From Pseudomonadota bacterium (GTDB taxonomy: Bacteria; Pseudomonadota; Gammaproteobacteria; QQUJ01): 64,000 bases of DNA. Position numbers and translations under genes: made by a program. The DNA lies in the NCBI GenBank assembly GCA_008501635.1, contig QQUJ01000010.1, forward strand, positions 310,001 through 374,000, read 5' to 3'. Positions 1 through 64,000 of the stretch are shown here, piece after piece (positions within the stretch are counted from its first letter, which is position 1; each line of letters begins with the position of its first letter). Below the pieces are notes generated by a model. It was not told where the DNA came from and did not search any database. It was given only the letters and a program-made list of their open reading frames with translations.

Positions 1-533
1 GCTGGTCGTTGGGTGGGCTGATTTGCCAGCAGGTGGCCATCGATTTTCCGCAGCGGGTGGAGCGACTGATCATGGCGAGCAGCACACCGCGCTTCGTGCG
101 GAGTGCCGGGTGGCCGAGCGGTATTGCCCCCGAGGTACTGACCCAGTTCGCCGGCGATCTGGCCGCCGATTTGCGCGGCACTCTGCACCGGTTTCTCGCC
201 CTGGCGTCACGCGGCAGCGACCACGCCCGCGGCGAACTGCGCGCGTTGCGCGAGCGACTCTTGCGTCACGGTGAGCCCGCGCCACGGGCTGTGCAGGGCG
301 GATTGGCGCTGTTGCGTGACACCGATCTGCGTGCCGAGCTGGCACGGATCCGGTGTCCGGCGCTCTGGGTACTGGGAGAGCGCGATCAGCTCGTTCCGGC
401 TTCGGTTCAAGAGGGTCTGTCGCCTTTGATGCCGAAAGGGTGCTGCGCGGTAATCGGCGGTGCTGCGCACGCGCCTTTCCTGTCTCATCGGACCGAGTTT
501 GCGTCCCTTATCGAGGAGTTTGTCTGTTCATGA
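1..533 (+). CDS. bioH: Pimeloyl-[acyl-carrier protein] methyl ester esterase BioH, 5' end missing
   Basis: This is the C-terminal part of an alpha/beta hydrolase that hydrolyses pimeloyl-ACP methyl ester, ending the BioC/BioH route to the pimelate moiety of biotin in the cytoplasm. The frame is open to the left edge. The first readable residues form the nucleophile elbow G-W-S-L-G-G, with the catalytic Ser at bases 6-8, so roughly the first 75-80 residues lie outside the window. A WVLGERDQLVP segment carries the likely acid Asp, and GGAAHAPFLSH carries the catalytic His. The stop overlaps the bioC start (ATGA), showing translational coupling. The assignment to BioH rather than another esterase rests mainly on the bioC-bioD context. 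Confidence 0.9.
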   Translation, partial: WSLGGLICQQVAIDFPQRVERLIMASSTPRFVRSAGWPSGIAPEVLTQFAGDLAADLRGTLHRFLALASRGSDHARGELRALRERLLRHGEPAPRAVQGGLALLRDTDLRAELARIRCPALWVLGERDQLVPASVQEGLSPLMPKGCCAVIGGAAHAPFLSHRTEFASLIEEFVCS

Positions 534-1417
534 ACGGCGCAACCAGCGAACCGCACCTTCTCGACAAGCGTGCGGTGCGTGCAGCATTCAACAGAGCGGC
601 AGCGAGTTACGATGCGGCCGCCGGGCTGCAGCGCGAGGTGGGGGAGCGGCTGCTGGAGCGGCTCGACTGGATCAAATTTCAACCGCAACAGATCCTGGAA
701 CTGGGTTGCGGTACGGGTCACTGCACCCGGATCCTGGAGAGACGTTATCGCAAGGGGCGACTGGTGGCGCTTGATCTGGCCGAGGCTATGTTGGAGCGGG
801 CGCGCCGTGGCGGTGGCTGGTTTCACAAGACCCGCTATCTCTGCGGCGATGCCGAGCGGTTACCTGTAGCCGACGCCAGCGCCGATCTGATCTTCTCCAA
901 TCTTACCCTGCAGTGGTGCAACGATCTGGGTGCCACGTTCCGCGAGTTCCGGCGCGTGTTGCGTCCTGGCGGTGTGGTGCTGTTCAGCACTTTTGGCCCC
1001 GACACCCTGTACGAGCTGCGCGCCGCCTGGGCGGCGGTCGATGAACGCAGTCACGTCAACCGCTTTCTCGATATGCATGACGTGGGCGATGCACTGCTGA
1101 GCGCGGGATTGGGCGATCCGGTGATGGATGTGGATCGGATCCGCATCGACTACCAGAACGTGCGCGCACTGATGTGCGACCTCAAGGCGATCGGTGCCCA
1201 CAACGTGACCGCCGATCGGCCCCCGGGTCTGACCGGGCGCCGTCGGATGGCGGCGGTGGAGCAGGCCTACGAGCCGCTGCGCCGCGAAGGCCTGTTACCG
1301 GCCAGTTACGAGGTGGTCTATGGCCATGCGTGGGGTCTGACGGGCGGGGGCGCTGTCTGTTCCACCGGCCCCGCCGATGAGGTTGCGATCTCACTCGATC
1401 GCCTGCGTGGAAGCTGA
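530..1417 (+). CDS. bioC: Malonyl-[acyl-carrier protein] O-methyltransferase BioC
   Basis: BioC methylates the free carboxyl of malonyl-ACP with SAM, disguising it so that fatty-acid synthase can build pimeloyl-ACP for biotin. The 295-residue protein has the usual N-terminal DKRAVRAAFNRAAASYD segment and SAM motif I, LELGCGTGHCTRIL (about residues 62-75). It also has LDLAEAML (motif II) and a class I methyltransferase core with SNLTLQWCND and LRPGGVVLFSTFGPDTL. The frame is open upstream to 353, but the ATG at 530 overlaps the bioH stop and gives the normal BioC length, so it is chosen. bioD follows 2 bp downstream. Confidence 0.95.
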   Translation: MNGATSEPHLLDKRAVRAAFNRAAASYDAAAGLQREVGERLLERLDWIKFQPQQILELGCGTGHCTRILERRYRKGRLVALDLAEAMLERARRGGGWFHKTRYLCGDAERLPVADASADLIFSNLTLQWCNDLGATFREFRRVLRPGGVVLFSTFGPDTLYELRAAWAAVDERSHVNRFLDMHDVGDALLSAGLGDPVMDVDRIRIDYQNVRALMCDLKAIGAHNVTADRPPGLTGRRRMAAVEQAYEPLRREGLLPASYEVVYGHAWGLTGGGAVCSTGPADEVAISLDRLRGS

Positions 1418-1419
1418 GC

Positions 1420-2091
1420 ATGGGCCAGGGCTTTTTCGTAACCGGAACCGATACGGGCATCGGCAAAACGTTGGTAGCGGCCGCACTGTTGCGTCGCTGG
1501 CGCGAGCTGGGCTGGCGGGTCGGTGCGATGAAACCGGTCGCCTCCGGGTGTCGCCCCACCCCGGAAGGTTTGCGTAACGCGGATGCCGAAAGCCTGCGCG
1601 CCGAATGTACGTTGCCGTTACCGTACGCCAGGATCAACACCTATGCCTTCGAGCCGCCCATCGCGCCGCATATCGCTGCCGCCGAGGCAGGTGAGGAAAT
1701 CCGTCTCGCACCCCTGGTCGAGCGTTGTCGGCAGCTGAGCTCGGAATGCGACCGCTTCGTTGTCGAAGGGGTGGGCGGTTGGTGCGTACCGCTCGGTGAT
1801 GCATTGACCACAGTGGATCTGGCGCGTGAACTCGCCTGCCCCGTGATCGTCGTAGTGGGATTGCGATTGGGGTGCCTCAACCATGCGCTGCTGACGGTCG
1901 AAAGTATCCGGCACTGCGGTCTAACGATGGCGGGTTGGGTGGCCAATACGGCGGATCCAGCCTGTGAACGTCAGGCGGCGTTGGTGGCGACTTTGGAGCG
2001 ACGCTGGGGTTGCGCTCCGCTCGGACGGATTCCCTGGCTGGAGGATCCTTCAAGCCAGCACGCTGCCGTTCATCTGTCCAACCTGCCTTAA
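1420..2091 (+). CDS. bioD: ATP-dependent dethiobiotin synthetase BioD
   Basis: BioD closes the ureido ring of dethiobiotin from 7,8-diaminopelargonate, CO2 and ATP, the penultimate step of biotin synthesis. At 223 residues it is of normal length. The N-terminal P-loop reads VTGTDTGIGKT (about residues 6-16), followed by the substrate Lys region MKPVASGC and the EGVGGWCVPLGD loop. It is the last gene of the visible bioH-bioC-bioD operon. The bioA partner, which makes its substrate, sits 49 kb away on the opposite strand. About 95 bp of noncoding sequence separate it from the next ORF; that gap contains an inverted repeat (cggtttc/gaaaccg) but no T-tract. Confidence 0.96.
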   Translation: MGQGFFVTGTDTGIGKTLVAAALLRRWRELGWRVGAMKPVASGCRPTPEGLRNADAESLRAECTLPLPYARINTYAFEPPIAPHIAAAEAGEEIRLAPLVERCRQLSSECDRFVVEGVGGWCVPLGDALTTVDLARELACPVIVVVGLRLGCLNHALLTVESIRHCGLTMAGWVANTADPACERQAALVATLERRWGCAPLGRIPWLEDPSSQHAAVHLSNLP

Positions 2092-2249
2092 GTGAAAAAG
2101 TTTTTACAGCCTTCTTTGCTTTGTCATCCGCAGCTTACAGACGGTTTCCCGATTCCCCCTCAGAAACCGGTTCTAACTGCTATTGAATGGGTAACGGTGG
2201 CCCGTCGATAATTCGCAATCCTACAATTTCACTAGCGGGTGCTACACGG

Positions 2250-4454
2250 ATGTTGGAGCGCCGTAAAACAAGAAAAATCATCCGGGCGGGTGTGTTGGGG
2301 GCGTTGGGGCTCGCGCTGCTGGCCCTGCTGACGGAATCGTTTCAGGCAGGCCCGCAAGCCGCCCTGATGATGGTGTTCGGCTCGCTTATGAGCGCTACCC
2401 TGTTTTGGAATGTGGGACATCCCGCACGCCCGGCCAGCGATCTTCCCTACCTGCATGAGTCGGGTCTTGCCGCCCTCCCGGGTGGCAACCCGGTACCGTC
2501 GCCCTCCGATCGTGACCTGGAACAGGCGGGTGACGCCGTGGTCCGGCGCCTGGTACCAGGGGCGGGGCGCGATACGCGCTCCCTGCTCGATCTCGCCCAC
2601 CCCGAGGATCGCGATGCCGTGCGCAAGGCGCTACGGCGTATGGTGAGCGGTAGCGATCCGCAGCTGGCTGAACAGCGCTTCTGGGTGGGTCAGGAGGGCT
2701 TCCGCTGGGTGGAGTGGCTGGTTTTTCTGGAAGGCCGTAGCCACCGTTGGCAGGCCCTGGTCAACGATGTGACCGAGCGTCGCCTGCGCGAAGTCACCGT
2801 AAAACGTGGCTGGCAAGTGCTGGAGCAGATCCATTGCGCGGTAATCACCACCGATGCCACAGGCCAGATCACTGGCTGGAACCGCGGGGCGGAGCGGATG
2901 CTGGGTTATCCCTCCGGCGAAGTGGTCGGGCAGCCCCTGGATTCACTTGCCGCGCCCGAGGAGCGGCGCATTCTCCACCGTCGCCTGTCGAAGATCCCTT
3001 CTCCCAAGGCGCCTGCGGTCAATCTGGTGGTGCGATTGCGCCATCGCTACGGGGGCTCGGTTGGCGTGTATCTGGTGATCGCCCCGCAAAGCATGGAGGG
3101 CGGCAGGGCCGCCGGTCTGATTTGCTGTGCCCATGCCCTGGCCAAGATGGGCGATGCCGAACAGGTGCTCAATGTCTCCGGCGAGCGTTACCGCAGCCTC
3201 GTGGAGAGCGCCAGGGATATCATCTTTACGCTTTCGCTGGATGGGCGCATCACCTCGTTGAATCCCGCTTTTGAGGAGGTGACGGGTTGGGGGCGTGAGG
3301 ATTGGCTGGGGCAGTCGCTGATCGATCTGATGCATCCCGAGGATGCCACGGCCGCCAGGCATCAACTCTCGGCGCTGGCCCTGGGAAAAACGCCGCCACG
3401 TTTTACCTTTCGGCTGCGCGCGCAGTTCGGAGCCTGGCTCACCATGGAGATCACGGCCTCGCCCATGTTGAGCAATGCCGAGGCCATCGGGGCGTTCGGG
3501 ATCGTGCGTGATATTACCGAGCGCATCGCTGCAGACGAAGCCCTGCGCGAGAGTGAATCGCGTTTTCGCACCGTGGTGGAGTACGCTGTCGATCCGATTT
3601 TTGTGCACGATCGCAACGGTCAGCTCATCGACGTCAATCATGTTGCCTGCGAGAGCCTCGGATACACACGCGAAGAGATGTTGAGCATGAACATTCGCGA
3701 TATCGATCAACATTGTGAGGATGATGCCTGGGCGTGGAAAGGTCTGGAGCAGGGGCGCACCATCACCCTGGAAACCGAATACTGTCGCCAGGACATGAGC
3801 CGCTTTCCGGTGGAGGTACGGATGGGCCTCATCGAACTGGCGGGCAACGAGCATGTGCTGGCCTTCAGTCGTGATATCACCGAGCGCAAGCTCGCTGAGC
3901 GGCGGCTCGATCATCTGGCGCATCACGATATGCTGACGGGCCTGCCCAACCGACTGCTGTTCAATGATCGCCTCTCACAAACGCTTGTGAAGGCGCAACG
4001 CAGCGGATCGCGGGTCGCGATCTGTTTTCTCGACCTGAACCATTTCAAGGTGGTCAACGATACCCTCGGGCATGCGGTGGGTGATGAGGTGCTCAAGCGC
4101 AGCGCGCAACGCCTGCGTGAGTCCGTTCGTCTGGGTGATACGGTCGCGCGACTCGGCGGGGATGAGTTCATCATTTTGCTCGAAGACGTCAATGGGGCTG
4201 ACGATGCCTCGCTGGTGGCGGCGAAGATATTGTCGCGCTTCGCCAATCCGATCGTCCTGGGCGAAACGCGTATTCGGGTGGGAACGAGTATCGGGATCAG
4301 CGTATTCCCCGATGATGCCGGCGATGCCGATACCCTTATGCGCCACGCTGATGCCGCGATGTACGTGGCCAAACAGCAGGGCGATAACCTGTACCACTGC
4401 TACTCTTCTACGACTGATCTGATCGATCAGGGTGAGTTGAGTCTCGATCACTGA
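2250..4454 (+). CDS. Membrane-anchored multi-PAS diguanylate cyclase (GGDEF)
   Basis: A 734-residue protein likely to make cyclic di-GMP. Two hydrophobic segments near the N-terminus (about residues 10-28 and 36-54) should anchor it in the inner membrane. A PAS-like fold with a HPEDRDAV segment follows (about 95-185), then three clear PAS domains that each open with a predicted helix and a D-x-x-G-x-I/L strand (about 190, 320 and 440), two ending in DITER. The C-terminal GGDEF domain has an intact active-site motif at residues 636-640 and an RLGD inhibitory I-site just upstream, so it should be active and product-inhibited. No EAL domain is present. The frame is open from 2187, but ATG 2250 directly precedes the basic MLERRKTRK start; neither has a strong ribosome site. 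The ligand is unknown. Confidence 0.85.
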   Translation: MLERRKTRKIIRAGVLGALGLALLALLTESFQAGPQAALMMVFGSLMSATLFWNVGHPARPASDLPYLHESGLAALPGGNPVPSPSDRDLEQAGDAVVRRLVPGAGRDTRSLLDLAHPEDRDAVRKALRRMVSGSDPQLAEQRFWVGQEGFRWVEWLVFLEGRSHRWQALVNDVTERRLREVTVKRGWQVLEQIHCAVITTDATGQITGWNRGAERMLGYPSGEVVGQPLDSLAAPEERRILHRRLSKIPSPKAPAVNLVVRLRHRYGGSVGVYLVIAPQSMEGGRAAGLICCAHALAKMGDAEQVLNVSGERYRSLVESARDIIFTLSLDGRITSLNPAFEEVTGWGREDWLGQSLIDLMHPEDATAARHQLSALALGKTPPRFTFRLRAQFGAWLTMEITASPMLSNAEAIGAFGIVRDITERIAADEALRESESRFRTVVEYAVDPIFVHDRNGQLIDVNHVACESLGYTREEMLSMNIRDIDQHCEDDAWAWKGLEQGRTITLETEYCRQDMSRFPVEVRMGLIELAGNEHVLAFSRDITERKLAERRLDHLAHHDMLTGLPNRLLFNDRLSQTLVKAQRSGSRVAICFLDLNHFKVVNDTLGHAVGDEVLKRSAQRLRESVRLGDTVARLGGDEFIILLEDVNGADDASLVAAKILSRFANPIVLGETRIRVGTSIGISVFPDDAGDADTLMRHADAAMYVAKQQGDNLYHCYSSTTDLIDQGELSLDH

Positions 4455-4561
4455 ATTTATCGGAGTACCGGTTTTCTTCCGTGTCCCTGCACCAACAGCG
4501 AGCGAGGGCTGGAGCCGCACGGTAGTATTACCCTTCACATTACCTCTTGAAGGAGCTGCCC

Positions 4562-4978
4562 ATGGCCGCCGATTGCGTTTTCTGCAGAATCGTTGCAGGC
4601 GAAATCCCCTGCTTCAAACTCCACGAGGACGAGACCACGCTGGCATTCATGGACATCAATCCCGCCAACGAGGGGCACGCGCTCATCATCCCCAAGGGGC
4701 ATTGGGCCAATCTGTTTGAGGTTGCGCCCGAAGCGTTGAGCGCCACCGTGCTGGCAGCGCAGCGGATAGCCCTCGCCGTGTCAGAAGTGCTCGATCCGCC
4801 CGGCCTGAACCTTCTACAGTGCAATGGGCCTGCCGCAGCGCAATCGGTGCAGCATTTTCACCTGCATGTGCTGCCGCGGCAGATGGATGATGCGCTCGCG
4901 CTCAACTGGGGAATAAAGCCGGGGGATATGAAAGCGATCGGCGCGTTGGCCGAGCGTATCCGGAGTGCGGTCGTATAA
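4562..4978 (+). CDS. HIT family nucleotide-binding hydrolase
   Basis: A 138-residue histidine-triad protein, related to HinT/Fhit-type nucleotide phosphoramidases and dinucleoside polyphosphate hydrolases. The motif HFHLHVLP, with the catalytic central His, lies near residue 100. An N-terminal CVFCRIVAGEIPC segment resembles the zinc-binding Cys pair of HIT proteins. ATG 4562 is preferred over the upstream TTG at 4547 because an AAGGAG ribosome site lies 7 bases before it. It stands alone between a diguanylate cyclase gene and a terminator. The physiological substrate cannot be inferred. Confidence 0.9.
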   Translation: MAADCVFCRIVAGEIPCFKLHEDETTLAFMDINPANEGHALIIPKGHWANLFEVAPEALSATVLAAQRIALAVSEVLDPPGLNLLQCNGPAAAQSVQHFHLHVLPRQMDDALALNWGIKPGDMKAIGALAERIRSAVV

Positions 4979-5004
4979 AACTGGGGGCGGACGTTGACGA
5001 TAAG

Positions 5005-5040
5005 CGCCCGGGAGGGACGAATCTCACCCAGGCGTTTTTT
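5005..5040 (+). terminator. Rho-independent terminator after the HIT gene
   Basis: CGCCCGGG at 5005-5012 pairs with CCCAGGCG at 5027-5034 with one mismatch. The loop is 14 bases, and six Ts follow directly. It lies 27 bases beyond the HIT stop codon and 16 bases before the convergent ppdK stop, so it should end plus-strand transcription. Confidence 0.75.
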
Positions 5041-5055
5041 ATCGGCGGTGTGCGA

Positions 5056-7725
5056 TCACGATCCTTCGGATTGCGCCAGGGTGGCTTGGGCTGCCGCCAG
5101 GCGCGCGATGGGTACGCGGAAGGGCGAGCAGGAGACATAGTCCAGTCCCACCTTCTGGCAGAAGTGGATCGAGGCAGGGTCTCCCCCGTGTTCGCCGCAG
5201 ATCCCCAGTTTGAGTGAGCTGCGGGTTGCCCGCCCGCGCTCGGCGGCGATCTGGATCAGTTCGCCGACGCCCTCCTGGTCGAGGGTGACAAAGGGGTCGG
5301 CTTCAAATACGCCACGCTCTTCGTAGATCTGCAAAAACCGCCCGGAATCGTCGCGTGACAGTCCAAAAGTGGTTTGGGTCAGATCGTTGGTGCCGAAGCT
5401 GAAGAATTCGGCGCATTCGGCAATCTCACCAGCAAGCAACGCCGCACGCGGCAGTTCAATCATGGTGCCGACGAGGTAACGGATCTGGATGCCGGTCTCC
5501 TCGATGACCTCCTTGGCGACGTCGTCGATTACCTCTTTCAGCAGCTGCAGCTCCTTCCGGGTGCCGACCAGTGGGATCATGATCTCGGGGACTACCGGCT
5601 TGCCGGTTTTGGTCTCCTCAGCGGCCGCTTCAAAGATGGCGCGGGCCTGCATCTCGTAGATCTCCGGGTAGGTCACACCCAGACGACAGCCGCGATGGCC
5701 GAGCATCGGATTGGATTCGTGCAGATCCATGGCGCGACTGCGCAGTACTTCCACATCGACCCCGGCCGAGGCGGCAACCTCCTCCATCTCTTCACGCTTG
5801 TAGGGCAGAAACTCGTGCAACGGCGGATCGAGCAGTCGAATGGTGACCGGCAGACCCTCCATGATCTTGAACAGTTCGAGAAAATCCTGGCGTTGATAGG
5901 GGAGGAGGTGGGCCAGCGCCGCGCGCCGCTCCTGTTCGGTGCTGGAGAGGATCATCTGGCGCATGTGCACGATGCGCTGTGGATCGAAGAACATGTGCTC
6001 GGTGCGGCACAGACCGATGCCCTCGGCACCGAACTGGCGTGCGGCAGCCGCGTCTCTGGGCGTCTCGGCATTGGTGCGTACGGTGAGCGTGCGGATCGCA
6101 TCGACCCACTCCATCAGCACGCCGAAATCGCCAGTGAGTTCGGGTTGGGTCATCTCCACTTCACCGAGCATCACCTGGCCCGTCGAGCCGTCGAGCGTGA
6201 TGATCTCGCCCTGCTTGACGAGGGTGTCTCCCGCCCTGAGGGTTTGTGTCTCGTAGTCGACCTTGAGACTGCCGGCCCCGGCGACACAGGGTGTACCCAT
6301 GCCACGGGCCACGACCGCGGCATGGCTGGTCATGCCGCCGCGCGTGGTGAGGATGCCCTGGGCGACATGCATGCCACCGATGTCTTCGGGGCTGGTCTCG
6401 ATCCGCACCAGAATCACCTTCTCGCCCTGTTCGTGCCAATGCTCGGCGTCTTCGGCGTTGAAGACGATCTTTCCGGTTGCCGCACCGGGGGAGGCAGGCA
6501 GACCCTTGCCGATCACCGTACGCAGCGCCTTGGGATCGAGGGTGGGATGCAGCAGATGGTTGAGCTGTTCGGGGTCGATACGCTGCACCGCCTCCTCACG
6601 GGTGAGCAATCCCTCGTTGGAAAGATCGATGGCGATCTTCAGCGCCGCGCGCGCGGTGCGCTTGCCGTTGCGGGTCTGCAGCATCCACAACTTGCCGCCC
6701 TGGATGGTGAACTCCATGTCCTGCATGTCGCGATAGTGATGCTCGAGCTTGTGGCGGATGGCGTCCAGCTCGGCGAATACACCGGGCATCACCTCCTCCA
6801 TGGCCGGCAGATCACCATCACCGGCTTCACGTTCGGCGATGGTGAGCGGCTGTGGGGTACGGATGCCGGCCACCACATCTTCGCCCTGGGCGTTGACCAG
6901 ATACTCGCCGTAGAAGTGGTTATCGCCGGTGGAGGGATTGCGGGTGAAACAGACGCCGGTGGCGCAGTCGTCACCCATGTTGCCGAAGACCATGGCCTGG
7001 ACGTTGACAGCGGTGCCCCAGTGGGCGGGAATCCCATTGAGTCGACGGTAGGTGATGGCGCGTTGATTCATCCAGCTGCCGAACACAGCTCCGATGGCGC
7101 CCCGTAGCTGTTCGTGAGGGTCTTGTGGAAACTCCCGGTCGAGGATGCTCTGGACGGTTGCCTTATAGTCGACCACCAACTCCTTCCAGTCGTCGGCGCT
7201 CAGATCGGTATCCAGATCGACGCCCTTGGCCCGTTTACGGCGTTCCAGCAGTGCCTCGAAGTGCTCATGGTCGACGCCCAGCACCACGTCGGAATACATC
7301 TGGATGAAACGGCGATAGCTGTCGTAGGCGAAGCGTGGATCGCCGGAGCGCTCCGCGAGTCCGGCGACCGTGGCGTCGTTGAGACCAAGATTGAGTACCG
7401 TGTCCATCATCCCCGGCATCGAAGCGCGGGCACCGGAGCGAACCGAGAGCAGCAACGGGTTTTGCGGGTCGTTGAATCTGGCGCCGACGATTTCCTCGAT
7501 CCGCAGCAGCGCCGCGTCGAGTTGCTCGCTGAGCTCAGCGGGGTACTGTTTGTCATTCTCGTAAAAGGCCGTGCAGACCTCGGTGGTGATAGTGAAACCA
7601 GGAGGAACCGGCAGCCCCAGATTGCACATCTCCGCGAGATTTGCACCCTTGCCGCCGAGCAGATTCTTCATGTCGGCGCGCCCTTCGGCACTCCCGTCCC
7701 CGAAGGTGTAGATCCACTTCGTCAT
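5056..7725 (-). CDS. ppdK: Pyruvate, phosphate dikinase
   Basis: PPDK reversibly converts pyruvate, ATP and phosphate to phosphoenolpyruvate, AMP and pyrophosphate in the cytoplasm, feeding gluconeogenesis or a pyrophosphate-linked glycolysis. The 889 residues match the family length. The N-terminal ATP-grasp domain begins MTKWIYTFGDG and contains KNLLGGKGANLAEM. The phosphohistidine swivel domain has GGMTSHAAVVARGMGTPC with His468. The C-terminal TIM barrel has GLCRTEHMFF and the catalytic GICGEHGGDP with Cys843. Thus all three active regions are intact. It is monocistronic here and convergent with the HIT gene. A long reading frame on the opposite strand (5374-7107) is an artefact of GC-rich codon use. 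Confidence 0.98.
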   Translation of the reverse strand: MTKWIYTFGDGSAEGRADMKNLLGGKGANLAEMCNLGLPVPPGFTITTEVCTAFYENDKQYPAELSEQLDAALLRIEEIVGARFNDPQNPLLLSVRSGARASMPGMMDTVLNLGLNDATVAGLAERSGDPRFAYDSYRRFIQMYSDVVLGVDHEHFEALLERRKRAKGVDLDTDLSADDWKELVVDYKATVQSILDREFPQDPHEQLRGAIGAVFGSWMNQRAITYRRLNGIPAHWGTAVNVQAMVFGNMGDDCATGVCFTRNPSTGDNHFYGEYLVNAQGEDVVAGIRTPQPLTIAEREAGDGDLPAMEEVMPGVFAELDAIRHKLEHHYRDMQDMEFTIQGGKLWMLQTRNGKRTARAALKIAIDLSNEGLLTREEAVQRIDPEQLNHLLHPTLDPKALRTVIGKGLPASPGAATGKIVFNAEDAEHWHEQGEKVILVRIETSPEDIGGMHVAQGILTTRGGMTSHAAVVARGMGTPCVAGAGSLKVDYETQTLRAGDTLVKQGEIITLDGSTGQVMLGEVEMTQPELTGDFGVLMEWVDAIRTLTVRTNAETPRDAAAARQFGAEGIGLCRTEHMFFDPQRIVHMRQMILSSTEQERRAALAHLLPYQRQDFLELFKIMEGLPVTIRLLDPPLHEFLPYKREEMEEVAASAGVDVEVLRSRAMDLHESNPMLGHRGCRLGVTYPEIYEMQARAIFEAAAEETKTGKPVVPEIMIPLVGTRKELQLLKEVIDDVAKEVIEETGIQIRYLVGTMIELPRAALLAGEIAECAEFFSFGTNDLTQTTFGLSRDDSGRFLQIYEERGVFEADPFVTLDQEGVGELIQIAAERGRATRSSLKLGICGEHGGDPASIHFCQKVGLDYVSCSPFRVPIARLAAAQATLAQSEGS

Positions 7726-7897
7726 GACTTGCAGGCCCTTTTATGCAGTTACCCGCTGCGAGCGGGTATCGTTATGTTTACTCAATTCCTTGGGCCGATC
7801 TGCACCCGCGGCTGGTGGGCTGACACGATACCTCAACTTCGAGGGTGGGCCAATCAATCCCGGCCAAACGGGGTGTCGATAGCGCAGATTGCGCAAC

Positions 7898-7930
7898 AAA
7901 AAAAGCCCGGCGCGAAGGCCGGGCTTTTTT
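7898..7930. terminator. Bidirectional terminator between ppdK and rpmG
   Basis: GCCCGGC (7905-7911) and GCCGGGC (7918-7924) form a perfect stem with the loop GCGAAG. It is flanked by seven As on the left and six Ts on the right, so it can act on either strand. Its natural client is the reverse-strand rpmB-rpmG operon, whose last stop codon is 24 bases away. Confidence 0.85.
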
Positions 7931-7947
7931 GGTAGGTGGTGCGTGAT

Positions 7948-8115
7948 CTATTTGATCTTCGCTTCCTTGTAGATCACGTGCTTGCGCACGACAGGGTCGT
8001 ACTTCTTGAACTCGAACTTGTCAGGCGTATTGCGTTTGTTCTTGGTCGTCGTGTAGTAGTGACCGGTTCCCGCCGAGGAGACCAATTTGATCTTGTCGCT
8101 TGCTGACTTCGCCAT
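7948..8115 (-). CDS. rpmG: 50S ribosomal protein L33
   Basis: A 55-residue basic protein of the large ribosomal subunit. The sequence contains the L33 signature region around [20 protein letters not shown] and the C-terminal [19 protein letters not shown]. It lacks the CxxC zinc pairs found in some L33 paralogues, as is usual in proteobacteria. The ATG at 8115 follows AAAGGAGC at good spacing. It lies 15 bp downstream of rpmB, the conserved rpmB-rpmG operon, and ahead of a strong terminator. Confidence 0.97.
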
Positions 8116-8130
8116 AACGATGCTCCTTTA

Positions 8131-8367
8131 TCAGACCTTCTCGCCGCGCTTGCGCATGTCGGCGAGCACGGTGTCGATGCCCTGTTTGTCAATGATGCGC
8201 ATACCCTTGGTGGAGACGCGCAAGCGCACGTAGCGCTTTTCGGCCTCGACCCAGAAGCGGTGGGTATGCAGATTGGGCAGGAAGCGCCGCCGCGTCTTGT
8301 TGTGGGCGTGCGAGACGTTGTTCCCGGTGGTCGGGCGCTTACCCGTGACCTGGCAGACTCTGGACAT
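8131..8367 (-). CDS. rpmB: 50S ribosomal protein L28
   Basis: A 78-residue large-subunit ribosomal protein beginning [12 protein letters not shown], with the typical [18 protein letters not shown] segment and a C-terminal [17 protein letters not shown]. The frame is open upstream, but ATG 8367 gives exactly the usual proteobacterial length. It is first of the rpmB-rpmG pair; the promoter should lie in the 97-bp gap to radC. Confidence 0.97.
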
Positions 8368-8464
8368 CGTGAAATCCCTCGAAATTCGACTTTCCGGCAC
8401 CGGGAGTCCCGGCGCAAGGCCGGACTTTATACCAGAATCGCCGCTTCGCCTCAACTGGCACGCT

Positions 8465-9139
8465 TCAGATCAATCCCCGTTCAGCGAGCGAGACGCTCGC
8501 TCCATCGCCGATGATGATGTGGTCCAGCAGGCGTACGTCGATCTGGGCCAGGGTGTCCCGTAACCGATCGGTGAGGGAGCGGTCCGCCGTGCTGGGTTCA
8601 GCGACTCCCGAGGGGTGATTGTGCGCGATGATGAGTGCCGCGGCATTGAGACTCAGGCAGCGGCGCAGTACCTCGCGGGGGTGGACCGAGGCGCCGTTGA
8701 TGGTGCCGCGAAACAGCTCCTCGAAGGCGATGATGCGATGGCGGTTGTCCAGAAACAGCGCGGCGAACACTTCGTAGGGACGGTCGCGCAGGCGCGCGGC
8801 CAGGTAACGGCGGGTGGCGTTGGGATCGGTCAACAGTTCACCTCGCTGCAGCGCTTCACCCATGTGCCGTGACGCCATCTCCAGTACCGCCTGTAGCTGA
8901 GCATACTTGCCGGCACCGAGACCGGGGCGCGCGCAGAACGTGCGGCGATCGGCCTCCAGCAAGGGGCGCAGCCCGCCAAAATCTGCCAATAACTCACGGG
9001 CCAGATCGACGGCGGTTTTACCGGGGAGTCCGGTGCGCAGAAAAATGGCGAGCAGTTCGGCATCGGAAAGCGCCTGCGGGCCGCGTTCCAGCAGTTTCTC
9101 CCGTGGGCGCTCGGCCGCTGGCCAGTCGGTTATGGCCAT
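8465..9139 (-). CDS. radC: RadC family protein with JAB/MPN metalloprotease-like domain
   Basis: A 224-residue RadC/UPF0758 protein. The N-terminus (about residues 1-85) contains a helix-hairpin-helix-like region with [14 protein letters not shown]. The C-terminal MPN domain (about 100-224) has a complete JAMM metal site with [15 protein letters not shown] (His-x-His, Ser, Asp). The old name comes from a repair phenotype later attributed to another gene, and the molecular role remains unsettled. The start is supported by a strong AAGGAGGTG ribosome site. It is divergent from coaBC and lies upstream of rpmB, as in many gammaproteobacteria. Confidence 0.93.
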
Positions 9140-9216
9140 GACAACACCTCCTTGTGTTTGTTGGCTAACGTTTGAGTACCAGTGTTATCTTATGCGCCGA
9201 ACCGACGGGTGCCAAT

Positions 9217-10410
9217 ATGAGCTTGAATGGAAAACGAATTCTGGTGGGGGTGACCGGCGGGATCGCTGCCTACAAAACGGCCGATTTGGTCCGTCGCCTC
9301 GGCGAAGCGGGCGCTGAGGTTCGCGTGGTGATGACCCGTGGCGCCCAGGCCTTCATCACGCCGCTGACACTCCAGGCGGTATCCGGTCACCCTGTTCACA
9401 CCGAGTTGCTGGATCCAGCCGCCGAAGCCGGCATGGGGCATATCGAATTGGCGCGCTGGGCCGATCAGGTGCTGGTGGCGCCAGCCAGCGCCCACTTCCT
9501 GGCCAAGCTTGCCCATGGTCTGGCAGACGATTTGCTGAGCACCTTGTGCCTGGCCACCGAGGCGCCAATTGCCGCGGCACCGGCGATGAACACCAGGATG
9601 TGGTCCAACATGGCGACGCAGGCCAATGTGCGAATTCTGACCGAGCGTGGCGTGAGGTTGCTCGGGCCTGGCGCCGGTGATCTCGCCTGTGGGGAAACCG
9701 GGCCGGGGCGTATGCTCGAGCCGCTGGACCTCGTTGCTGCGCTGGTTGCCGGGGACACGGATTTGCTGGGCGGGCTGCGGGTTCTGATGACCGCGGGCCC
9801 GACCCGTGAAGCGATCGATCCGGTACGGTTTCTCAGTAATCGTAGCTCCGGAAAAATGGGGTATGCGGTTGCCGCCGCTGCCGCACGGGCCGGTGCACGC
9901 GTCGTATTGGTGAGCGGTCCGGTGGCCTTGGCCCCGCCGCCGGGCGTGGAGCGCATCGAGGTGGAAAGCGCCTCGCAGATGCACCAGGCGGTCGTCGAGC
10001 GGCTCGACGGGTGCGACATTTTTATCGCTGCCGCTGCCGTTGCCGATTACCGTCCCGCCGAGGTGAACGCACAGAAGATCAAGAAGGAGCAGGCTGAATT
10101 GAGTATCGGCCTGCTGCGAACGGAAGACATCCTGGGCACGGTCGCGGCCAGCGAGGCACGGCCATTTACCGTCGGCTTTGCCGCCGAGACCGAACGGGTG
10201 GCGGAGTACGCGCGTCAGAAGCTGGAGAACAAGGGTCTTGATCTGATCGCTGCGAACCAGGTGGGCCCCGGGCGGGGATTCGAAACCGACCACAACGCGC
10301 TGACGGTGATCTGGGCGGATGGCGCTTGCGAGCTGCCCAGTGCCGGCAAAACCCGGCTGGCCGAACAACTCGTATCTCTCATCGCCGAGCGTTTTTATGC
10401 ACAAGATTGA
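9217..10410 (+). CDS. coaBC: Bifunctional phosphopantothenoylcysteine decarboxylase / phosphopantothenate-cysteine ligase
   Basis: CoaBC carries two consecutive steps of coenzyme A synthesis: ligation of cysteine to 4'-phosphopantothenate (CoaB, CTP-dependent) and FMN-dependent decarboxylation to 4'-phosphopantetheine (CoaC). The 397-residue protein starts with the flavoprotein fold ([14 protein letters not shown]) and has the PAMNTRMW substrate clamp and the active-site Cys in [13 protein letters not shown] (about residue 155). The CoaB half contains [20 protein letters not shown] and [12 protein letters not shown] 9217 matches the known N-terminus; an upstream in-frame start at 9172 is unlikely. 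The stop overlaps dut by 14 bases. Confidence 0.97.
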
Positions 10411-10852
10411 AGTCAAGATTCTCGACGGCCGCATAGGCACCGATTTGCCGCTACCGGCTTACGCCACCGATGGATCGGCGGGTTTGGATCTGCGCGCCTG
10501 TTTGGAGGAGCCGCTGCTCCTCGCAGCCGGCGAGACGCAGTTGATCCCCACCGGCATAGCCATCCATATCGGTGATCCCAACCTGGCGGCGGTGATCCTG
10601 CCGCGCTCGGGGCTCGGGCACAAGCACGGGATCGTGCTGGGCAATCTGGTGGGTTTGATCGATTCCGACTACCAGGGGCAGCTCTTTGTCTCTTGCTGGA
10701 ATCGGGGTCACAACTCCTTTACCATCGAGATCGGCGAGCGGATTGCCCAACTGGTCTTTGTGCCGGTTGTACGTGCGGAATTCGAGGTGGTGGACGACTT
10801 CGAAGAGAGCCATCGCGGATCGGGCGGATTTGGCCATTCGGGAAGACACTGA
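10397..10852 (+). CDS. dut: Deoxyuridine 5'-triphosphate nucleotidohydrolase (dUTPase)
   Basis: Hydrolyses dUTP to dUMP and pyrophosphate, keeping uracil out of DNA and supplying dTMP synthesis. The 151-residue protein has the five trimeric-dUTPase motifs in order: [25 protein letters not shown] with the catalytic Asp, GERIAQLVF, and the C-terminal [10 protein letters not shown] flap. The start overlaps the coaBC stop by 14 bases, so the two are co-translated, as in Pseudomonas and Escherichia. Confidence 0.97.
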
Positions 10853-10910
10853 TGGTCGCTCCCGGGGCGCGTGATAACCACAAGCTATAAGCACGGACAG
10901 GGAAAGCAAT

Positions 10911-10940
10911 ATGAAACACGATTTCATCCCATTCCAATAA
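10911..10940 (+). CDS. Possible nine-codon leader ORF before algC
   Basis: In the 152-bp gap between dut and algC, ATG 10911 follows a purine-rich GGACAGGGAAAG at normal ribosome-site spacing and encodes MKHDFIPFQ before a TAA. It could be a leader or translated spacer for algC, which itself has a poor ribosome site. No run of regulatory codons and no clear attenuator were seen, so chance is quite possible. Confidence 0.25.
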   Translation: MKHDFIPFQ

Positions 10941-11004
10941 CGAGCCACGAGGAACAAGGCAGCGGCCCTTCGGGGAGATCATCCCGCAGGCTTTGGCACA
11001 AACG

Positions 11005-13542
11005 ATGCTGAAAAGGAATAAGGACAAAAACGGCGCTGCCTCGACCGCTCGAGCTGCGGCTGGGAAGCAAGACAGGGCGTCCAGGCGCGCTGGCAGCAGC
11101 ATGAATCTGGGCAGCTACGGGTTGCTGCTCTTCCTCGTCGGGGCAGGGGTGTTGATGGCGAGTGGGTTCGTCCTGATGCAGATGTTCCAGATGCAGGGCG
11201 GGGTACTGCGCCAGCAAGCCACCGAGGTTGCCAGTTTCTCCTATGCCGGCAGCCTGCAGAGATTGGTCACCCAGGGAATGGGCACCATGAACGGCATAGC
11301 TGCCGATCCTGACGTGCAGCAGATCCTGCGCAATGGCAATACCACTGCCGCCGCCGCCAAGGCGCAAGCGCTGGTGCGACTAGTGCCAGGCGCGGTGCGT
11401 TTCCGGGTGCTTCCCACTGGTGTGGACCAGGTCGAGAAGGAGGGTAACCCGCCGCTGGGTTACGCCGATCTGCAGCAACTGCGGGAGGCCGAAAAAACGG
11501 ATCAGTTTCCGCCGGTCGAGGTGATCTTGCCGGGAACGGAGCATGCGCACTTCAATCTGGTGCGACGAGTCGTGGATGGGGACGGTCGCGTGTTGGGCGT
11601 GATCATGGCCACCTATCCGGCTGAAAGGCTGCAGCAGACCGTGGCGCAGATGCGCGTCGGCGAGGGGACGATCGAGATTCGTCAGGCCAACGTGGTGCTG
11701 GCACGACGTGGCAGCACGGCAGGTTCTGATGCGTCGGCGGTGCGTGTCAACGTGCCGGCGACACGCTGGACATTGCTGTACTGGCCGGCGATGGCGTCGG
11801 GTGGGCTGACGGAGGGCCTGATCCCCTATCTTGCTGTATTCGGGGCCGGGGCGTTGTTGCTCGGGCTCGTGATCTATGTCTCGTTTCGCATGGTGTCGGG
11901 TGCGATGCGCCGTGACCAGGTGACCGTACTGAACCTGGTAAAGGACATCCTGAACCGCAAGCTGGCGTCGGCCTATCCGGTGAAACTGGCGAATAGCCGC
12001 GTGACTGTAGAGCTGTTGCTGAACATGGGACAGGAGTTCGCTGCGATGCCGGCGGCCAAGACCGCTGCCAAATCCGCCCCCCTGCCCGAGGTGGGCGGTT
12101 CCATGTTCCCCGACACCGGCGGAATAGAGGTGGAGGAAGACGAGCCGCAGGTAAAAGCGCCAAAGCTCGAGAAGATCCCGTCGAGTATCTTTCGGGCCTA
12201 CGATATTCGCGGTGTGGTCGATGAGACGCTCACTGTCGAAGGGGTGGAGACCATCGGTAGAGCCATTGGCAGCGAAGCCTTCGAGCGCGGCCAGCAACTG
12301 GTGGTTATCGGACGCGATGGCCGCCTCTCCGGCCCCAAGCTGTCAGAGGCACTGGCGCGCGGTTTTATGCGCAGCGGGCGTGATGTGATCGATATCGGAA
12401 TGGCGCCGACCCCGGTGCTCTATTTTGCCACCCATTATCTGCGCACCGGTTCCGGGGTCGCGGTCACCGGCAGTCATAACCCGCCCAACTATAACGGGCT
12501 GAAGATGGTGCTGCGCGATGAGACCCTTTCGGGTGAGGCGATCCAGGCCCTGCGCTCGCGCATTCAGACCGGCAATCTGCTGACGGGCGACGGCAGCATC
12601 AGCGAACAGTCGGTGCTTGATGACTACGTTGCCCGTATTACCGGTGACGTGCAGGTGGCGCGCAAGTTGAAGGTCGTGGTTGATTGCGGCAACGGCGTGG
12701 CCGGTATGGTCGCGCCCCGACTTCTTCGCGAGCTGGGATGCGAGGTGATCGAGCTCTACTGCGAGGTGGACGGCACCTTCCCCAATCATCACCCTGACCC
12801 TGGAAAACTGGAAAATCTGCGCGAACTCATCGCCAAGGTGCGCGAGTCGGGCGCTGATCTCGGCGTTGCCTTCGATGGCGACGGGGATCGTCTGGGCGTG
12901 GTGGACGAACAGGGCAAAGTCATCTATCCAGACCGCCTGTTGATGCTGTTTGCCAAGGATCTGCTGCTGCGCCATCCTGGCGCAAGCATCATTTATGACG
13001 TCAAATGCACGCGCAACCTCAAACGGGTGATCGCCGAGCATGCCGGCCAGCCCATGATGTGGAAGACCGGTCACTCGCTGATCAAGGCCGCCATGAAAAA
13101 AACCGGTGCCTTGCTGGCTGGAGAGATGAGCGGGCACTTTTTCTTCAAGGAGCGCTGGTACGGTTTCGATGACGGCATGTACGCTGCAGCCCGCCTGCTC
13201 GAGATCCTCAGTGCCGAGACGGTGCCGGCCAGTAAGGTATTCGCTCAGCTGCCGGAGAGCATTACCACGCCGGAGCTCAACGTACCGGTTAAAGAGGGCG
13301 AGCAACACGCTCTGGTGGAAGAGCTGGTGAACCGGGCGCAGTTCCCTGATGCCGAGGTGACCGTTATCGACGGCGTGCGTGCCGATTTTGCCGATGGCTT
13401 CGGGTTGGTGCGCGCCTCCAACACAACGCCTGTGCTGGTGTTGCGTTTCGAGGGCGATACCGCGGAGGCGATGAAGCGCATTCAGGAGGCCTTCCGTGAG
13501 CAGTTGCTGGCAGTGAAGTCCGATCTCAAGCTGCCGTTCTAG
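11005..13542 (+). CDS. algC: Phosphomannomutase/phosphoglucomutase AlgC with N-terminal membrane module
   Basis: The C-terminal half (from IFRAYDIRG, about residue 395) is a complete alpha-D-phosphohexomutase. TGSHNPPNYNG carries the phosphoserine Ser490, DGDGDR binds Mg2+ (Asp624 onward), and GEMSGHFFFKE is the sugar-specificity loop. It interconverts hexose 6- and 1-phosphates for GDP-mannose, LPS and exopolysaccharide precursors. The first roughly 390 residues are separate: a TM helix at about 36-60, an extracytoplasmic domain, a second TM helix at about 273-296, and an acidic linker. The same long form occurs in pseudomonads. ATG 11005 is taken over the in-frame TTG at 10993. The neighbours dut and argB match the Pseudomonas order. 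Confidence 0.92.
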   Translation: MLKRNKDKNGAASTARAAAGKQDRASRRAGSSMNLGSYGLLLFLVGAGVLMASGFVLMQMFQMQGGVLRQQATEVASFSYAGSLQRLVTQGMGTMNGIAADPDVQQILRNGNTTAAAAKAQALVRLVPGAVRFRVLPTGVDQVEKEGNPPLGYADLQQLREAEKTDQFPPVEVILPGTEHAHFNLVRRVVDGDGRVLGVIMATYPAERLQQTVAQMRVGEGTIEIRQANVVLARRGSTAGSDASAVRVNVPATRWTLLYWPAMASGGLTEGLIPYLAVFGAGALLLGLVIYVSFRMVSGAMRRDQVTVLNLVKDILNRKLASAYPVKLANSRVTVELLLNMGQEFAAMPAAKTAAKSAPLPEVGGSMFPDTGGIEVEEDEPQVKAPKLEKIPSSIFRAYDIRGVVDETLTVEGVETIGRAIGSEAFERGQQLVVIGRDGRLSGPKLSEALARGFMRSGRDVIDIGMAPTPVLYFATHYLRTGSGVAVTGSHNPPNYNGLKMVLRDETLSGEAIQALRSRIQTGNLLTGDGSISEQSVLDDYVARITGDVQVARKLKVVVDCGNGVAGMVAPRLLRELGCEVIELYCEVDGTFPNHHPDPGKLENLRELIAKVRESGADLGVAFDGDGDRLGVVDEQGKVIYPDRLLMLFAKDLLLRHPGASIIYDVKCTRNLKRVIAEHAGQPMMWKTGHSLIKAAMKKTGALLAGEMSGHFFFKERWYGFDDGMYAAARLLEILSAETVPASKVFAQLPESITTPELNVPVKEGEQHALVEELVNRAQFPDAEVTVIDGVRADFADGFGLVRASNTTPVLVLRFEGDTAEAMKRIQEAFREQLLAVKSDLKLPF

Positions 13543-13590
13543 GTTGAAATAACCCTGGGCACGTAGCGATGCATCAGGGGTATCCTGTGG

Positions 13591-13648
13591 ACCGCGGAGC
13601 TGCGGAGATGTCGTCGGAACCGGAACCGGCGTCTCAAGCCTCCGCGGT
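13591..13648 (+). other. Inverted repeat between algC and argB
   Basis: ACCGCGGAG (13591-13599) is the exact reverse complement of CTCCGCGGT (13640-13648), with a 40-base loop and a T-rich tail GGTTTTTGGG. It might be a weak terminator or attenuator ahead of argB. The long loop makes this tentative. Confidence 0.35.
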
Positions 13649-13667
13649 TTGGTTTTTGGGAAAATAG

Positions 13668-14570
<903 letters not shown>

Positions 14571-14765
14571 CAGTATACCGTCATCAACCACCAAGCGTAC
14601 GATACGCATGAAGCCCATGAAGGCCCAATCGGCGAGTCGTCTCTCTTCGGCCACTTGTATTGACCGTTTCATGTTCAACGGTGCGCATTCAGAGAACCGG
14701 GTGGTACAAAGCCGTTCGTATTCGGCCGCGCTTATTTTGATCTTTGCGTGGGGAGGAACAACGCT

Positions 14766-15362
14766 GTGACGACCCGGCACCGCGGCGATCGCCGCCGCGA
14801 GATACTCGAGGCGCTCGCCCATCAACTGGAGACCAGTCCCGGTGAACGCATGACCACCGCAGGACTTGCCGCCAGTCTCGATATATCCGAGGCGGCTCTC
14901 TACCGCCATTTCGCCAGCAAGGCGCAGATGTACGAGGGGCTGCTCGAGTTTGCTGAAGAGAGCGTTTTCGAGCGTGTCAATCGTATCCTGGAGGAGGAGC
15001 GGGGTACGCTCGGGCGTATCGACAAGATGGTCACGCTGGTGCTGCTTTTCGCCGAGCGTAATCCGGGTATCACGCGCCTGCTGATTGGTGATGCGCTGGT
15101 AGGTGAGACTGCCCGGCTGCGTGATCGGGTGGAGCAGTTTTTCGATCGCCTGGAAACCCACTTTCGCCAGGTGCTGCGCGAAGGCGAGATCAGCCAGTCG
15201 CAGGAGGGCAGGGTGGCGGTACCGGCCGTGGCGGAGCTTCTGGTCAATCTGCTGGCGGGTAAAATGCAGCACTATGTGCGTTCCGGATTCAAACGCAAAC
15301 CGAGCGACAACTGGGAAGTGCAGTGGCGGCGGATCTGTGCCGCATTGATCAACACCGGATAG
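14766..15362 (+). CDS. slmA: Nucleoid occlusion factor SlmA (TetR family)
   Basis: SlmA binds specific chromosomal sites and blocks FtsZ ring assembly over unsegregated nucleoids. With the GTG start at 14766 the protein is 198 residues, the usual size. That start follows GGGAGGA at 8-base spacing and is preferred over the in-frame GTG at 14748. The N-terminal TetR helix-turn-helix reads MTTAGLAASLDISEAALYRH, followed by FASKAQMYEGL. The C-terminal domain contains RIDKMVTLVLLFAERNPG. SlmA beside argB/dut/coaBC is a typical gammaproteobacterial arrangement. Confidence 0.93.
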   Translation: MTTRHRGDRRREILEALAHQLETSPGERMTTAGLAASLDISEAALYRHFASKAQMYEGLLEFAEESVFERVNRILEEERGTLGRIDKMVTLVLLFAERNPGITRLLIGDALVGETARLRDRVEQFFDRLETHFRQVLREGEISQSQEGRVAVPAVAELLVNLLAGKMQHYVRSGFKRKPSDNWEVQWRRICAALINTG

Positions 15363-15380
15363 GTGCTGCGGTCTTGCCTC

Positions 15381-16064
15381 CTACATGGCCGATCGGGGCT
15401 TCTCTCCGGCTTCGTCCTTGGCCTGTTCGGTCACTTCACGATAGCGCGCAATATCTTTGGCAAACTGCTGGCGCAGTGTTTCGATCTCGTCGCGCCGGTC
15501 GAGAATGAACTCCAAGCCGCGTCGGACCTGATCCTGAGTGGTGAAGATCTCGTTTTGAAGAGTTACCGGGACCGCTTTACCGTTGCGCTCCAGCGCTGCG
15601 GCGCGGTTCATCTGCTCATCGAGCTGTTTGCGCAGATTGAGGATATTGCCCTCGGTGACCCTTATCTGTCCTTGCAGGACCGAGATTTTACTGTCACGGG
15701 TCTGTTCCATGACTTCGACACTGCTGTAGGTGTCGAGCAGGGCACGATCATAGGCGGCTTGCTCGCGCGCGATACGTTCGAGTTCGGTACGGATGCGCGC
15801 CTGACGCTGCTCTTCGGCGATCTCTTCAGCGGTTTTGGCACGATCGATACTGCGCACCGTCAGGCCGCGATCGTTGAGTTCGCTGCGCCCCTGTTTGGCG
15901 TGCGCGGGGGGCACGACGTCGCTGTAGTGTACGTTGCCCTCTTCGTCCACCCAGCGGAAAAGTTTGCGGCTTTCTGCCGCGATGCTGGTCGCAAGCATGA
16001 TGCCGACCAGTCCGCCGATAACCGTCAGCGGTACTCTATGCTTCGATGACAGGATTGAAGTCAT
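15381..16064 (-). CDS. DUF4124 domain-containing exported coiled-coil protein
   Basis: A 227-residue protein with an N-terminal hydrophobic signal (about residues 13-30), so probably periplasmic or anchored. Right after it comes the DUF4124 signature KLFRWVDEEGNVHYSDVVPP (about 34-53). The rest is charged and helical, with predicted coiled coil over about 75-215. DUF4124 proteins are common in gammaproteobacteria and have no established function. It lies downstream of pyrE on the same strand with a 64-bp gap, so co-transcription is possible. Confidence 0.8.
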   Translation of the reverse strand: MTSILSSKHRVPLTVIGGLVGIMLATSIAAESRKLFRWVDEEGNVHYSDVVPPAHAKQGRSELNDRGLTVRSIDRAKTAEEIAEEQRQARIRTELERIAREQAAYDRALLDTYSSVEVMEQTRDSKISVLQGQIRVTEGNILNLRKQLDEQMNRAAALERNGKAVPVTLQNEIFTTQDQVRRGLEFILDRRDEIETLRQQFAKDIARYREVTEQAKDEAGEKPRSAM

Positions 16065-16128
16065 AGGAGCTAGTATAACCGTCGATTCTTCGCCGGGTTA
16101 TCAGGAGTTCGGTAAAATCACGACGATT

Positions 16129-16776
16129 TTACTGCTGAATGCCGTACTGCGTCTGGTAGATTCGGATGCTGTTGAGGACCTCGGCACGGTCTGGTTGGGT
16201 CGCCAGGTACTCGATCATCTCCGTCAATCCCACGATGCAGCTGACCCGCAATCCGTAACGATGCTGTATCTCCTGCACGGCGGAGCTTGTGCCCTGACCG
16301 CGCTCCTGTCGATCGAGGGCGATAGCCACGCCGACCGGTTCGGCGCCCTGGGCACGGATGATCTCGACCGATTCACCCACCGATGTGCCAGCCGAGACAA
16401 CATCATCGATGATCATTACCCGTCCCTGGAGTGGTGCGCCAACGGTGGTGCCTCCTTCGCCGTGATCCTTGGCTTCCTTGCGGTTGAAGGCGTAGGGAAC
16501 ATCACGCTGGTGGTGATCGGCCAGGGCGATCACCGCCGCGGCGGCAAGCGGGATGCCCTTATAGGCGGGGCCGAACAGCATGTCGAAGGCGATGCCGGAG
16601 TGCTCGATGGACTGGGCGTAGTAACGACCCAGGCGGGAGAGGCTTTGACCGGAGTTAAAGAGCCCGGCGTTGAAGAAATAGGGGCTCAGGCGTCCGGATT
16701 TAAGGGTGAAGCTGCCGAAACGCAGCACCTCCTGCTGGATGGCGAATTCAAGAAACTCTTGCTGGTAGGCGTGCAT
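16129..16776 (-). CDS. pyrE: Orotate phosphoribosyltransferase
   Basis: Transfers phosphoribosyl from PRPP to orotate, giving OMP in de novo pyrimidine synthesis. From ATG 16776 the protein is 215 residues. It has the conserved [16 protein letters not shown] near the N-terminus, [13 protein letters not shown] as the flexible catalytic loop (about residues 95-107), and the PRPP motif [13 protein letters not shown] (about 120-132). The upstream in-frame extension to 16923 is rejected because it runs into the divergent nuclease gene. A short hairpin (gtaaaatc/gattttac, 16112-16132) overlaps the stop codon. Confidence 0.97.
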
Positions 16777-16829
16777 TGGATTCCTGTCGTGGTTTTCGGC
16801 TGTGGTTTCGAAAGCGGCCATAAAACGGT

Positions 16830-16844
16830 CGTGTATCATACACG
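16830..16844. promoter_or_regulatory. 15-bp palindrome in the pyrE-xth divergent promoter region
   Basis: CGTGTATCATACACG is a perfect 7-1-7 palindrome in the 97-bp space between the divergent pyrE and exonuclease III starts. It overlaps possible -10 hexamers on both strands (TATCAT, TATGAT), so it could be an operator serving both genes. No regulator is known from the sequence. Confidence 0.4.
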
Positions 16845-16873
16845 CACCCCAAATCTTCACCCAAACACCCGGT

Positions 16874-17647
16874 ATGCGCATCATCAGCTGCAACGTCAAT
16901 GGCATTCGTTCCGCGAGCAACAAGGGCTTTTTCGCCTGGATGCTGACTCAGAACGCCGATGTCGTTTGTTTGCAGGAGACCAAAGCGCAGGCGCATCAAT
17001 TGAGCACCGAGATCATCGATCTGCCCGGTTACCATTCCTATTTTTTCGATGCTGACAGGAAGGGTTACAGCGGAGTGGCGGTCTATGCGCGCCGCGAGCC
17101 CGACGATATCCACTATGGATTGGGATGGGAGGATATGGACGCCGAGGGGCGCTACCTGCAAGTCGATTTTTCGGGGCTCAGCGTGGCATCGCTCTATCTC
17201 CCCTCCGGCTCTTCCGGCGAAGCGCGCCAGGCGGTCAAGTTCGGTTTCCTTGACCGCTTTATGCCACACCTGCGGGAGCTGCGCCGCAAGCATCGCGAAT
17301 TCGTCCTGTGTGGAGATTGGAACATCGCGCACCGGGCAATCGACCTCAAGAACTGGCGCGCCAACCAGAAAAACTCGGGATTCCTGCCCGAAGAGCGTAC
17401 CTGGATGGACGAACTGTTTGGCAGCGCGAAGTTCGTGGATGCCTTTCGCGCGGTGAATCCTCATCCGGACCAGTACACGTGGTGGTCCAACCGTGGGCAG
17501 GCGTGGGCCAGGAACGTCGGATGGCGTATTGACTACCATGTCGTCACGCCCGGTTTGCGTGACAAGGTTAGAGGTGCCGCTATCTACACATCCGAGCGTT
17601 TCTCCGACCATGCGCCACTGACCATCGATTACGACTGGGAGCTGTAG
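16874..17647 (+). CDS. xth: Exodeoxyribonuclease III-type AP endonuclease at the crc locus
   Basis: A 257-residue exonuclease-endonuclease-phosphatase fold protein. All key ExoIII residues are visible: Asn7/Asn9 in CNVNG, Glu35 in CLQETK, Asp148 and Asn150 in GDWNIAH, and Asp245-His246 in FSDHAPL. It should therefore cut DNA at abasic sites and degrade 3' ends. In Pseudomonas the gene beside pyrE is crc, a homologue ending in a similar YDW tail whose nuclease residues are replaced and which represses translation with Hfq. Here the residues are intact, so I call a nuclease. ATG 16874 aligns with the family start. Confidence 0.9.
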
Positions 17648-17653
17648 CGGCGA

Positions 17654-19030
17654 GTGGCAGATACCGCCCATCACACCTGGCGCGAAGCGCTGCTGAGCTA
17701 TGCCCAACCGCGGGTGGTGGCCATCCTGTTTCTCGGGTTTGCGGCGGGACTGCCCTACCTGCTGGTCTTCTCGACGCTCTCCGCGTGGCTTACCGAGGCG
17801 GGTGTCGGCCGTGCGACGATCGGATTCTTCAGTTGGGTCGGCATCACCTTCTCCATCAAAGTGGTGTGGGCGCCCGTGGTGGATCGTGTGCCGATTCCGG
17901 GTTTGACGCACCGGCTGGGGCGGCGACGAAGCTGGATGCTGGCCGCGCAAATCGGCGTGGCGTTGGGTTTGGCGGGCATGGCCGTAATCGGTCCGCACCA
18001 CTCGCTTGTCCAGCTTGCTGTATTGGCGGTATGGGTCGCTTTTGCCTCGGCCACGCAGGATGTGGCGATCGACGCCTTTCGCATCGAATCGGCCAGCGCC
18101 GAGTACCAGGGTGCGATGGCGGCAATGTACATATTCGGCTATCGGGTGGCGTTGCTGGTCGCGGGTGCCGGCGCCCTCTATACCGCCGAGATCGCCAATT
18201 GGGCGACTGCCTACACGGCAATGGCGCTGCTCATGGGCGTGGGGATCGTCACGGTGCTGTTGGTGACCGAGCCCCGCGCTGCCGGTAATGGCGGCAGCGC
18301 TGAGCAGGAACAACGGGTCGTGGAGTTTCTAACCCGCTCGGTCCATCTGCCGGATGCGCAGCGCCGGCTGTGGGCCTGGTTCATTGGTGCCGTGATCTGC
18401 CCGTTCAGTGATTTCTTTCAGCGCAATGGCAGTAGCGCCCTGCTGATTCTGTTGCTGATCGGGGTGTACAAACTGAGCGATATCACCATGGGTGTCATGG
18501 CCAATCCCTTCTACCTCGATCTGGGATTCAGCAAAAGCGAGATCGCCGGCGTTGCCAAATTCTTCGGCTTTTTCATGGTGCTGGCGGGGAGTGCACTGGG
18601 TGGGCTTCTGGTGGTTCGCTACGGCATTCTGCGCCCCCTGTTTCTCGGTGCGGTACTGGTGGCCGCGACCAATCTGCTGTTTGCCTTTCTGGCAGTAACA
18701 GGTCCGAAGATCGCAATGCTGGCGGTGGTGATCAGCGCGGATAATCTCAGCGGCGGATTGGCGACAGCCGCCTTTATTGCCTACCTTTCGAGCCTGACCA
18801 ACAGCGCCTACACGGCTACGCAATATGCGCTCTTCAGTTCACTGATGACGCTGCCGGCGAAGGTTCTCGGTGGCTTTTCGGGCGTGGTGGTGGAGAGCTA
18901 CGGTTACTTCAGTTTCTTTGTCTACGCCGCGGCCATCGGTCTGCCGGCGATTCTTCTGGTGCTCTATCTGCTTTTAAGGTCCAGAGCGGATCTGATACCC
19001 GTCACGATCGGCCCGGATAGCAAGCGGTGA
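17654..19030 (+). CDS. ampG: AmpG-like muropeptide transporter (MFS)
   Basis: A 458-residue inner-membrane protein with about 12 hydrophobic helices. It resembles AmpG, the permease that imports anhydromuropeptides for cell-wall recycling. Supporting segments are GFAAGLPYLLVFSTLSAWL in the first helix, ATIGFFSWVGITFSIKVVWAPVVDR, and SATQDVAIDAFRIE, typical of the AmpG/acetyl-CoA transporter group. The start is GTG 17654, 6 bp after the nuclease stop. The stop overlaps the next gene (GTGA). No beta-lactamase or ampD lies nearby, so the substrate is inferred from family. Confidence 0.82.
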   Translation: MADTAHHTWREALLSYAQPRVVAILFLGFAAGLPYLLVFSTLSAWLTEAGVGRATIGFFSWVGITFSIKVVWAPVVDRVPIPGLTHRLGRRRSWMLAAQIGVALGLAGMAVIGPHHSLVQLAVLAVWVAFASATQDVAIDAFRIESASAEYQGAMAAMYIFGYRVALLVAGAGALYTAEIANWATAYTAMALLMGVGIVTVLLVTEPRAAGNGGSAEQEQRVVEFLTRSVHLPDAQRRLWAWFIGAVICPFSDFFQRNGSSALLILLLIGVYKLSDITMGVMANPFYLDLGFSKSEIAGVAKFFGFFMVLAGSALGGLLVVRYGILRPLFLGAVLVAATNLLFAFLAVTGPKIAMLAVVISADNLSGGLATAAFIAYLSSLTNSAYTATQYALFSSLMTLPAKVLGGFSGVVVESYGYFSFFVYAAAIGLPAILLVLYLLLRSRADLIPVTIGPDSKR

Positions 19031-19740
19031 CCCTCGGTTATCTCACTGCTTTTTCTGTCGGGCTTCTCGGTGGGGTGCACTGTGTTGCCATGTGCGGCGG
19101 CATTGTGGGTGCGCTCACTGCGGGCCTTCCCGGTGCGGCGCAAGGTCAGCCCTTGCGTCCCCTTTCCTACCATTTCGCCTACAATTTGGGGCGTATCGGC
19201 AGCTACGCAATGGCGGGTGCGCTCTTCGGGGGCGTGGGATTGGCTTCGGCGCGCCTGCTCCCCGTGCACAGTGTGCAGACCTTCCTGCAGGCCTTGGCGG
19301 GCGTATTCATGATCGCACTGGGTCTCTATCTTGGAGGCTGGTGGCTGGGTCTGGGCCGGATCGAGCGCGGCGGAGCGGCGTTATGGCGCAGACTGGAACC
19401 GCTGGCACGCCCGCTGCTGCCCGTGCGCAACACCGGTGCCGCCCTGGTGGTTGGCGCGGTCTGGGGATGGCTGCCCTGCGGACTGGTTTACAGTGTTTTG
19501 ATAATGGCCCTGAGTGCCGGCGGCCCCGTGGAAGGGATGGCGTTGATGCTGGCGTTCGGGTTGGGTACGCTGCCCACCCTGCTGGTATCGGGTCTGTTGG
19601 CCGCCAGGCTGTCGGTCTATTTGCGCAAACCCTGGGTGCGGCAGACGGCGGGTACCCTGGTTTTTCTGTTCGGAGCCGCTACCCTGGCGAGTGCCTTGGG
19701 TGTGCTGAGACTGCGCGGCGTGGCAGCACCGGGTGGATGA
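19027..19740 (+). CDS. Sulfite exporter TauE/SafE-type (DsbD_2-like) membrane protein
   Basis: A 237-residue polytopic membrane protein with about six helices. GLLGGVHCVAMCGGIVGAL at the N-terminus and VWGWLPCGLVYS in the middle each carry a conserved intramembrane Cys. These are the hallmarks of the cytochrome biogenesis transmembrane (DsbD_2) family, also annotated as TauE/SafE. Members are often found near cbb3 oxidase assembly genes and may move copper or reducing power, but no such genes are seen here. The GTG start overlaps the ampG stop by 4 bases, suggesting coupling. Confidence 0.75.
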   Translation: MTLGYLTAFSVGLLGGVHCVAMCGGIVGALTAGLPGAAQGQPLRPLSYHFAYNLGRIGSYAMAGALFGGVGLASARLLPVHSVQTFLQALAGVFMIALGLYLGGWWLGLGRIERGGAALWRRLEPLARPLLPVRNTGAALVVGAVWGWLPCGLVYSVLIMALSAGGPVEGMALMLAFGLGTLPTLLVSGLLAARLSVYLRKPWVRQTAGTLVFLFGAATLASALGVLRLRGVAAPGG

Positions 19741-19790
19741 CGCTAACCTGAATTATTGAAGTGTAAACGGTTGTCGATTGCGAGGTGTTT

Positions 19791-19985
19791 ATGCGTTTGG
19801 TACTGGCGATATTTCTTCCCTGGTTGCAGTTCTTCACCATCGGGCGTCCGCTGGCGGGGATCATCTGCCTGATTCTTCAGGTCACGCTGATTGGCTGGAT
19901 ACCGGCAGCCATTTGGTCGGTTTACGCGCTTAACCAATACAAGACCGACGAGAAGATCAGGGTCGCAATGAAGGAGCAGGAATGA
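19791..19985 (+). CDS. YqaE/Pmp3 family small membrane protein
   Basis: A 64-residue protein consisting of two hydrophobic helices (MRLVLAIFLPWLQFF and about residues 24-44) joined by a short GRPLAG turn, with a charged tail. This matches the YqaE/Pmp3 proteolipid family, linked in other organisms to membrane stress and ion homeostasis. ATG 19791 follows GAGGT at good spacing and is preferred over GTG 19785. The stop overlaps the start of the next gene. Confidence 0.75.
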   Translation: MRLVLAIFLPWLQFFTIGRPLAGIICLILQVTLIGWIPAAIWSVYALNQYKTDEKIRVAMKEQE

Positions 19986-20653
19986 TGAGTCTGCGAATCG
20001 ATCGTGCAGCCAGGTGGATGCTACCGGCCGCGTTGCTGGTGATGTCGGGGTGCCAAACGGCCTACTACTCGACCATGGAGAAATTCGGCGTCCACAAGCG
20101 GGAGATTCTGGTCGATCGAGTGGGCGAGGCACGCGATGCCCAGGAAGAGGCAAAGGAGCAGTTCAAATCCGCTCTGGAGCGATTCTCCGCGGTCCTGGGA
20201 TTCAAGGGCGGTGATCTGCAGGAGAAATACGATCAGCTCAGCAAGGAGTTCGAGCGCAGCGAGGACCGGGCCGGCGAGGTGCGCGATCGAATCGTCAAGG
20301 TGGAGGATGTCGCCGAGGCGCTCTTCGACGAATGGCAGGACGAACTGGATCAATACACCAACGCCGGTTTGAAGCGCTCCAGTCAGCAGAAGCTGACTGA
20401 AACCAAGCGCCAGTACGCGCAGCTGATTCAAGCCATGAAGCGGGCCGAGAGGAAGATCGAGCCGGTGCTCAATGCCTTTCGCGATCAGGTGCTCTATTTG
20501 AAACACAATCTCAATGCCCGGGCGATCGCCTCCCTGAAGGGTGAGCTGGCGGGCGTGGAGAATAACGTCGCTGCGCTGATTCGCGATATGGAACGCTCGA
20601 TCCGCGAGGCTGACCGCTTTATTCAATCCATGAACCGTGACCAGCAGAGCTGA
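19982..20653 (+). CDS. DUF2959 family lipoprotein
   Basis: A 223-residue exported protein with a lipobox: after a hydrophobic stretch, LVMSGCQ (Cys at about residue 24). The mature part begins TAYYSTMEKFGVHKREILVDRV, the conserved start of DUF2959, and continues as long amphipathic helices likely to form coiled coil. Function is unknown. The start overlaps the preceding YqaE-like gene (ATGATG at 19982-19987; either ATG could be used), so the pair is probably co-translated. Confidence 0.78.
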   Translation: MMSLRIDRAARWMLPAALLVMSGCQTAYYSTMEKFGVHKREILVDRVGEARDAQEEAKEQFKSALERFSAVLGFKGGDLQEKYDQLSKEFERSEDRAGEVRDRIVKVEDVAEALFDEWQDELDQYTNAGLKRSSQQKLTETKRQYAQLIQAMKRAERKIEPVLNAFRDQVLYLKHNLNARAIASLKGELAGVENNVAALIRDMERSIREADRFIQSMNRDQQS

Positions 20654-20717
20654 CCGGATTTGACCTTGGATAAAGACGGGCAGGCGTGTGCCCGCCTGTC
20701 TGCATTGGAGCACGGCG

Positions 20718-20990
20718 ATGGACTGGAGAATATTTCTCACGGTATTCGTTACGGTGTTTGTCGCCGAGCTGGGCGATAAGACGCAACTGGCGACACTGCT
20801 GTTCGCCGCCGACAAAGAGGTCAATAGATGGATTGTCTTCGTCGGCGCCTCTTTGGCGTTGGTGGCGACCTCCGCTATCGGTGTGCTGGCCGGAAGTGCG
20901 ATCGCGCAGTACGTGAGCGAGAAACACCTGGCCTATGTCGCCGGAGTTGGTTTTGTCTTGATTGGGCTGTGGACGCTGATGCGTGCCTGA
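20718..20990 (+). CDS. TMEM165/GDT1 (UPF0016) family cation transporter, single-repeat form
   Basis: A 90-residue membrane protein with three helices and the family signature VAELGDKTQLATLL (about residues 14-27). GDT1 proteins exchange Mn2+ or Ca2+. Long forms carry two ELGDK repeats; this one carries one and would need to dimerise or pair with another half. ATG 20718 follows GGAG at 7 bases and is preferred over 20688. The C-terminus LIGLWTLMRA looks complete. Confidence 0.8.
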   Translation: MDWRIFLTVFVTVFVAELGDKTQLATLLFAADKEVNRWIVFVGASLALVATSAIGVLAGSAIAQYVSEKHLAYVAGVGFVLIGLWTLMRA

Positions 20991-21083
20991 CCGCGGGAAC
21001 CCGGCGCCGTTGGGCGGGTCTCAATTCCGGGCGTCGAACAAAACGACGGAGCACCTCTCTTTTTTGCGCGCGAGGACAACGTT

Positions 21084-21665
21084 ATGAAATATGAGCGAAT
21101 AGGACGGATTGTGCTGTTGCTGGCGAGTTTGTCGATAGGCGGAACGGCACTGGCGCAGGGTGGTCCCGGTGGCGGGATGGGGCGCGGCATGATGGGCTAC
21201 GCTGGACCTATGGGGCCAGGCATGATGGGCGGAGTCGGGGCGCAGGTTCCCGATGCGGTGCTCGACATCATGGCAGAGCGCATGGTGGGCATGCATGCCT
21301 TTATCCAACAATTGACCGCAACCCAGGATCCTGCGGAGCGGCGCAAGTTGATGCGCGAGCATATGGCGGAGACCCCTGGCGGTATGGGTCCCGGCATGAT
21401 GATGGGACCGGGAATGATGGGACCGGGAATGATGGGACCGGGAATGATGGGACCGGGAATGATGGGACCAGGAATGATGGGACCAGGAATGATGGGACCA
21501 GGAATGATGGGACCAGGAATGATGCCCGGCCAGGGTATGCAGGGGTGGGGTTCCCGTGGTCACCCCGGCGGGTACATGCGCCACCATGCCCAGGAGGAGG
21601 CAGGCTGGCACAGCGGTATCGAAGACCGGCTGGAGCGAATCGAGCAGTTATTACAGAAGCGCTGA
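21084..21665 (+). CDS. Exported Met/Gly/Pro-rich protein with MGPGM repeats
   Basis: A 193-residue protein with a cleavable-looking signal peptide (hydrophobic core about residues 9-24, ending ALAQ). The mature N-terminus is rich in Gly and Met. A short helical section (about 53-95) follows, then eight repeats of M-G-P-G-M (about 107-147), and a His/Glu-containing helical tail. Met-rich periplasmic segments of this kind often bind Cu(I) in copper-handling proteins; that role is inferred here, not shown. The start follows GAGGACA. Similar Met-rich exported proteins recur at 23723. Confidence 0.65.
   Translation: MKYERIGRIVLLLASLSIGGTALAQGGPGGGMGRGMMGYAGPMGPGMMGGVGAQVPDAVLDIMAERMVGMHAFIQQLTATQDPAERRKLMREHMAETPGGMGPGMMMGPGMMGPGMMGPGMMGPGMMGPGMMGPGMMGPGMMGPGMMPGQGMQGWGSRGHPGGYMRHHAQEEAGWHSGIEDRLERIEQLLQKR
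21404..21523 (+). repeat. Eight 15-bp tandem repeats encoding MGPGM
   Basis: The unit gggaccgggaatgat repeats eight times with no length variation. The first four copies read accggga and the last four accagga, so the array consists of two homogeneous blocks. This suggests block duplication or slippage. It lies wholly inside the Met-rich exported protein gene, and changes in multiples of 15 bp keep the frame. Confidence 0.95.
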
Positions 21666-21780
21666 CCGCAGCGCGCGCATGGACCGGCAGCAGGCCCCTT
21701 GCGGGCCCGCTGTCGCTTGGGTTCCCGGGGGGGCGCACTGCGGCTAAACTTCATAGGCGGTGACGCAACAAAGGATCAGC

Positions 21781-22221
21781 GTGGAATCAGGCAACCCTAC
21801 CACCCGAGCATGCTTCTATTACCCGCTGTCGGTCCGCTTCGCTGATACGGACTGCCAGGGGCATGTCTATTTTTCCAACTATCTCGTCTATTGCGATGAA
21901 GCGTTGTCAGCCTATCTGGAGGCCGTCGGCTGCGGCTGGCGCGCGTTGCGTGCGCAGGGACTGGATTTTTTCTTTGTCGATACCGGTTGCCAGTTCAAGG
22001 GGCGTGCTTATTTTGAAGATCAACTCCATGTTCACACAAAAATCTCGCGTATCGGCAATAGCAGCTTCACCGGCGAGATGGCGGTTCACCGGGCGGTGGA
22101 TGGAGAACTGATCGCGACCGGATTCATCACTTGCGTGATGGTCGATCGGGAGACGGGCCGTCCGGTGCCCGTACCCCAATCGTTTCGCGATTCCGTTGCG
22201 ACCTATGAGGTCGGCAGCTAG
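21781..22221 (+). CDS. Acyl-CoA thioesterase, hotdog fold (YbgC/4HBT type)
   Basis: A 146-residue protein of the 4-hydroxybenzoyl-CoA thioesterase family, likely hydrolysing an acyl-CoA or acyl-ACP thioester in the cytoplasm. The catalytic loop reads VRFADTDCQGHVYFSNYL (about residues 17-34), with the conserved Asp and the GHVYF-N-Y signature. GTG 21781 follows AAGGA at 5 bases; an upstream in-frame GTG at 21760 has no ribosome site. Its stop shares the CTAG tetranucleotide with the convergent CBS gene, so the two genes overlap tail to tail. The substrate is unknown. Confidence 0.85.
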   Translation: MESGNPTTRACFYYPLSVRFADTDCQGHVYFSNYLVYCDEALSAYLEAVGCGWRALRAQGLDFFFVDTGCQFKGRAYFEDQLHVHTKISRIGNSSFTGEMAVHRAVDGELIATGFITCVMVDRETGRPVPVPQSFRDSVATYEVGS

Positions 22222-22688
22222 CCGTTGGCGGCGGGACGACTCTGGTCGGCCATCAGGTTGGACTGGAAAATGGCACGATGCACGTCACCGATGCTGATTA
22301 TTCCCACCAGCTGACCGTCGACTGCGACCGGAATGCGTCGCACCTTGCGTAGCCACATCATGGCCGCCGCTTTCAATACCGGCATATCGGGCGTCACGGT
22401 AGCCACCGCCCGGGTCATCAGGTCGGCTGCTTTGAGTCCGATAACGCTGTGGTAGTTGCTTTCCAGGGACTCCAGGTCACGTAGGCCGCTCTCCATCAGA
22501 TCCTGCACATTGGGAAACATGTGGTGCAGGACATCCTTCTCCGAGATGACGCCGACGATACGGTCATCCGCGTCGGTGATCGGCATTCCGCTGATGTGGT
22601 TCAGCACCATCTGCGTGGCGATCTCGCGCACCGGTGTGTCAGGTCTGGCGGTTTTGACGCCGCGGGTCATAATCTCTTCTACAAGCAT
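22218..22688 (-). CDS. Two-CBS-domain protein
   Basis: A 156-residue protein made of a pair of CBS domains. The first starts VEEIMTRGVKTARPDTPVREIA and includes GMPITDADDRIVGVISEKDVLHHM; the second includes AADLMTRAVATVTPDMPV and RIPVAVDGQLVGIISIGDV. Such modules bind adenine nucleotides and regulate partner proteins, but no partner domain is fused. The start follows GCAGGAGGAG. The gene is divergent from the TVP38-type gene across a 170-bp gap that holds a GGGTAAACCCCCC-type inverted repeat. Confidence 0.88.
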   Translation of the reverse strand: MLVEEIMTRGVKTARPDTPVREIATQMVLNHISGMPITDADDRIVGVISEKDVLHHMFPNVQDLMESGLRDLESLESNYHSVIGLKAADLMTRAVATVTPDMPVLKAAAMMWLRKVRRIPVAVDGQLVGIISIGDVHRAIFQSNLMADQSRPAANG

Positions 22689-22858
22689 GGTTACTCCTCC
22701 TGCATCGACTCGTTATCGATTGGTTCACCTTCCATGGGTAAACCCCCCTGGTCCCCGGGTCAAAACAAAGATCTCCATGCCGCCATAGAAAAAATTTTCC
22801 GGTATGGCTCTGTCGCTTGCTCCGGTCAGGTTATGCAGATCCCTGCGGGAGAGCGGTG

Positions 22859-23626
22859 ATGATGCAACCGACACTGAGGCTACAGCGCTGGTTGGCTCTC
22901 AAGGCGCTGGCCATTTTCGCGGGTCTGGGACTGGTGTTCGCGCTGGACTACAAATTCGGGATCAGCGATGCGTTCAGTATCGCCCAGATCCAGCTTTGGC
23001 TGGGCGACGCGGGGATGGCCGCCCCTCTGTTGTTTATCGCGCTGATGGCGGCGGCCGTCGTCTTCAGCCCGCTACCCAGCGTGCCGCTGGATGTGGTGGC
23101 GGGTTCGTTCTTTGGGCCGGTACTGGGCACGCTCTATGCATCGTTGGGAGCGTTACTGGGCGCGCAGATGGCGTTTCTGCTGGGGCGGCTTCTGGGGCGG
23201 GCGCTGATCGAAAGGGTAGTGAGCGGGCATATCAATTTCTGCGCGGCTTGTTCGGATCACCTGCTGGGTCGACTGGTTTTCGTATCGCGATTGATTCCGT
23301 TCATCTCGTTTGATGTCGTGAGTTATGGTGCGGGCTTGACCAAGATGTCGCTGCTTCGTTTCAGTATCGCCACCTACCTGGGCATGCTGCCGCTCACCGT
23401 CCTCTACGTAAGCTTCGGCGCGCTGGTGCTGGAGAACCGACACTTTGCGTGGATGCTTGGGTTGCTCTTTGTCGCGCTCTTTTTTCTGCTGCCGCGTTGG
23501 ATCGAGCGCAACAATCTTTTCTCGATGCGCGAGCGCATGGCGCATCTGGCGGAATCGACCCGGGAACCGGCCCGGGCGGCGGGTGCGATTTCACCGGTGA
23601 CCCGACGCGATGTGATCGATTCGTGA
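22859..23626 (+). CDS. TVP38/TMEM64 (DedA-like, SNARE-associated) membrane protein
   Basis: A 255-residue inner-membrane protein with five to six helices. The VTT/SNARE-assoc domain is recognisable by FSPLPSVPLDVVAGSFFGPVLG and LGALLGAQMAFLLGRLLGR. FVSRLIPFISFDVVSYGAGLTKM also fits, covering about residues 70-190. Relatives act as lipid scramblases or transporters, with uncertain roles in bacteria. ATG 22859 follows GGGAGAG; an in-frame start at 22817 lacks one. The C-terminal tail is cytoplasmic and charged. Confidence 0.85.
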   Translation: MMQPTLRLQRWLALKALAIFAGLGLVFALDYKFGISDAFSIAQIQLWLGDAGMAAPLLFIALMAAAVVFSPLPSVPLDVVAGSFFGPVLGTLYASLGALLGAQMAFLLGRLLGRALIERVVSGHINFCAACSDHLLGRLVFVSRLIPFISFDVVSYGAGLTKMSLLRFSIATYLGMLPLTVLYVSFGALVLENRHFAWMLGLLFVALFFLLPRWIERNNLFSMRERMAHLAESTREPARAAGAISPVTRRDVIDS

Positions 23627-23722
23627 CCAATTCGTGATGGGCTCTCCACGTGGTTCGCCTGTAATCACTTCATGCGCTGTACCGGGGCGCTTTTTGCAAC
23701 GACCTGATTAAGGAGAGTGATT

Positions 23723-24001
23723 ATGAAAATGCGAATGTCCTACCTTGCACCGCTGTTGGGTGTCGGCTTGTTGAGCGCGACGATGCCGGTTTCCGCCGAC
23801 AGCATGAACAAGAGCGATACGATGAAAAAGTCGATGTCCGGGGAGACCATGATGACCAAGCCTGCGATGCAGGATGAAATGAAGAAAAAGGAGATGATGG
23901 ACGAAAAGATGACCGGCAAGATGGAGAACATGGACAAGAAGATGGACAAGATGGAAGGTCAGATGGGCGAGAAAATGGATAAGATGGAGAGCAAGCAGTA
24001 G
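23723..24001 (+). CDS. Small exported Met/Lys/Glu-rich protein
   Basis: A 92-residue protein with an N-terminal signal (hydrophobic core LAPLLGVGLLSATM, cleavage probably after VSA). Nearly all the remainder is M, K, D, E and T, in loose repeats of M-x-K-M and KMDKME. It is probably a highly helical periplasmic protein. It resembles short Met/Lys-rich exported proteins called pentapeptide MXKDX-type, with no known function. ATG 23723 follows AGGAGA at 6 bases. It lies 75 bp before a two-component regulator, which may point to envelope or metal stress; that link is inference. Confidence 0.65.
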   Translation: MKMRMSYLAPLLGVGLLSATMPVSADSMNKSDTMKKSMSGETMMTKPAMQDEMKKKEMMDEKMTGKMENMDKKMDKMEGQMGEKMDKMESKQ

Positions 24002-24076
24002 AGTGACCCGGACCCCGGGGGCACGGCGGGCAGGGTTTCCACCGGCCCCCCAGGTCGCCAACAACGGAGGGCAGCA

Positions 24077-24784
24077 ATGACGCGCAAGGTGCTGGTGGTC
24101 GAAGACAGTCCCGACATCGCGCGCCTGGTCAAGTTGCATCTCTCCGATATTCAGTGCGAGGCGGACGTGGTCGGCGATGGCCGTGAGGCGCTGGCGCGGT
24201 TCCATCCCGACCGTTACGCGCTGGTGATCCTCGATCTGATGCTGCCGGGAATCGATGGCCTGGAGGTATGCCGTCAGCTGCGCCAGCAGCCCTGCTACGT
24301 CCCGATCCTGATGCTCACCGCGCGCACCGCCGAACTGGACCGGGTGCTGGGATTGGAGATGGGTGCGGATGACTATCTCACCAAACCGTTCAGCATTCCC
24401 GAGCTGCTGGCACGTGTGAAGGCGCTCCTGCGTCGCGCAGAAGCCCTCGCGGCGCCTGTGGAAACACCAACAGAGAACGAGACGCTCGATGCGGGTGAAA
24501 TGCACATCGATCTGGCGCGGCATCGGGTCGAAATGGCCGGTGAAGAGGTGACGCTGACCGCCAAGGAGTTCGACCTGCTGGTCCACTTCGCACGCCATCC
24601 CGGTCGCGTCTATACGCGCATGCAGCTGCTCGATCAGGTATGGGGTTACAGCCACGAGGGCTACGAACATACCGTCAACTCGCACATCAATCGCCTGCGC
24701 GCCAAGATTGAACACAATCCCGCCAAACCCCGTTTCGTCCTCACGGTCTGGGGTGTGGGCTACAAATTCGCCGACGATCTCTGA
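24077..24784 (+). CDS. OmpR/PhoB family response regulator
   Basis: A 235-residue two-domain regulator. The receiver domain (about 1-120) has the acidic pair in VVEDSPD, phospho-acceptor Asp53 in ILDLMLPGIDG, Thr in MLTAR and Lys in LTKPFS. The C-terminal winged helix (about 140-235) has LTAKEFDLLVHFARHPGRVYTR and the recognition helix VNSHINRLRAKIE. It should control transcription when phosphorylated by the kinase whose start overlaps its stop (TGATG). The target genes are unknown; the Met-rich exported protein just upstream is a candidate. Confidence 0.92.
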   Translation: MTRKVLVVEDSPDIARLVKLHLSDIQCEADVVGDGREALARFHPDRYALVILDLMLPGIDGLEVCRQLRQQPCYVPILMLTARTAELDRVLGLEMGADDYLTKPFSIPELLARVKALLRRAEALAAPVETPTENETLDAGEMHIDLARHRVEMAGEEVTLTAKEFDLLVHFARHPGRVYTRMQLLDQVWGYSHEGYEHTVNSHINRLRAKIEHNPAKPRFVLTVWGVGYKFADDL

Positions 24785-26247
24785 TGCTGCGCACCCTCTA
24801 TGCACGGCTGGCGGTGGTGCTGGTGCTGGTGCTGGCGTCGGTGGGCACCATCTATCTGGCGGTGAGCTGGTCCTCGATGCACCGCTATCTGCAGGAGGTC
24901 AACCAGCGTTTCAATCGTGATCTGGCACGCAACCTGGTGGCCGATCGCAATCTGGTCGCGCAGGGCCGTCTCGACGAGGCGGCGCTCAAAGAGACCTTTC
25001 ATCAGTACATGGTGATCAATCCCAGCATCGAGATCTATCTGCTCGACCTGGAGGGTGCGATCCTCGCCTTTTCGGCGGATCCTGAGAAGGTGAAACGCAA
25101 GCGTGTCTCGCTCGAGCCCGTCCGTGCCTTTCTGCGTGGCGACACCTACCCGTTGCTGGGGGATGATCCGCGCGGTCACGATTCGCGCAAGCCGTTTTCG
25201 GTGACCCCCGTGCCAATGGCGGAAAAGCCGGAAGGTTATCTCTATGTGGTGCTGCGCGGCGAGGATTTCGATGTCATGGAGCGGGCGATTCGTGACAGCC
25301 ACTTCCTGCGCGTCAGCGCCTGGGCGCTGGCCGTCGCTCTGGCGTTGGGCCTGGTGGCGGGGCTGCTCGTTTTTCATCTGCTCACGCGACGCCTGGAGCG
25401 GCTGACGCGTGGTATGGAAGTGTTCAAGGAGAGCGGCTTCGTCACCCATAACGCCTACTCCCGGCCCGATCAGCGGCCGGCGGACGAAATTGATCGCCTC
25501 GGGCTTACCTTCGATGCCATGGCCGGGCGCATCTCCGAGCAGATCGAGGCATTGCAGAAGAAAGACACGCTACGCCGCGATCTGGTGGCGCAGGTCTCGC
25601 ATGATCTGCGCACGCCGCTTGCCTCCCTGCGTGGTTATCTGGAAACGCTGAAACTGAAAAGCGGCACCTTGTCGCCAGCGGAGCGGGAGGAGTACCTGCA
25701 GGCGGCGTTGCGGCAAAGCGAGGGATTGAGCCAACGCGTGGGCGCACTGTTTGAGCTGGCGAAGTTCGATGCCCAGGAGACACCGCCCCAGTACGAGCCG
25801 TTCAGCATCGCTGAGCTGGTACAGGATGTGATTCAGAAGTTTCAGCCTGACGCCGAGCAGCGCCGCGTGGTGCTGAGCATGACCGGCGCCCTCGATATCG
25901 GCTGGGTGAACGCCGACATTGCCATGATCGAGCGGGTGTTCGATAACCTGATTGAAAACGCCCTGCGTCATACGCCCTCTGGTGGACAGGTGCGCGTCGT
26001 GCTCGTCGAGCAGGGGTCGGCCATCGAGGTCAGGATCGAGGATAGCGGCGACGGGATCGATGCGGCCGATCTGCCGCAAGTGTTCGATCGCTTCTACCGA
26101 GGCAGCAAAGCGGGCAGTGGCGATGAGCATGTCGGGCTGGGCCTGGCCATCGTCAAGCGCATCCTCGATCTGCATGGCTGCGAGATTCGCGTCAGCAGCG
26201 AATGCGGCCACGGCACCTGCTTCACCTTCGTCCTGCCGAAACGTTAG
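24784..26247 (+). CDS. Membrane sensor histidine kinase
   Basis: A 487-residue kinase partnering the upstream regulator. The TM helices at about 9-29 and 176-199 enclose a periplasmic sensor domain of about 145 residues. A HAMP domain follows (about 200-255), then the dimerisation/phosphoacceptor helix with His273 in VSHDLRTPLASL. The HATPase domain shows the N box DNLIENALRHTP, G1 DSGDGI, F box FDRFYRG and G2 VGLGLAI. All catalytic motifs are intact. The sensor domain has no motif I recognise, so the stimulus is unknown. Confidence 0.93.
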   Translation: MLRTLYARLAVVLVLVLASVGTIYLAVSWSSMHRYLQEVNQRFNRDLARNLVADRNLVAQGRLDEAALKETFHQYMVINPSIEIYLLDLEGAILAFSADPEKVKRKRVSLEPVRAFLRGDTYPLLGDDPRGHDSRKPFSVTPVPMAEKPEGYLYVVLRGEDFDVMERAIRDSHFLRVSAWALAVALALGLVAGLLVFHLLTRRLERLTRGMEVFKESGFVTHNAYSRPDQRPADEIDRLGLTFDAMAGRISEQIEALQKKDTLRRDLVAQVSHDLRTPLASLRGYLETLKLKSGTLSPAEREEYLQAALRQSEGLSQRVGALFELAKFDAQETPPQYEPFSIAELVQDVIQKFQPDAEQRRVVLSMTGALDIGWVNADIAMIERVFDNLIENALRHTPSGGQVRVVLVEQGSAIEVRIEDSGDGIDAADLPQVFDRFYRGSKAGSGDEHVGLGLAIVKRILDLHGCEIRVSSECGHGTCFTFVLPKR

Positions 26248-26250
26248 TGG

Positions 26251-26553
26251 TCAGAGGGTGCCCGACCCGACAAAGGGCGGAAGGTGGCGGGGCGCGGCAA
26301 TGCGTACCTGTTTGCGGCGACCGACGGTCCCCGATTCGAGTGTTACGGCACTTTTGGCCACGCCACAGAGTTTGGCGAGAAAGGCGCAAAGGTGTCGGTT
26401 GGCCTTGCCGTCTACCGGCGGGGCAGTAATACGTACCCGCAGGTACGCACCGTGGGGTCCCACGATTTCGTCGCGACTGGCACGCGGCTGGATCTGCAGG
26501 GCGACGATCAACGCTTCGCCCTCCCAGTGGTACCAGGGTGCTGACTCACTCAA
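26251..26553 (-). CDS. yggU: DUF167/YggU family protein
   Basis: A roughly 100-residue cytoplasmic protein of the YggU/UPF0235 family, function unknown. The signature IQPRASRDEIVGPHGAYLRV and VRITAPPVDGKANRHL, followed by AFLAKLCGV, is clear. There is no ATG at the right place. A TTG at 26553 overlaps the yggT stop (TTGA) and gives the normal length, so translational coupling is the best explanation. It is the last gene of the yggS-proC-yggT-yggU set. Confidence 0.85.
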   Translation of the reverse strand: MSESAPWYHWEGEALIVALQIQPRASRDEIVGPHGAYLRVRITAPPVDGKANRHLCAFLAKLCGVAKSAVTLESGTVGRRKQVRIAAPRHLPPFVGSGTL

Positions 26554-27116
26554 CTGGCGAGGCGGTAAAGCGGCGGCAGTATCAGCATCTTGGCGAGTTG
26601 CAGGCCGATGATCACGACGATGGGCGAGAGGTCCATGCCGCCCATCGGGGGAAGCAGTCGCTGCGCAGGACCCAGCAGTGGTCGATTCAACGAATAGAGC
26701 ATGCTGGTGATCGGATTGTGCTGACCGGGATTCACCCAGCTGAGAATTGCCTGGATGATGATGGTCACCAGAAAGACATTGAAGAGCAGTGAGATCAGTT
26801 CGGCGATCGACAGCACCAGTAATGGGCCGATGCCCGGTTCCACGCCGCGCAGCAGAGCAACAAACAGCAGGGCCGCCATCTGCAGGATCAGCATCAACAC
26901 CAGCGCGGCGATGTCGACGCCCGCCCAACCGGGGATGAGGCGGCGCAGCGGTCGCAGAGGCGGGTTGGTGATTTTGACCAGAAACTGCGAGACCGGGTTG
27001 TAGAAATCAGCCTGTACCCACTGCAGCAGGAAGCGCAGCATGACGCAGAGCAGGTAGAGCCCGACCAGGGTCTGGATCAAAAACTCCAGCGGATTGGTGA
27101 AATAGTTGCTGCCCAT
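26550..27116 (-). CDS. yggT: YggT family membrane protein
   Basis: A 188-residue inner-membrane protein with two copies of the YggT unit. Each has a hydrophobic helix followed by a W-x-x-x-x-x-N-P segment, FLLQWVQADFYNPVSQFL and ILSWVNPGQHNPITSML, then a P-L-L/R-P-x-R-R-L-I/L-P loop. Family members have been tied to osmotic stress and to the plant cofactor-assembly protein CCB3; the bacterial role is not settled. ATG 27116 gives the normal start; it lies 7 bp after the proC stop. Confidence 0.88.
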   Translation of the reverse strand: MGSNYFTNPLEFLIQTLVGLYLLCVMLRFLLQWVQADFYNPVSQFLVKITNPPLRPLRRLIPGWAGVDIAALVLMLILQMAALLFVALLRGVEPGIGPLLVLSIAELISLLFNVFLVTIIIQAILSWVNPGQHNPITSMLYSLNRPLLGPAQRLLPPMGGMDLSPIVVIIGLQLAKMLILPPLYRLAS

Positions 27117-27123
27117 AACGCGT

Positions 27124-27951
27124 TCAGTCCTTGCCGAGGATATCGGCCAGTTCTCGAGACCGTTGACAGGCGGCATGCAGCGCCTTGTCCACGAGCCCGC
27201 CGAAATCGCCCGCGGCGAATGCCTCGAGCGCCTTTTCCGTGGTACCGCCCGGCGAGGTAACCCGCCGACGCAGCGTTGCGACATCGTCTTCACTGGAGAG
27301 CGCCATGCGGGCGGCGCCGAAAGCGGTTTCGAGCGTCAGCAGGTGGGCAGTCTCCGCGGACAGTCCCAGCTCACGGGCGACCCGCTCCAGGTGTTCCATG
27401 AACAGAAAAAAGTAGGCGGGACCGCTGCCTGAGAGCGCGGTGACCGCATCCAGCTGCGCCTCTTCCAGCACCCAGATTGTGACACCCACCGAGCGCAGGA
27501 TCGTCTCGGCCTGTTCGCGTTGGGTTTGGCTGACGCGCCCGTTGGCAAAGAGCGCCGTCGCGCCGCTTTTCACCAGCGCCGGCGTATTGGGCATCGTACG
27601 TACCAGTGCGATATTGCCACCCAGCCAGCGTTCGATATCGGCGCTGCGCACTCCGGCGGCGATGGAAACGACGAGCGGCTTGCGCTTCTGCACGATCTCG
27701 GCCAGCTCGCGCGCCACACCCCGCAGTACTTGCGGTTTGATTGCGAGAATCAGCACCTCGCCGTGATCGGCTGCCTCCTGATTGAGCGCCGTGGTGTGAA
27801 TGCCGAATTCCTCGCGCAGCCGGTCGAGTCCTTCGGTGTGCGGGTCCGCCGCCCAGATGCGGACGGGATCGTAGTGATCGGTGATCAAACCACCGATCAG
27901 GCTGCGGGCCATGTTGCCGCCGCCTATGAAGCTCAGTGTCGGGGATTTCAT
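27124..27951 (-). CDS. proC: Pyrroline-5-carboxylate reductase
   Basis: Reduces 1-pyrroline-5-carboxylate to L-proline with NAD(P)H, the last step of proline synthesis. The 275-residue protein opens with the Rossmann motif FIGGGNMARSLIGGL. It contains LAIKPQVL, VRTMPNTPALVKSGATAL and the C-terminal signature region from ALSGSGPAYFFLFMEHL to RRRVTSPGGTTEKAL. ATG 27951 is chosen over an upstream in-frame start at 27987, which would overlap yggS. The gene order yggS-proC-yggT is widely conserved. Confidence 0.97.
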   Translation of the reverse strand: MKSPTLSFIGGGNMARSLIGGLITDHYDPVRIWAADPHTEGLDRLREEFGIHTTALNQEAADHGEVLILAIKPQVLRGVARELAEIVQKRKPLVVSIAAGVRSADIERWLGGNIALVRTMPNTPALVKSGATALFANGRVSQTQREQAETILRSVGVTIWVLEEAQLDAVTALSGSGPAYFFLFMEHLERVARELGLSAETAHLLTLETAFGAARMALSSEDDVATLRRRVTSPGGTTEKALEAFAAGDFGGLVDKALHAACQRSRELADILGKD

Positions 27952-27983
27952 GGTTGCCAAGATACTCAACAGGGTAGGCGGGC

Positions 27984-28697
27984 TCAAGTTCCGTGTGTGT
28001 GGCGCGCGCCGAAAATGGCGGTGCCAACGCGCACCAGGGTGGCGCCCTCGAGTATGGCGGCCTCCAGGTCATCGGTCATGCCCATCGAGAGGGTGTCGAG
28101 GCCAGGACCTTGCTGTTGCAGTCGCTCCAGCGCCACCCTCAGAATTCGGAACGGTGTGCGCTGGCTCTCGGGGTCGTCGCTGGGTTTGGGAATTGCCATC
28201 AGTCCGCGCAGGCGCAAGTTGGGGAGCATGGCGATTTCTGCGGCGATCGCCGGCAGTTGCTCAATATCGATGCCGGATTTGCTGGCCTCGCGACTGACGT
28301 TGACCTGCAGACAGATATTCAGCGGTTTTCGGTCGTGGGGGCGCTGTTCGCTCAGGCGTCTGGCGATCTTCAGTCGATCGACACTGTGCACCCAATCGAA
28401 GCTTTCGGCGACCGTACGGCTTTTGTTTGATTGAATCGGGCCGATAAAGTGCCAGGTGATCGCAAGATCAGTGAGTGCCGCCATCTTGGCAACGGCCTCC
28501 TGGAGGTAGTTTTCACCGAAGTCGCGTTGACCCGCGGCGTAGGCGCTGCGCAGATCTTCTGCAGGGCGGGTCTTGCTGACGGCGATCAGCCGTACGCAGC
28601 CTGGAGCCCGACCGGCAGCACCTTCGGCGTCCCGAATACGTTTGCGGAGCGCATCGAGCTGTGCTTTTATGAGACGCGCATCGCGCTTTTCGGTCAT
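27984..28697 (-). CDS. yggS: YggS family pyridoxal 5'-phosphate homeostasis protein
   Basis: A 237-residue single-domain PLP protein of the alanine racemase N-terminal fold. Family members bind PLP and keep B6 and amino-acid pools balanced, without known catalysis. The PLP lysine lies in LIAVSKTRPAEDLR (about residue 41). FGENYLQEAVAKM, WHFIGPIQSNK and the phosphate-binding SMGMTDDLEAAI are present. ATG 28697 gives the standard length. It is divergent from pilT, with a 105-bp promoter region between them, as in Pseudomonas. Confidence 0.95.
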   Translation of the reverse strand: MTEKRDARLIKAQLDALRKRIRDAEGAAGRAPGCVRLIAVSKTRPAEDLRSAYAAGQRDFGENYLQEAVAKMAALTDLAITWHFIGPIQSNKSRTVAESFDWVHSVDRLKIARRLSEQRPHDRKPLNICLQVNVSREASKSGIDIEQLPAIAAEIAMLPNLRLRGLMAIPKPSDDPESQRTPFRILRVALERLQQQGPGLDTLSMGMTDDLEAAILEGATLVRVGTAIFGARHTHGT

Positions 28698-28802
28698 GGC
28701 CCCAAATAAAGTTTTATGGTTGGTATGATAGGGTTGCTCGATCGGTTGGCCAAAAGAGCGCACGGCGGGCAAGTCTCGGATTGTAGTGTAAGGGGGATGT
28801 GA

Positions 28803-29837
28803 ATGGACATAGCCGAACTGCTGGCGTTTGGTGTGAAAAACGGGTCGTCCGACCTGCATATATCAGCCGGCCTGCCGCCGATGATCCGCGTCGACGGCGA
28901 TATTCGTCGCATCAATCTGCCGTCAATGGATCACAAGACCGTTCATGCGCTGGTCTACGACATCATGAACGACAAGCAGCGCAAGGATTTCGACGAGTTC
29001 TACGAAACCGATTTCTCCTTTGAGCTGCCGGGCATCGCGCGCTTTCGCGTCAACGCCTTCACTCAGAACCGCGGCACCGGTGCGGTGTTTCGTACCATCC
29101 CCTCCAACGTCCTGACGCTGGAAGATCTGGCCTGCCCGGCGATCTTCAAGGATATCTCCGATCAACCACGCGGGCTGGTGCTGGTGACTGGGCCCACGGG
29201 ATCGGGAAAATCCACCACGCTGGCGGCGATGGTCAATCACAAGAACGAGAATGAGTTCGGGCATATCCTTACCATCGAGGATCCCATCGAATTCGTCCAC
29301 GAGAGCAAGAAGTGTTTGGTTAACCAGCGCGAGGTTCATCGCGATACGCTGGGATTCAATGAGGCGCTGCGCTCGGCCCTGCGCGAGGATCCCGACACCA
29401 TTCTGGTGGGTGAGTTGCGCGATCTGGAGACGATACGCCTGGCGCTGACGGCTGCCGAGACCGGGCACTTGGTGTTTGGTACGCTGCACACGGTCTCTGC
29501 CGCCAAGACCATCGATCGTATCGTCGACGTCTTTCCAGGGGGCGAGAAGGACATGGTGCGTTCCATGCTTTCGGAAGCGCTGCGTGCGGTCATCTCGCAG
29601 ACCTTGATGAAGAAGGTGGGCGGTGGCCGAATCGCGGCCCACGAGATCATGATCGGTACGCCGGCGATACGGAATTTGATTCGCGAAAACAAGGTCGCGC
29701 AGATGTATTCGGCGATTCAGACGGGTAACAAATCCGGGATGCAGACGCTTGATCAGTGTCTCACCGATCTGGTGCAAAAAGGACTGGTGACCCGCCAGGA
29801 TGCCCGCACACGCGCAGCCAATAAAGAGACTTTCTAG
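28803..29837 (+). CDS. pilT: Type IV pilus retraction ATPase PilT
   Basis: PilT is the hexameric ATPase that depolymerises type IV pili, powering twitching. The 344 residues contain Walker A GPTGSGKST (residues 130-138), the Asp box ILTIEDPIEFVH, Walker B ILVGELRDLETI and the His box TGHLVFGTLHT. The C-terminal AIRNLIRE motif, which is needed for retraction in studied PilTs, is also present. The gene is followed 39 bp later by pilU. The Pil-Chp sensory cluster that controls this motor lies at 39-50 kb. Confidence 0.98.
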   Translation: MDIAELLAFGVKNGSSDLHISAGLPPMIRVDGDIRRINLPSMDHKTVHALVYDIMNDKQRKDFDEFYETDFSFELPGIARFRVNAFTQNRGTGAVFRTIPSNVLTLEDLACPAIFKDISDQPRGLVLVTGPTGSGKSTTLAAMVNHKNENEFGHILTIEDPIEFVHESKKCLVNQREVHRDTLGFNEALRSALREDPDTILVGELRDLETIRLALTAAETGHLVFGTLHTVSAAKTIDRIVDVFPGGEKDMVRSMLSEALRAVISQTLMKKVGGGRIAAHEIMIGTPAIRNLIRENKVAQMYSAIQTGNKSGMQTLDQCLTDLVQKGLVTRQDARTRAANKETF

Positions 29838-29876
29838 TGCTAGTCGGGGATCACGTATTTCCCCAGGAGTGACGAC

Positions 29877-31004
29877 ATGGATTTCAATGGACTGCTCAAG
29901 TTCATGGTGCAGAACAAGGCTTCCGACCTGTTTATCACTACAGGTTTCCCGCCGACCATCAAGGTGCACGGCAAGCTGCTGCCGGTCAACAAGGCCCCTC
30001 TGACCCCGGAGCAGACACGCGAGCTGGTCTTCGGTGTCATGAACCAACGCCAGGTCGAGGAGTTCGAGGCCACCCACGAGTGTAACTTTGCCATCAGCGC
30101 ATCGGGCGTGGGTCGCTTCAGGGTCAGCGCCTTCGTGCAGCGCAACAACGTCGGCATGGTGTTGCGCCGGATCGAGACCAAGATCCCAACCATCGAGGAA
30201 CTCTGCCTGCCTTCGATCATCAAGGATCTGGCGATGACCAAGCGGGGCATGATCATCTTCGTCGGTGGCACCGGGACGGGTAAATCGACATCGCTGGCCT
30301 CGATGATCGGTTTTCGCAACCAGAACAGCACCGGACACATCATCAGTATCGAAGACCCGATCGAGTATGTTCACCAACATGCCGGTTGCATCATTACTCA
30401 ACGCGAGGTGGGGATCGATACCGAAGGGTTCGAGGTGGCGCTGAAGAACACACTGCGCCAGGCTCCCGACGTCATACTGATCGGTGAGATCCGCAGCCGC
30501 GAAACCATGGAATACGCCATCGCTTTTTCGGAGACAGGTCATCTCTGTCTCGCCACCCTGCATGCCAACAACGCCAATCAGGCGCTGGATCGTGTCATCA
30601 ACTTCTTCCCCGACGACAAACGCAACCAGATCCTGCTCGATCTCTCGTTGAACCTCAAGGCGGTGGTGGCGCAGCAGTTGGTGCCGCGCAAGGATGGCAG
30701 TGGCCGGCGCGTGGCTATCGAAATCCTGCTGGGAACGCCGCTGGTGAGTGATCTCATTCACAAGGGAGAGGTGCACAAGCTCAAGGAGGTGATGAAGCGC
30801 TCCAACGAACAGGGGATGGTGACTTTTGACCAGGCGCTGTTCCGGCTTTACATGGAGGACGAGATCTCCGTCGAGGAGGCGCTACGGCATGCCGACTCGC
30901 CCAACGAGGTGCGGTTGATGATCAAGCTCGGCAAGGAAGGGGGAATCGATCAGCTGCAATCGGCCGCTGATGGGTTGACCTTGGTGGATTCCGAACTCGA
31001 CTGA
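29877..31004 (+). CDS. pilU: PilT-dependent accessory retraction ATPase PilU
   Basis: A PilT paralogue that assists retraction under load in the same motor complex. The 375 residues have Walker A GGTGTGKST, ISIEDPIEYVHQHAG, Walker B VILIGEIRSRETMEYA and ETGHLCLATLHANNANQALDR. The longer C-terminal tail and the absence of an AIRNLIRE motif distinguish it from PilT. It forms the usual pilT-pilU operon and ends 10 bp from the convergent pyrK-like stop. Confidence 0.96.
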   Translation: MDFNGLLKFMVQNKASDLFITTGFPPTIKVHGKLLPVNKAPLTPEQTRELVFGVMNQRQVEEFEATHECNFAISASGVGRFRVSAFVQRNNVGMVLRRIETKIPTIEELCLPSIIKDLAMTKRGMIIFVGGTGTGKSTSLASMIGFRNQNSTGHIISIEDPIEYVHQHAGCIITQREVGIDTEGFEVALKNTLRQAPDVILIGEIRSRETMEYAIAFSETGHLCLATLHANNANQALDRVINFFPDDKRNQILLDLSLNLKAVVAQQLVPRKDGSGRRVAIEILLGTPLVSDLIHKGEVHKLKEVMKRSNEQGMVTFDQALFRLYMEDEISVEEALRHADSPNEVRLMIKLGKEGGIDQLQSAADGLTLVDSELD

Positions 31005-31014
31005 GCGGCCTGTC

Positions 31015-31899
31015 TCACGCGCCGGTGTTGAATACGGCGCGTGCATCGAACACCGGCCCGTCCACGCAGACACGTTTCATCGCCGGGCCGTCTGGTGTTT
31101 CCACCTGTACCGCACACCCCGCGCAACCGCCGACGCCGCAGGCCATGAACTCCTCCAACGAGACCTGGCACGGCAGGCCGAATTCCGCCGCGAATTCTGC
31201 CACCGCCTCGAGCATCGGGTGCGGGCCGCAGGCGTAGACCGCGACCTTGACCCGCTCTTCGGCAGCGAGGCTGACAAGCCAGGCGCGCGCCAAATCGGTA
31301 ATGTAACCATCGAAACAACCCGCATAGGATTGCCGACTGGCGAGCCGCGATGGGATGCCCCAATCGTCGAGCAACGGCATGCAGCCTATTACTCCTTCGG
31401 GAATACCGGGTACCAGGATCTGCGAAGGTCGGGCGGCAAAGGGGAAAGGGACCTCCGAACCCATCAGCACCAGCGGTTGCAAAGCCTTGAGTTGCGGGCG
31501 CATCGATTCGGCCAGAAATACCATCGGCGGGATACCGACGCCGCCACCCAGCAGCAGCGGCCGGGGGCACTCCGGGAGCAGGGTAAAGGCTTTTCCGATG
31601 GGGCCCAGGAGGTCGATGGTCTCACCGACCTTGCGTTTGGCCAACAGTGCAGTCCCGCGCCCTACCACCTTGTAGAGAAAATCCACCCATCCCTCGGTGG
31701 GCGAGACGCGCATGATCGACAGCGGACGGCGCATCGGCAGGTGCGGAGCGCATTGCAGGTGGGCGAAACTCCCGGGCCGGGCGTTGGCAGCGGTTTTTGG
31801 CGCATGGACGCGCAATACCTGCTGATCGCCGTCGAAGGCTTGATGTGCGAGGATTTCGGCCTGTTCGACGAAGATGGTGCCGCGGTGCGAATGATCCAT
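31015..31899 (-). CDS. pyrK: Dihydroorotate dehydrogenase electron-transfer subunit-like protein (PyrK family)
   Basis: A 294-residue ferredoxin-reductase-type flavoprotein. It has the FAD motif MRRPLSIMRV, the nucleotide-binding LLLGGGVGIPPMVFL, and ACGPHPML. The C-terminal 2Fe-2S cluster has CGVGGCAGCAVQ plus a fourth Cys in MKRVCVDGP. In class 1B dihydroorotate dehydrogenases, PyrK passes electrons from the PyrD core to NAD+. No pyrD is adjacent, so its partner is unknown. It lies 16 bp after pyrC' in the pyr block, supporting a pyrimidine role. The alternative is a related oxidoreductase reductase subunit. Confidence 0.82.
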   Translation of the reverse strand: MDHSHRGTIFVEQAEILAHQAFDGDQQVLRVHAPKTAANARPGSFAHLQCAPHLPMRRPLSIMRVSPTEGWVDFLYKVVGRGTALLAKRKVGETIDLLGPIGKAFTLLPECPRPLLLGGGVGIPPMVFLAESMRPQLKALQPLVLMGSEVPFPFAARPSQILVPGIPEGVIGCMPLLDDWGIPSRLASRQSYAGCFDGYITDLARAWLVSLAAEERVKVAVYACGPHPMLEAVAEFAAEFGLPCQVSLEEFMACGVGGCAGCAVQVETPDGPAMKRVCVDGPVFDARAVFNTGA

Positions 31900-31915
31900 G
31901 AAGGCTCCGAAGAAA

Positions 31916-33202
31916 CTACGAGGAGTTGCGCTGATAGACGATCCGGCCGTTGAGCAGGGTGTGGGTGACCTGCCCGCGGAACTCCCAGCCGATGAAGGGG
32001 GTGTTGTGGCCGCGTCCGCGCAACCGCTCGGGTGTCAGTGTCCAGAAGACCTCGGGATCGATCAGGCAGATGTCCGCCGTGTTACCGGGGGTCAGCGTCC
32101 CGGCCGCGCGCCTGAGCACGCCGGCAGGACCCGCGGTGAGTCGCGCAATTGCCGCCATCAGGTCGATTACGCCTTCGTCCACCAGCCTCAAGGTAAGGGG
32201 TAACAGGGTCTCCAGACCGGCTATCCCCGCTTCGGTTTCGCCGAGTGGCGCCAGCTTGGCATCGGGCTCGTGAGGCTGATGATCTGAGCAGATGACGCTG
32301 ACAACGCCTTCCGCCACCGCCTCGCGCAGTGCATCGCGATCGCGCTGGGTACGCAAGGGCGGGTAGACGTGGCAGTTGCTGTTGAATCCCATCACATCCA
32401 TTTCGGTGAGAAACAGCTGGTGGGCCGCCACATCGGCGGTGACGGGAAGACCATCGTGCTGGGCCCGGGCGATCAGGCGTACCGATCGAGCGCTGGAGAG
32501 CCGACAAAAATGGGCGCGGATGCCGCTGCGTTCGATCAGTGCCAGATCGCGCGCCACGGCGACCGTTTCGGCCGCATCGGGTATCCCCGGTAGTCCCAGG
32601 CGGGTGCTGACGGCCCCCTCGTGCACCAGGCCATCGTCACGCAGTGCGGGATCTTCAGGACGCAGAAAAACGGTCATGTCGAAGGTGGCGGCATACTCCA
32701 GGGCGCGCATCATCGCCAAGGTGTTGGTCAGTGGCCGGTCGGCGTTACTGATGCCGACTGCGCCCGCCGCTTTCAAGGCGGCCATTTCGCTCAGCGCCTC
32801 GCCGTTGAGATCCTGGGTCAGCGCTCCGATCGGGAGAATGCGTGCCTTGCCGGCCAGTTCGTTGCGTTGGCGGATGAGTTCGATAACGGCGGGGGTATCG
32901 ATGACCGGATCGGTATCCGGCGGGCAGACCAGGGTGGTGATGCCTGTGCTTGCCGCCGCGGCGGTCTCGCTGGCAATCGTGCCCTTGGGTTCCTCCCCCG
33001 GCTCGCGGGTGCGGGCACAGAGATCGATCAGCCCGGGACAGACCAGCTGGCCCGTGGCGTCGATTTCGCTATCGGGCCGAAAATCGGCGGGTTTCTCACC
33101 GATCGCTGCGATGCGCCCATCGACCACGTAGAGATCGGTCACCTGATCGAGTCGGCTTGCGGGGTCGATGATCCGGCCGTTGCTGATACGAATCCGGCTC
33201 AT
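31916..33202 (-). CDS. pyrC': Non-catalytic dihydroorotase-like protein, aspartate carbamoyltransferase partner
   Basis: A 428-residue amidohydrolase of the dihydroorotase family that lacks the metal-binding HxH. Where active enzymes read DxHxHxREPG, this one reads [13 protein letters not shown] (about residue 58). Other ligand sites are also altered (HFCRLSSA). The [11 protein letters not shown] segment remains. This is the known state of the pseudomonad PyrC', which scaffolds PyrB into a dodecamer without cleaving dihydroorotate. It overlaps pyrB by 4 bases (ATGA), consistent with a stoichiometric complex. A catalytic PyrC must be encoded elsewhere. Confidence 0.92.
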
Positions 33203-34179
33203 GCGTCGGCTCCCTCGGCGACGCGGCTGCCCATGGTCATGGAGATCACCGCCATGCGCACCGCGATGCCGTGGGTGACCTGCTGCAGGATTACCGAGCG
33301 CGGCCCATCGGCCACCTCGCTTTCTATCTCTATGCCGCGGTTGATGGGGCCGGGATGCATGACGATGGCGTCGGGTTTGGTGCGTTCCAGACGCCGCGCG
33401 CTGAGGCCGAAGAGCTGAAAATACTCGTGGGCGCTGGGCAGCAGGGTGCCGCGCATGCGTTCGCGTTGCAGCCGCAGCATCATGACGACATCGACGTTAT
33501 CGAGTCCGGCATCGAGGTCGTGGTAGACCTTGACGCCCAGCGATTCCACCTCGGCCGGCAAAAGCGTCTTGGGTGCCACCACCCGCACTTCGCCGACACC
33601 CAGGGTGTTCAGCGCATGGATCTGGGAGCGCGCCACCCGCGAGTGGAGGATGTCGCCGACGATCACCACGCTGAGTTCCTGGAACGAACCCTTGTGACGG
33701 CGAATCGTGAGCATGTCGAGCATCGCCTGCGTCGGGTGGGCGTGACGCCCGTCGCCGGCGTTGATCACCGCCACGTGGGGAGCGGCGTGTTGCGCGATGA
33801 AGTGCGCGGCGCCGCTTTGATTGTGGCGCACGATGAACATGTCCGAATGCATCGCCTCGAGGTTGCGCACGGTATCGAGCAACGTCTCGCCTTTGGTGGC
33901 CGACGAGGTACTGACCGCGATATTGAGCACGTCGGCGGAGAGTCGCTTGGCGGCCAGCTCGAAAGTGGTGCGGGTGCGCGTGCTCGGCTCGTAAAAAAGA
34001 TTGACTATCGTGCGCCCGCGCAGCAGCGGGACTTTTTTCACGCTTTGATCGACCACTGACATGAAGCTGTCGGCGGTATCGAGGATCTCGGTCAGCAGCG
34101 CGCGACTCAACCCCTCCGTGGTGAGGAAGTGACGCAGCCGCCCCTGGGCATCGACTTGTACCTCGTGGGGGCCAATCAT
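33199..34179 (-). CDS. pyrB: Aspartate carbamoyltransferase catalytic subunit
   Basis: Condenses carbamoyl phosphate and aspartate to N-carbamoyl-aspartate, the committed pyrimidine step. The 326-residue protein has the carbamoyl-phosphate loop [19 protein letters not shown] (about residues 62-80), [28 protein letters not shown], the Asp-binding RLQRERM and MHPGPINRG. The N-terminal extension of about 15 residues is typical of class A ATCases that partner with a dihydroorotase-like subunit. There is no pyrI. It is followed by pyrC' with overlapping codons and preceded by pyrR. Confidence 0.97.
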
Positions 34180-34270
34180 GCGCGTCCCCCTCCCGCGACG
34201 CTGGTGGCGGGGAATGGAATTGGGTGGTCGAGCATCGGAGGTGCGGCAAGAGAATAGATTGATAAGAGGT

Positions 34271-34774
34271 TCACGCGGTTTTCTGCACAGTCAGCACCAG
34301 CGGTTCGGGGCCGGACAATTTTACGTGCTCTCCGGGTTGCAGTTCCATGTGTTGGCCGACGACATCGGGCTGAATGGGTAATTCGCGGCCCGGACGGTCA
34401 ACCAGGCACACCAGCGACACCGCTGCCGGCCGACCGTAATCGAAGAGTTCGTTCATGGCCGCGCGAATCGTGCGTCCGGTATGCAGCACGTCATCGACGA
34501 GGATGATGTGGCGCCCATCCACGGCCGCGGGCAGTTGCGAGGGCTTGACCTGTGGGTTGAGTCCGACGCGGGTGAAATCGTCGCGGTAGAAGGTGATGTC
34601 GAGCGATCCCAGGGGATCGCTCAACCCTAATTCCTGATGCAGGCGTTTGGCGATCCACACGCCGCCGGTGTGAATGCCGATCATCAGTGGCGCGGCTTTT
34701 GGTCGTGCGGCAATCCGCTCGCGCAGCTGTTCGATCATCTGCGCGATCAGAGGCTCGATTTCGCTGGAACCCAT
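34271..34774 (-). CDS. pyrR: PyrR bifunctional regulator / uracil phosphoribosyltransferase-like protein
   Basis: A 167-residue PRTase-fold protein with the PRPP-binding motif [19 protein letters not shown] (about residues 92-110) and the PyrR-type [12 protein letters not shown]. In Gram-positive bacteria PyrR attenuates pyr operons by binding RNA; in Pseudomonas the homologue next to pyrB influences pyr expression. I saw no attenuator in the 91-bp gap to pyrB. ATG 34774, behind AAGGTA, is preferred over the in-frame ATG 34789, which would overlap ruvX. Confidence 0.9.
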
Positions 34775-34778
34775 GGAT

Positions 34779-35213
34779 CTACCTTGCATGTTCGTTCAGC
34801 CATGTCTGCAGGATGATCTGGGCGGCTTCGCAGTCGATCTGTCCGCGTTCGTGTTTCCGCCCCGTTTTCTGCCCACGCTGGCGTAGCGCGTGCCCGGCCT
34901 CCACCGAAGAGAGCCGTTCGTCGATTTCATAAACCGGCAGACCATACCGCCCTTGAAGCCGACGGGCAAATCGCCGGGCGGCAAGCGTCATCTCGTGCTC
35001 GGTGCCATCCATATTGAAGGGAACCCCCACGACCAGGGCATCAGCCTGCCATTCCTCGATCAGGGCGCTGATTGCGTTCCAGTCGAGACCGCGGTCGGGA
35101 ATCTGCAGCGTCTCCAGCGGATTGGCGGTGCCGGTCAGCTCCTGGCCCACTGCAATCCCAATGCGCCTCAAACCGTAGTCGAATCCAAGTAGGGTCCGGG
35201 GCCGCGCCGTCAC
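34779..35213 (-). CDS. ruvX: Putative pre-16S rRNA nuclease RuvX/YqgF
   Basis: A 144-residue RNase H-like protein that completes 5' processing of 16S rRNA. The first acidic residue lies in [17 protein letters not shown], followed by [25 protein letters not shown] and a C-terminal [13 protein letters not shown] with the last acidic residues. The GTG at 35213 overlaps the algH stop (GTGA) and gives the normal length. The longer frame to 35378 lies inside algH and is rejected. Confidence 0.93.
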
Positions 35214-35779
35214 GCGTGCCCGACCTCGTCCGACAGGGTGTTGAGATCGACACCGAGCAGAGCGGCCGCGCTCTCCCATCGGGCTTGGTAGGGGAGGTCG
35301 AAGAGGATCTCCAGGTCGGCGGGACCGCTCAGCCAGGCGTTGTCGGCCATCTCCTGTTCCAATTGGCCCGGTGCCCAACCGGCGTAACCGAGGGCGACCA
35401 GGATCTGCGCCGGGCCTTTGCCGGTGGCAATGGCGGCGAGGATGTCGCGCGAGGTAGTGACGCCTATCTCTTCGGTGACGCGCAGTGTCGCATCCCAGTC
35501 GCTGGCAGGTTGGTGGAGCACGAAACCGCGTTCACGCTGGACCGGCCCGCCGAGCACCACCGGCAGCGCGGCGATCTGCTGCCCGCGCGGCTGGATGTCC
35601 ATGTGGCTGAGCACGTCGCCCAGGTGCAGATCGAGCGGCTTGTTGATCACGATGCCCATCGCCCCCTCGTCGTTGTGCTCGCAGATATAGGTCACCGTGC
35701 GCGCGAAATTGGGGTCTTGGAGGGACGGCATCGCGATGAGAAAGTGGTTGGTCAGGTACGAGGGCATGGCCATGGACAT
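35210..35779 (-). CDS. algH: YqgE/AlgH family protein (UPF0301)
   Basis: A 189-residue protein of unknown biochemical function. The family start YLTNHFLIAMPSLQDPNFARTV is followed by VTYICEHNDEGAMGIVINKP, LGGPVQRERGFVLH and LGYAGWAPGQLEQEM. In pseudomonads algH is named for an effect on alginate and virulence gene expression. It is coupled to ruvX by a GTGA overlap, a nearly universal pairing in gammaproteobacteria. Confidence 0.93.
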   Translation of the reverse strand: MSMAMPSYLTNHFLIAMPSLQDPNFARTVTYICEHNDEGAMGIVINKPLDLHLGDVLSHMDIQPRGQQIAALPVVLGGPVQRERGFVLHQPASDWDATLRVTEEIGVTTSRDILAAIATGKGPAQILVALGYAGWAPGQLEQEMADNAWLSGPADLEILFDLPYQARWESAAALLGVDLNTLSDEVGHA

Positions 35780-35833
35780 AGTATCTGCCCATCCCCAGGA
35801 GGGTACAAGGGAGGTGGGCTGGCGCGCCGTGGT

Positions 35834-36712
35834 TCAGCGGCTCGAAAGTCGGTAGTCGTTATCGAATTTCCAGGTACGAATGATGCGCACGATGTCGGTT
35901 TCGGCGCGGATTTTCGGAGGAAAGGGGGCAAAAGGGGCGGCGAGATGGACGATGCGAATTGCCGCATCATCGAGGGCCTTGTGCCCGGAACTGCTGGCGA
36001 TGCGGATATTGTGCACCGAACCGTCGGGCTTTATCGCCACATCAAGCATCAGTGCGCCGGAGAGCTTGCGACGAATGGCCTCACTGGGGTAGTTGAGGTT
36101 GCCGATACGCTCGATTTTCAGCCGCCATGCCTCTTCGTAGGCCGCGTATTTGTACTCGCGTGTGCTGGCGGAGATGAACTTCTGCCGCGGACGTTCGGCG
36201 TTGTTCTGCCATTCGCGGTTGATCTCGCTGCTGAGGCTGGCCATCTGCAACGAGCGTGTCATCAGTGTGGCGGCGTCGGGTAACGGCGGCGCTTCCTCGA
36301 CGGCAGGCGCGGTGGGCGCCTTGCGAACGCTGGGCCTTGGTGTGGCCATCACTTGTTGGCGCACCGGCTGTTGCGGGGCGGCCGGCGGAGCCGGTTGCGA
36401 GTAGGCGTCGCTGCCCCGGTTAGGCAGCTCCGCAGGGGTGGAGGCGGGGCTGGTAGGGCGCGCGGCCTTGTCCAGATCGCCACCGCCCTTCTGATTGGCT
36501 TGCGCGAGCAGCTTGGCATCGTCGGGCGCGGTGTCGGAGCGGCTGTGGACCAGCGTTATCTCCATGCGCTGGACGGGATCGCGCGGGATCAACTGATCAA
36601 GACCGAAACCCACACCAAGGATGATCACGGCGTGCAGCGCGGCTGCAACAAACAGCGTCAACTCGAGCCGATTGCGGGCGCTGATCTGAGGTACGGCTAC
36701 TACGGCGCTCAT
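35834..36712 (-). CDS. tonB: TonB family energy-transducing protein
   Basis: A 292-residue protein with one N-terminal membrane helix (about residues 17-39). A Pro/Ala-rich periplasmic spacer follows (about 85-145), then a C-terminal TonB domain with NLNYPSEAIRRKLSGALMLD and SVHNIRIASSSGHKALDDAA (about 205-290). It would couple the proton-motive force to outer-membrane receptors, but no exbB or exbD is adjacent. A TonB-like gene at exactly this place, between gshB and algH, is conserved in Pseudomonas, where it has been linked to pilus function; any such role here is inference. Confidence 0.87.
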   Translation of the reverse strand: MSAVVAVPQISARNRLELTLFVAAALHAVIILGVGFGLDQLIPRDPVQRMEITLVHSRSDTAPDDAKLLAQANQKGGGDLDKAARPTSPASTPAELPNRGSDAYSQPAPPAAPQQPVRQQVMATPRPSVRKAPTAPAVEEAPPLPDAATLMTRSLQMASLSSEINREWQNNAERPRQKFISASTREYKYAAYEEAWRLKIERIGNLNYPSEAIRRKLSGALMLDVAIKPDGSVHNIRIASSSGHKALDDAAIRIVHLAAPFAPFPPKIRAETDIVRIIRTWKFDNDYRLSSR

Positions 36713-36779
36713 GCAGTGATTTCAGATCCGTCAGATCGTGAACTCTCGACATTTCAGAGAGTTCCCTATGAATTGTCAA

Positions 36780-37757
36780 CTATGAGGTGAGCAAGGAGGC
36801 GTTTTTGACCGCGTCCAATCGTCGCTCGATGGCGTCCATCAACTGGCTGCCAATATCCAGTCCGTACAGGGCGTCGAGTTCCCGGATGCAGGTGGGGCTG
36901 GTGACGTTGATCTCGGTGAGATAGCGGCCAATCACATCGAGGCCGACGAATATCAGGCCGCGCCGGCGCAGTTCCGGTGCCACCCGCTCGCAGATGGCGT
37001 AATCGCCGGGCGTGAGGGGTATCCCTTCACCGCGACCGCCAACCGCCAGGTTACCACGGGTCTCGCCCGGAGCCGGAATGCGCGCCAGGGCATAGGGGAC
37101 CGGCTCGCCATCGATCAGCAGGATGCGCTTGTCGCCGGCGCTGATCTCGGGGATGAAGCGCTGCGCCATGGCATAGCGCTCGCCGTTGTCGGTAAGGGTC
37201 TCGATGATCACGTTGATGTTCGGGTCAGCCGCGGTAATCCTGAAGATGCCCGCGCCGCCCATCGAGCCCAGTGGTTTGAGAATCACATCGCTCTGCTCGG
37301 TCAGAAACGCACGCAGCTGGTCCGCGTTACGTGACACCAGTGTCGGCGGACAACAGTCGCTGAACCAGGCTGTAAAGAGTTTTTCGTTGGCATCGCGCAG
37401 CGCCTGGGGGCGGTTTACCACCAGCGTGCCCGCTTCCTCGGCGCGTTCCAGCAGATAAGTGGTGTAGACGTACTCCATGTCGAAGGGCGGATCCTTGCGC
37501 ATCAGGATCACATCGAGTTCGGACAGCGGGTACTCCACCGTTTGCGCGAGTTCAAACCAGCGCTGCGGATCGTTGTGAACGCGCAGCGCGCGCCCGCGTC
37601 CGTAGGCCGTCCCGTCACGCAGATAGAGGTCGCGCTGCTCCAGATAGCTGAGATCCCACCCGCGGGCCTGGGCAGCCAGCAGCATGGCGAGTGTGCTGTC
37701 TTTCTTGAAATTGATGGTCCCGATGGGGTCCATCACGACGCCAAGCCGAATGGTCAT
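36780..37757 (-). CDS. gshB: Glutathione synthetase
   Basis: ATP-grasp enzyme joining gamma-glutamylcysteine and glycine. The 325 residues show the family start RLGVVMDPIGTINFKKDST, then MRKDPPFDMEYVYTT. The ATP-binding DVILKPLGSMGGAGIFRI follows, with the metal-binding FVGLDVIGRYLTEINVTSPT. It lies 51 bp after gshA on the same strand, so both steps of glutathione synthesis are encoded together. Confidence 0.97.
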   Translation of the reverse strand: MTIRLGVVMDPIGTINFKKDSTLAMLLAAQARGWDLSYLEQRDLYLRDGTAYGRGRALRVHNDPQRWFELAQTVEYPLSELDVILMRKDPPFDMEYVYTTYLLERAEEAGTLVVNRPQALRDANEKLFTAWFSDCCPPTLVSRNADQLRAFLTEQSDVILKPLGSMGGAGIFRITAADPNINVIIETLTDNGERYAMAQRFIPEISAGDKRILLIDGEPVPYALARIPAPGETRGNLAVGGRGEGIPLTPGDYAICERVAPELRRRGLIFVGLDVIGRYLTEINVTSPTCIRELDALYGLDIGSQLMDAIERRLDAVKNASLLTS

Positions 37758-37808
37758 GCGTGCCTCGTATGCTGATTGAAAGAGCTCAATGCCTTTTATC
37801 CTTTGCTC

Positions 37809-39104
37809 TCAGGTCAGGTCGGCCAGTTCGCGGGCGGCGGCTACCAGTGCGAGACGCGCGATCACGCCATAGGCATAGAAGCGGTTGGGCTCTGCGTCAG
37901 GCGGGCGATCGGGGTCGGGCGTGATGCAGCTGTCGGCGAAGGCCAGTGGTTCGAACTGCATACCGGGTGCGTTGAGGCTCTCGCGCGGCCCGCGTTTGGT
38001 GTGGACGCGGTAGAATCCGCCGACAACGAAATGATCGATCATGTAGACCACCGGTTCGGCGGCATTTTGCTGCGGCCCCCAGGTCTCCAGGGTTGGCACG
38101 CCTTCCTGGATGATGACACGCGTAACCTTCTGCCCCTCCTTGCTGACCGACATCTTGGTGCGTTGCTTGCGGTTGAGCTGCCGCATCTCCTCGGCGCTGT
38201 GCACCACCATCACATTCATTCCGTAAGTGCCGGCATCCCCTTTCATGACAACGAAGGGCGCCTGATCAATTCCGTACTCGGCGTACTTGAGCGTGATGGC
38301 TTCGAGCAGGATGTTGGAGTTGCGAGCCAGGCAATCCTCGCCTTCGCGTTTCATGAAATCGATTTCGCCGCAGTTTCGAAACAGCGGATCGATCAGCCAG
38401 GGATCGATATCCACTAGGCTTGAAAACTCGCGGGCGACATCCTGGTAGTGGGTGAAGTGCGCCGATTTACGGCGCTTGTTCCAGCCCAGTTCCATGGGCG
38501 GAACGATCGGCTGCTCAAGATTCTCGAGTTGTGCGGGACGGCCAGCGCTAAGATCGTTGTTGAGCACGACCACGCAGGGATTGTACTGAGCGAGGTGCAG
38601 GCGATTGCCGTGCCGGACTACGGGTTCCAGCCGGATTTGCCCGCCTGACGGGAGATCAATGCTCAATGGACCCTCAAGTTCGGGAAGCAGTGAGCCGATA
38701 CGTACCTCGAACCCTGCCTTGAGCATTATGTCGCGCAGTGCGGCCAGGCTTTCCAGATAGAACAGGTTGCGGGTGTGGTTTTCGGGAATTATGAGTACGC
38801 GGCATGCCGCTGGGCAGTACTTTTCCATGGCCGACTGGACGGCATGGATGCAAAGCGGGGTGAAGCTGCTGCTGAGGTTGTTGAAACCGGCCGGAAAGAG
38901 GTTGGTATCGACCGGCGCCAGCTTGAAACCCGAGTTGCGCAGATCCACCGACGCGTAGAACGGAGCGCGGGTCTCGCGCCACTGAGTACGTAACCAGGCC
39001 TCGATCTGGGCCTGGTGCAGGAGCAGATGCGACTCGATCTGTTGGAGTGGCCCGGACAAGGCCGTGGTGAGATGAGGTACAGCGCTGAGTTGCTCGGGGG
39101 TCAT
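37809..39104 (-). CDS. gshA: Glutamate-cysteine ligase, GshA_ferroox type
   Basis: Makes gamma-glutamylcysteine, the first step of glutathione synthesis. The 431-residue sequence is not the Escherichia-type GshA. It belongs to the distinct group typified by Acidithiobacillus, with VDLRNSGFKLAPVDTNLFPAGFNNLS near the N-terminus (about residues 54-79), VLIIPENHTRNLFYL, and KGDAGTYGMNVMVV. HFVVGGFYRVHTKRGPRE with FYAYGVIARL is near the end. The adjacent gshB confirms the pathway. The gene is divergent from pilG across about 300 bp. Confidence 0.9.
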   Translation of the reverse strand: MTPEQLSAVPHLTTALSGPLQQIESHLLLHQAQIEAWLRTQWRETRAPFYASVDLRNSGFKLAPVDTNLFPAGFNNLSSSFTPLCIHAVQSAMEKYCPAACRVLIIPENHTRNLFYLESLAALRDIMLKAGFEVRIGSLLPELEGPLSIDLPSGGQIRLEPVVRHGNRLHLAQYNPCVVVLNNDLSAGRPAQLENLEQPIVPPMELGWNKRRKSAHFTHYQDVAREFSSLVDIDPWLIDPLFRNCGEIDFMKREGEDCLARNSNILLEAITLKYAEYGIDQAPFVVMKGDAGTYGMNVMVVHSAEEMRQLNRKQRTKMSVSKEGQKVTRVIIQEGVPTLETWGPQQNAAEPVVYMIDHFVVGGFYRVHTKRGPRESLNAPGMQFEPLAFADSCITPDPDRPPDAEPNRFYAYGVIARLALVAAARELADLT

Positions 39105-39403
39105 GGCTGGCGGTGATTATCCCAAAAAAAGCTGCTTAAACTGGAACTTATCGTGTTTGGCGCTGATGGTGAGAAGTTCTCTTGACAGATTTGGCGGTCG
39201 GTCACATCGTTGCGCGACTGTCGCAGAGTATAAAGCCTGGTGGATGATATGCGTTGGTGTTTATGTCCCGGACACCAATCGAAATTTGCAAACTGGAAAT
39301 ATGGATTTGTGAGACGGGATAAATAGTTACGGCGAATAATTTACGTATTGTGTAATGAAACGCCTTGGGGTACATTCGGCAGAAATCGGCATATTCAGGG
39401 TGG

Positions 39404-39829
39404 ATGAAACTGGTGAGTAGTGAGGCAGGGGACAAGAATCTATCCGGTCTCAAGGTAATGGTCATCGATGACAGCAAAACCATCCGTCGAACCGCCGAGA
39501 CACTGTTGAAGAAGGAGGGTTGCGAGGTCGTGACCGCCGGAGACGGTTTTGAGGCGCTATCGAAGATTGCCGATCAGCGTCCGGATATCATCTTTGTCGA
39601 TATCATGATGCCGCGGCTTGATGGCTATCAGACGTGTACATTGATAAAAAATAACAAGGCGTTCAAGCAGACGCCCGTCATCATGCTCTCGAGCAAGGAT
39701 GGCCTGTTCGACAGAGCCCGGGGTCGAATCGTTGGCTCAGATCAGTATCTGACGAAGCCCTTTACCAAAGATGAGCTGCTGGGCGCGATTCGACGGTGTG
39801 TGGTTGCGGTTGGCAACAGGGCAATTTAA
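39404..39829 (+). CDS. pilG: Twitching motility response regulator PilG
   Basis: A single-domain CheY-like protein of 141 residues that relays signals from ChpA to pilus extension and, in Pseudomonas, to cAMP production. VMVIDDSKTIRRTAETLLKK, the phospho-acceptor in IIFVDIMMPRLDGYQT, and MLSSKDGLFDRARGRIVGSDQYLTKPF are almost diagnostic for PilG. The start is uncertain: ATG 39404 (chosen) or GTG 39413, both behind an AGGGTGG stretch. It is first in the pilG-H-I-J-chpA-chpC cluster. Confidence 0.95.
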   Translation: MKLVSSEAGDKNLSGLKVMVIDDSKTIRRTAETLLKKEGCEVVTAGDGFEALSKIADQRPDIIFVDIMMPRLDGYQTCTLIKNNKAFKQTPVIMLSSKDGLFDRARGRIVGSDQYLTKPFTKDELLGAIRRCVVAVGNRAI

Positions 39830-39895
39830 TGGATCCAGCAACGGCTGGCGCTGGTCGGTCGTGGACGATAACACTATTTACTAGGGGATTTCCCA

Positions 39896-40261
39896 ATGGC
39901 GCGAGTACTGATCATCGATGACTCTCCCACCGAGGTGCACGTCTTGGGCGGCATGCTGAAAAAACATGGTTATGAAGTTATCACCGCGGAAACCGGCGAA
40001 GAGGGTATCGAAGTAGCCAAGAAACAGAAACCTGATCTGATCCTGATGGATATTGTGATGCCGGGATTGAACGGTTTTCAGGCAACGCGCGCGATCAGCA
40101 AGGATGCGGCCACCAAGGATATTCCGATCATCATCGTCAGTACCAAAGGACAGGAGACCGACAAGATATGGGGTATGCGTCAGGGTGCCAGCGACTATGT
40201 GACCAAGCCGGCCTCTGAGGATGAACTGATCTCCAAGATCAAGGCTCTGCTGGCCGGCTGA
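39896..40261 (+). CDS. pilH: Twitching motility response regulator PilH
   Basis: A 121-residue CheY-like receiver with VLIIDDSPTEVHVLGGMLKKHG, the phospho-acceptor Asp in LILMDIVMPGLNGFQATRAI, and IIIVSTKGQETDKIWGMRQGA. Lys in YVTKPASE completes the site. In Pseudomonas it promotes PilT-driven retraction and limits PilG signalling. It follows pilG by 66 bp and is preceded by AGGGGA. Confidence 0.95.
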   Translation: MARVLIIDDSPTEVHVLGGMLKKHGYEVITAETGEEGIEVAKKQKPDLILMDIVMPGLNGFQATRAISKDAATKDIPIIIVSTKGQETDKIWGMRQGASDYVTKPASEDELISKIKALLAG

Positions 40262-40274
40262 CGGCGAGAGTACT

Positions 40275-40817
40275 ATGCCCAGTTCTCATCCCGAACCCTT
40301 CGCGCTACTGCAGAGCATCGAGCGGCGGTGTCTGGAACATGCCGTCGGCCTGCCGATGCTGGTCGAGGTCGAGGATGTTTGGAGCGGTGTGGGTTTTCGG
40401 CTGGGGCGTCATCGTTTGGTGGCACCATTGGCCGAAGTGGTGGAGATTCTCGAGATTCCACCCGTGACCAAGGTTCCGATGACCAAGTCCTGGGTCAAAG
40501 GTATCGCCAATGTGCGCGGGAATCTCCTGCCGATATTGGATTTGAACGGTTTTCTATACGGGGCACCGACATCGATTGCACCCCAGTGTCGTGTGCTGGC
40601 AACCAACTATAAAGGGGTCTTCACCGGCGTATTGGTGGAAGAGGTCTTAGGCCTGCGGCACTTCCGGGAAGAAGAACGAACCTCGGTACTCCCTTCAATC
40701 GACGAAGCAATGCGACCTTTTATGAAGCGAGCATTCTGGCGTGATGGAGAGTATTGGGGCGTTTTTAGTCTGCATCGGTTGGTGGAAACTCCGACCTTTA
40801 TGCAGGTCGCCATTTGA
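40275..40817 (+). CDS. pilI: CheW-like coupling protein PilI
   Basis: A 180-residue CheW-domain protein that couples the receptor PilJ to the kinase ChpA. The region GVGFRLGRHRLVAPLAEVVEIL (about residues 36-57), followed by SWVKGIANVRGNLLPILDLNGFL, is the CheW core. Position between pilH and pilJ gives the name. It starts 13 bp after pilH. Confidence 0.93.
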   Translation: MPSSHPEPFALLQSIERRCLEHAVGLPMLVEVEDVWSGVGFRLGRHRLVAPLAEVVEILEIPPVTKVPMTKSWVKGIANVRGNLLPILDLNGFLYGAPTSIAPQCRVLATNYKGVFTGVLVEEVLGLRHFREEERTSVLPSIDEAMRPFMKRAFWRDGEYWGVFSLHRLVETPTFMQVAI

Positions 40818-40952
40818 TGAGGTGCGTTAAACCGTAACCTGAACAATTGCCCAGGACGGAGGCTCGCTCACAGCGGGTAGGACGCCAGCTCGAGTCGAGC
40901 CGGGGATGTGTCCCAACCATCGTGAACGGAAAGCCGGCCAGGAGAGAGAGTT

Positions 40953-43334
40953 ATGAAGGAAACCAGCCAGACCGACAGTGGATATTCGCTCCGCCTCATG
41001 TTCCTGTTTGCGGCGTTGATCGCCTGTATAGGATGGATGGCTGTCAACTTCAGCCAGATCAACCAACGGGAATCGCAGCAGCGCCAGGTGCTGAATCACG
41101 TAAGTGCGCTGCGGGTCCATTCGCAGTCCCTGGGAAAGGCCGCGTTGCGCGCGGTGTCCGGGAATGTCCAGGCTTTCTCCGAAGTTGAGTACGTGCGCGG
41201 ACAATACGAGGCCAACGTCGGTCGGCTTGAAGGGCGTGATGTTCCCACCGACGGGGATATACAGAAACTCACCATGCCCAGTGAGGCTGCTACCCAGGCA
41301 GTCAAAAAGATCTCCGATATCTGGGCCAAGATGCGCGGAGACGTCGATCGTATACTGGCGCGGCGTGAAACGCTGGTCGCGACCTATGGTCTCGCCAGCA
41401 CCCTGAACGCTCAGCTCGAGCAGGTACAGTCACTGAGCGAGGAGGTTGCAGAGCGTCTGGTCGCAAGCAATGCGCCCGCGTCCCAGATCAATCTGACGAG
41501 CCAGCAACTCGTACTCCTCGAGCGGCTGCGTCGCAACTCAACGGAGATTCTCAAGGGTGGTCCCGATGCGGCTCGGGCGCCGAATCAGTTCGTCGCGGAC
41601 GCGGTGCGCTTCGGCCAGATCCTGCAGGGATTGATCAGTGGCGATCGTGAACTGAAAATCGAGCGTGTTGCCGATGCCCAGGTGCGCGGCAAACTGAGTG
41701 AAGTGGCCAGCGCCTACGGGGTCCTCAATGGCCAGGTGGCACAGTTTGGAAAAGCATTCCAGGCGCTTTTCGAGGCGCGCGAATCGACAGCCAACTTGCT
41801 TACCGATGGCGACAAGATGCTGGTCGAGGCGGCAGGGCTGCAGGCTGCTGTGGAAACGCAGGGCATGTCCGCCGCTTTCAGTGCCCAGTCGGTGTTCCTG
41901 CCTGGATCGATCGCCGTTCTCTTCCTGCTTTTGATTGGCTACACGGTTGTCACGCGCAGCCAGGCGCTGCAGAACGAGGCGCATTCGCAACGTTCAGAAT
42001 CGGAGGAGGTCAACAAGCGCACCCAGGCGGCTATCCTTACTCTGCTTGATGAAATGAGCACACTCGCCGACGGTGACCTTACCACCAAGGCCACGGTTAC
42101 CGAGGAGATCACCGGCGCCATCGCCGACTCGGTGAACTACGCTATCGACGAGTTGCGCAAACTGGTCGCCACCATCAACATCACCTCCGACCGCGTAGCC
42201 CGTGCGGCACGACAGACACGAGCCACGGCGATCAATCTTGCCGAAGCATCCGATCATCAGGCGCAACAGATCACCTCCGCCACCCGATCCATCAACCAGA
42301 TGGCAAGCTCTATCGAGCAGGTGTCGAAGAATGCGCAGGAGTCCGCCGAGGTGGCGAAGCGTTCACTCGATATCGCCCATAAGGGTTCCGACACGGTGCA
42401 GCGCACGATCATGGGTATGGACAACATCCGCGAGCAGATCCAGGAGACGTCCAAGCGCATCAAACGACTGGGTGAATCTTCGCAGGAGATCGGTGCCATC
42501 GTCGGTCTTATCAACGACATCGCCGACCAGACCAACATTCTCGCTTTGAATGCCGCCATACAGGCTGCCATGGCGGGTGACGCAGGCCGCGGCTTTGCGG
42601 TGGTAGCGGACGAGGTGCAGCGCCTTGCGGAACGCTCGACCGATGCGACCAAACAGATCGAGGCGTTGATCAAGACTATCCAGACCGATACCAATGAAGC
42701 GGTACACTCCATGGAGCAGAGCACCGCGGGCGTGGTGGCCGGTGCCAAACTCGCCGAGGATGCGGGTATTGCGCTGACCGAGATCGAAACGGTGTCGGGC
42801 CGACTGTTCGATCTGGTTACGAGTATTTCCGATACCTCGCTGAACCAGACGCATGCGGCCACCGAAGTTTCCAACACCATGAACGTCATCCAGGACATCA
42901 CCAAGCAGGTATCGGCCGGTACCAGCGAGACCGCCGAATCGATCGGAAATCTCGCCGAGCTGGCGAATGAACTGCATGACTCGGTGGCGGGCTTCAAACT
43001 GCCGATGGAAGATGAGGAAGGGTACGAAACCCTGGTCGGTGAATCGATTCCCGAACTCGGCGCCGAGGCGGTCATCGAGCCGGACGATGACACCATATCG
43101 CTCGGTGGTTCCGAAGAGGACGAGTTGGATCTTATGGCCGAGCTGAGCCAGCTTCACGAAGCGGTAGACACCGGAGGCACGAGTCAACAGGAGGGGAATG
43201 CTCCCGTCGAAGAGGACCACGATGATGAGCTGAGTGCCGCCGTCCTGGAGGAGCTGGCCGCCGAGTTGGATGCCACGGGCGAAACCGGCCTGGATGTCGA
43301 TCTCGGGAGATCTGCAGACGCGGGTCGCAAGTAG
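40953..43334 (+). CDS. pilJ: Type IV pilus methyl-accepting chemotaxis protein PilJ
   Basis: A 793-residue receptor with TM helices at about 13-33 and 308-330. A large periplasmic all-helical PilJ-type domain lies between them, then HAMP-like sequence. The cytoplasmic signalling domain has the hairpin tip [37 protein letters not shown] in family-typical form (described here by position, about 524-562). The C-terminal 110 residues are acidic and low in complexity. The start has a strong AGGAGAGAGAG ribosome site. No CheR-like pilK follows, unlike in Pseudomonas. Confidence 0.95.
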
Positions 43335-43522
43335 TCGCGTGGCAAGGAAGAGGGTGGCAGGACCCGGCCTCTCTTCAGGATTCCGGTACGGCCGAAGGTG
43401 ATCGGATTGTTACTCTATTGCCGCAATGAAGGCGTGAGCATTCCGCTCCGGGCGCATTCCGAGCCGGCGGTCCGAGGGTCAGCAACCAGTCTGCGTCAGT
43501 GGCGCAGCAGAAGGTGCCGGTT

Positions 43523-46500
43523 ATGAGCGTTGGCGCGAGTATAGATTTCATTCGCCTCAACTGGGTGAAAGACGAGATCGAATCGTCGCTCCGGGATGCC
43601 GGTGTGGCGCTCGAGGCCTATGTCGAGAACCCGGACGACAACGCCGTTCAGTTGAAGAATTGCAACGTCCGCCTGCACGAGGTTTCGGGTGCGTTGCGCA
43701 TGCTGGAACTCTCCGGACCGGGTATTCTGGCGCTGGAGATGGAGAACATGGCGGCTTCGCTGAGCCGGGGCACCATCACACGCCGAGATGAAGCTATCGA
43801 TGCGCTGAGCCGTGCCATCCTTCAGCTACCGGATCAACTGGAGCGGCTTCAATCCGGTCAGCTCGATGTGCCGTTGGCACTGTTGCCCGTGATCAACGAG
43901 TTGCGTGCTCTGCGGGGTGAAAAACTCCTTGAGGAGTTCACGCTCTTCAAACCCGACCTCACCGTCTTCATGCCGGTGCAACGTGACGAGGAGGCGGGTG
44001 ACAACCAGGAAGATGCGCAGATTCTGGCGCGTCGCCTGCGCCCCATCTATCAGAAGTCACTCGTTGCCTGGTTCCGCAACCCCCGCTCTCTGGAACAACT
44101 GCAGCGTCTGGGCGCTGTGCTGTTGCGGCTCAGCGGCGCGGCGCAACGCTACGCTGCCATTCAGCTCTGGTGGGTAGGCGGCGGGTTGGTCCAGGCGATT
44201 GGCGAAGGTGCGATCGCCGATGCCAACCGCGCCAAGCAGTTGCTGGGACAGCTTGATCAGCAGCTCAAGCGATTGGTCGAATCGGGCGAGGCGGCGATTG
44301 CCGACCATCCGCCTGAGCGATTGATACGCGAGATGCTCTATTTACTGTCGCGGTGCTCCTCCGAAGGCGAGCAGGTTCGCGAGATTCGCGAAACCTTCCA
44401 ACTCGATGCCTTGTTACCCAGGGGGGAGGAGTCCAATCGCCCGGTCGGTCCCAATCTCGAACTGCTGCGCACCGTTTCGGGCGCGCTGAAAGAAGATCTC
44501 GCCAAGGCGAAAGACGTTCTCGATATCTACGTTGCCAGTCAAAGCAGTGATCCCGCGGAGCTTGCCCCGCTCATCGAGGGGCTGGGTAAAGTTGCCGACA
44601 TACTGGCGATGGTGAATCTCGAAAGCTCGCAAGCGGCGATTGAACAGCAGGTGGAAAAGATTCGCGACATGGTGTCGGGCGCGCTTGTTTGCGACGACGA
44701 CCAGATCATGGATCTCGCGGGCGTACTGCTTTCGGTCGATAACGCCCTGGATGAGTTGGCACTGGGTCATGTCCCCACCGGCGGCGAGCATGCCGATGCT
44801 CGCGCATCGGCCAACGCCCAGTTCGAAGAGGCTCTGGGCGGTGTTGTGCGCGAAGCGATCAACGACATGAGCGCGGTCAAGGAGGCGATCCTTGCCTTCC
44901 TGGCCGACCCGAACGAAAAACGGGTTCTGGAGGTGACGCCACGCTATGTCGAGCGTGTCTCGGGGTGCCTGGAGATGCTTTCGCATGAGCGCGCCGCCAA
45001 AGTCGCCGAGCGCATCGGTGACTACCTCATCGAGGGGTTGCTCAACACGACGGAAGTCCCCGCGCGTGAAGCGCTCGACGGACTGGCAGATGCCATTACC
45101 GGACTGGAGTATTTCGTCGAGTCGACACGCGAACAGCGCCCCAATGCCGATCAGATGCTGGAGATGGCGGCGGAACGGCTGCGCCAGTTGGGCTTTCCGC
45201 TCGAACAGATGTCGGCATTCGAAGAATACGGGTCGGCTCTCGACATCGATCTCGAAGCGCAGCTTGCCGAAACGCAGGTGGGTAATGAAGCCGACATCGA
45301 TGAGGGATTGGCCGAAGCGCCTCCCGAACCGGTGATCGAGGGCGCGGACGAAGTGATCGATATCGGTTTTGCGCCGACCATGGAACTCTCCAGTGAGGTC
45401 GTCGAGCAGGCGATCGCCGGCGCCGAGTCGCCAGTCGATGAAGTGTCATTGGATGAAACGCCTGCCGAACCCACGTTCGCGCCGCAGGAATCGACTGTCG
45501 AATCTGCGCTGCTCGCCGAAGAGGGAGCTGGCGCGCAGCCACCCATAGAAGAGACGGCAGCGGAGCCCGTCGCAGTGTCCGTCGACGAAGCCGCTGAGCT
45601 GCTGGCGCCGGTACTGAGCGCCGACGCCGATCCGGAAACAGTCGAGATCTTCTTTGAAGAGGCCGAGGAGATCCGCGATGTAGTCCGCGAAACTTTTGGA
45701 CGGTGGCGTGAAAATCAGGGCGACGAGGAGGCACTTGCCGAATTGCGGCGTAGTTTTCACACCCTGAAAGGAAGTGGCCGTCTGGTGGGTGCGATGCGCA
45801 TGGGCGAGTTTGCCTGGTCCATCGAGAATCTGCTCAACCGATTGATCGATCACCTGCTCACGCCGAGCAATGCACTTTTCGACTTGATGGAGCAGGTCGT
45901 CGAGATTATTCCGTCCATGGTCGAGCAGTTGCAGGGGGGTGAAGGCCCGGCGGCTGCGGAGGTCTACGAACTGATGCGTGGGGCGGAATTTCTTTCCCTG
46001 CCCAAGGAGCGCCAGGAAGCCGAGCTCGCCGCTATTACAGCGTCTCAGCCTGCCGTCGAAGCAGCGGTTGAGGAGCCGGTCGAGACAGTACCCGCCGCGG
46101 AGGCCGCAGCCGAGGAGGTGCCCGCCGAAGAAGCCCCGGAGGCGCCGGTGGATGAAGCTGGCGACTTCGAGACCGTCAGCCTCGAACCCGAGCCCATGGA
46201 TCCGGTGCTCTACGAGATTTTCAGTCAGGAGACCGAGGGTCATATTGCCGCTATCAACGAGTTCGTCGATTCGTGCAATGCCCAGGGCGGTCACTGCAGC
46301 GTCAATGACCTGTTGCTGCGGGCGCTGCACACGCTGCATGGCAGTGCGCGCATGGCCGGTGTGACAACGATCGCCGATCTCAGCGGCGCGTTGGAGCGCT
46401 ACGCCAAGATGCTGCACAAAAATCTAGGCAGCTTTGTGCCGGAGACGCTCGACGTGCTGCCACTGTCCGTCGCCGCCATCCGCGAGACCTTCGCCCACCT

Positions 46501-49500
46501 CAATGATCCCGCCCGGCCATTGCCCGATGTATCGTCGTTGGTCGATCGCATCCAGGTCATGGGGAGCAAGGAACACACCACGCAGATCATGCGTATCGAG
46601 GGTTTGGATGCTTTTGCCGCGTCCGCAGAGGAGGCGGAACTCGAGGCAGAGAAAACCGATGCTGCTGGTGTATTCCTGGAAGAAGCGGCCGATCTTATTG
46701 ATGCGGCGGAGGAGAGCGTACAGCGGTGGAGTGAGGCGCCGGCCGATAGTCAATATTCCGCTCAGTTGCGGCGCACTCTTCATACGCTCAAGGGAGGTGC
46801 GCGTACAGCGGGTAATGACGCCATCGCCAATCTCGCCCACGCCATCGAATCGTTGCTCAAGCCGTTGGGCGACGAGGTGGTGAACGATACTGCAACCATC
46901 GAACTCACTCAACGAAGCGTGGATCGCATCGCCGAGATGCTGAGTCAGGTGGCGCAGGTTGCCACGGTGACCCCGCCTGATGACCTGATCGCGGAAATGG
47001 AAGCGCTGCTCGAATTGCGTTCGCCCTCTGTCGGTGAGCCGCCGGCTGAAGTAACGGTCACGGAAAGCAGTGAACCGGAGCAGGAGACGGTGGAAGAGGT
47101 CACTGCTGAAGCGGACACCGACTTTGAAGTGGATCTCTCACCCACCATGGCCTTCGATCGAGAGGAGCTTGAAGCTTCATGGCATGAAGCCGAATCGATG
47201 GAATCAACCATGCCCGGTTCCGACGACGAGGCACTGGGCGAGCTGGTCGATATCTTTCTCGAGGAGGCCGAGGAGATCCTCGACACCACCGAGAACACGC
47301 TGGAACACTGGAACAACAATCCCGGCAATTCCTCGCTGGTTCGCGAATTGGAGCGCCAGCTCCACACCCTCAAGGGCGGGGCACGTATGGCCGAACTCGG
47401 CCCGGTGGCCGATCTCAGTCACGTGATGGAGACGCTGCTGAAAGCGGTGGTTGATGGCCGGGTGGAGGTGTCGCGCGACATCTTCGATGGACTGCATCAA
47501 GCGGTGGACGCCCTGGTGGGAATGGTCGAGCAGGTACGCCATGGCGAGCGTCCGCAACGCACCGACCCACTCATCGAATTGCTGGAATCGATCGCGACCG
47601 GACGCGACAGCTTCGCCACCGAATCGACCATCATGGAGATTCCTGCCGGGATGGCCAAACAGCTGGAAGAGGCCGCGGCCCTGCTCGGCGAAGATGAAGA
47701 GCCGGATTTGGAGTCTGCCGACGCTGCCGGCGAACCTCAGTCGCTGGGAGAAACCGGGCCGAGCGAGCGCGAGGATGAAGCGGAAGTGGCGAGCCTGTCT
47801 ACCGCGGCGGTCTCCGATGAAGATATCCAGGGCGAAGAACAGGAAGTCTCTACGACGGATGCGTTCTCTGCGGAATCCGTAGAGGTCCCCACCAGTGAAG
47901 AGCTGCGCGCTGAGATCGAGTCCGATGAGATCGTATCGTCGGATCTTGAATCGATCACTGGTGAGGCGATCGACGACAGCGATGATCATGAAGATCGCAC
48001 CGCCGCCGAAGCCGGAGAGGAGTCCGGCGACGAGTCGCAGGAAGAGACCGCCCCTGACAGTGATGAACGGCGCCAGGCACCACGCGTCCAGCACGAGACC
48101 ATTCGTGTGCGCGCCGATTTGATCGATGATCTGGTCAATTATGCGGGCGAGGTGGGTATCTACCGCTCGCGCCTCGAACAGCAGGCAACGACCTTCCGCT
48201 CCAACCTTACCGAGTTGGAGCAGACGGTTTCGCGCCTCAATCAGCAGTTGCGTAATCTGGAGATCGAGACCGAGGCGCAAATCATCTATCGCTACGAGAA
48301 GGAGGGCGAGTCGAGCAAGGAAGATTTCGATCCGCTCGAACTCGACCGCTTCTCCACCATGCAGCAGCTGTCGCGCGCGCTGGCCGAGTCGGTCAACGAC
48401 CTCAACAATCTGCGCGAGATGCTCGGCAATCTGAACCGCGAATCGGAAACGCTGTTGTTGCAGCAGTCGCGCGTCGCCAACACCCTTCAGGAGGGGTTGA
48501 TGCGTTCGCGCATGGTGCAGTTCGGCGGTCTGATGCCGCGCATGCGGCGCATCGTCCGCCAGACCTGCCAGGAGCTGGGCAAGTGGGCCAAGTTGCGGGT
48601 CGAGGGTGCCGGCGTCGAGATGGACACCACCGTTATCGATCGCATGTTGCCGGCATTGGAGCATGTGTTGCGCAATGCCATCGCGCACGGTATCGAGCCG
48701 CCGGAAGTGCGGCGCAGTCAGGGTAAGGACGAGACCGGCGTCATTGCGCTCGAACTTTCGCGTGACGGACCCGATGTGGTCCTGCGCGTCTCGGATGATG
48801 GCGCCGGCATCAATATCGAGGCGATTCGCCGCAAGGCGATCGAACGCGGCATTTTGCGTGCCGATGTGCAGTTGAAAAACGAAGACATCGTGCAGCTGAT
48901 TCTCGAGTCCGGTCTCAGTACCGCCGATCGCGTGACCCAACTGGCGGGCCGCGGCGTGGGTATGGACGTGGTGGTGAGTGAGGTCAAGCAGCTGGGCGGC
49001 AGCATGCAGATCGATACCCAGCCCGGCACGGGCACGACCTTTATCCTGCGACTGCCCTTCACACTGGCGATCAACCGCGCGCTGCTGGTGCAGACGGGAG
49101 AGGATCTGTTCGCAATTCCGTTGGCTAACATCATCGGTATCGCGCGCATGAACAGCGAAGAGGTGGAGCGGTTCCAGACCAATGAGAACGAGTACTACGA
49201 GTACGCCGGTGGGCGGTATACCTACCGTCACCTGGGAGCGCTGTTAGGCGGCAAACCTCAACCTCTCGCGGCGAACGAGACGCGGATTCCGATACTCATG
49301 GTGCGTTCCGGCGAGAACTACACCGCGCTGCACGTCGATGTGGTCCTGGGTAGCCGTGACGTTGTGGTGAAATCGCTGGGCAGGCAGATGAGTAGTGTGC
49401 GCGGTCTCTACGGCGCCACCATCCTGGCCGATGGCCGCGTGGTGCTGATCCTGGATATGGCCGCACTCGTGCACCGCGGGGTGGTCAAGCAGGCCGCCGA

Positions 49501-49924
49501 GGGGCAGGCGACGGAGGCGGTCCAGGAGTCCGGCGGACCGCCGACTGTACTGGTGGTGGATGACTCGATCACCATTCGCAAGGTCACCTCGCGCCTGCTG
49601 GAGCGCCACGACATGAAGGCGATGACGGCCCGCGATGGCGTCGATGCACTGGCTGTCATGCAGGAGGCGCTGCCCGACGTGGTATTGCTCGATATCGAGA
49701 TGCCGCGCATGGACGGCTACGACCTCGCCGCGCACATGCGTGCCGATGATCGGTTGAAAACCGTACCGATCGTCATGATCACGTCGCGCACCGGAGAAAA
49801 GCACCGCCAGCGCGCCATGGATCTCGGTGTGGATCGTTACCTCGGCAAACCCTATCAGGAAGCCGAACTGGTCGAGACCATCAACGAGATGTTGGAGAAG
49901 ACCAAATCCAACACGATGCACTGA
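43523..49924 (+). CDS. chpA: ChpA/PilL hybrid chemosensory histidine kinase with multiple HPt domains
   Basis: A 2133-residue CheA-type kinase. Phosphotransfer-like His residues are seen at His52 (LHEVSGALRM), His746 (FHTLKGSGRLVG), His936 (LHTLHGSARMAG), His1087 (LHTLKGGARTAG) and His1281 (LHTLKGGARMAEL). Acidic linkers separate the domains. The kinase core follows: the dimerisation helix from about 1515, N box HVLRNAIAHG with Asn1718, DDGAGINIEAIRRKA and AGRGVGMDVVVSEV. A CheW-like domain (about 1850-1990) and a C-terminal receiver with Asp2057 in LLDIEMPRMDG complete it. It controls twitching through PilG and PilH. ATG 43523, behind AAGGTG, is chosen over GTG 43499. Confidence 0.95.
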   Translation: MSVGASIDFIRLNWVKDEIESSLRDAGVALEAYVENPDDNAVQLKNCNVRLHEVSGALRMLELSGPGILALEMENMAASLSRGTITRRDEAIDALSRAILQLPDQLERLQSGQLDVPLALLPVINELRALRGEKLLEEFTLFKPDLTVFMPVQRDEEAGDNQEDAQILARRLRPIYQKSLVAWFRNPRSLEQLQRLGAVLLRLSGAAQRYAAIQLWWVGGGLVQAIGEGAIADANRAKQLLGQLDQQLKRLVESGEAAIADHPPERLIREMLYLLSRCSSEGEQVREIRETFQLDALLPRGEESNRPVGPNLELLRTVSGALKEDLAKAKDVLDIYVASQSSDPAELAPLIEGLGKVADILAMVNLESSQAAIEQQVEKIRDMVSGALVCDDDQIMDLAGVLLSVDNALDELALGHVPTGGEHADARASANAQFEEALGGVVREAINDMSAVKEAILAFLADPNEKRVLEVTPRYVERVSGCLEMLSHERAAKVAERIGDYLIEGLLNTTEVPAREALDGLADAITGLEYFVESTREQRPNADQMLEMAAERLRQLGFPLEQMSAFEEYGSALDIDLEAQLAETQVGNEADIDEGLAEAPPEPVIEGADEVIDIGFAPTMELSSEVVEQAIAGAESPVDEVSLDETPAEPTFAPQESTVESALLAEEGAGAQPPIEETAAEPVAVSVDEAAELLAPVLSADADPETVEIFFEEAEEIRDVVRETFGRWRENQGDEEALAELRRSFHTLKGSGRLVGAMRMGEFAWSIENLLNRLIDHLLTPSNALFDLMEQVVEIIPSMVEQLQGGEGPAAAEVYELMRGAEFLSLPKERQEAELAAITASQPAVEAAVEEPVETVPAAEAAAEEVPAEEAPEAPVDEAGDFETVSLEPEPMDPVLYEIFSQETEGHIAAINEFVDSCNAQGGHCSVNDLLLRALHTLHGSARMAGVTTIADLSGALERYAKMLHKNLGSFVPETLDVLPLSVAAIRETFAHLNDPARPLPDVSSLVDRIQVMGSKEHTTQIMRIEGLDAFAASAEEAELEAEKTDAAGVFLEEAADLIDAAEESVQRWSEAPADSQYSAQLRRTLHTLKGGARTAGNDAIANLAHAIESLLKPLGDEVVNDTATIELTQRSVDRIAEMLSQVAQVATVTPPDDLIAEMEALLELRSPSVGEPPAEVTVTESSEPEQETVEEVTAEADTDFEVDLSPTMAFDREELEASWHEAESMESTMPGSDDEALGELVDIFLEEAEEILDTTENTLEHWNNNPGNSSLVRELERQLHTLKGGARMAELGPVADLSHVMETLLKAVVDGRVEVSRDIFDGLHQAVDALVGMVEQVRHGERPQRTDPLIELLESIATGRDSFATESTIMEIPAGMAKQLEEAAALLGEDEEPDLESADAAGEPQSLGETGPSEREDEAEVASLSTAAVSDEDIQGEEQEVSTTDAFSAESVEVPTSEELRAEIESDEIVSSDLESITGEAIDDSDDHEDRTAAEAGEESGDESQEETAPDSDERRQAPRVQHETIRVRADLIDDLVNYAGEVGIYRSRLEQQATTFRSNLTELEQTVSRLNQQLRNLEIETEAQIIYRYEKEGESSKEDFDPLELDRFSTMQQLSRALAESVNDLNNLREMLGNLNRESETLLLQQSRVANTLQEGLMRSRMVQFGGLMPRMRRIVRQTCQELGKWAKLRVEGAGVEMDTTVIDRMLPALEHVLRNAIAHGIEPPEVRRSQGKDETGVIALELSRDGPDVVLRVSDDGAGINIEAIRRKAIERGILRADVQLKNEDIVQLILESGLSTADRVTQLAGRGVGMDVVVSEVKQLGGSMQIDTQPGTGTTFILRLPFTLAINRALLVQTGEDLFAIPLANIIGIARMNSEEVERFQTNENEYYEYAGGRYTYRHLGALLGGKPQPLAANETRIPILMVRSGENYTALHVDVVLGSRDVVVKSLGRQMSSVRGLYGATILADGRVVLILDMAALVHRGVVKQAAEGQATEAVQESGGPPTVLVVDDSITIRKVTSRLLERHDMKAMTARDGVDALAVMQEALPDVVLLDIEMPRMDGYDLAAHMRADDRLKTVPIVMITSRTGEKHRQRAMDLGVDRYLGKPYQEAELVETINEMLEKTKSNTMH

Positions 49925-49935
49925 GGTAGATGCCG

Positions 49936-50421
49936 ATGGCGCGCGATGTGACTTCTGCGATACGCAGTCTTCTGATCCCTCTGGAAGGCCAGTACATGCT
50001 GGTGCCCAACTCGGCGGTGGCGGAAATCCTCACCTACCGTGAAACCCGCGCGGTACCGGGTGCGCCGGCGTGGTTTATCGGCATGCTGTCGTGGCGCAAT
50101 CAGACCATTCCGGTTATCTCCTTTGAGGCGGTCGCGGGAGGCGCTACGCCTGAGGTCAGCCCGCGCACCCGAATCGCGGTGTTCAATACGGTGGGCGCGA
50201 ATCCCGCGTATCTGCGTTTTTACGCCGTACTCACGCAGGGTTTCCCCTCCTTGATCAACATCGACAAGGCCAGCATCGCGCCGCTGGGCAGCGATGACCA
50301 GGTCGCCGAGGGCGTCGCCAGCAAAGTGCTGGTGGCGGGCCGTCCGGCTGCGATTCCCGATCTGGACCACATCGAAAGCTGTCTGGTGGATCGCCAGCAG
50401 GTGCTACCCGCCGAACTCTGA
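49936..50421 (+). CDS. chpC: CheW-like chemosensory protein ChpC
   Basis: A 161-residue second CheW-domain protein of the Pil-Chp system: SLLIPLEGQYMLVPNSAVAEIL, then WFIGMLSWRNQTIPVISFEA. In Pseudomonas, ChpC links additional receptors to ChpA. Here it directly follows chpA with an 11-bp gap; the methylesterase gene chpB that would lie between is absent. ATG 49936 lies 8 bases after GAGGT, better than ATG 49930. Confidence 0.88.
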   Translation: MARDVTSAIRSLLIPLEGQYMLVPNSAVAEILTYRETRAVPGAPAWFIGMLSWRNQTIPVISFEAVAGGATPEVSPRTRIAVFNTVGANPAYLRFYAVLTQGFPSLINIDKASIAPLGSDDQVAEGVASKVLVAGRPAAIPDLDHIESCLVDRQQVLPAEL

Positions 50422-50462
50422 ACGCAGCTTCGGGCGGTTTCGTCAGAACGCTCGCGGTCGGA

Positions 50463-51194
50463 TCAGCTCATATCGCCCCAGCGGCTCTGCAGTGCAGCGA
50501 GCGCGGCAAGGGCTGCGGTTTCAGTGCGCAGGATGCGGGGACCGAGACGTATCCCCAGGTACCCGGCACGGCGTAAAAGGTCCATTTCGTTTTCGCTCAA
50601 TCCCCCCTCCGGCCCGACCAGAAGTGAAACCGGTGTCGCGGGTGTCGCCAGCTGCAAAATACCGCCGGCAGCCCGCGGGTCGAGCGCCAGGTGCAGCCCG
50701 CTGGGCAGGCGTTGCAGCCATTCTGGCAACGAACAGGGCGTGTGCAGCGGAGGGATGCGGTTGCGTCCCGATTGTTCGCACGCCGCAATCACTACACCGC
50801 GCCAGTGCGCCATCCGCTTGTCGAGACGCTCCCCCTTGAGTTGCACCTGGCAGTATTCGGTAAACAGCGGCTGGATTGCGGAAACACCCAGTTCCACCGC
50901 CTTGCGCAGGGTGTAGTCCATGCGCTCACCGCGTGAAATGCCCTGCGCCAGGGTAGTGTGCAGCGGCGACTCACGACCGTCGGCAACGAAACTTTTAAGC
51001 GTCACCGTGACGCGCCCGCGATCGACGGTGCCGATCACTGCTCCATACTCGCCGCCGCTGCCATCGAAAAGCACCAAAGGCATATCAGCGGTCATGCGTA
51101 ACACCCGCGCAACATGACGCGCCGCTTCGGCATGGAGATCGATCGTAAGTCCCGGCGCCAGCGCTTCGGGGTGGTAGATGCGGGGGATGCGCAT
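50463..51194 (-). CDS. rsmE: 16S rRNA (uracil-1498-N3)-methyltransferase RsmE
   Basis: SPOUT-class methyltransferase modifying U1498 in the ribosomal decoding region. The 243 residues start MRIPRIYHPEAL, with an N-terminal PUA-like domain. The knotted SAM-binding domain shows ISRGERMDYTLRKAVELGV, ACEQSGRNRIPPLH, LLVGPEGGLSENEMDLL and LGPRILRTETAALAAL. It ends 41 bp from the convergent chpC stop and lies 19 bp downstream of bioA on the same strand. Confidence 0.97.
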   Translation of the reverse strand: MRIPRIYHPEALAPGLTIDLHAEAARHVARVLRMTADMPLVLFDGSGGEYGAVIGTVDRGRVTVTLKSFVADGRESPLHTTLAQGISRGERMDYTLRKAVELGVSAIQPLFTEYCQVQLKGERLDKRMAHWRGVVIAACEQSGRNRIPPLHTPCSLPEWLQRLPSGLHLALDPRAAGGILQLATPATPVSLLVGPEGGLSENEMDLLRRAGYLGIRLGPRILRTETAALAALAALQSRWGDMS

Positions 51195-51213
51195 GCGACT
51201 TGCTCTAGTTGGG

Positions 51214-52575
51214 TTAGTCTCGGGTGGCCAGGTCGATGCCCTCGGTGGCGATCTCGGCGAGCAGGCCGATCTCCTCCGCGGTGATCACGTAGGGCGGCAT
51301 GAAGTAGACCACGTTGCCCAAGGGGCGCAACAGCGCGCCACGTTCCAGGGCATGGCGATAGACGGTCAAACCGCGCCGCTCCTGCCAGGGGTAGGGGGTG
51401 CGGGTCGCCTTGTCTTGCACCATCTCGATGGCGAGGATCATGCCGTGCTGGCGCACCTCGGCCACGTGGGGGTGATCGGTCAGGTGCGCACAGGCTTCAC
51501 CCATGGCGTGGGCCAATTGTCGGTTGCGCTCCAGCACCGGCTCCTCCGCGAAGATATCCAAGGTCGCCAGCGCGGCGCGACAGCCGAGTGGATTGCCGGT
51601 GTAGCTGTGGGAGTGGAGAAACGCGCGCAGCGTGGCGTAGTCGTCGTAAAAGGCCTGGTAGGTCTCGTCGGTGGTGAGGGTCACCGACAGCGGCAGGTAA
51701 CCACCGGTTAGTCCTTTCGATAGGCACATAAAGTCGGGCGTGATGCCGGCCTGCTCGCAGGCGAAGAGCGTTCCGGTGCGGCCGAACCCGACGGCGATCT
51801 CATCGGCGATCAGATGTACGCCATGGCGATCGCAGTCCTCGCGCAGCAGCGAAAGGTAGACCGGGTGGTACATGCGCATGGCGCCGGCGCACTGCACCAG
51901 CGGTTCGACGATCACCGCGCACACTTCGTCGGCGTGGCGTTGCAGCGCCGATTCCATCGCGACGAACAGCGCGCGGCTATGCTCCTCCCAACTCACGCCC
52001 GCGCCGCGCTCATAGCAGTCCGGGCTGGGGACGGTGATGGGCTGCAGCAGCAGCGGCTCGTAAATCTCCTTGTAGAGCCCGACATCGCCCACCGCCAGCG
52101 CGCCCAGGGTTTCGCCGTGGTAGCTGTTGGATAGATTGATATAGCGGGTTTTTCCCGACTTGCCGGAATTGCGCCAGTAGTGATAGCTCATCTTCAGCGC
52201 CACCTCGACGGCCGACGAGCCGTTGTCGGCATAGAAGCAGCGCGTCAATCCAGGCGGCGTCAGCGCCACCAGGCGTTCGGAGAGCTCGATGACCGGTTGG
52301 TGGGTGAATCCGGCGAGGATGACATGCTCGAGATTTTCCAACTGGTCGCGCAGGGCGGCGTTGATCCTGGGATTTGCGTGACCGAAGAGATTGACCCACC
52401 AGGAACTCACGGCGTCCAGGTAACGTTTGCCCGCGAAATCCTCCAGCCAGACCCCCGCGCCGCGCCGGATGGGAATCGGCGGCAACGATTCGTAATCCTT
52501 CATCTGGGTGCAGGGGTGCCAGACATGGGCGAGATCGCGCTCGATCCAGCTTTGGTTGGCGTCGGTGGTGGGCAT
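51214..52575 (-). CDS. bioA: Adenosylmethionine-8-amino-7-oxononanoate aminotransferase BioA
   Basis: Transfers the amino group of SAM to KAPA, giving 7,8-diaminopelargonate, the substrate of BioD. The class III aminotransferase of about 453 residues starts with HVWHPCTQMKDYESLPP. It includes FYADNGSSAVEVALKM, NSYHGETLGALAVG, IADEIAVGFGRTGTLFACE and the PLP lysine in CLSKGLTGGYLPLSVT. ATG 52575 is chosen; an upstream TTG at 52608 is possible. The rest of the visible bio genes are at the left end of the window, so the pathway is split. Confidence 0.96.
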   Translation of the reverse strand: MPTTDANQSWIERDLAHVWHPCTQMKDYESLPPIPIRRGAGVWLEDFAGKRYLDAVSSWWVNLFGHANPRINAALRDQLENLEHVILAGFTHQPVIELSERLVALTPPGLTRCFYADNGSSAVEVALKMSYHYWRNSGKSGKTRYINLSNSYHGETLGALAVGDVGLYKEIYEPLLLQPITVPSPDCYERGAGVSWEEHSRALFVAMESALQRHADEVCAVIVEPLVQCAGAMRMYHPVYLSLLREDCDRHGVHLIADEIAVGFGRTGTLFACEQAGITPDFMCLSKGLTGGYLPLSVTLTTDETYQAFYDDYATLRAFLHSHSYTGNPLGCRAALATLDIFAEEPVLERNRQLAHAMGEACAHLTDHPHVAEVRQHGMILAIEMVQDKATRTPYPWQERRGLTVYRHALERGALLRPLGNVVYFMPPYVITAEEIGLLAEIATEGIDLATRD

Positions 52576-52880
52576 GGGCGTGTGTGCGGTGAGTACGATG
52601 GAGGACAACTATATCAGCTCACAGCTGGCGGTGAGTGCGTGCGAGAGGGCTTGACGGCGACGCGGCATGGTCAAAAATGGCCACCGGTTTCCCTGCCGAG
52701 GCGGCGTGCCCGAGAATCTTCACGTTCAATCCCTGCCGGGCGCCTGGCGTGCCCCTGGGCTCGATGCGTAAGACTGGAAATCTGGTTCCGGAAGCGGTGC
52801 GTCCTTGCACGACCGCTTCGTACTTTCGCTGCGCTGCATCCGGAATCAAGGGTTATTCACAGGCTTCTTGCCGATTCAGC
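52576..52880. other. Intergenic region between bioA and intI
   Basis: This region holds the presumed bioA promoter. A 76-codon reverse frame (52619-52849) has no ribosome site and no recognisable motif, and an overlapping plus-strand frame looks equally random. I see no BirA-type operator and no attC-like structure on this side of the integrase. Confidence 0.5.
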
Positions 52881-53837
52881 TCACAATCTGTCGAGCGGGC
52901 TTTCGGTCCCTGCGTAGTGACGCCCTAGCACGTGGGTGTAGATCTGCGTCGTGCTCACATCGTTATGCCCGAGCAATTCTTGAACGGTGCGGATATCCGT
53001 ACCGCTGGAGAGCAATTGGGTGGCGAATGAATGGCGGAAGGTGTGGCAGTTGATACGTTTGAAACTCATTTTGGCGGCGGCGACTGCCCGGTGCAGCGCT
53101 TTACGAATCGCTGAAGGGTGCAGATGGTGGCGGCACATAACACCCGTTAACGGGTGCGCGCACCAGCCGGTCGCGGGGAAGATAAACGCCCACCCCGGCG
53201 AGCGATGCGCGTTGGGATACTTGCGGCCTAACGCCGCGGGTAGCGAGCAACCGACCCCTTGGAGGTTGTCATTGCGCTGAAGCTCAATCGCCTGTGCAAT
53301 ACGTCCGCGCAAGGAAGCCTCCAATCGTCGGCTCAGCAAAACCCGCCGGTCTTTCCGGCCCTTACCGTCATGGATGTTAAGGGCGAAGTGCTCCAGATCC
53401 ACATCCTGTACCCGCAAGCGCAGACATTCCGATACCCGTAGTCCGCTACCGTAAAGGAGCTCAACCACCAGGCGTGGCGTGCCCCGCATATGATTCAAAA
53501 TACGTTGTACTTCGCCGGGGTTGAGCACTGTGGGGAGGTACCGTTGCCGGGTGGCGAGCGTAAAGCCGAGTTCACCCAACTCCCGTTTCAACACCTTGTG
53601 ATAGAGAAATACCAGTGCATTGAGTGCCGACTTCTGAGTATTTACAGCGACCTGTTTCTCAACCGCCAGCCAAGTCAAAAAGGCTTTCACCTCCCCGGCA
53701 CCTACGGACTCGGGATGACGTTTGTCAATAAAGTAGATGAAGCGACGAGTCCAGCCGAGATAGGCTTTCTCAGTCGCCATGCTATACCCGCGCAGTCGAA
53801 TTTCAGCGCGTACGGATTCAAGAAATGGGCTCGGCAT
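52881..53837 (-). CDS. intI: Integron integrase IntI
   Basis: A 318-residue tyrosine recombinase that recombines attI and attC sites. The catalytic set is intact: Arg134 in YGSGLRVSE, His265 and Arg268 in CHTFRHSFAT, His291 in LLGHNDVSTTQ, and Tyr300 in IYTHV. The integron-specific insertion is present at about residues 201-245 (LGRKYPNAHRSPGW, with CRHHLHPSAI), which separates IntI from XerC/D. It points away from the cassettes, as usual. ATG 53837 gives the family start MPSPFLESVR; the frame extends further upstream through the promoter. The gene appears functional. Confidence 0.95.
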   Translation of the reverse strand: MPSPFLESVRAEIRLRGYSMATEKAYLGWTRRFIYFIDKRHPESVGAGEVKAFLTWLAVEKQVAVNTQKSALNALVFLYHKVLKRELGELGFTLATRQRYLPTVLNPGEVQRILNHMRGTPRLVVELLYGSGLRVSECLRLRVQDVDLEHFALNIHDGKGRKDRRVLLSRRLEASLRGRIAQAIELQRNDNLQGVGCSLPAALGRKYPNAHRSPGWAFIFPATGWCAHPLTGVMCRHHLHPSAIRKALHRAVAAAKMSFKRINCHTFRHSFATQLLSSGTDIRTVQELLGHNDVSTTQIYTHVLGRHYAGTESPLDRL

Positions 53838-53864
53838 GTTCAGTCCTTTGAACGTGTGAATATG

Positions 53865-53899
53865 CTGTATATAAATACAGTATATCAGCGCATTGTCAA
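53865..53899 (-). promoter_or_regulatory. LexA-box-containing intI promoter
   Basis: CTGTATATAAATACAG at 53865-53880 matches the gammaproteobacterial LexA consensus CTGT-N8-ACAG with an AT-rich alternating centre, 28 bp before the intI start. On the reverse strand TTGACA occupies 53899-53894, and a -10-like TATTTA lies inside the LexA box after a 16-base spacer. Repressor binding would therefore block the promoter. SOS control of integron integrases is established in Vibrio and in class 1 integrons. Confidence 0.85.
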
Positions 53900-54166
53900 G
53901 AATCGGGCTCGTTTTACCCGAAGGGAAGGCGCGTTTTCGGGTAGCGGCGACCAAACATTTGGTGCAATATCAACCGACTACAGAAATCCTCACAGGGCAT
54001 ATGAGGGGTCCCAGTATTTAAATATGGGGACCAGCGCGCTTACACGAGGAAGGGAATCCACTAATCCAAGAAAATCCCTTCATAAACAATTCAATGTAGA
54101 TGGTCACGGAAAACTCGTAATCGGGATACTCGGACCAACTCGATATACAAATGTTATGCATAAAAA
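53900..54166 (+). other. Putative attI region and cassette insertion point
   Basis: This noncoding stretch between intI and the first cassette ORF is where attI must lie. The junction core GTTATGC at 54153-54159 is identical to the right core of the downstream attC, so insertion at G/TTATGC defines the first cassette. Two inverted repeats occur: TACCCGAA (53915-53922) with TTCGGGTA (53936-53943), and a near-palindrome at 54007-54032 centred on ATTTAAAT and flanked by GGTCCC and GGGACC. No attC-like arm precedes the junction. A cassette promoter Pc was not identified. Confidence 0.65.
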
Positions 54167-54544
54167 ATGAAAACATCAATTAAATACATTGCATATATTA
54201 TCGGCGGTCTTTCAACCGCATATTTATTATTTATGTATGTTATATCTTCATATATCGGTAGCTCCTCAATAGAGACGTGGGATGCAATGCAAAAACAAGC
54301 ATTTAATTGCCCTGAAGGAACTGAAGTAACATATCGAGGCTGGAGTGAGAATGGGCGAATGCGTTATTGTGAACCCTCTAAAAATGGAGCATGGGAAGCA
54401 TGGATGTCTGGTTATAAATGGGTGCAAGGCACTTACATAAACGGAAAAGAACATGGTGAATGGTTATGGTTCAACAAAGACGGTTCAGTAAGTAAACGCA
54501 TTATTTATGTATATGGTGTAGAACAAAAGGTCGGTGAGATATAA
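54167..54544 (+). CDS. Integron cassette ORF: membrane-anchored protein of unknown function
   Basis: A 125-residue protein in the first cassette. A hydrophobic N-terminal helix (about residues 7-28) suggests a signal anchor. The exported part contains two Cys (FNCPEGTEV and MRYCEPSKNG) that could form a disulfide, and one or two MORN-like strands: YRGWSENGRMRYCE, then GTYINGKEHGEWLWFNKDGS. No enzyme family is recognised. The gene is strikingly AT-rich compared with the flanking chromosome, indicating foreign origin. Its stop lies against the attC left core, and it has no good ribosome site, both typical of cassettes. Confidence 0.8.
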   Translation: MKTSIKYIAYIIGGLSTAYLLFMYVISSYIGSSSIETWDAMQKQAFNCPEGTEVTYRGWSENGRMRYCEPSKNGAWEAWMSGYKWVQGTYINGKEHGEWLWFNKDGSVSKRIIYVYGVEQKVGEI

Positions 54545-54545
54545 T

Positions 54546-54617
54546 GCATAACAAGGCGTTTAAATCGCTACGCTCGGACGCGCTAAAAGCGGCGCGCCGT
54601 TTAACTGGTCGTTATGC
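54546..54617 (+). other. attC recombination site (72 bp)
   Basis: The left core GCATAAC (54546-54552) is the exact complement of the right core GTTATGC (54611-54617). Next to each are L-type arms, AAGGCGTTTAA on the left and CCGTTTAACTGG on the right, and the centre (GCGCTAAAAGCGGCGCGC) can pair further. Core spacing, orientation and the typical AACAAGGCG-TTTAA arm agree with proteobacterial attC sites. It closes the first cassette and precedes higBA. Confidence 0.88.
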
Positions 54618-54632
54618 TGTCAATAACCACTC

Positions 54633-54656
54633 GTAACCCGTAACGTAATAGGTTAC
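54633..54656. promoter_or_regulatory. Candidate higBA operator
   Basis: GTAACC (54633-54638) and GGTTAC (54651-54656) form an inverted repeat around CGTAACGTAATA, 10 bases before the higB start. Autoregulated toxin-antitoxin operons typically carry such an operator over their promoter, and TA cassettes usually bring their own promoter into integrons. HigA binding is inferred. Confidence 0.5.
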
Positions 54657-54665
54657 ACTTCTTGA

Positions 54666-54944
54666 ATGATAAGGAACTTCAAGCACAAGGGCCTGGAGAA
54701 ATTCTTCCTGAAAGGAACCAAATCGGGAATTCAGGCCAAGCATGCCACCCGATTAAGACTGATTCTGGGCCGGCTGAATGCTGCTACGAACCCACATGAC
54801 ATGGACCTTCCTGGACTCAAATTACATGAGCTAAGTGGTGGTCGGAAAGGAGACTGGTCGGTTTGGGTTAGTGGTAACTGGCGTGTGACATTTCGTTTTG
54901 AAGGAATGGATGCGGAAGCGATCGATTATGAAGATTACCATTGA
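54666..54944 (+). CDS. higB: HigB-type RelE/ParE superfamily toxin
   Basis: A 92-residue toxin. The sequence MIRNFKHKGLEKFFLKG, LRLILGRLNAA, DLPGLKLHELSGGRKGDWSVWV and GNWRVTFRFEGMDAEAIDYEDYH matches the plasmid-maintenance killer (HigB) family. These are ribosome-dependent mRNA endonucleases. The toxin-first order and the following HTH antitoxin are diagnostic of higBA. It starts 49 bp after the attC core, consistent with being the second cassette. Confidence 0.92.
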   Translation: MIRNFKHKGLEKFFLKGTKSGIQAKHATRLRLILGRLNAATNPHDMDLPGLKLHELSGGRKGDWSVWVSGNWRVTFRFEGMDAEAIDYEDYH

Positions 54945-54950
54945 GGTGTA

Positions 54951-55241
54951 ATGATGAAGATGCACAATCCACCCCATCCCGGTGAAATACTCAGGGAACT
55001 CTGCATCGAGCCAATGGGGTTAAGCATTACTGAGGCTGCCGAAGCGCTTGGCGTTAGCAGAAAGACTTTGTCAGCTATTTTAAATGGCCATGCAGGCATT
55101 AGCCCTGAAATGGCGGTTCGTCTTTCTTTAGCATTCGGAACGTCTTCCGAGAGCTGGCTGAATCAGCAATCGCAGTATGATTTATGGGAAGCCGAAAAAA
55201 AGCGCAAATCCTTAAAAGTGAGGAAGCTATCAGCAGCATAA
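54951..55241 (+). CDS. higA: HigA family antitoxin
   Basis: A 96-residue XRE-type helix-turn-helix protein. It begins [19 protein letters not shown] and continues [37 protein letters not shown], which covers the DNA-binding helices (about residues 27-60). It should neutralise HigB and repress the operon. It follows higB by 6 bp, and several in-frame ATGs exist (54951, 54954, 54960). The stop overlaps a GCATAAC core, as expected at the end of a cassette. Confidence 0.93.
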
Positions 55242-55386
55242 CAAACAATTCAACTACCGAGGCAAACGAAAGGTGGACGGGCAATGGAAGCTGATGATGA
55301 TGTTGCATAATATGTTGAAAATTCATCGCTATGGATGGGAATGGGGATAGAAAACGCGAGTGAGAGTTGCTTGAATCCGGTTAAAC
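55236..55386 (+). other. Possible degenerate attC after higBA
   Basis: GCATAAC (55236-55242), overlapping the higA stop, followed by AAACAATTCAA, has the form of an attC left arm. No GTTATGC follows. The best right arm is TTGCTTGAATCCG-GTTAAAC ending at 55386. It can pair through TTGAAT/ATTCAA, but its core has two mismatches to the left core. The site is probably decayed or recombined, marking the end of the recognisable array. Confidence 0.45.
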
Positions 55387-55630
55387 CAAAGAGAACCGTA
55401 TAATCGGCAAGGGACAATGAACGAACCCGAATTATATTTGTCGCGCTGGAAGTTTGTTGGTCTCAGCACGGTTTTTCGACAGGCTCGTTATGTGGCCAGT
55501 ATTCAGATGTTCCAGAACTTTAAGCTAGTACACAGCAGACGCCCTAATTAGCAGTCTCAGTTTCTTAGATTGATCCAAAGCAGTTGCTTAGGGCTAAGGT
55601 GATTTTCGTTTATGCGACAATTTATTATCT
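55387..55630. other. Noncoding stretch, end of cassette array
   Basis: No credible coding frame, repeat or attC pair was seen. It is more AT-rich than the core chromosome, in keeping with accessory DNA. One GTTATGT lies at about 55488 without a matching left arm. Confidence 0.5.
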
Positions 55631-55963
55631 CTATTCATCAAGCACGCGTCGCCGTTCCTCAAATTCTTCCTTGTCGATCTCGCCTCGCGCGAAACGTTCC
55701 TTGAGGATATCGAGAGGGGTCCTACCAGGTGTGGTCGGTGGCGCTGCACCACGTCCTCCCCCGAGCCAGCGGAATATGAGAACAACCGCAGCCACAATGG
55801 CCACGATGAAAACGATCATCATTAGCGGACCCAAAAACATCCACCCTCCGCCACTCCACATGTGTGGCCCATGGTACGGCCAGTCCTGCTGCTGCGCCCA
55901 AGCAGTCGATGATACCGTAAACGTATTGATCGGGATTGCCACCCAAGCGAGCAAGGTCTTCAT
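55631..55963 (-). CDS. SHOCT domain membrane protein
   Basis: A 110-residue protein with a signal-like N-terminus (about 1-23, ending AWA), a Trp/Pro/Gly-rich segment, one TM helix (about 43-66) and a Gly-rich linker. The C-terminal SHOCT motif is PLDILKERFARGEIDKEEFEERRRVL (about 82-107). SHOCT domains are short oligomerisation modules with no defined function. The start follows GAAGGGAG. It is on the opposite strand to the cassettes, so whether it belongs to the array is unclear. Confidence 0.8.
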   Translation of the reverse strand: MKTLLAWVAIPINTFTVSSTAWAQQQDWPYHGPHMWSGGGWMFLGPLMMIVFIVAIVAAVVLIFRWLGGGRGAAPPTTPGRTPLDILKERFARGEIDKEEFEERRRVLDE

Positions 55964-56009
55964 GTTTCACTCCCTTCACTGAATCTGCTGCATCAGCATT
56001 CTGGATAAC

Positions 56010-56277
56010 TAGAACCTATCTCAGAATCCTCCGCGAGCTGTGCCGGTCGCTCGTGGTTCGAGCGCTAGGCGTGGCGAGCGTGGTTGGGTCATTCCCAATG
56101 AGCGAGCCGCAACACCGCGCTGGAGCCACGAGCGGCCGGCCCTTCGGGTTGGCCCCAGAGGTGCGCTGGCGGTGTTCTCGACTTGCCAATAGCGTTGCTA
56201 TTGGCTGCGCCTTCGGACCTACCCAGCGCACCTCTGGGGCTCTACACAGCACGCGGAGGATTCTGAGATAGGTTCTA
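56010..56277. mobile_element. 264-bp MITE-like element with 24-bp perfect TIRs and TA duplications
   Basis: The ends GAACCTATCTCAGAATCC... (56012-56035) and its exact complement (56252-56275) form perfect 24-bp terminal inverted repeats flanked by TA on both sides. Inside are two hairpins: arm A at 56043-56059 with 56123-56139 (17 pairs, two G-U on the plus strand), and arm B at 56153-56169 with 56223-56239 (17 perfect pairs). Arm B encloses GCCAATAG/CTATTGGC. No ORF is present. TA duplication points to an IS630/Tc1-mariner-type transposase acting in trans (inference). Confidence 0.85.
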
Positions 56278-56482
56278 CAATTTAGCCTGATAGAAGGTTC
56301 TCTGCCATTAATAACCCAAACTGAATTTAGGTCAGCAGATACTATCACAGACTCAACCTTGTCTTTTTTCATTGCACTACAATCTGGGGGGTCTGCTTCG
56401 TGCCGCAGGTCGCCGCTCAAGCGAATTTATTGAGGGTCTGCTTTTACCGACTAGCGGTTATACCCAAACAATGCTCACTAGC

Positions 56483-56544
56483 CACATTACAAGCAAATGC
56501 AGTAGAGCGCGGCTAAAGCCGCGCCACTGATTTGAGCGTTGTGC
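56483..56544 (+). other. Possible relic attC upstream of the mliC-like gene
   Basis: A central hairpin GCGCGGCT-AA-AGCCGCGC is followed by CTGATTTGAGC and GTTGTGC (56538-56544), the form of an attC right arm. On the left, AAGCAAATGCAG can pair with it, but the outer core CACATTAC matches poorly. The 62-bp size and position just before a small ORF fit a decayed cassette boundary. The evidence is weak on the left side. Confidence 0.4.
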
Positions 56545-56570
56545 CGCAATGGAAGAAAGTTAGAAACTTC

Positions 56571-56936
56571 ATGCGTTTTTTGCCTATCGCTCTTATTGTC
56601 TTCCTGCCCGCTTGCGGGCAACCATCGACCGATTACACCGCGTCCACGGAGCAGTCCAGCGACGCCGGTTTGTCCTTCAAGTACCAGTGTGAAAGCGGAA
56701 AATCAATTATCGTTTTTTATCCCACAGACAGTACAGCCGTCGTGGAATACGACGACCGCCAATTCAAAATGGAAATTGCAGTCTCGGGGAGCGGGGCACG
56801 CTATGTGGGTGCGCGCCTGGAATGGTGGATAAAAGGTAGTGGAAAAGGCGCGGCAGGTACGCTGTTTCGTCACCTGGAAGATGGCACCTCGGGCGAAGCA
56901 ATCGAACAATGTGTGCAGGTCGCAGATGCAGCATGA
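56571..56936 (+). CDS. MliC-like lipoprotein (C-type lysozyme inhibitor family)
   Basis: A 121-residue lipoprotein: signal MRFLPIALIVFLPAC, with the lipobox Cys at residue 15. The mature domain has FKYQCESGKSIIVFYPTDSTAVVEY and a Ser-Gly-rich AVSGSGARYVGARLEWWIKG, followed by a late Cys (EQCVQ). This pattern agrees with MliC/PliC periplasmic lysozyme inhibitors, whose SGSGxRY loop enters the lysozyme active site. ATG 56571 is chosen because the signal starts there; upstream in-frame GTG/TTG codons overlap the attC-like site. It could be an integron-acquired gene. Confidence 0.75.
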   Translation: MRFLPIALIVFLPACGQPSTDYTASTEQSSDAGLSFKYQCESGKSIIVFYPTDSTAVVEYDDRQFKMEIAVSGSGARYVGARLEWWIKGSGKGAAGTLFRHLEDGTSGEAIEQCVQVADAA

Positions 56937-57197
56937 CAAGTGCAGGCGTGCCGACGCCCTTTACATTGCGCCTTTGGCCCCATTCCAAGAGCGCGCATGC
57001 TGCAAGCATTCTATAGAAAATGGGGAAAGAATCCGAGTAACGCCACGCTTGGCAACGATGCTCAACACTGATTGTTGTCGTCTTTTCAAGTGCTCCGCCG
57101 CACTGCTGCTCCGCACGGGTTGGAATGGCTCCCCGCAACCATAAGTGGTCGTTTGACAGAATGGACCGGTACGATCGGATGAATACGGAATAGCAGC
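56937..57197. other. Noncoding gap between mliC-like and TauE-like genes
   Basis: No gene, repeat or RNA was recognised. A TTGACA occurs about 45 bases before the next start codon, without a convincing -10 partner. Confidence 0.4.
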
Positions 57198-57950
57198 ATG
57201 TTTGACGTCGGTGCCATCGCGGTGATTGCAGGAACGTTCCTGATTGCCGGTGCTGTCAAGGGCGTTATTGGTCTCGGCCTTCCAACGGTCAGTCTCGCGT
57301 TGCTAACAGTCGCTTTCGATCTCACGAGTGCGATGGCGCTACTGGTAGTACCGTCGTTCGTCACCAATCTCTGGCAGGCGAGTCGCGGGGGCAACGGGCA
57401 TGCCATTGTACGACGGCTCTGGCCGTTCTTTTTGCCGGCAACAGTTACCGTTTCGTTGGGAGCCGTTGCGCTGATCCGCATTGATCTGTCATTACTCTCT
57501 GCACTTCTGGGTGTGCTTCTCGTAACTTACGCCAGCGTGAGTCTGAGGGGCTATCGGTTATCCATCCCGCTACAGCGCGAGCGCTGGCTTGGTCCGTTGA
57601 TCGGCGCTGTCAATGGAATCCTGACCGGTATGACCGGGTCTTTCGTGGTGCCGGGGGTGATGTTCCTACAGGCGATCGGCCTGCCGCGTGATGTTCTGAT
57701 ACAGGCCATGGGGATGCTTTTTACCGTATCGACACTGGCTCTCGCGTTGGCGCTGCAGGCGAACGACTTGCTCACGCTTGAGAAGGGTGCGTTCTCATTG
57801 GCAGCGCTTCTTCCCGCCGTCATTGGAATGATGGTTGGGCAGCAGATTCGGAAACGGTTGGCCGAGGAACTGTTTCGCAAGGTGTTCTTTGTTGCGCTGC
57901 TCTTGCTGGGTGCCTATATTGTCGTGTCGGCGGTCGGCACCAGTTTTTAA
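57198..57950 (+). CDS. TauE/SafE family putative sulfite/organosulfonate exporter
   Basis: A 250-residue inner-membrane protein with about eight hydrophobic helices. The internal repeats begin GTFLIAGAVKGVIGLGLPTVSLALL (about residues 11-35) and WLGPLIGAVNGILTGMTGSFVVPGVMFLQAIG (about 130-161), the two G-x-G-rich halves of the TauE/SafE fold. Members export sulfite, sulfoacetate or related anions, but the substrate cannot be told here. It is unrelated in sequence detail to the DsbD_2-like gene at 19027. The ribosome site is weak. Confidence 0.85.
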   Translation: MFDVGAIAVIAGTFLIAGAVKGVIGLGLPTVSLALLTVAFDLTSAMALLVVPSFVTNLWQASRGGNGHAIVRRLWPFFLPATVTVSLGAVALIRIDLSLLSALLGVLLVTYASVSLRGYRLSIPLQRERWLGPLIGAVNGILTGMTGSFVVPGVMFLQAIGLPRDVLIQAMGMLFTVSTLALALALQANDLLTLEKGAFSLAALLPAVIGMMVGQQIRKRLAEELFRKVFFVALLLLGAYIVVSAVGTSF

Positions 57951-57956
57951 GGAAGT

Positions 57957-58040
57957 AACGGGGTCAGGTCTTGCATGGCCACACGGCTAGTCTAAGCTGA
58001 CGAATATGGCAGGACCGTTGAGTGAACAATGGGGTCAGAC
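57957..58040 (+). repeat. Two copies of a GGGGTCAG motif
   Basis: AACGGGGTCAGGTC (57957-57970) and AATGGGGTCAGACG (58028-58041) lie 70 bp apart just after the TauE-like stop. Phrases of this type are common beside REP-associated IS200-like transposases in gammaproteobacteria. No transposase is present, so this may be a remnant. Confidence 0.35.
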
Positions 58041-58103
58041 GCGACAGATAATTGGTCCCGACGGGCACAACATCGAAACCGTTTGTCATCGTGCGGAAGC
58101 GTA

Positions 58104-58763
58104 ATGCCGCGCTGTCACATCGACCATATCGTGGTTACGTCTCCCTCTCTCGAACGGGGGGCGGACTATCTGTACCAAACACTGGGCGTAATGCCGCAGC
58201 CCGGCGGTGAACACCCACGCATGGGAACGCACAATCTGCTCTTGCGTTTGGGGGATGCGCTTTATCTCGAGGTGATCGCGACCAATCCTCGGGCGCCTGC
58301 TCCCGGCCGGTCGCGCTGGTTCGGTCTCGACTCAATGAAAGCGGTTTCACAGCCTGCGCTTTCCACATGGGTGGCACGGAGTGAAGATATTCGCGCCTCG
58401 ACAGCCGGGTGTCCCGAACCGCTGGGGGAGGTCGAGGCGATGAGTCGCGGCCCGTACGAATGGCTGATTACAGTTCCCGCTGACGGGCGTGTACCGCTTG
58501 ATGGTGTCGCGCCCGCATTGATCGAGTGGCGTAGCGCGGTTCATCCCGCGTCGCAGCTCGACGAGTGTGGATGCTCGCTGGTTGAGTTGACGGTGCGCCA
58601 TCCCGATCCGGTTCGCGTCGCGCGTCTGCTGAATACCCTGGGGCTGAGTGGAGTCGCGGTTGAACCGCTGCCTGTGGGCTGCACCACTCCTCATCTGGTC
58701 GCCGTGATCGATACCCCACAAGGACGAAAGATACTATCGCCCGTTGGCCCGCCGGTACGCTAG
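58104..58763 (+). CDS. VOC superfamily (glyoxalase-like domain) protein
   Basis: A 219-residue cytoplasmic protein. The N-terminal CHIDHIVVTSPSLERGADYL carries the metal-type His of a vicinal-oxygen-chelate fold. GEHPRMGTHNLLLRLGDALYLEVIA, with a second His and a Glu, follows (about residues 33-58). The second half (WRSAVHP, LVELTVRHPDPVRV) looks like a degenerate paired module, so this resembles the Glyoxalase_3-like group. ATG 58104 places the conserved strand at the N-terminus; the frame extends to 58029 without support. The substrate is unknown. Confidence 0.75.
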   Translation: MPRCHIDHIVVTSPSLERGADYLYQTLGVMPQPGGEHPRMGTHNLLLRLGDALYLEVIATNPRAPAPGRSRWFGLDSMKAVSQPALSTWVARSEDIRASTAGCPEPLGEVEAMSRGPYEWLITVPADGRVPLDGVAPALIEWRSAVHPASQLDECGCSLVELTVRHPDPVRVARLLNTLGLSGVAVEPLPVGCTTPHLVAVIDTPQGRKILSPVGPPVR

Positions 58764-58913
58764 TTCGCATAGCGACCGCTTCCCTTCGCGACAACAACGA
58801 CCAAATCCCTACAGCTTTCGGCGTATCTCATTCTTGGCGGTATCGGCGTTTTGGCGGCGGTGGCGGATGTGGGGTGCGGCCCCGGACGGTTGTTCAAATT
58901 CCAAACCCTATCA

Positions 58914-60272
58914 ACCACAAAGTACACGAAGTACACAAAGTTTTAACGTCTGTAAGAGCAGTCACTCCGGCGGGATCCGGAGTCCAGCCAGTCATCGTTT
59001 CCCCGGTTACCTATTCAAGGCTGGTATGTCGGCAGTGCTGGATGCAGGCGCGTTGGCCATTGAGTTTCGGCTGGGACAGAGCAAAGCCGATTTTGGGTTT
59101 TTACTTCGTGTACTTTGAGTACTTTGTGGTCAGGACTTTCATTTTTATCAGAATCCAAAACCCTATTAACCACAAAGTACACAAAGTTTTAGCATATGAA
59201 AAGGCCGTCACCCCGACGAAATCCGGAGTCCGGCCAGTCATCGTTTCCCTGGTTACCTAATTTAGGCGGGTATGTCGGCAGTGCTGGATGCGGGCGTGTT
59301 GGCCACCGAGTTGCGGCTGGGACAGAGCAAAGCCGATTTTGGGTTTTACTTCGTGTACTTTGAGTACTTTGTGGTCAGGACTTTCATTTTTATCAGAATC
59401 CAAAACCCTATTAACCACAAAGTACACAAAGTTTTAGCATATGAAAGGGCCGTCACCCCGACGAAATCCGGAGTCCGGCCAGTCATCGTTTCCCTGGTTA
59501 CCTAATTTAGGCGGGTATGTCGGCAGTGCTGGATGCGGGCGTGTTGGCCACCGAGTTGCGGCTGGGACAGAGCAAAGCCGATTTTGGGTTTTACTTCGTG
59601 TACTTTGAGTACTTTGTGGTCAGGACTTTCATTTTTATCAGAATCCAAAACCCTATTAACCACAAAGTACACAAAGTTTTAGCATATGAAAGGGCCGTCA
59701 CCCCGACGAAATCCGGAGTCCGGCCAGTCATCGTTTCCCTGGTTACCTAATTTAGGCGGGTATGTCGGCAGTGCTGGATGCGGGCGTGTTGGCCACCGAG
59801 TTGCGGCTGGGACAGAGCAAAGCCGATTTTGGGTTTTACTTCGTGTACTTTGAGTACTTTGTGGTCAGGACTTTCATTTTTATCAGAATCCAAAACCCTA
59901 TTAACCACAAAGTACACGAAGTGCACAAAGTTTTAACATCTGAAAGAGCGGTCACTCCGGCGGGATCCGGAGTCCAGCCAGTCATCGTTTCCCCGGTTAC
60001 CTATTCAAGGCTGGTATGTCGGTAGTGCTGGATGCGGGTGTGTTGGCCACCGAGTTTCGGCTGGGACAGAGCAAAGCTGACCTTGGGTTTTTACTTCGTG
60101 TACTTTGAGTACTTTGTGGTCAAAGATTTTCGTTCTTATCCAAATCCAATTAACCACAAAGTACACGAAGTACACAAAGTTTTAACATCTGAAAGAGCCG
60201 TCGGTCCGACGAGATCCGGGGTCTACAGAAGGATCGTGTTTCTGGATTCCGGATCAAATCCGGTACGATGAA
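58914..60272. repeat. Tandem array of a 245-255-bp noncoding unit
   Basis: Five full units and a partial sixth, counted from the recurring ACCACAAAGTACAC at 58914, 59169, 59414, 59659, 59904 and 60153. The unit lengths are 255, 245, 245, 245 and 249 bp. The three inner units are almost identical, while the outer ones differ at many sites. Each unit holds inverted arms ACTTCGTGTACTTTG...TTTGTGGT and ACCACAAAGTACAC(G)A...AAAGT about 38 bases apart, able to form a hairpin. Each inner unit also contains a 77-codon frame without ribosome site or recognisable motif, which I do not consider a gene. Confidence 0.93.
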
Positions 60273-60275
60273 TAT

Positions 60276-61127
60276 CTATCTCAGCCCCAGCGTTTGCCAG
60301 ATCGCCGTGGTCGGTCCGGACTGATTCATGGTGTAAAAATGCAGGCCGGGCGCGCCTCCAGCCAATAGCCTGGTGCATAGTTCTGTAACGACTTCCAACC
60401 CGAAGGTACGAATCGAATCCCGGTCGTCACCGAATCCTTCCAGCCGCTTGCGTACCCAGCGCGGAATTTCCGCGCCGCAGGCTTCAGAAAAACGGATCAG
60501 TTGCGATGAGTTGGTGATGGGCATGATGCCGGGAACGATGGGGATGTCGATTTGCAGGCGCCGGCAATCATCGATGAAGCGGAAATAGGCGTCGGCATTG
60601 AAGAAGTACTGAGTGATGGCGCCGTTGGCGCCGGCCGCGACCTTGCGTGCGAAGTTGGCCAGATCCTTTTCCGCTCCGTGCGCTTCGGGGTGAAACTCAG
60701 GATAGGCGGCCACTTCGATGAAGAAGCGCGCGCCGGTTTCGCTGCGAATGAACTCGACCAACTCGTTGGCGTAGCGGAACTCCCCGGGTGTGGCCATTCC
60801 CGAGGGCATGTCGCCGCGCAGCGCTACCAAACGCTTGATGCCGCGCTCGCTATAAAGATCCAGCAGCTCACGAATGGTGTCGCGTGTCGCACCGATGCAG
60901 GAGATATGCGGGGCGGCCTCCAGTCCCGCTTGCTGGATCTCGAAGACTGTTCCCAGGGTGCGTTCGCGCGTGGAACCACCGGCGCCGTAGGTGACCGAAA
61001 AGAACTCGGGATCGAGACGCGCAAGCTCGTCACGCGCACGGCGCAATTTCTCCACGCCCGCGTCGGTTTTGGGCGGAAAAAATTCGCAGCTGAATACTGG
61101 TTCGCCTGCAGTGTGGTTTGTGCTCAT
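60276..61127 (-). CDS. metF: Methylenetetrahydrofolate reductase
   Basis: Reduces 5,10-methylene-THF to 5-methyl-THF with a flavin, supplying methyl groups for methionine. The 283-residue TIM-barrel protein shows VFSCEFFPPKTDAGVEKL, FFSVTYGAGGSTRERTL, HISCIGATRDTIRELL, ALRGDMPSGM and GANGAITQYFFNADAYFRF. PIVPGIMPITN also appears. It is last in the metK-ahcY-metF block, 152 bp after ahcY with an inverted repeat between them. It is separated from the tandem array by only a few bases. Confidence 0.97.
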   Translation of the reverse strand: MSTNHTAGEPVFSCEFFPPKTDAGVEKLRRARDELARLDPEFFSVTYGAGGSTRERTLGTVFEIQQAGLEAAPHISCIGATRDTIRELLDLYSERGIKRLVALRGDMPSGMATPGEFRYANELVEFIRSETGARFFIEVAAYPEFHPEAHGAEKDLANFARKVAAGANGAITQYFFNADAYFRFIDDCRRLQIDIPIVPGIMPITNSSQLIRFSEACGAEIPRWVRKRLEGFGDDRDSIRTFGLEVVTELCTRLLAGGAPGLHFYTMNQSGPTTAIWQTLGLR

Positions 61128-61137
61128 GATTGAATTC

Positions 61138-61264
61138 TTTCAACGCAAAGAAACAGGTTAACGCAAAGAAAATCCAGATGTTTGTAGGGCGGAGCCGGCA
61201 ATCTTACCGCTCCCCGTCACTGCTATATCTTTGCGCCCTTGGCGTCCTCGCGTCTTTGCGTTGA
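61138..61264. repeat. Inverted repeat between ahcY and metF
   Basis: TTCAACGCAAAG (61138-61149) is the exact complement of CTTTGCGTTGAA (61253-61264). Further partial copies (AACGCAAAG, CTTTGCGCCCTTGGCG) lie inside. It may be a REP-like intergenic element; it resembles the CACAAAG-rich arms of the 59-kb tandem array in style but not in exact sequence. Confidence 0.75.
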
Positions 61265-61279
61265 AGGCGTTTAAAACCA

Positions 61280-62695
<1,416 letters not shown>

Positions 62696-62716
62696 CACAA
62701 AGACTCCATGATTGAA

Positions 62717-62790
62717 CGAGCGCCGTTACTACCTGGAACCGGCTTGTCGAGCCTGGCGGATGATCCCGTCGCAACGCTCCTCGACCTGCC
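62717..62790 (-). ncRNA. S-adenosylhomocysteine (SAH) riboswitch
   Basis: Reading the reverse strand from 62790, GTCGAGGAGCGTTGCGACGGG is followed by CCGCCAGGCTCGAC and, after a second stem, AACGGCGCTC (62728-62719). GTCGAG pairs with CTCGAC to form P1, and GAGCG pairs with CGCTC as the pseudoknot. The GAGGAGCG-TGC and AGGCTCG cores match the SAH riboswitch consensus. It lies 22-95 bases before the ahcY start, where it would turn ahcY on when SAH accumulates. Confidence 0.9.
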
Positions 62791-62858
62791 GAGCCGCCCT
62801 GGGCGGCGTGGGGCGCATAGTTTTACACAAAAGCGGGGAGGGGTGGAACCCCAACGCC

Positions 62859-62989
62859 ACCCTCACCCCAACCCCTCTCCCTGAGAGCGAAGCAAGGATG
62901 CGTTGCCTCGCCGGCCAACACCTCCGCCGTTCGCATCCGGGAAGACACTATCGCCCCTCTCCCCGTGGGAGAGGGGTTGGGGTGAGGGT
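62859..62989. repeat. Long inverted repeat between metK and the SAH riboswitch
   Basis: A 22-bp arm starting ACCCTCACCCCAACC (62859-62880) is exactly complementary to 62968-62989. Within it, CCCCTCTCCC-CGT-GGGAGAGGGG (62954-62976) forms its own 10-bp hairpin. The CCCTCTCCC/GGGAGAGGG core is a widely scattered intergenic palindrome in proteobacteria. Sitting 12 bases after the metK stop, it could stabilise or terminate the metK transcript. Confidence 0.85.
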
Positions 62990-63001
62990 GAGGGGTTGGT
63001 G

Positions 63002-64000
63002 TTACAGCCCCGCGGCGTCGCGCAGCATCTCCGCCCGGTCGGTTTTCTCCCAGGGGAAGGCGGTGAAGGTTTCATCTTTTTTCACTACTGCGCCGTTCTC
63101 GCGATCCTCCCAGTGATAGGTCATCTCAACCGGTTCGCGGCCGAAGTGACCATAGGCAGCGGTGGCCTGGTACATGGGATGGATGAGATCGAGCATCTGA
63201 ATGATCCCGTAGGGGCGCAGGTCGAAGTGTTCGCGTACCAGGCGTTCGATTTTATCGTCGGCGATCTTGCCGGTACCGAAGGTCTCCAGTGAGATGGAGG
63301 TGGGTTCGGCCACGCCGATGGCATAGGAGGTCTGGATCTCGCAGCGATCGGCGAGTCCCGCCGCGACGATATTCTTCGCCACATAACGCGCCGCGTAGGC
63401 CGCCGAGCGATCCACCTTGGAGGGATCCTTGCCGGAGAAGGCGCCACCGCCGTGGTGGGCGGAGCCGCCGTAGGTGTCCACGATGATCTTGCGCCCGGTG
63501 AGGCCGCAATCGCCCACCGGCCCGCCGATGACGAAGCTGCCGGTCGGGTTGATGTGGAATTTGGTGTGCTTGCTCAGCCACTTGGCGGGCAGCGTGTGCT
63601 TGATGATCAGCTCCATCACCGCTTCGTGAAGATCCTGGGTCTTGACGCCCGGATTGTGCTGCGTGGAGAGCACCACGGCGTCCACTCCGGCGATCTGGCC
63701 GTCTTCGTAGCGGAAGGTGACCTGGCTCTTGGCGTCGGGGCGGAGCCACGGCAGCAGGCCGTTCTTGCGCACCTCGGCCTGGCGCCGCACCAGCCGCTGG
63801 GCGTAGGTGACGGGCGCGGGCATCAGCACATCGGTCTCTTTGGTGGCGTAGCCAAACATCAGCCCCTGGTCGCCGGCGCCTTGCTCTTCGGGATTGGAAC
63901 GATCAACACCCTGGGCGATGTCCGAGGACTGTTTGCCAATGATGTTCAGAACGCCGCAGGTGCCGCCGTCGTAGCCCACCTCGGAGCTGGTGTAGCCGAT
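63002..64000 (-). CDS. metK: S-adenosylmethionine synthetase, N-terminus cut by window end
   Basis: Makes SAM from methionine and ATP. The visible 332 residues start inside [17 protein letters not shown] and are open to base 64000, so about 55 N-terminal residues lie outside. Conserved segments include [12 protein letters not shown] (ATP site), [44 protein letters not shown] and [15 protein letters not shown]. The C-terminus is complete ([13 protein letters not shown]). It is the first gene of the metK-ahcY-metF methyl-cycle block. Confidence 0.97.

Follow-up and report, generated by a model that had tools for sequence, protein, structure and literature searches.

The 64,000-nucleotide stretch of DNA analysed here (hereafter, the window) carries at positions 56010-56277 a non-coding element that lies between two divergent genes, one encoding a SHOCT-domain protein and the other a protein with an MliC (lysozyme inhibitor) domain. 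These 268 bp read TA-GAACCTATCTCAGAATCCTCCGCG...CGCGGAGGATTCTGAGATAGGTTC-TA, which confirms from the window sequence what an initial annotation of this DNA had described, namely an element of 264 bp whose 24-bp inverted ends match perfectly and which has TA on each side. The locus comprises the following features:

55631-55963, minus strand: SHOCT-domain gene, pointing outward, with 46 bp between its start and the element
56010-56011, no strand: left TA flank, presumed target duplication; the preceding base is C, i.e. CTA followed by GAACC
56012-56035, plus strand: left terminal inverted repeat, 24 bp, GAACCTATCTCAGAATCCTCCGCG
56042-56140, plus strand: hairpin A, with arms at 56042-56065 and 56117-56140; covariance model match at 56049-56134, 106 bits
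56065-56118, plus strand: hairpin A apical core, CTAGGCG (56065-56071) ... CAACACCGC (56110-56118), with the internal loop common to a betaproteobacterial homologue
56152-56240, plus strand: hairpin B, with arms at 56152-56169 and 56223-56240 that are complementary at 18/18 positions
56252-56275, minus strand: right terminal inverted repeat, same sequence as the left one
56276-56277, no strand: right TA flank, presumed target duplication
56571-56936, plus strand: MliC-domain gene, reading away from the element

Promoter and terminator motifs were sought in and around the window copy, and none were found. Near the element, positions 54666-55241 hold a gene for a HigB-like toxin and, after it, an HTH antitoxin-type gene, and between 59000 and 60000 a stretch is repeated in the translated frames (INHKVHEVHKVLTS...), which points to a repeat, either tandem or dispersed.

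As plus-strand RNA, the element has a predicted folding energy of -193.9 kcal/mol, whereas 200 dinucleotide-shuffled versions give -110.6 +/- 5.3 (z -15.8). The strong fold that had been described, with an end stem around two hairpins, is thus upheld, and the predicted structure also includes a very small third hairpin. Stem A had been said to pair fully if G-U pairs are allowed, and this is wrong: a G-G mismatch (56060/56122) persists, as is visible in the minimum-energy structure, so that pairing along the stem is incomplete even when G-U pairs are counted. The apex of hairpin B (GCGGTGTT at 56169-56176) resembles the hairpin A apex in inverted and diverged form. On a larger scale, the two halves of the element look like inverted, diverged versions of a single hairpin unit, so that the whole 264 bp would constitute a nested palindrome.

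Short, non-coding and bounded by terminal inverted repeats, the element has the build of a MITE, and its many dispersed, defined-end copies in one genome are likewise characteristic of MITEs. The host genome assembly (3.93 Mb, 30 contigs) contains about 15 full-length copies of 267-269 bp that are 85-100% identical (13 of the ~268-bp copies at 93-100%, and two others at 91 and 85%), along with many shorter, internally deleted copies; several diverged copies lack the basal stem. An 18-mer from the end occurs 100 times in the host when up to three mismatches are allowed, compared to once for the reversed control, and at least 91 host ends match the terminal sequence GAACCYRTCTCRRAATC (a degenerate 17-mer, with at most one mismatch). 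Within 400 bp of one another, 22 pairs of ends were found, enclosing 58-265 bp. The element is thus far from single-copy, occupying dozens of sites in the host genome, and its copy number, inverted ends and TA flanks bear out the earlier view that it is a non-coding, transposable-type element that needs a transposase in trans.

The bases that precede 91 of these ends are C (59) or T (25) at position -3, T (79) at -2 and A (78) at -1; the immediate target is YTA before the element and TAR after it, with CTA the commonest. Sequence past the TA does not repeat from one flank to the other, so that the duplication, if any, is TA, and we infer that TA is duplicated at the target. Of the copies that a simple codon-usage gene finder could judge, almost all are intergenic. 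At the edges of four of them (L012, L013, L015 and L017), a long neighbouring frame stops exactly at a TAG made by the element end. Stop codons seem to be preserved or provided when the element inserts at CTAG, the gene call being rough in three of these four cases, where the frame reaches the edge of the locus.

Which type of transposase moves such an element is indicated by elements in other genomes that carry the same ends. When a 21-base end pattern was used to search distant MAGs, five loci were recovered, three of which are small two-ended elements with no transposase inside, while the remaining two have one end only, near a contig end. In a genome of the same class as the host (G039), the element end adjoins the tail of an IS5-family transposase gene at four contig ends, and a variant end adjoins the head of an IS5-family transposase gene at four further contig ends. 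Searching for the G039 transposase tail across the class yielded complete elements, to which a protein search added one more (L181). These are an 835-bp IS with an intact 265-aa frame between GAACCTATCTCAAAATY ends (L155/L180), an 839-bp IS with the same ends and a protein 78% identical (L181), and an 837-bp IS, again with the same ends, whose protein is 71% identical (L182/L157). The transposase matches three profiles far above cut-off: PF13340 (E 8e-20), PF01609 (E 6e-16) and NF033580 (IS5 family, NCBIfam; E 3e-60). The ends of the host element are thus found on elements that encode an NF033580-type transposase (L155, L181, L182 and the G039 contig ends), which presumably belong to the IS427 subgroup.

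Autonomous elements with these ends (IS of ~835-839 bp) were found in other genomes and not in the host. No relative of the NF033580-type transposase, including contig-end fragments, was detected in the host genome at E <= 0.001 by a search that does detect 37-aa contig-end pieces in G039, and the DDE_Tnp_1 genes of the host are other ones, mostly decayed. As the host assembly holds no transposase with these ends, the helper has been lost, is unassembled or has diverged; a resident helper would strengthen the link to IS5, but derivation does not require one. Two host stretches bounded by these ends (C10:700539-705863 and C18:266272-270072) proved to contain ordinary genes or decayed IS of other groups, with no matching transposase.

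The movement had initially been attributed to an IS630/Tc1-type transposase acting at TA. The TA flanks agree with that assignment, although they fit IS5-type elements too, and so does the CTAG preference, which has been reported for IS630 itself. The only host match to DDE_3 (PF13358), however, is a 62-position fragment broken by a stop codon, around which no matching ends were found (contig C24), whereas every complete element found with GAACCTATCTCA ends encodes an IS5-family transposase. The IS630/Tc1 assignment is therefore unsupported, an IS630-type MITE is highly improbable, and the transposase family is corrected to IS5.

Among 55 further genomes from the host's class, none yielded a copy of the element. 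With the end pattern as the only query, four genomes in a 369-genome sample were positive, the host among them. A Nitrospirae MAG (G372) has ~24 end matches, and its elements (e.g. L080 5462-5616 and L151 1738-1892) are ~150 bp long, with the same ends and with GC-rich hairpin interiors unlike those of the host; they represent a further MITE family bounded by ends of this type. Plasmid and phage collections gave no match to the element, and the one end-pattern match among viral contigs lies inside a phage gene and was taken as chance.

A homologue is present in a Betaproteobacteria MAG (BroJett031; L078 6942-7217). At 276 bp, it has the same ends, fold and apical motif as the host element, but only 186 of 264 aligned bases agree and the stems are largely replaced. 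Read on the minus strand, it can be aligned to the host consensus over its full length, scoring 240.5; interior shuffles, for which the opposite strand of this sequence was used, score 178 +/- 8. The two elements have the hairpin A apex GCYAGGCGCGGCGAG ... GAGCCGCAAC in common, and both BroJett031 hairpins contain the internal loop YA-G-GC / AA-C-ACC; the loop sequence (TAGGC ... AACACC) is also found in host hairpin B when read in reverse. Among the loci fetched, a covariance model of hairpin A matched only members of the element family, with the BroJett031 hairpins, which were part of the model's own alignment, scoring 66 and 50 bits. When the interior pairs of the host element were mapped to BroJett031, 44 were unchanged, 8 were changed on both sides, 2 were changed on one side and 27 were broken, compared to 8-18, 2-7, 10-19 and 39-60, respectively, in slid controls. 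On the other strand, the corresponding numbers were 48, 11, 2 and 18. The structure is thus partly kept between the two elements, with no clear strand preference.

This symmetry bears on whether a folded RNA is maintained, as had been proposed from G-U pairing in stem A. Distinct stem changes were counted on the alignment of host copies, relative to the consensus structure: 20 lead to G-U on the plus strand and 22 to A-C, which is G-U on the other strand (p = 0.88). By region, the G-U and A-C changes number 12 and 6 in hairpin A, 3 and 7 in hairpin B, and 5 and 9 in the ends, none of these being significant. Selection for a plus-strand RNA would be expected to yield more G-U changes. Given these near-equal counts and the G-G mismatch that persists in stem A, the case for an RNA built on G-U pairing does not hold, and the compensatory changes between copies that were to be checked follow no strand-specific pattern. 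An Rfam search of the element returned no family at the curated threshold; a sub-threshold hit to the microRNA MIR3454 (26 bits, compared to a gathering score of 142) was taken as chance. A fold selected as RNA, for example as a processing or regulatory hairpin in read-through transcripts, with compensatory change reflecting RNA function, would account for the very strong fold and for an apical internal loop kept between hairpins whose stems differ, and RNase III is known to process the transcripts of MITEs such as nemis, according to work cited in PMC10969869. We nevertheless regard it as improbable, given the even split of stem changes, the pairs preserved about as well on either strand relative to the distant homologue, the few one-sided wobble steps (2) compared to double changes (8-11), and the lack of an Rfam family at the curated threshold. 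There is no positive evidence for a maintained RNA, and the fold, judged from its sequence changes, shows no sign of upkeep as an RNA read from one strand in particular. The hairpins might instead be recognised as single-strand DNA, as happens in attC sites and in REP elements paired with a Y1 transposase; the nested palindrome, the conserved internal loops and the same hairpin type in the 5' half of each strand would suit such an element. Its precise symmetric inverted ends, however, are common to IS5-family elements that encode a DDE transposase, no single-strand signature was seen at the ends, and this explanation is extremely improbable.

Matching arms may originate at the DNA level. Comparing the two ends within each copy gives 14 differences in total, compared to 31.2 expected when ends are shuffled between copies (p = 5e-5), and in copies L005 and L013 private variants occur at both ends. 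Copy L017 (G000:C30:201843-202110) differs from all the others in having hairpin B flipped, as recombination between its arms would produce. The within-copy likeness of the ends, the paired private variants and the L017 inversion would all fit DNA-level exchange between arms. Because the ends within a copy appear homogenised, perfect ends alone do not date an insertion and are weak evidence for recent movement; the claim that they imply it, for which they were the one basis, is unsupported. More generally, perfect ends and compensated stems can arise by arm-to-arm homogenisation of DNA palindromes, and in such elements they need not signify recent movement or a functional RNA.

Taken together, the element is very probably a MITE of the IS5-linked type, non-coding and moved in trans by an IS5-family transposase into YTAR sites with TA duplication. 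What we observe is its copy number, its ends, the consensus of its flanks and, in other genomes, complete IS5-family elements with matching ends, and from these we infer that an IS5-family transposase moved the host copies. Counting against this reading are that the host genome yielded no transposase of this type, even in the form of a contig-end fragment, and that the MITE interior is unrelated to the IS interior, the ends alone being common. Mechanistically, a transposase of the IS5 family (DUF4096 + DDE_Tnp_1, NCBIfam NF033580 type) would be supplied in trans and would cut and paste the GAACCTATCTCARAATC ends, insertion would occur into YTAR (mostly CTAG) sites with TA duplicated, and the arms would be kept matched through arm-to-arm template switching or conversion. 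A further proposal, which we consider unlikely but worth stating, is that the element pairs two symmetric versions of one conserved hairpin module (with the 5' YAGGC ... AACACC internal loop), so that the module is present on the 5' half of either strand, and that selection maintains this module across MITEs from different proteobacterial classes because a protein, either transposase or host factor, binds it in DNA or in transcripts. The tripartite design common to distant hosts poses a small question that is testable.

A literature search for the end sequence returned no relevant paper with the end motif, and these elements apparently represent a widely scattered, so far undescribed family of IS5-linked MITEs. 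Compared to IS5-family IS with an NF033580-type transposase (DUF4096 + DDE_Tnp_1), the host MITE is bounded on either side by the same GAACCTATCTCARAAT sequence and likewise has TA-type flanks, but it has no transposase gene and its interior is unrelated and palindromic. Transcripts of bacterial MITEs such as QMITE2 (PMC5896051) are predicted to fold strongly, as described in PMC10969869, and so is any transcript of the host element. Like other bacterial MITEs, including QMITE2 of Coxiella burnetii and nemis/Correia, the host element is short, non-coding, intergenic and present in many copies with inverted ends, but it is GC-rich rather than AT-rich and holds two inverted hairpin units inside its end stem.
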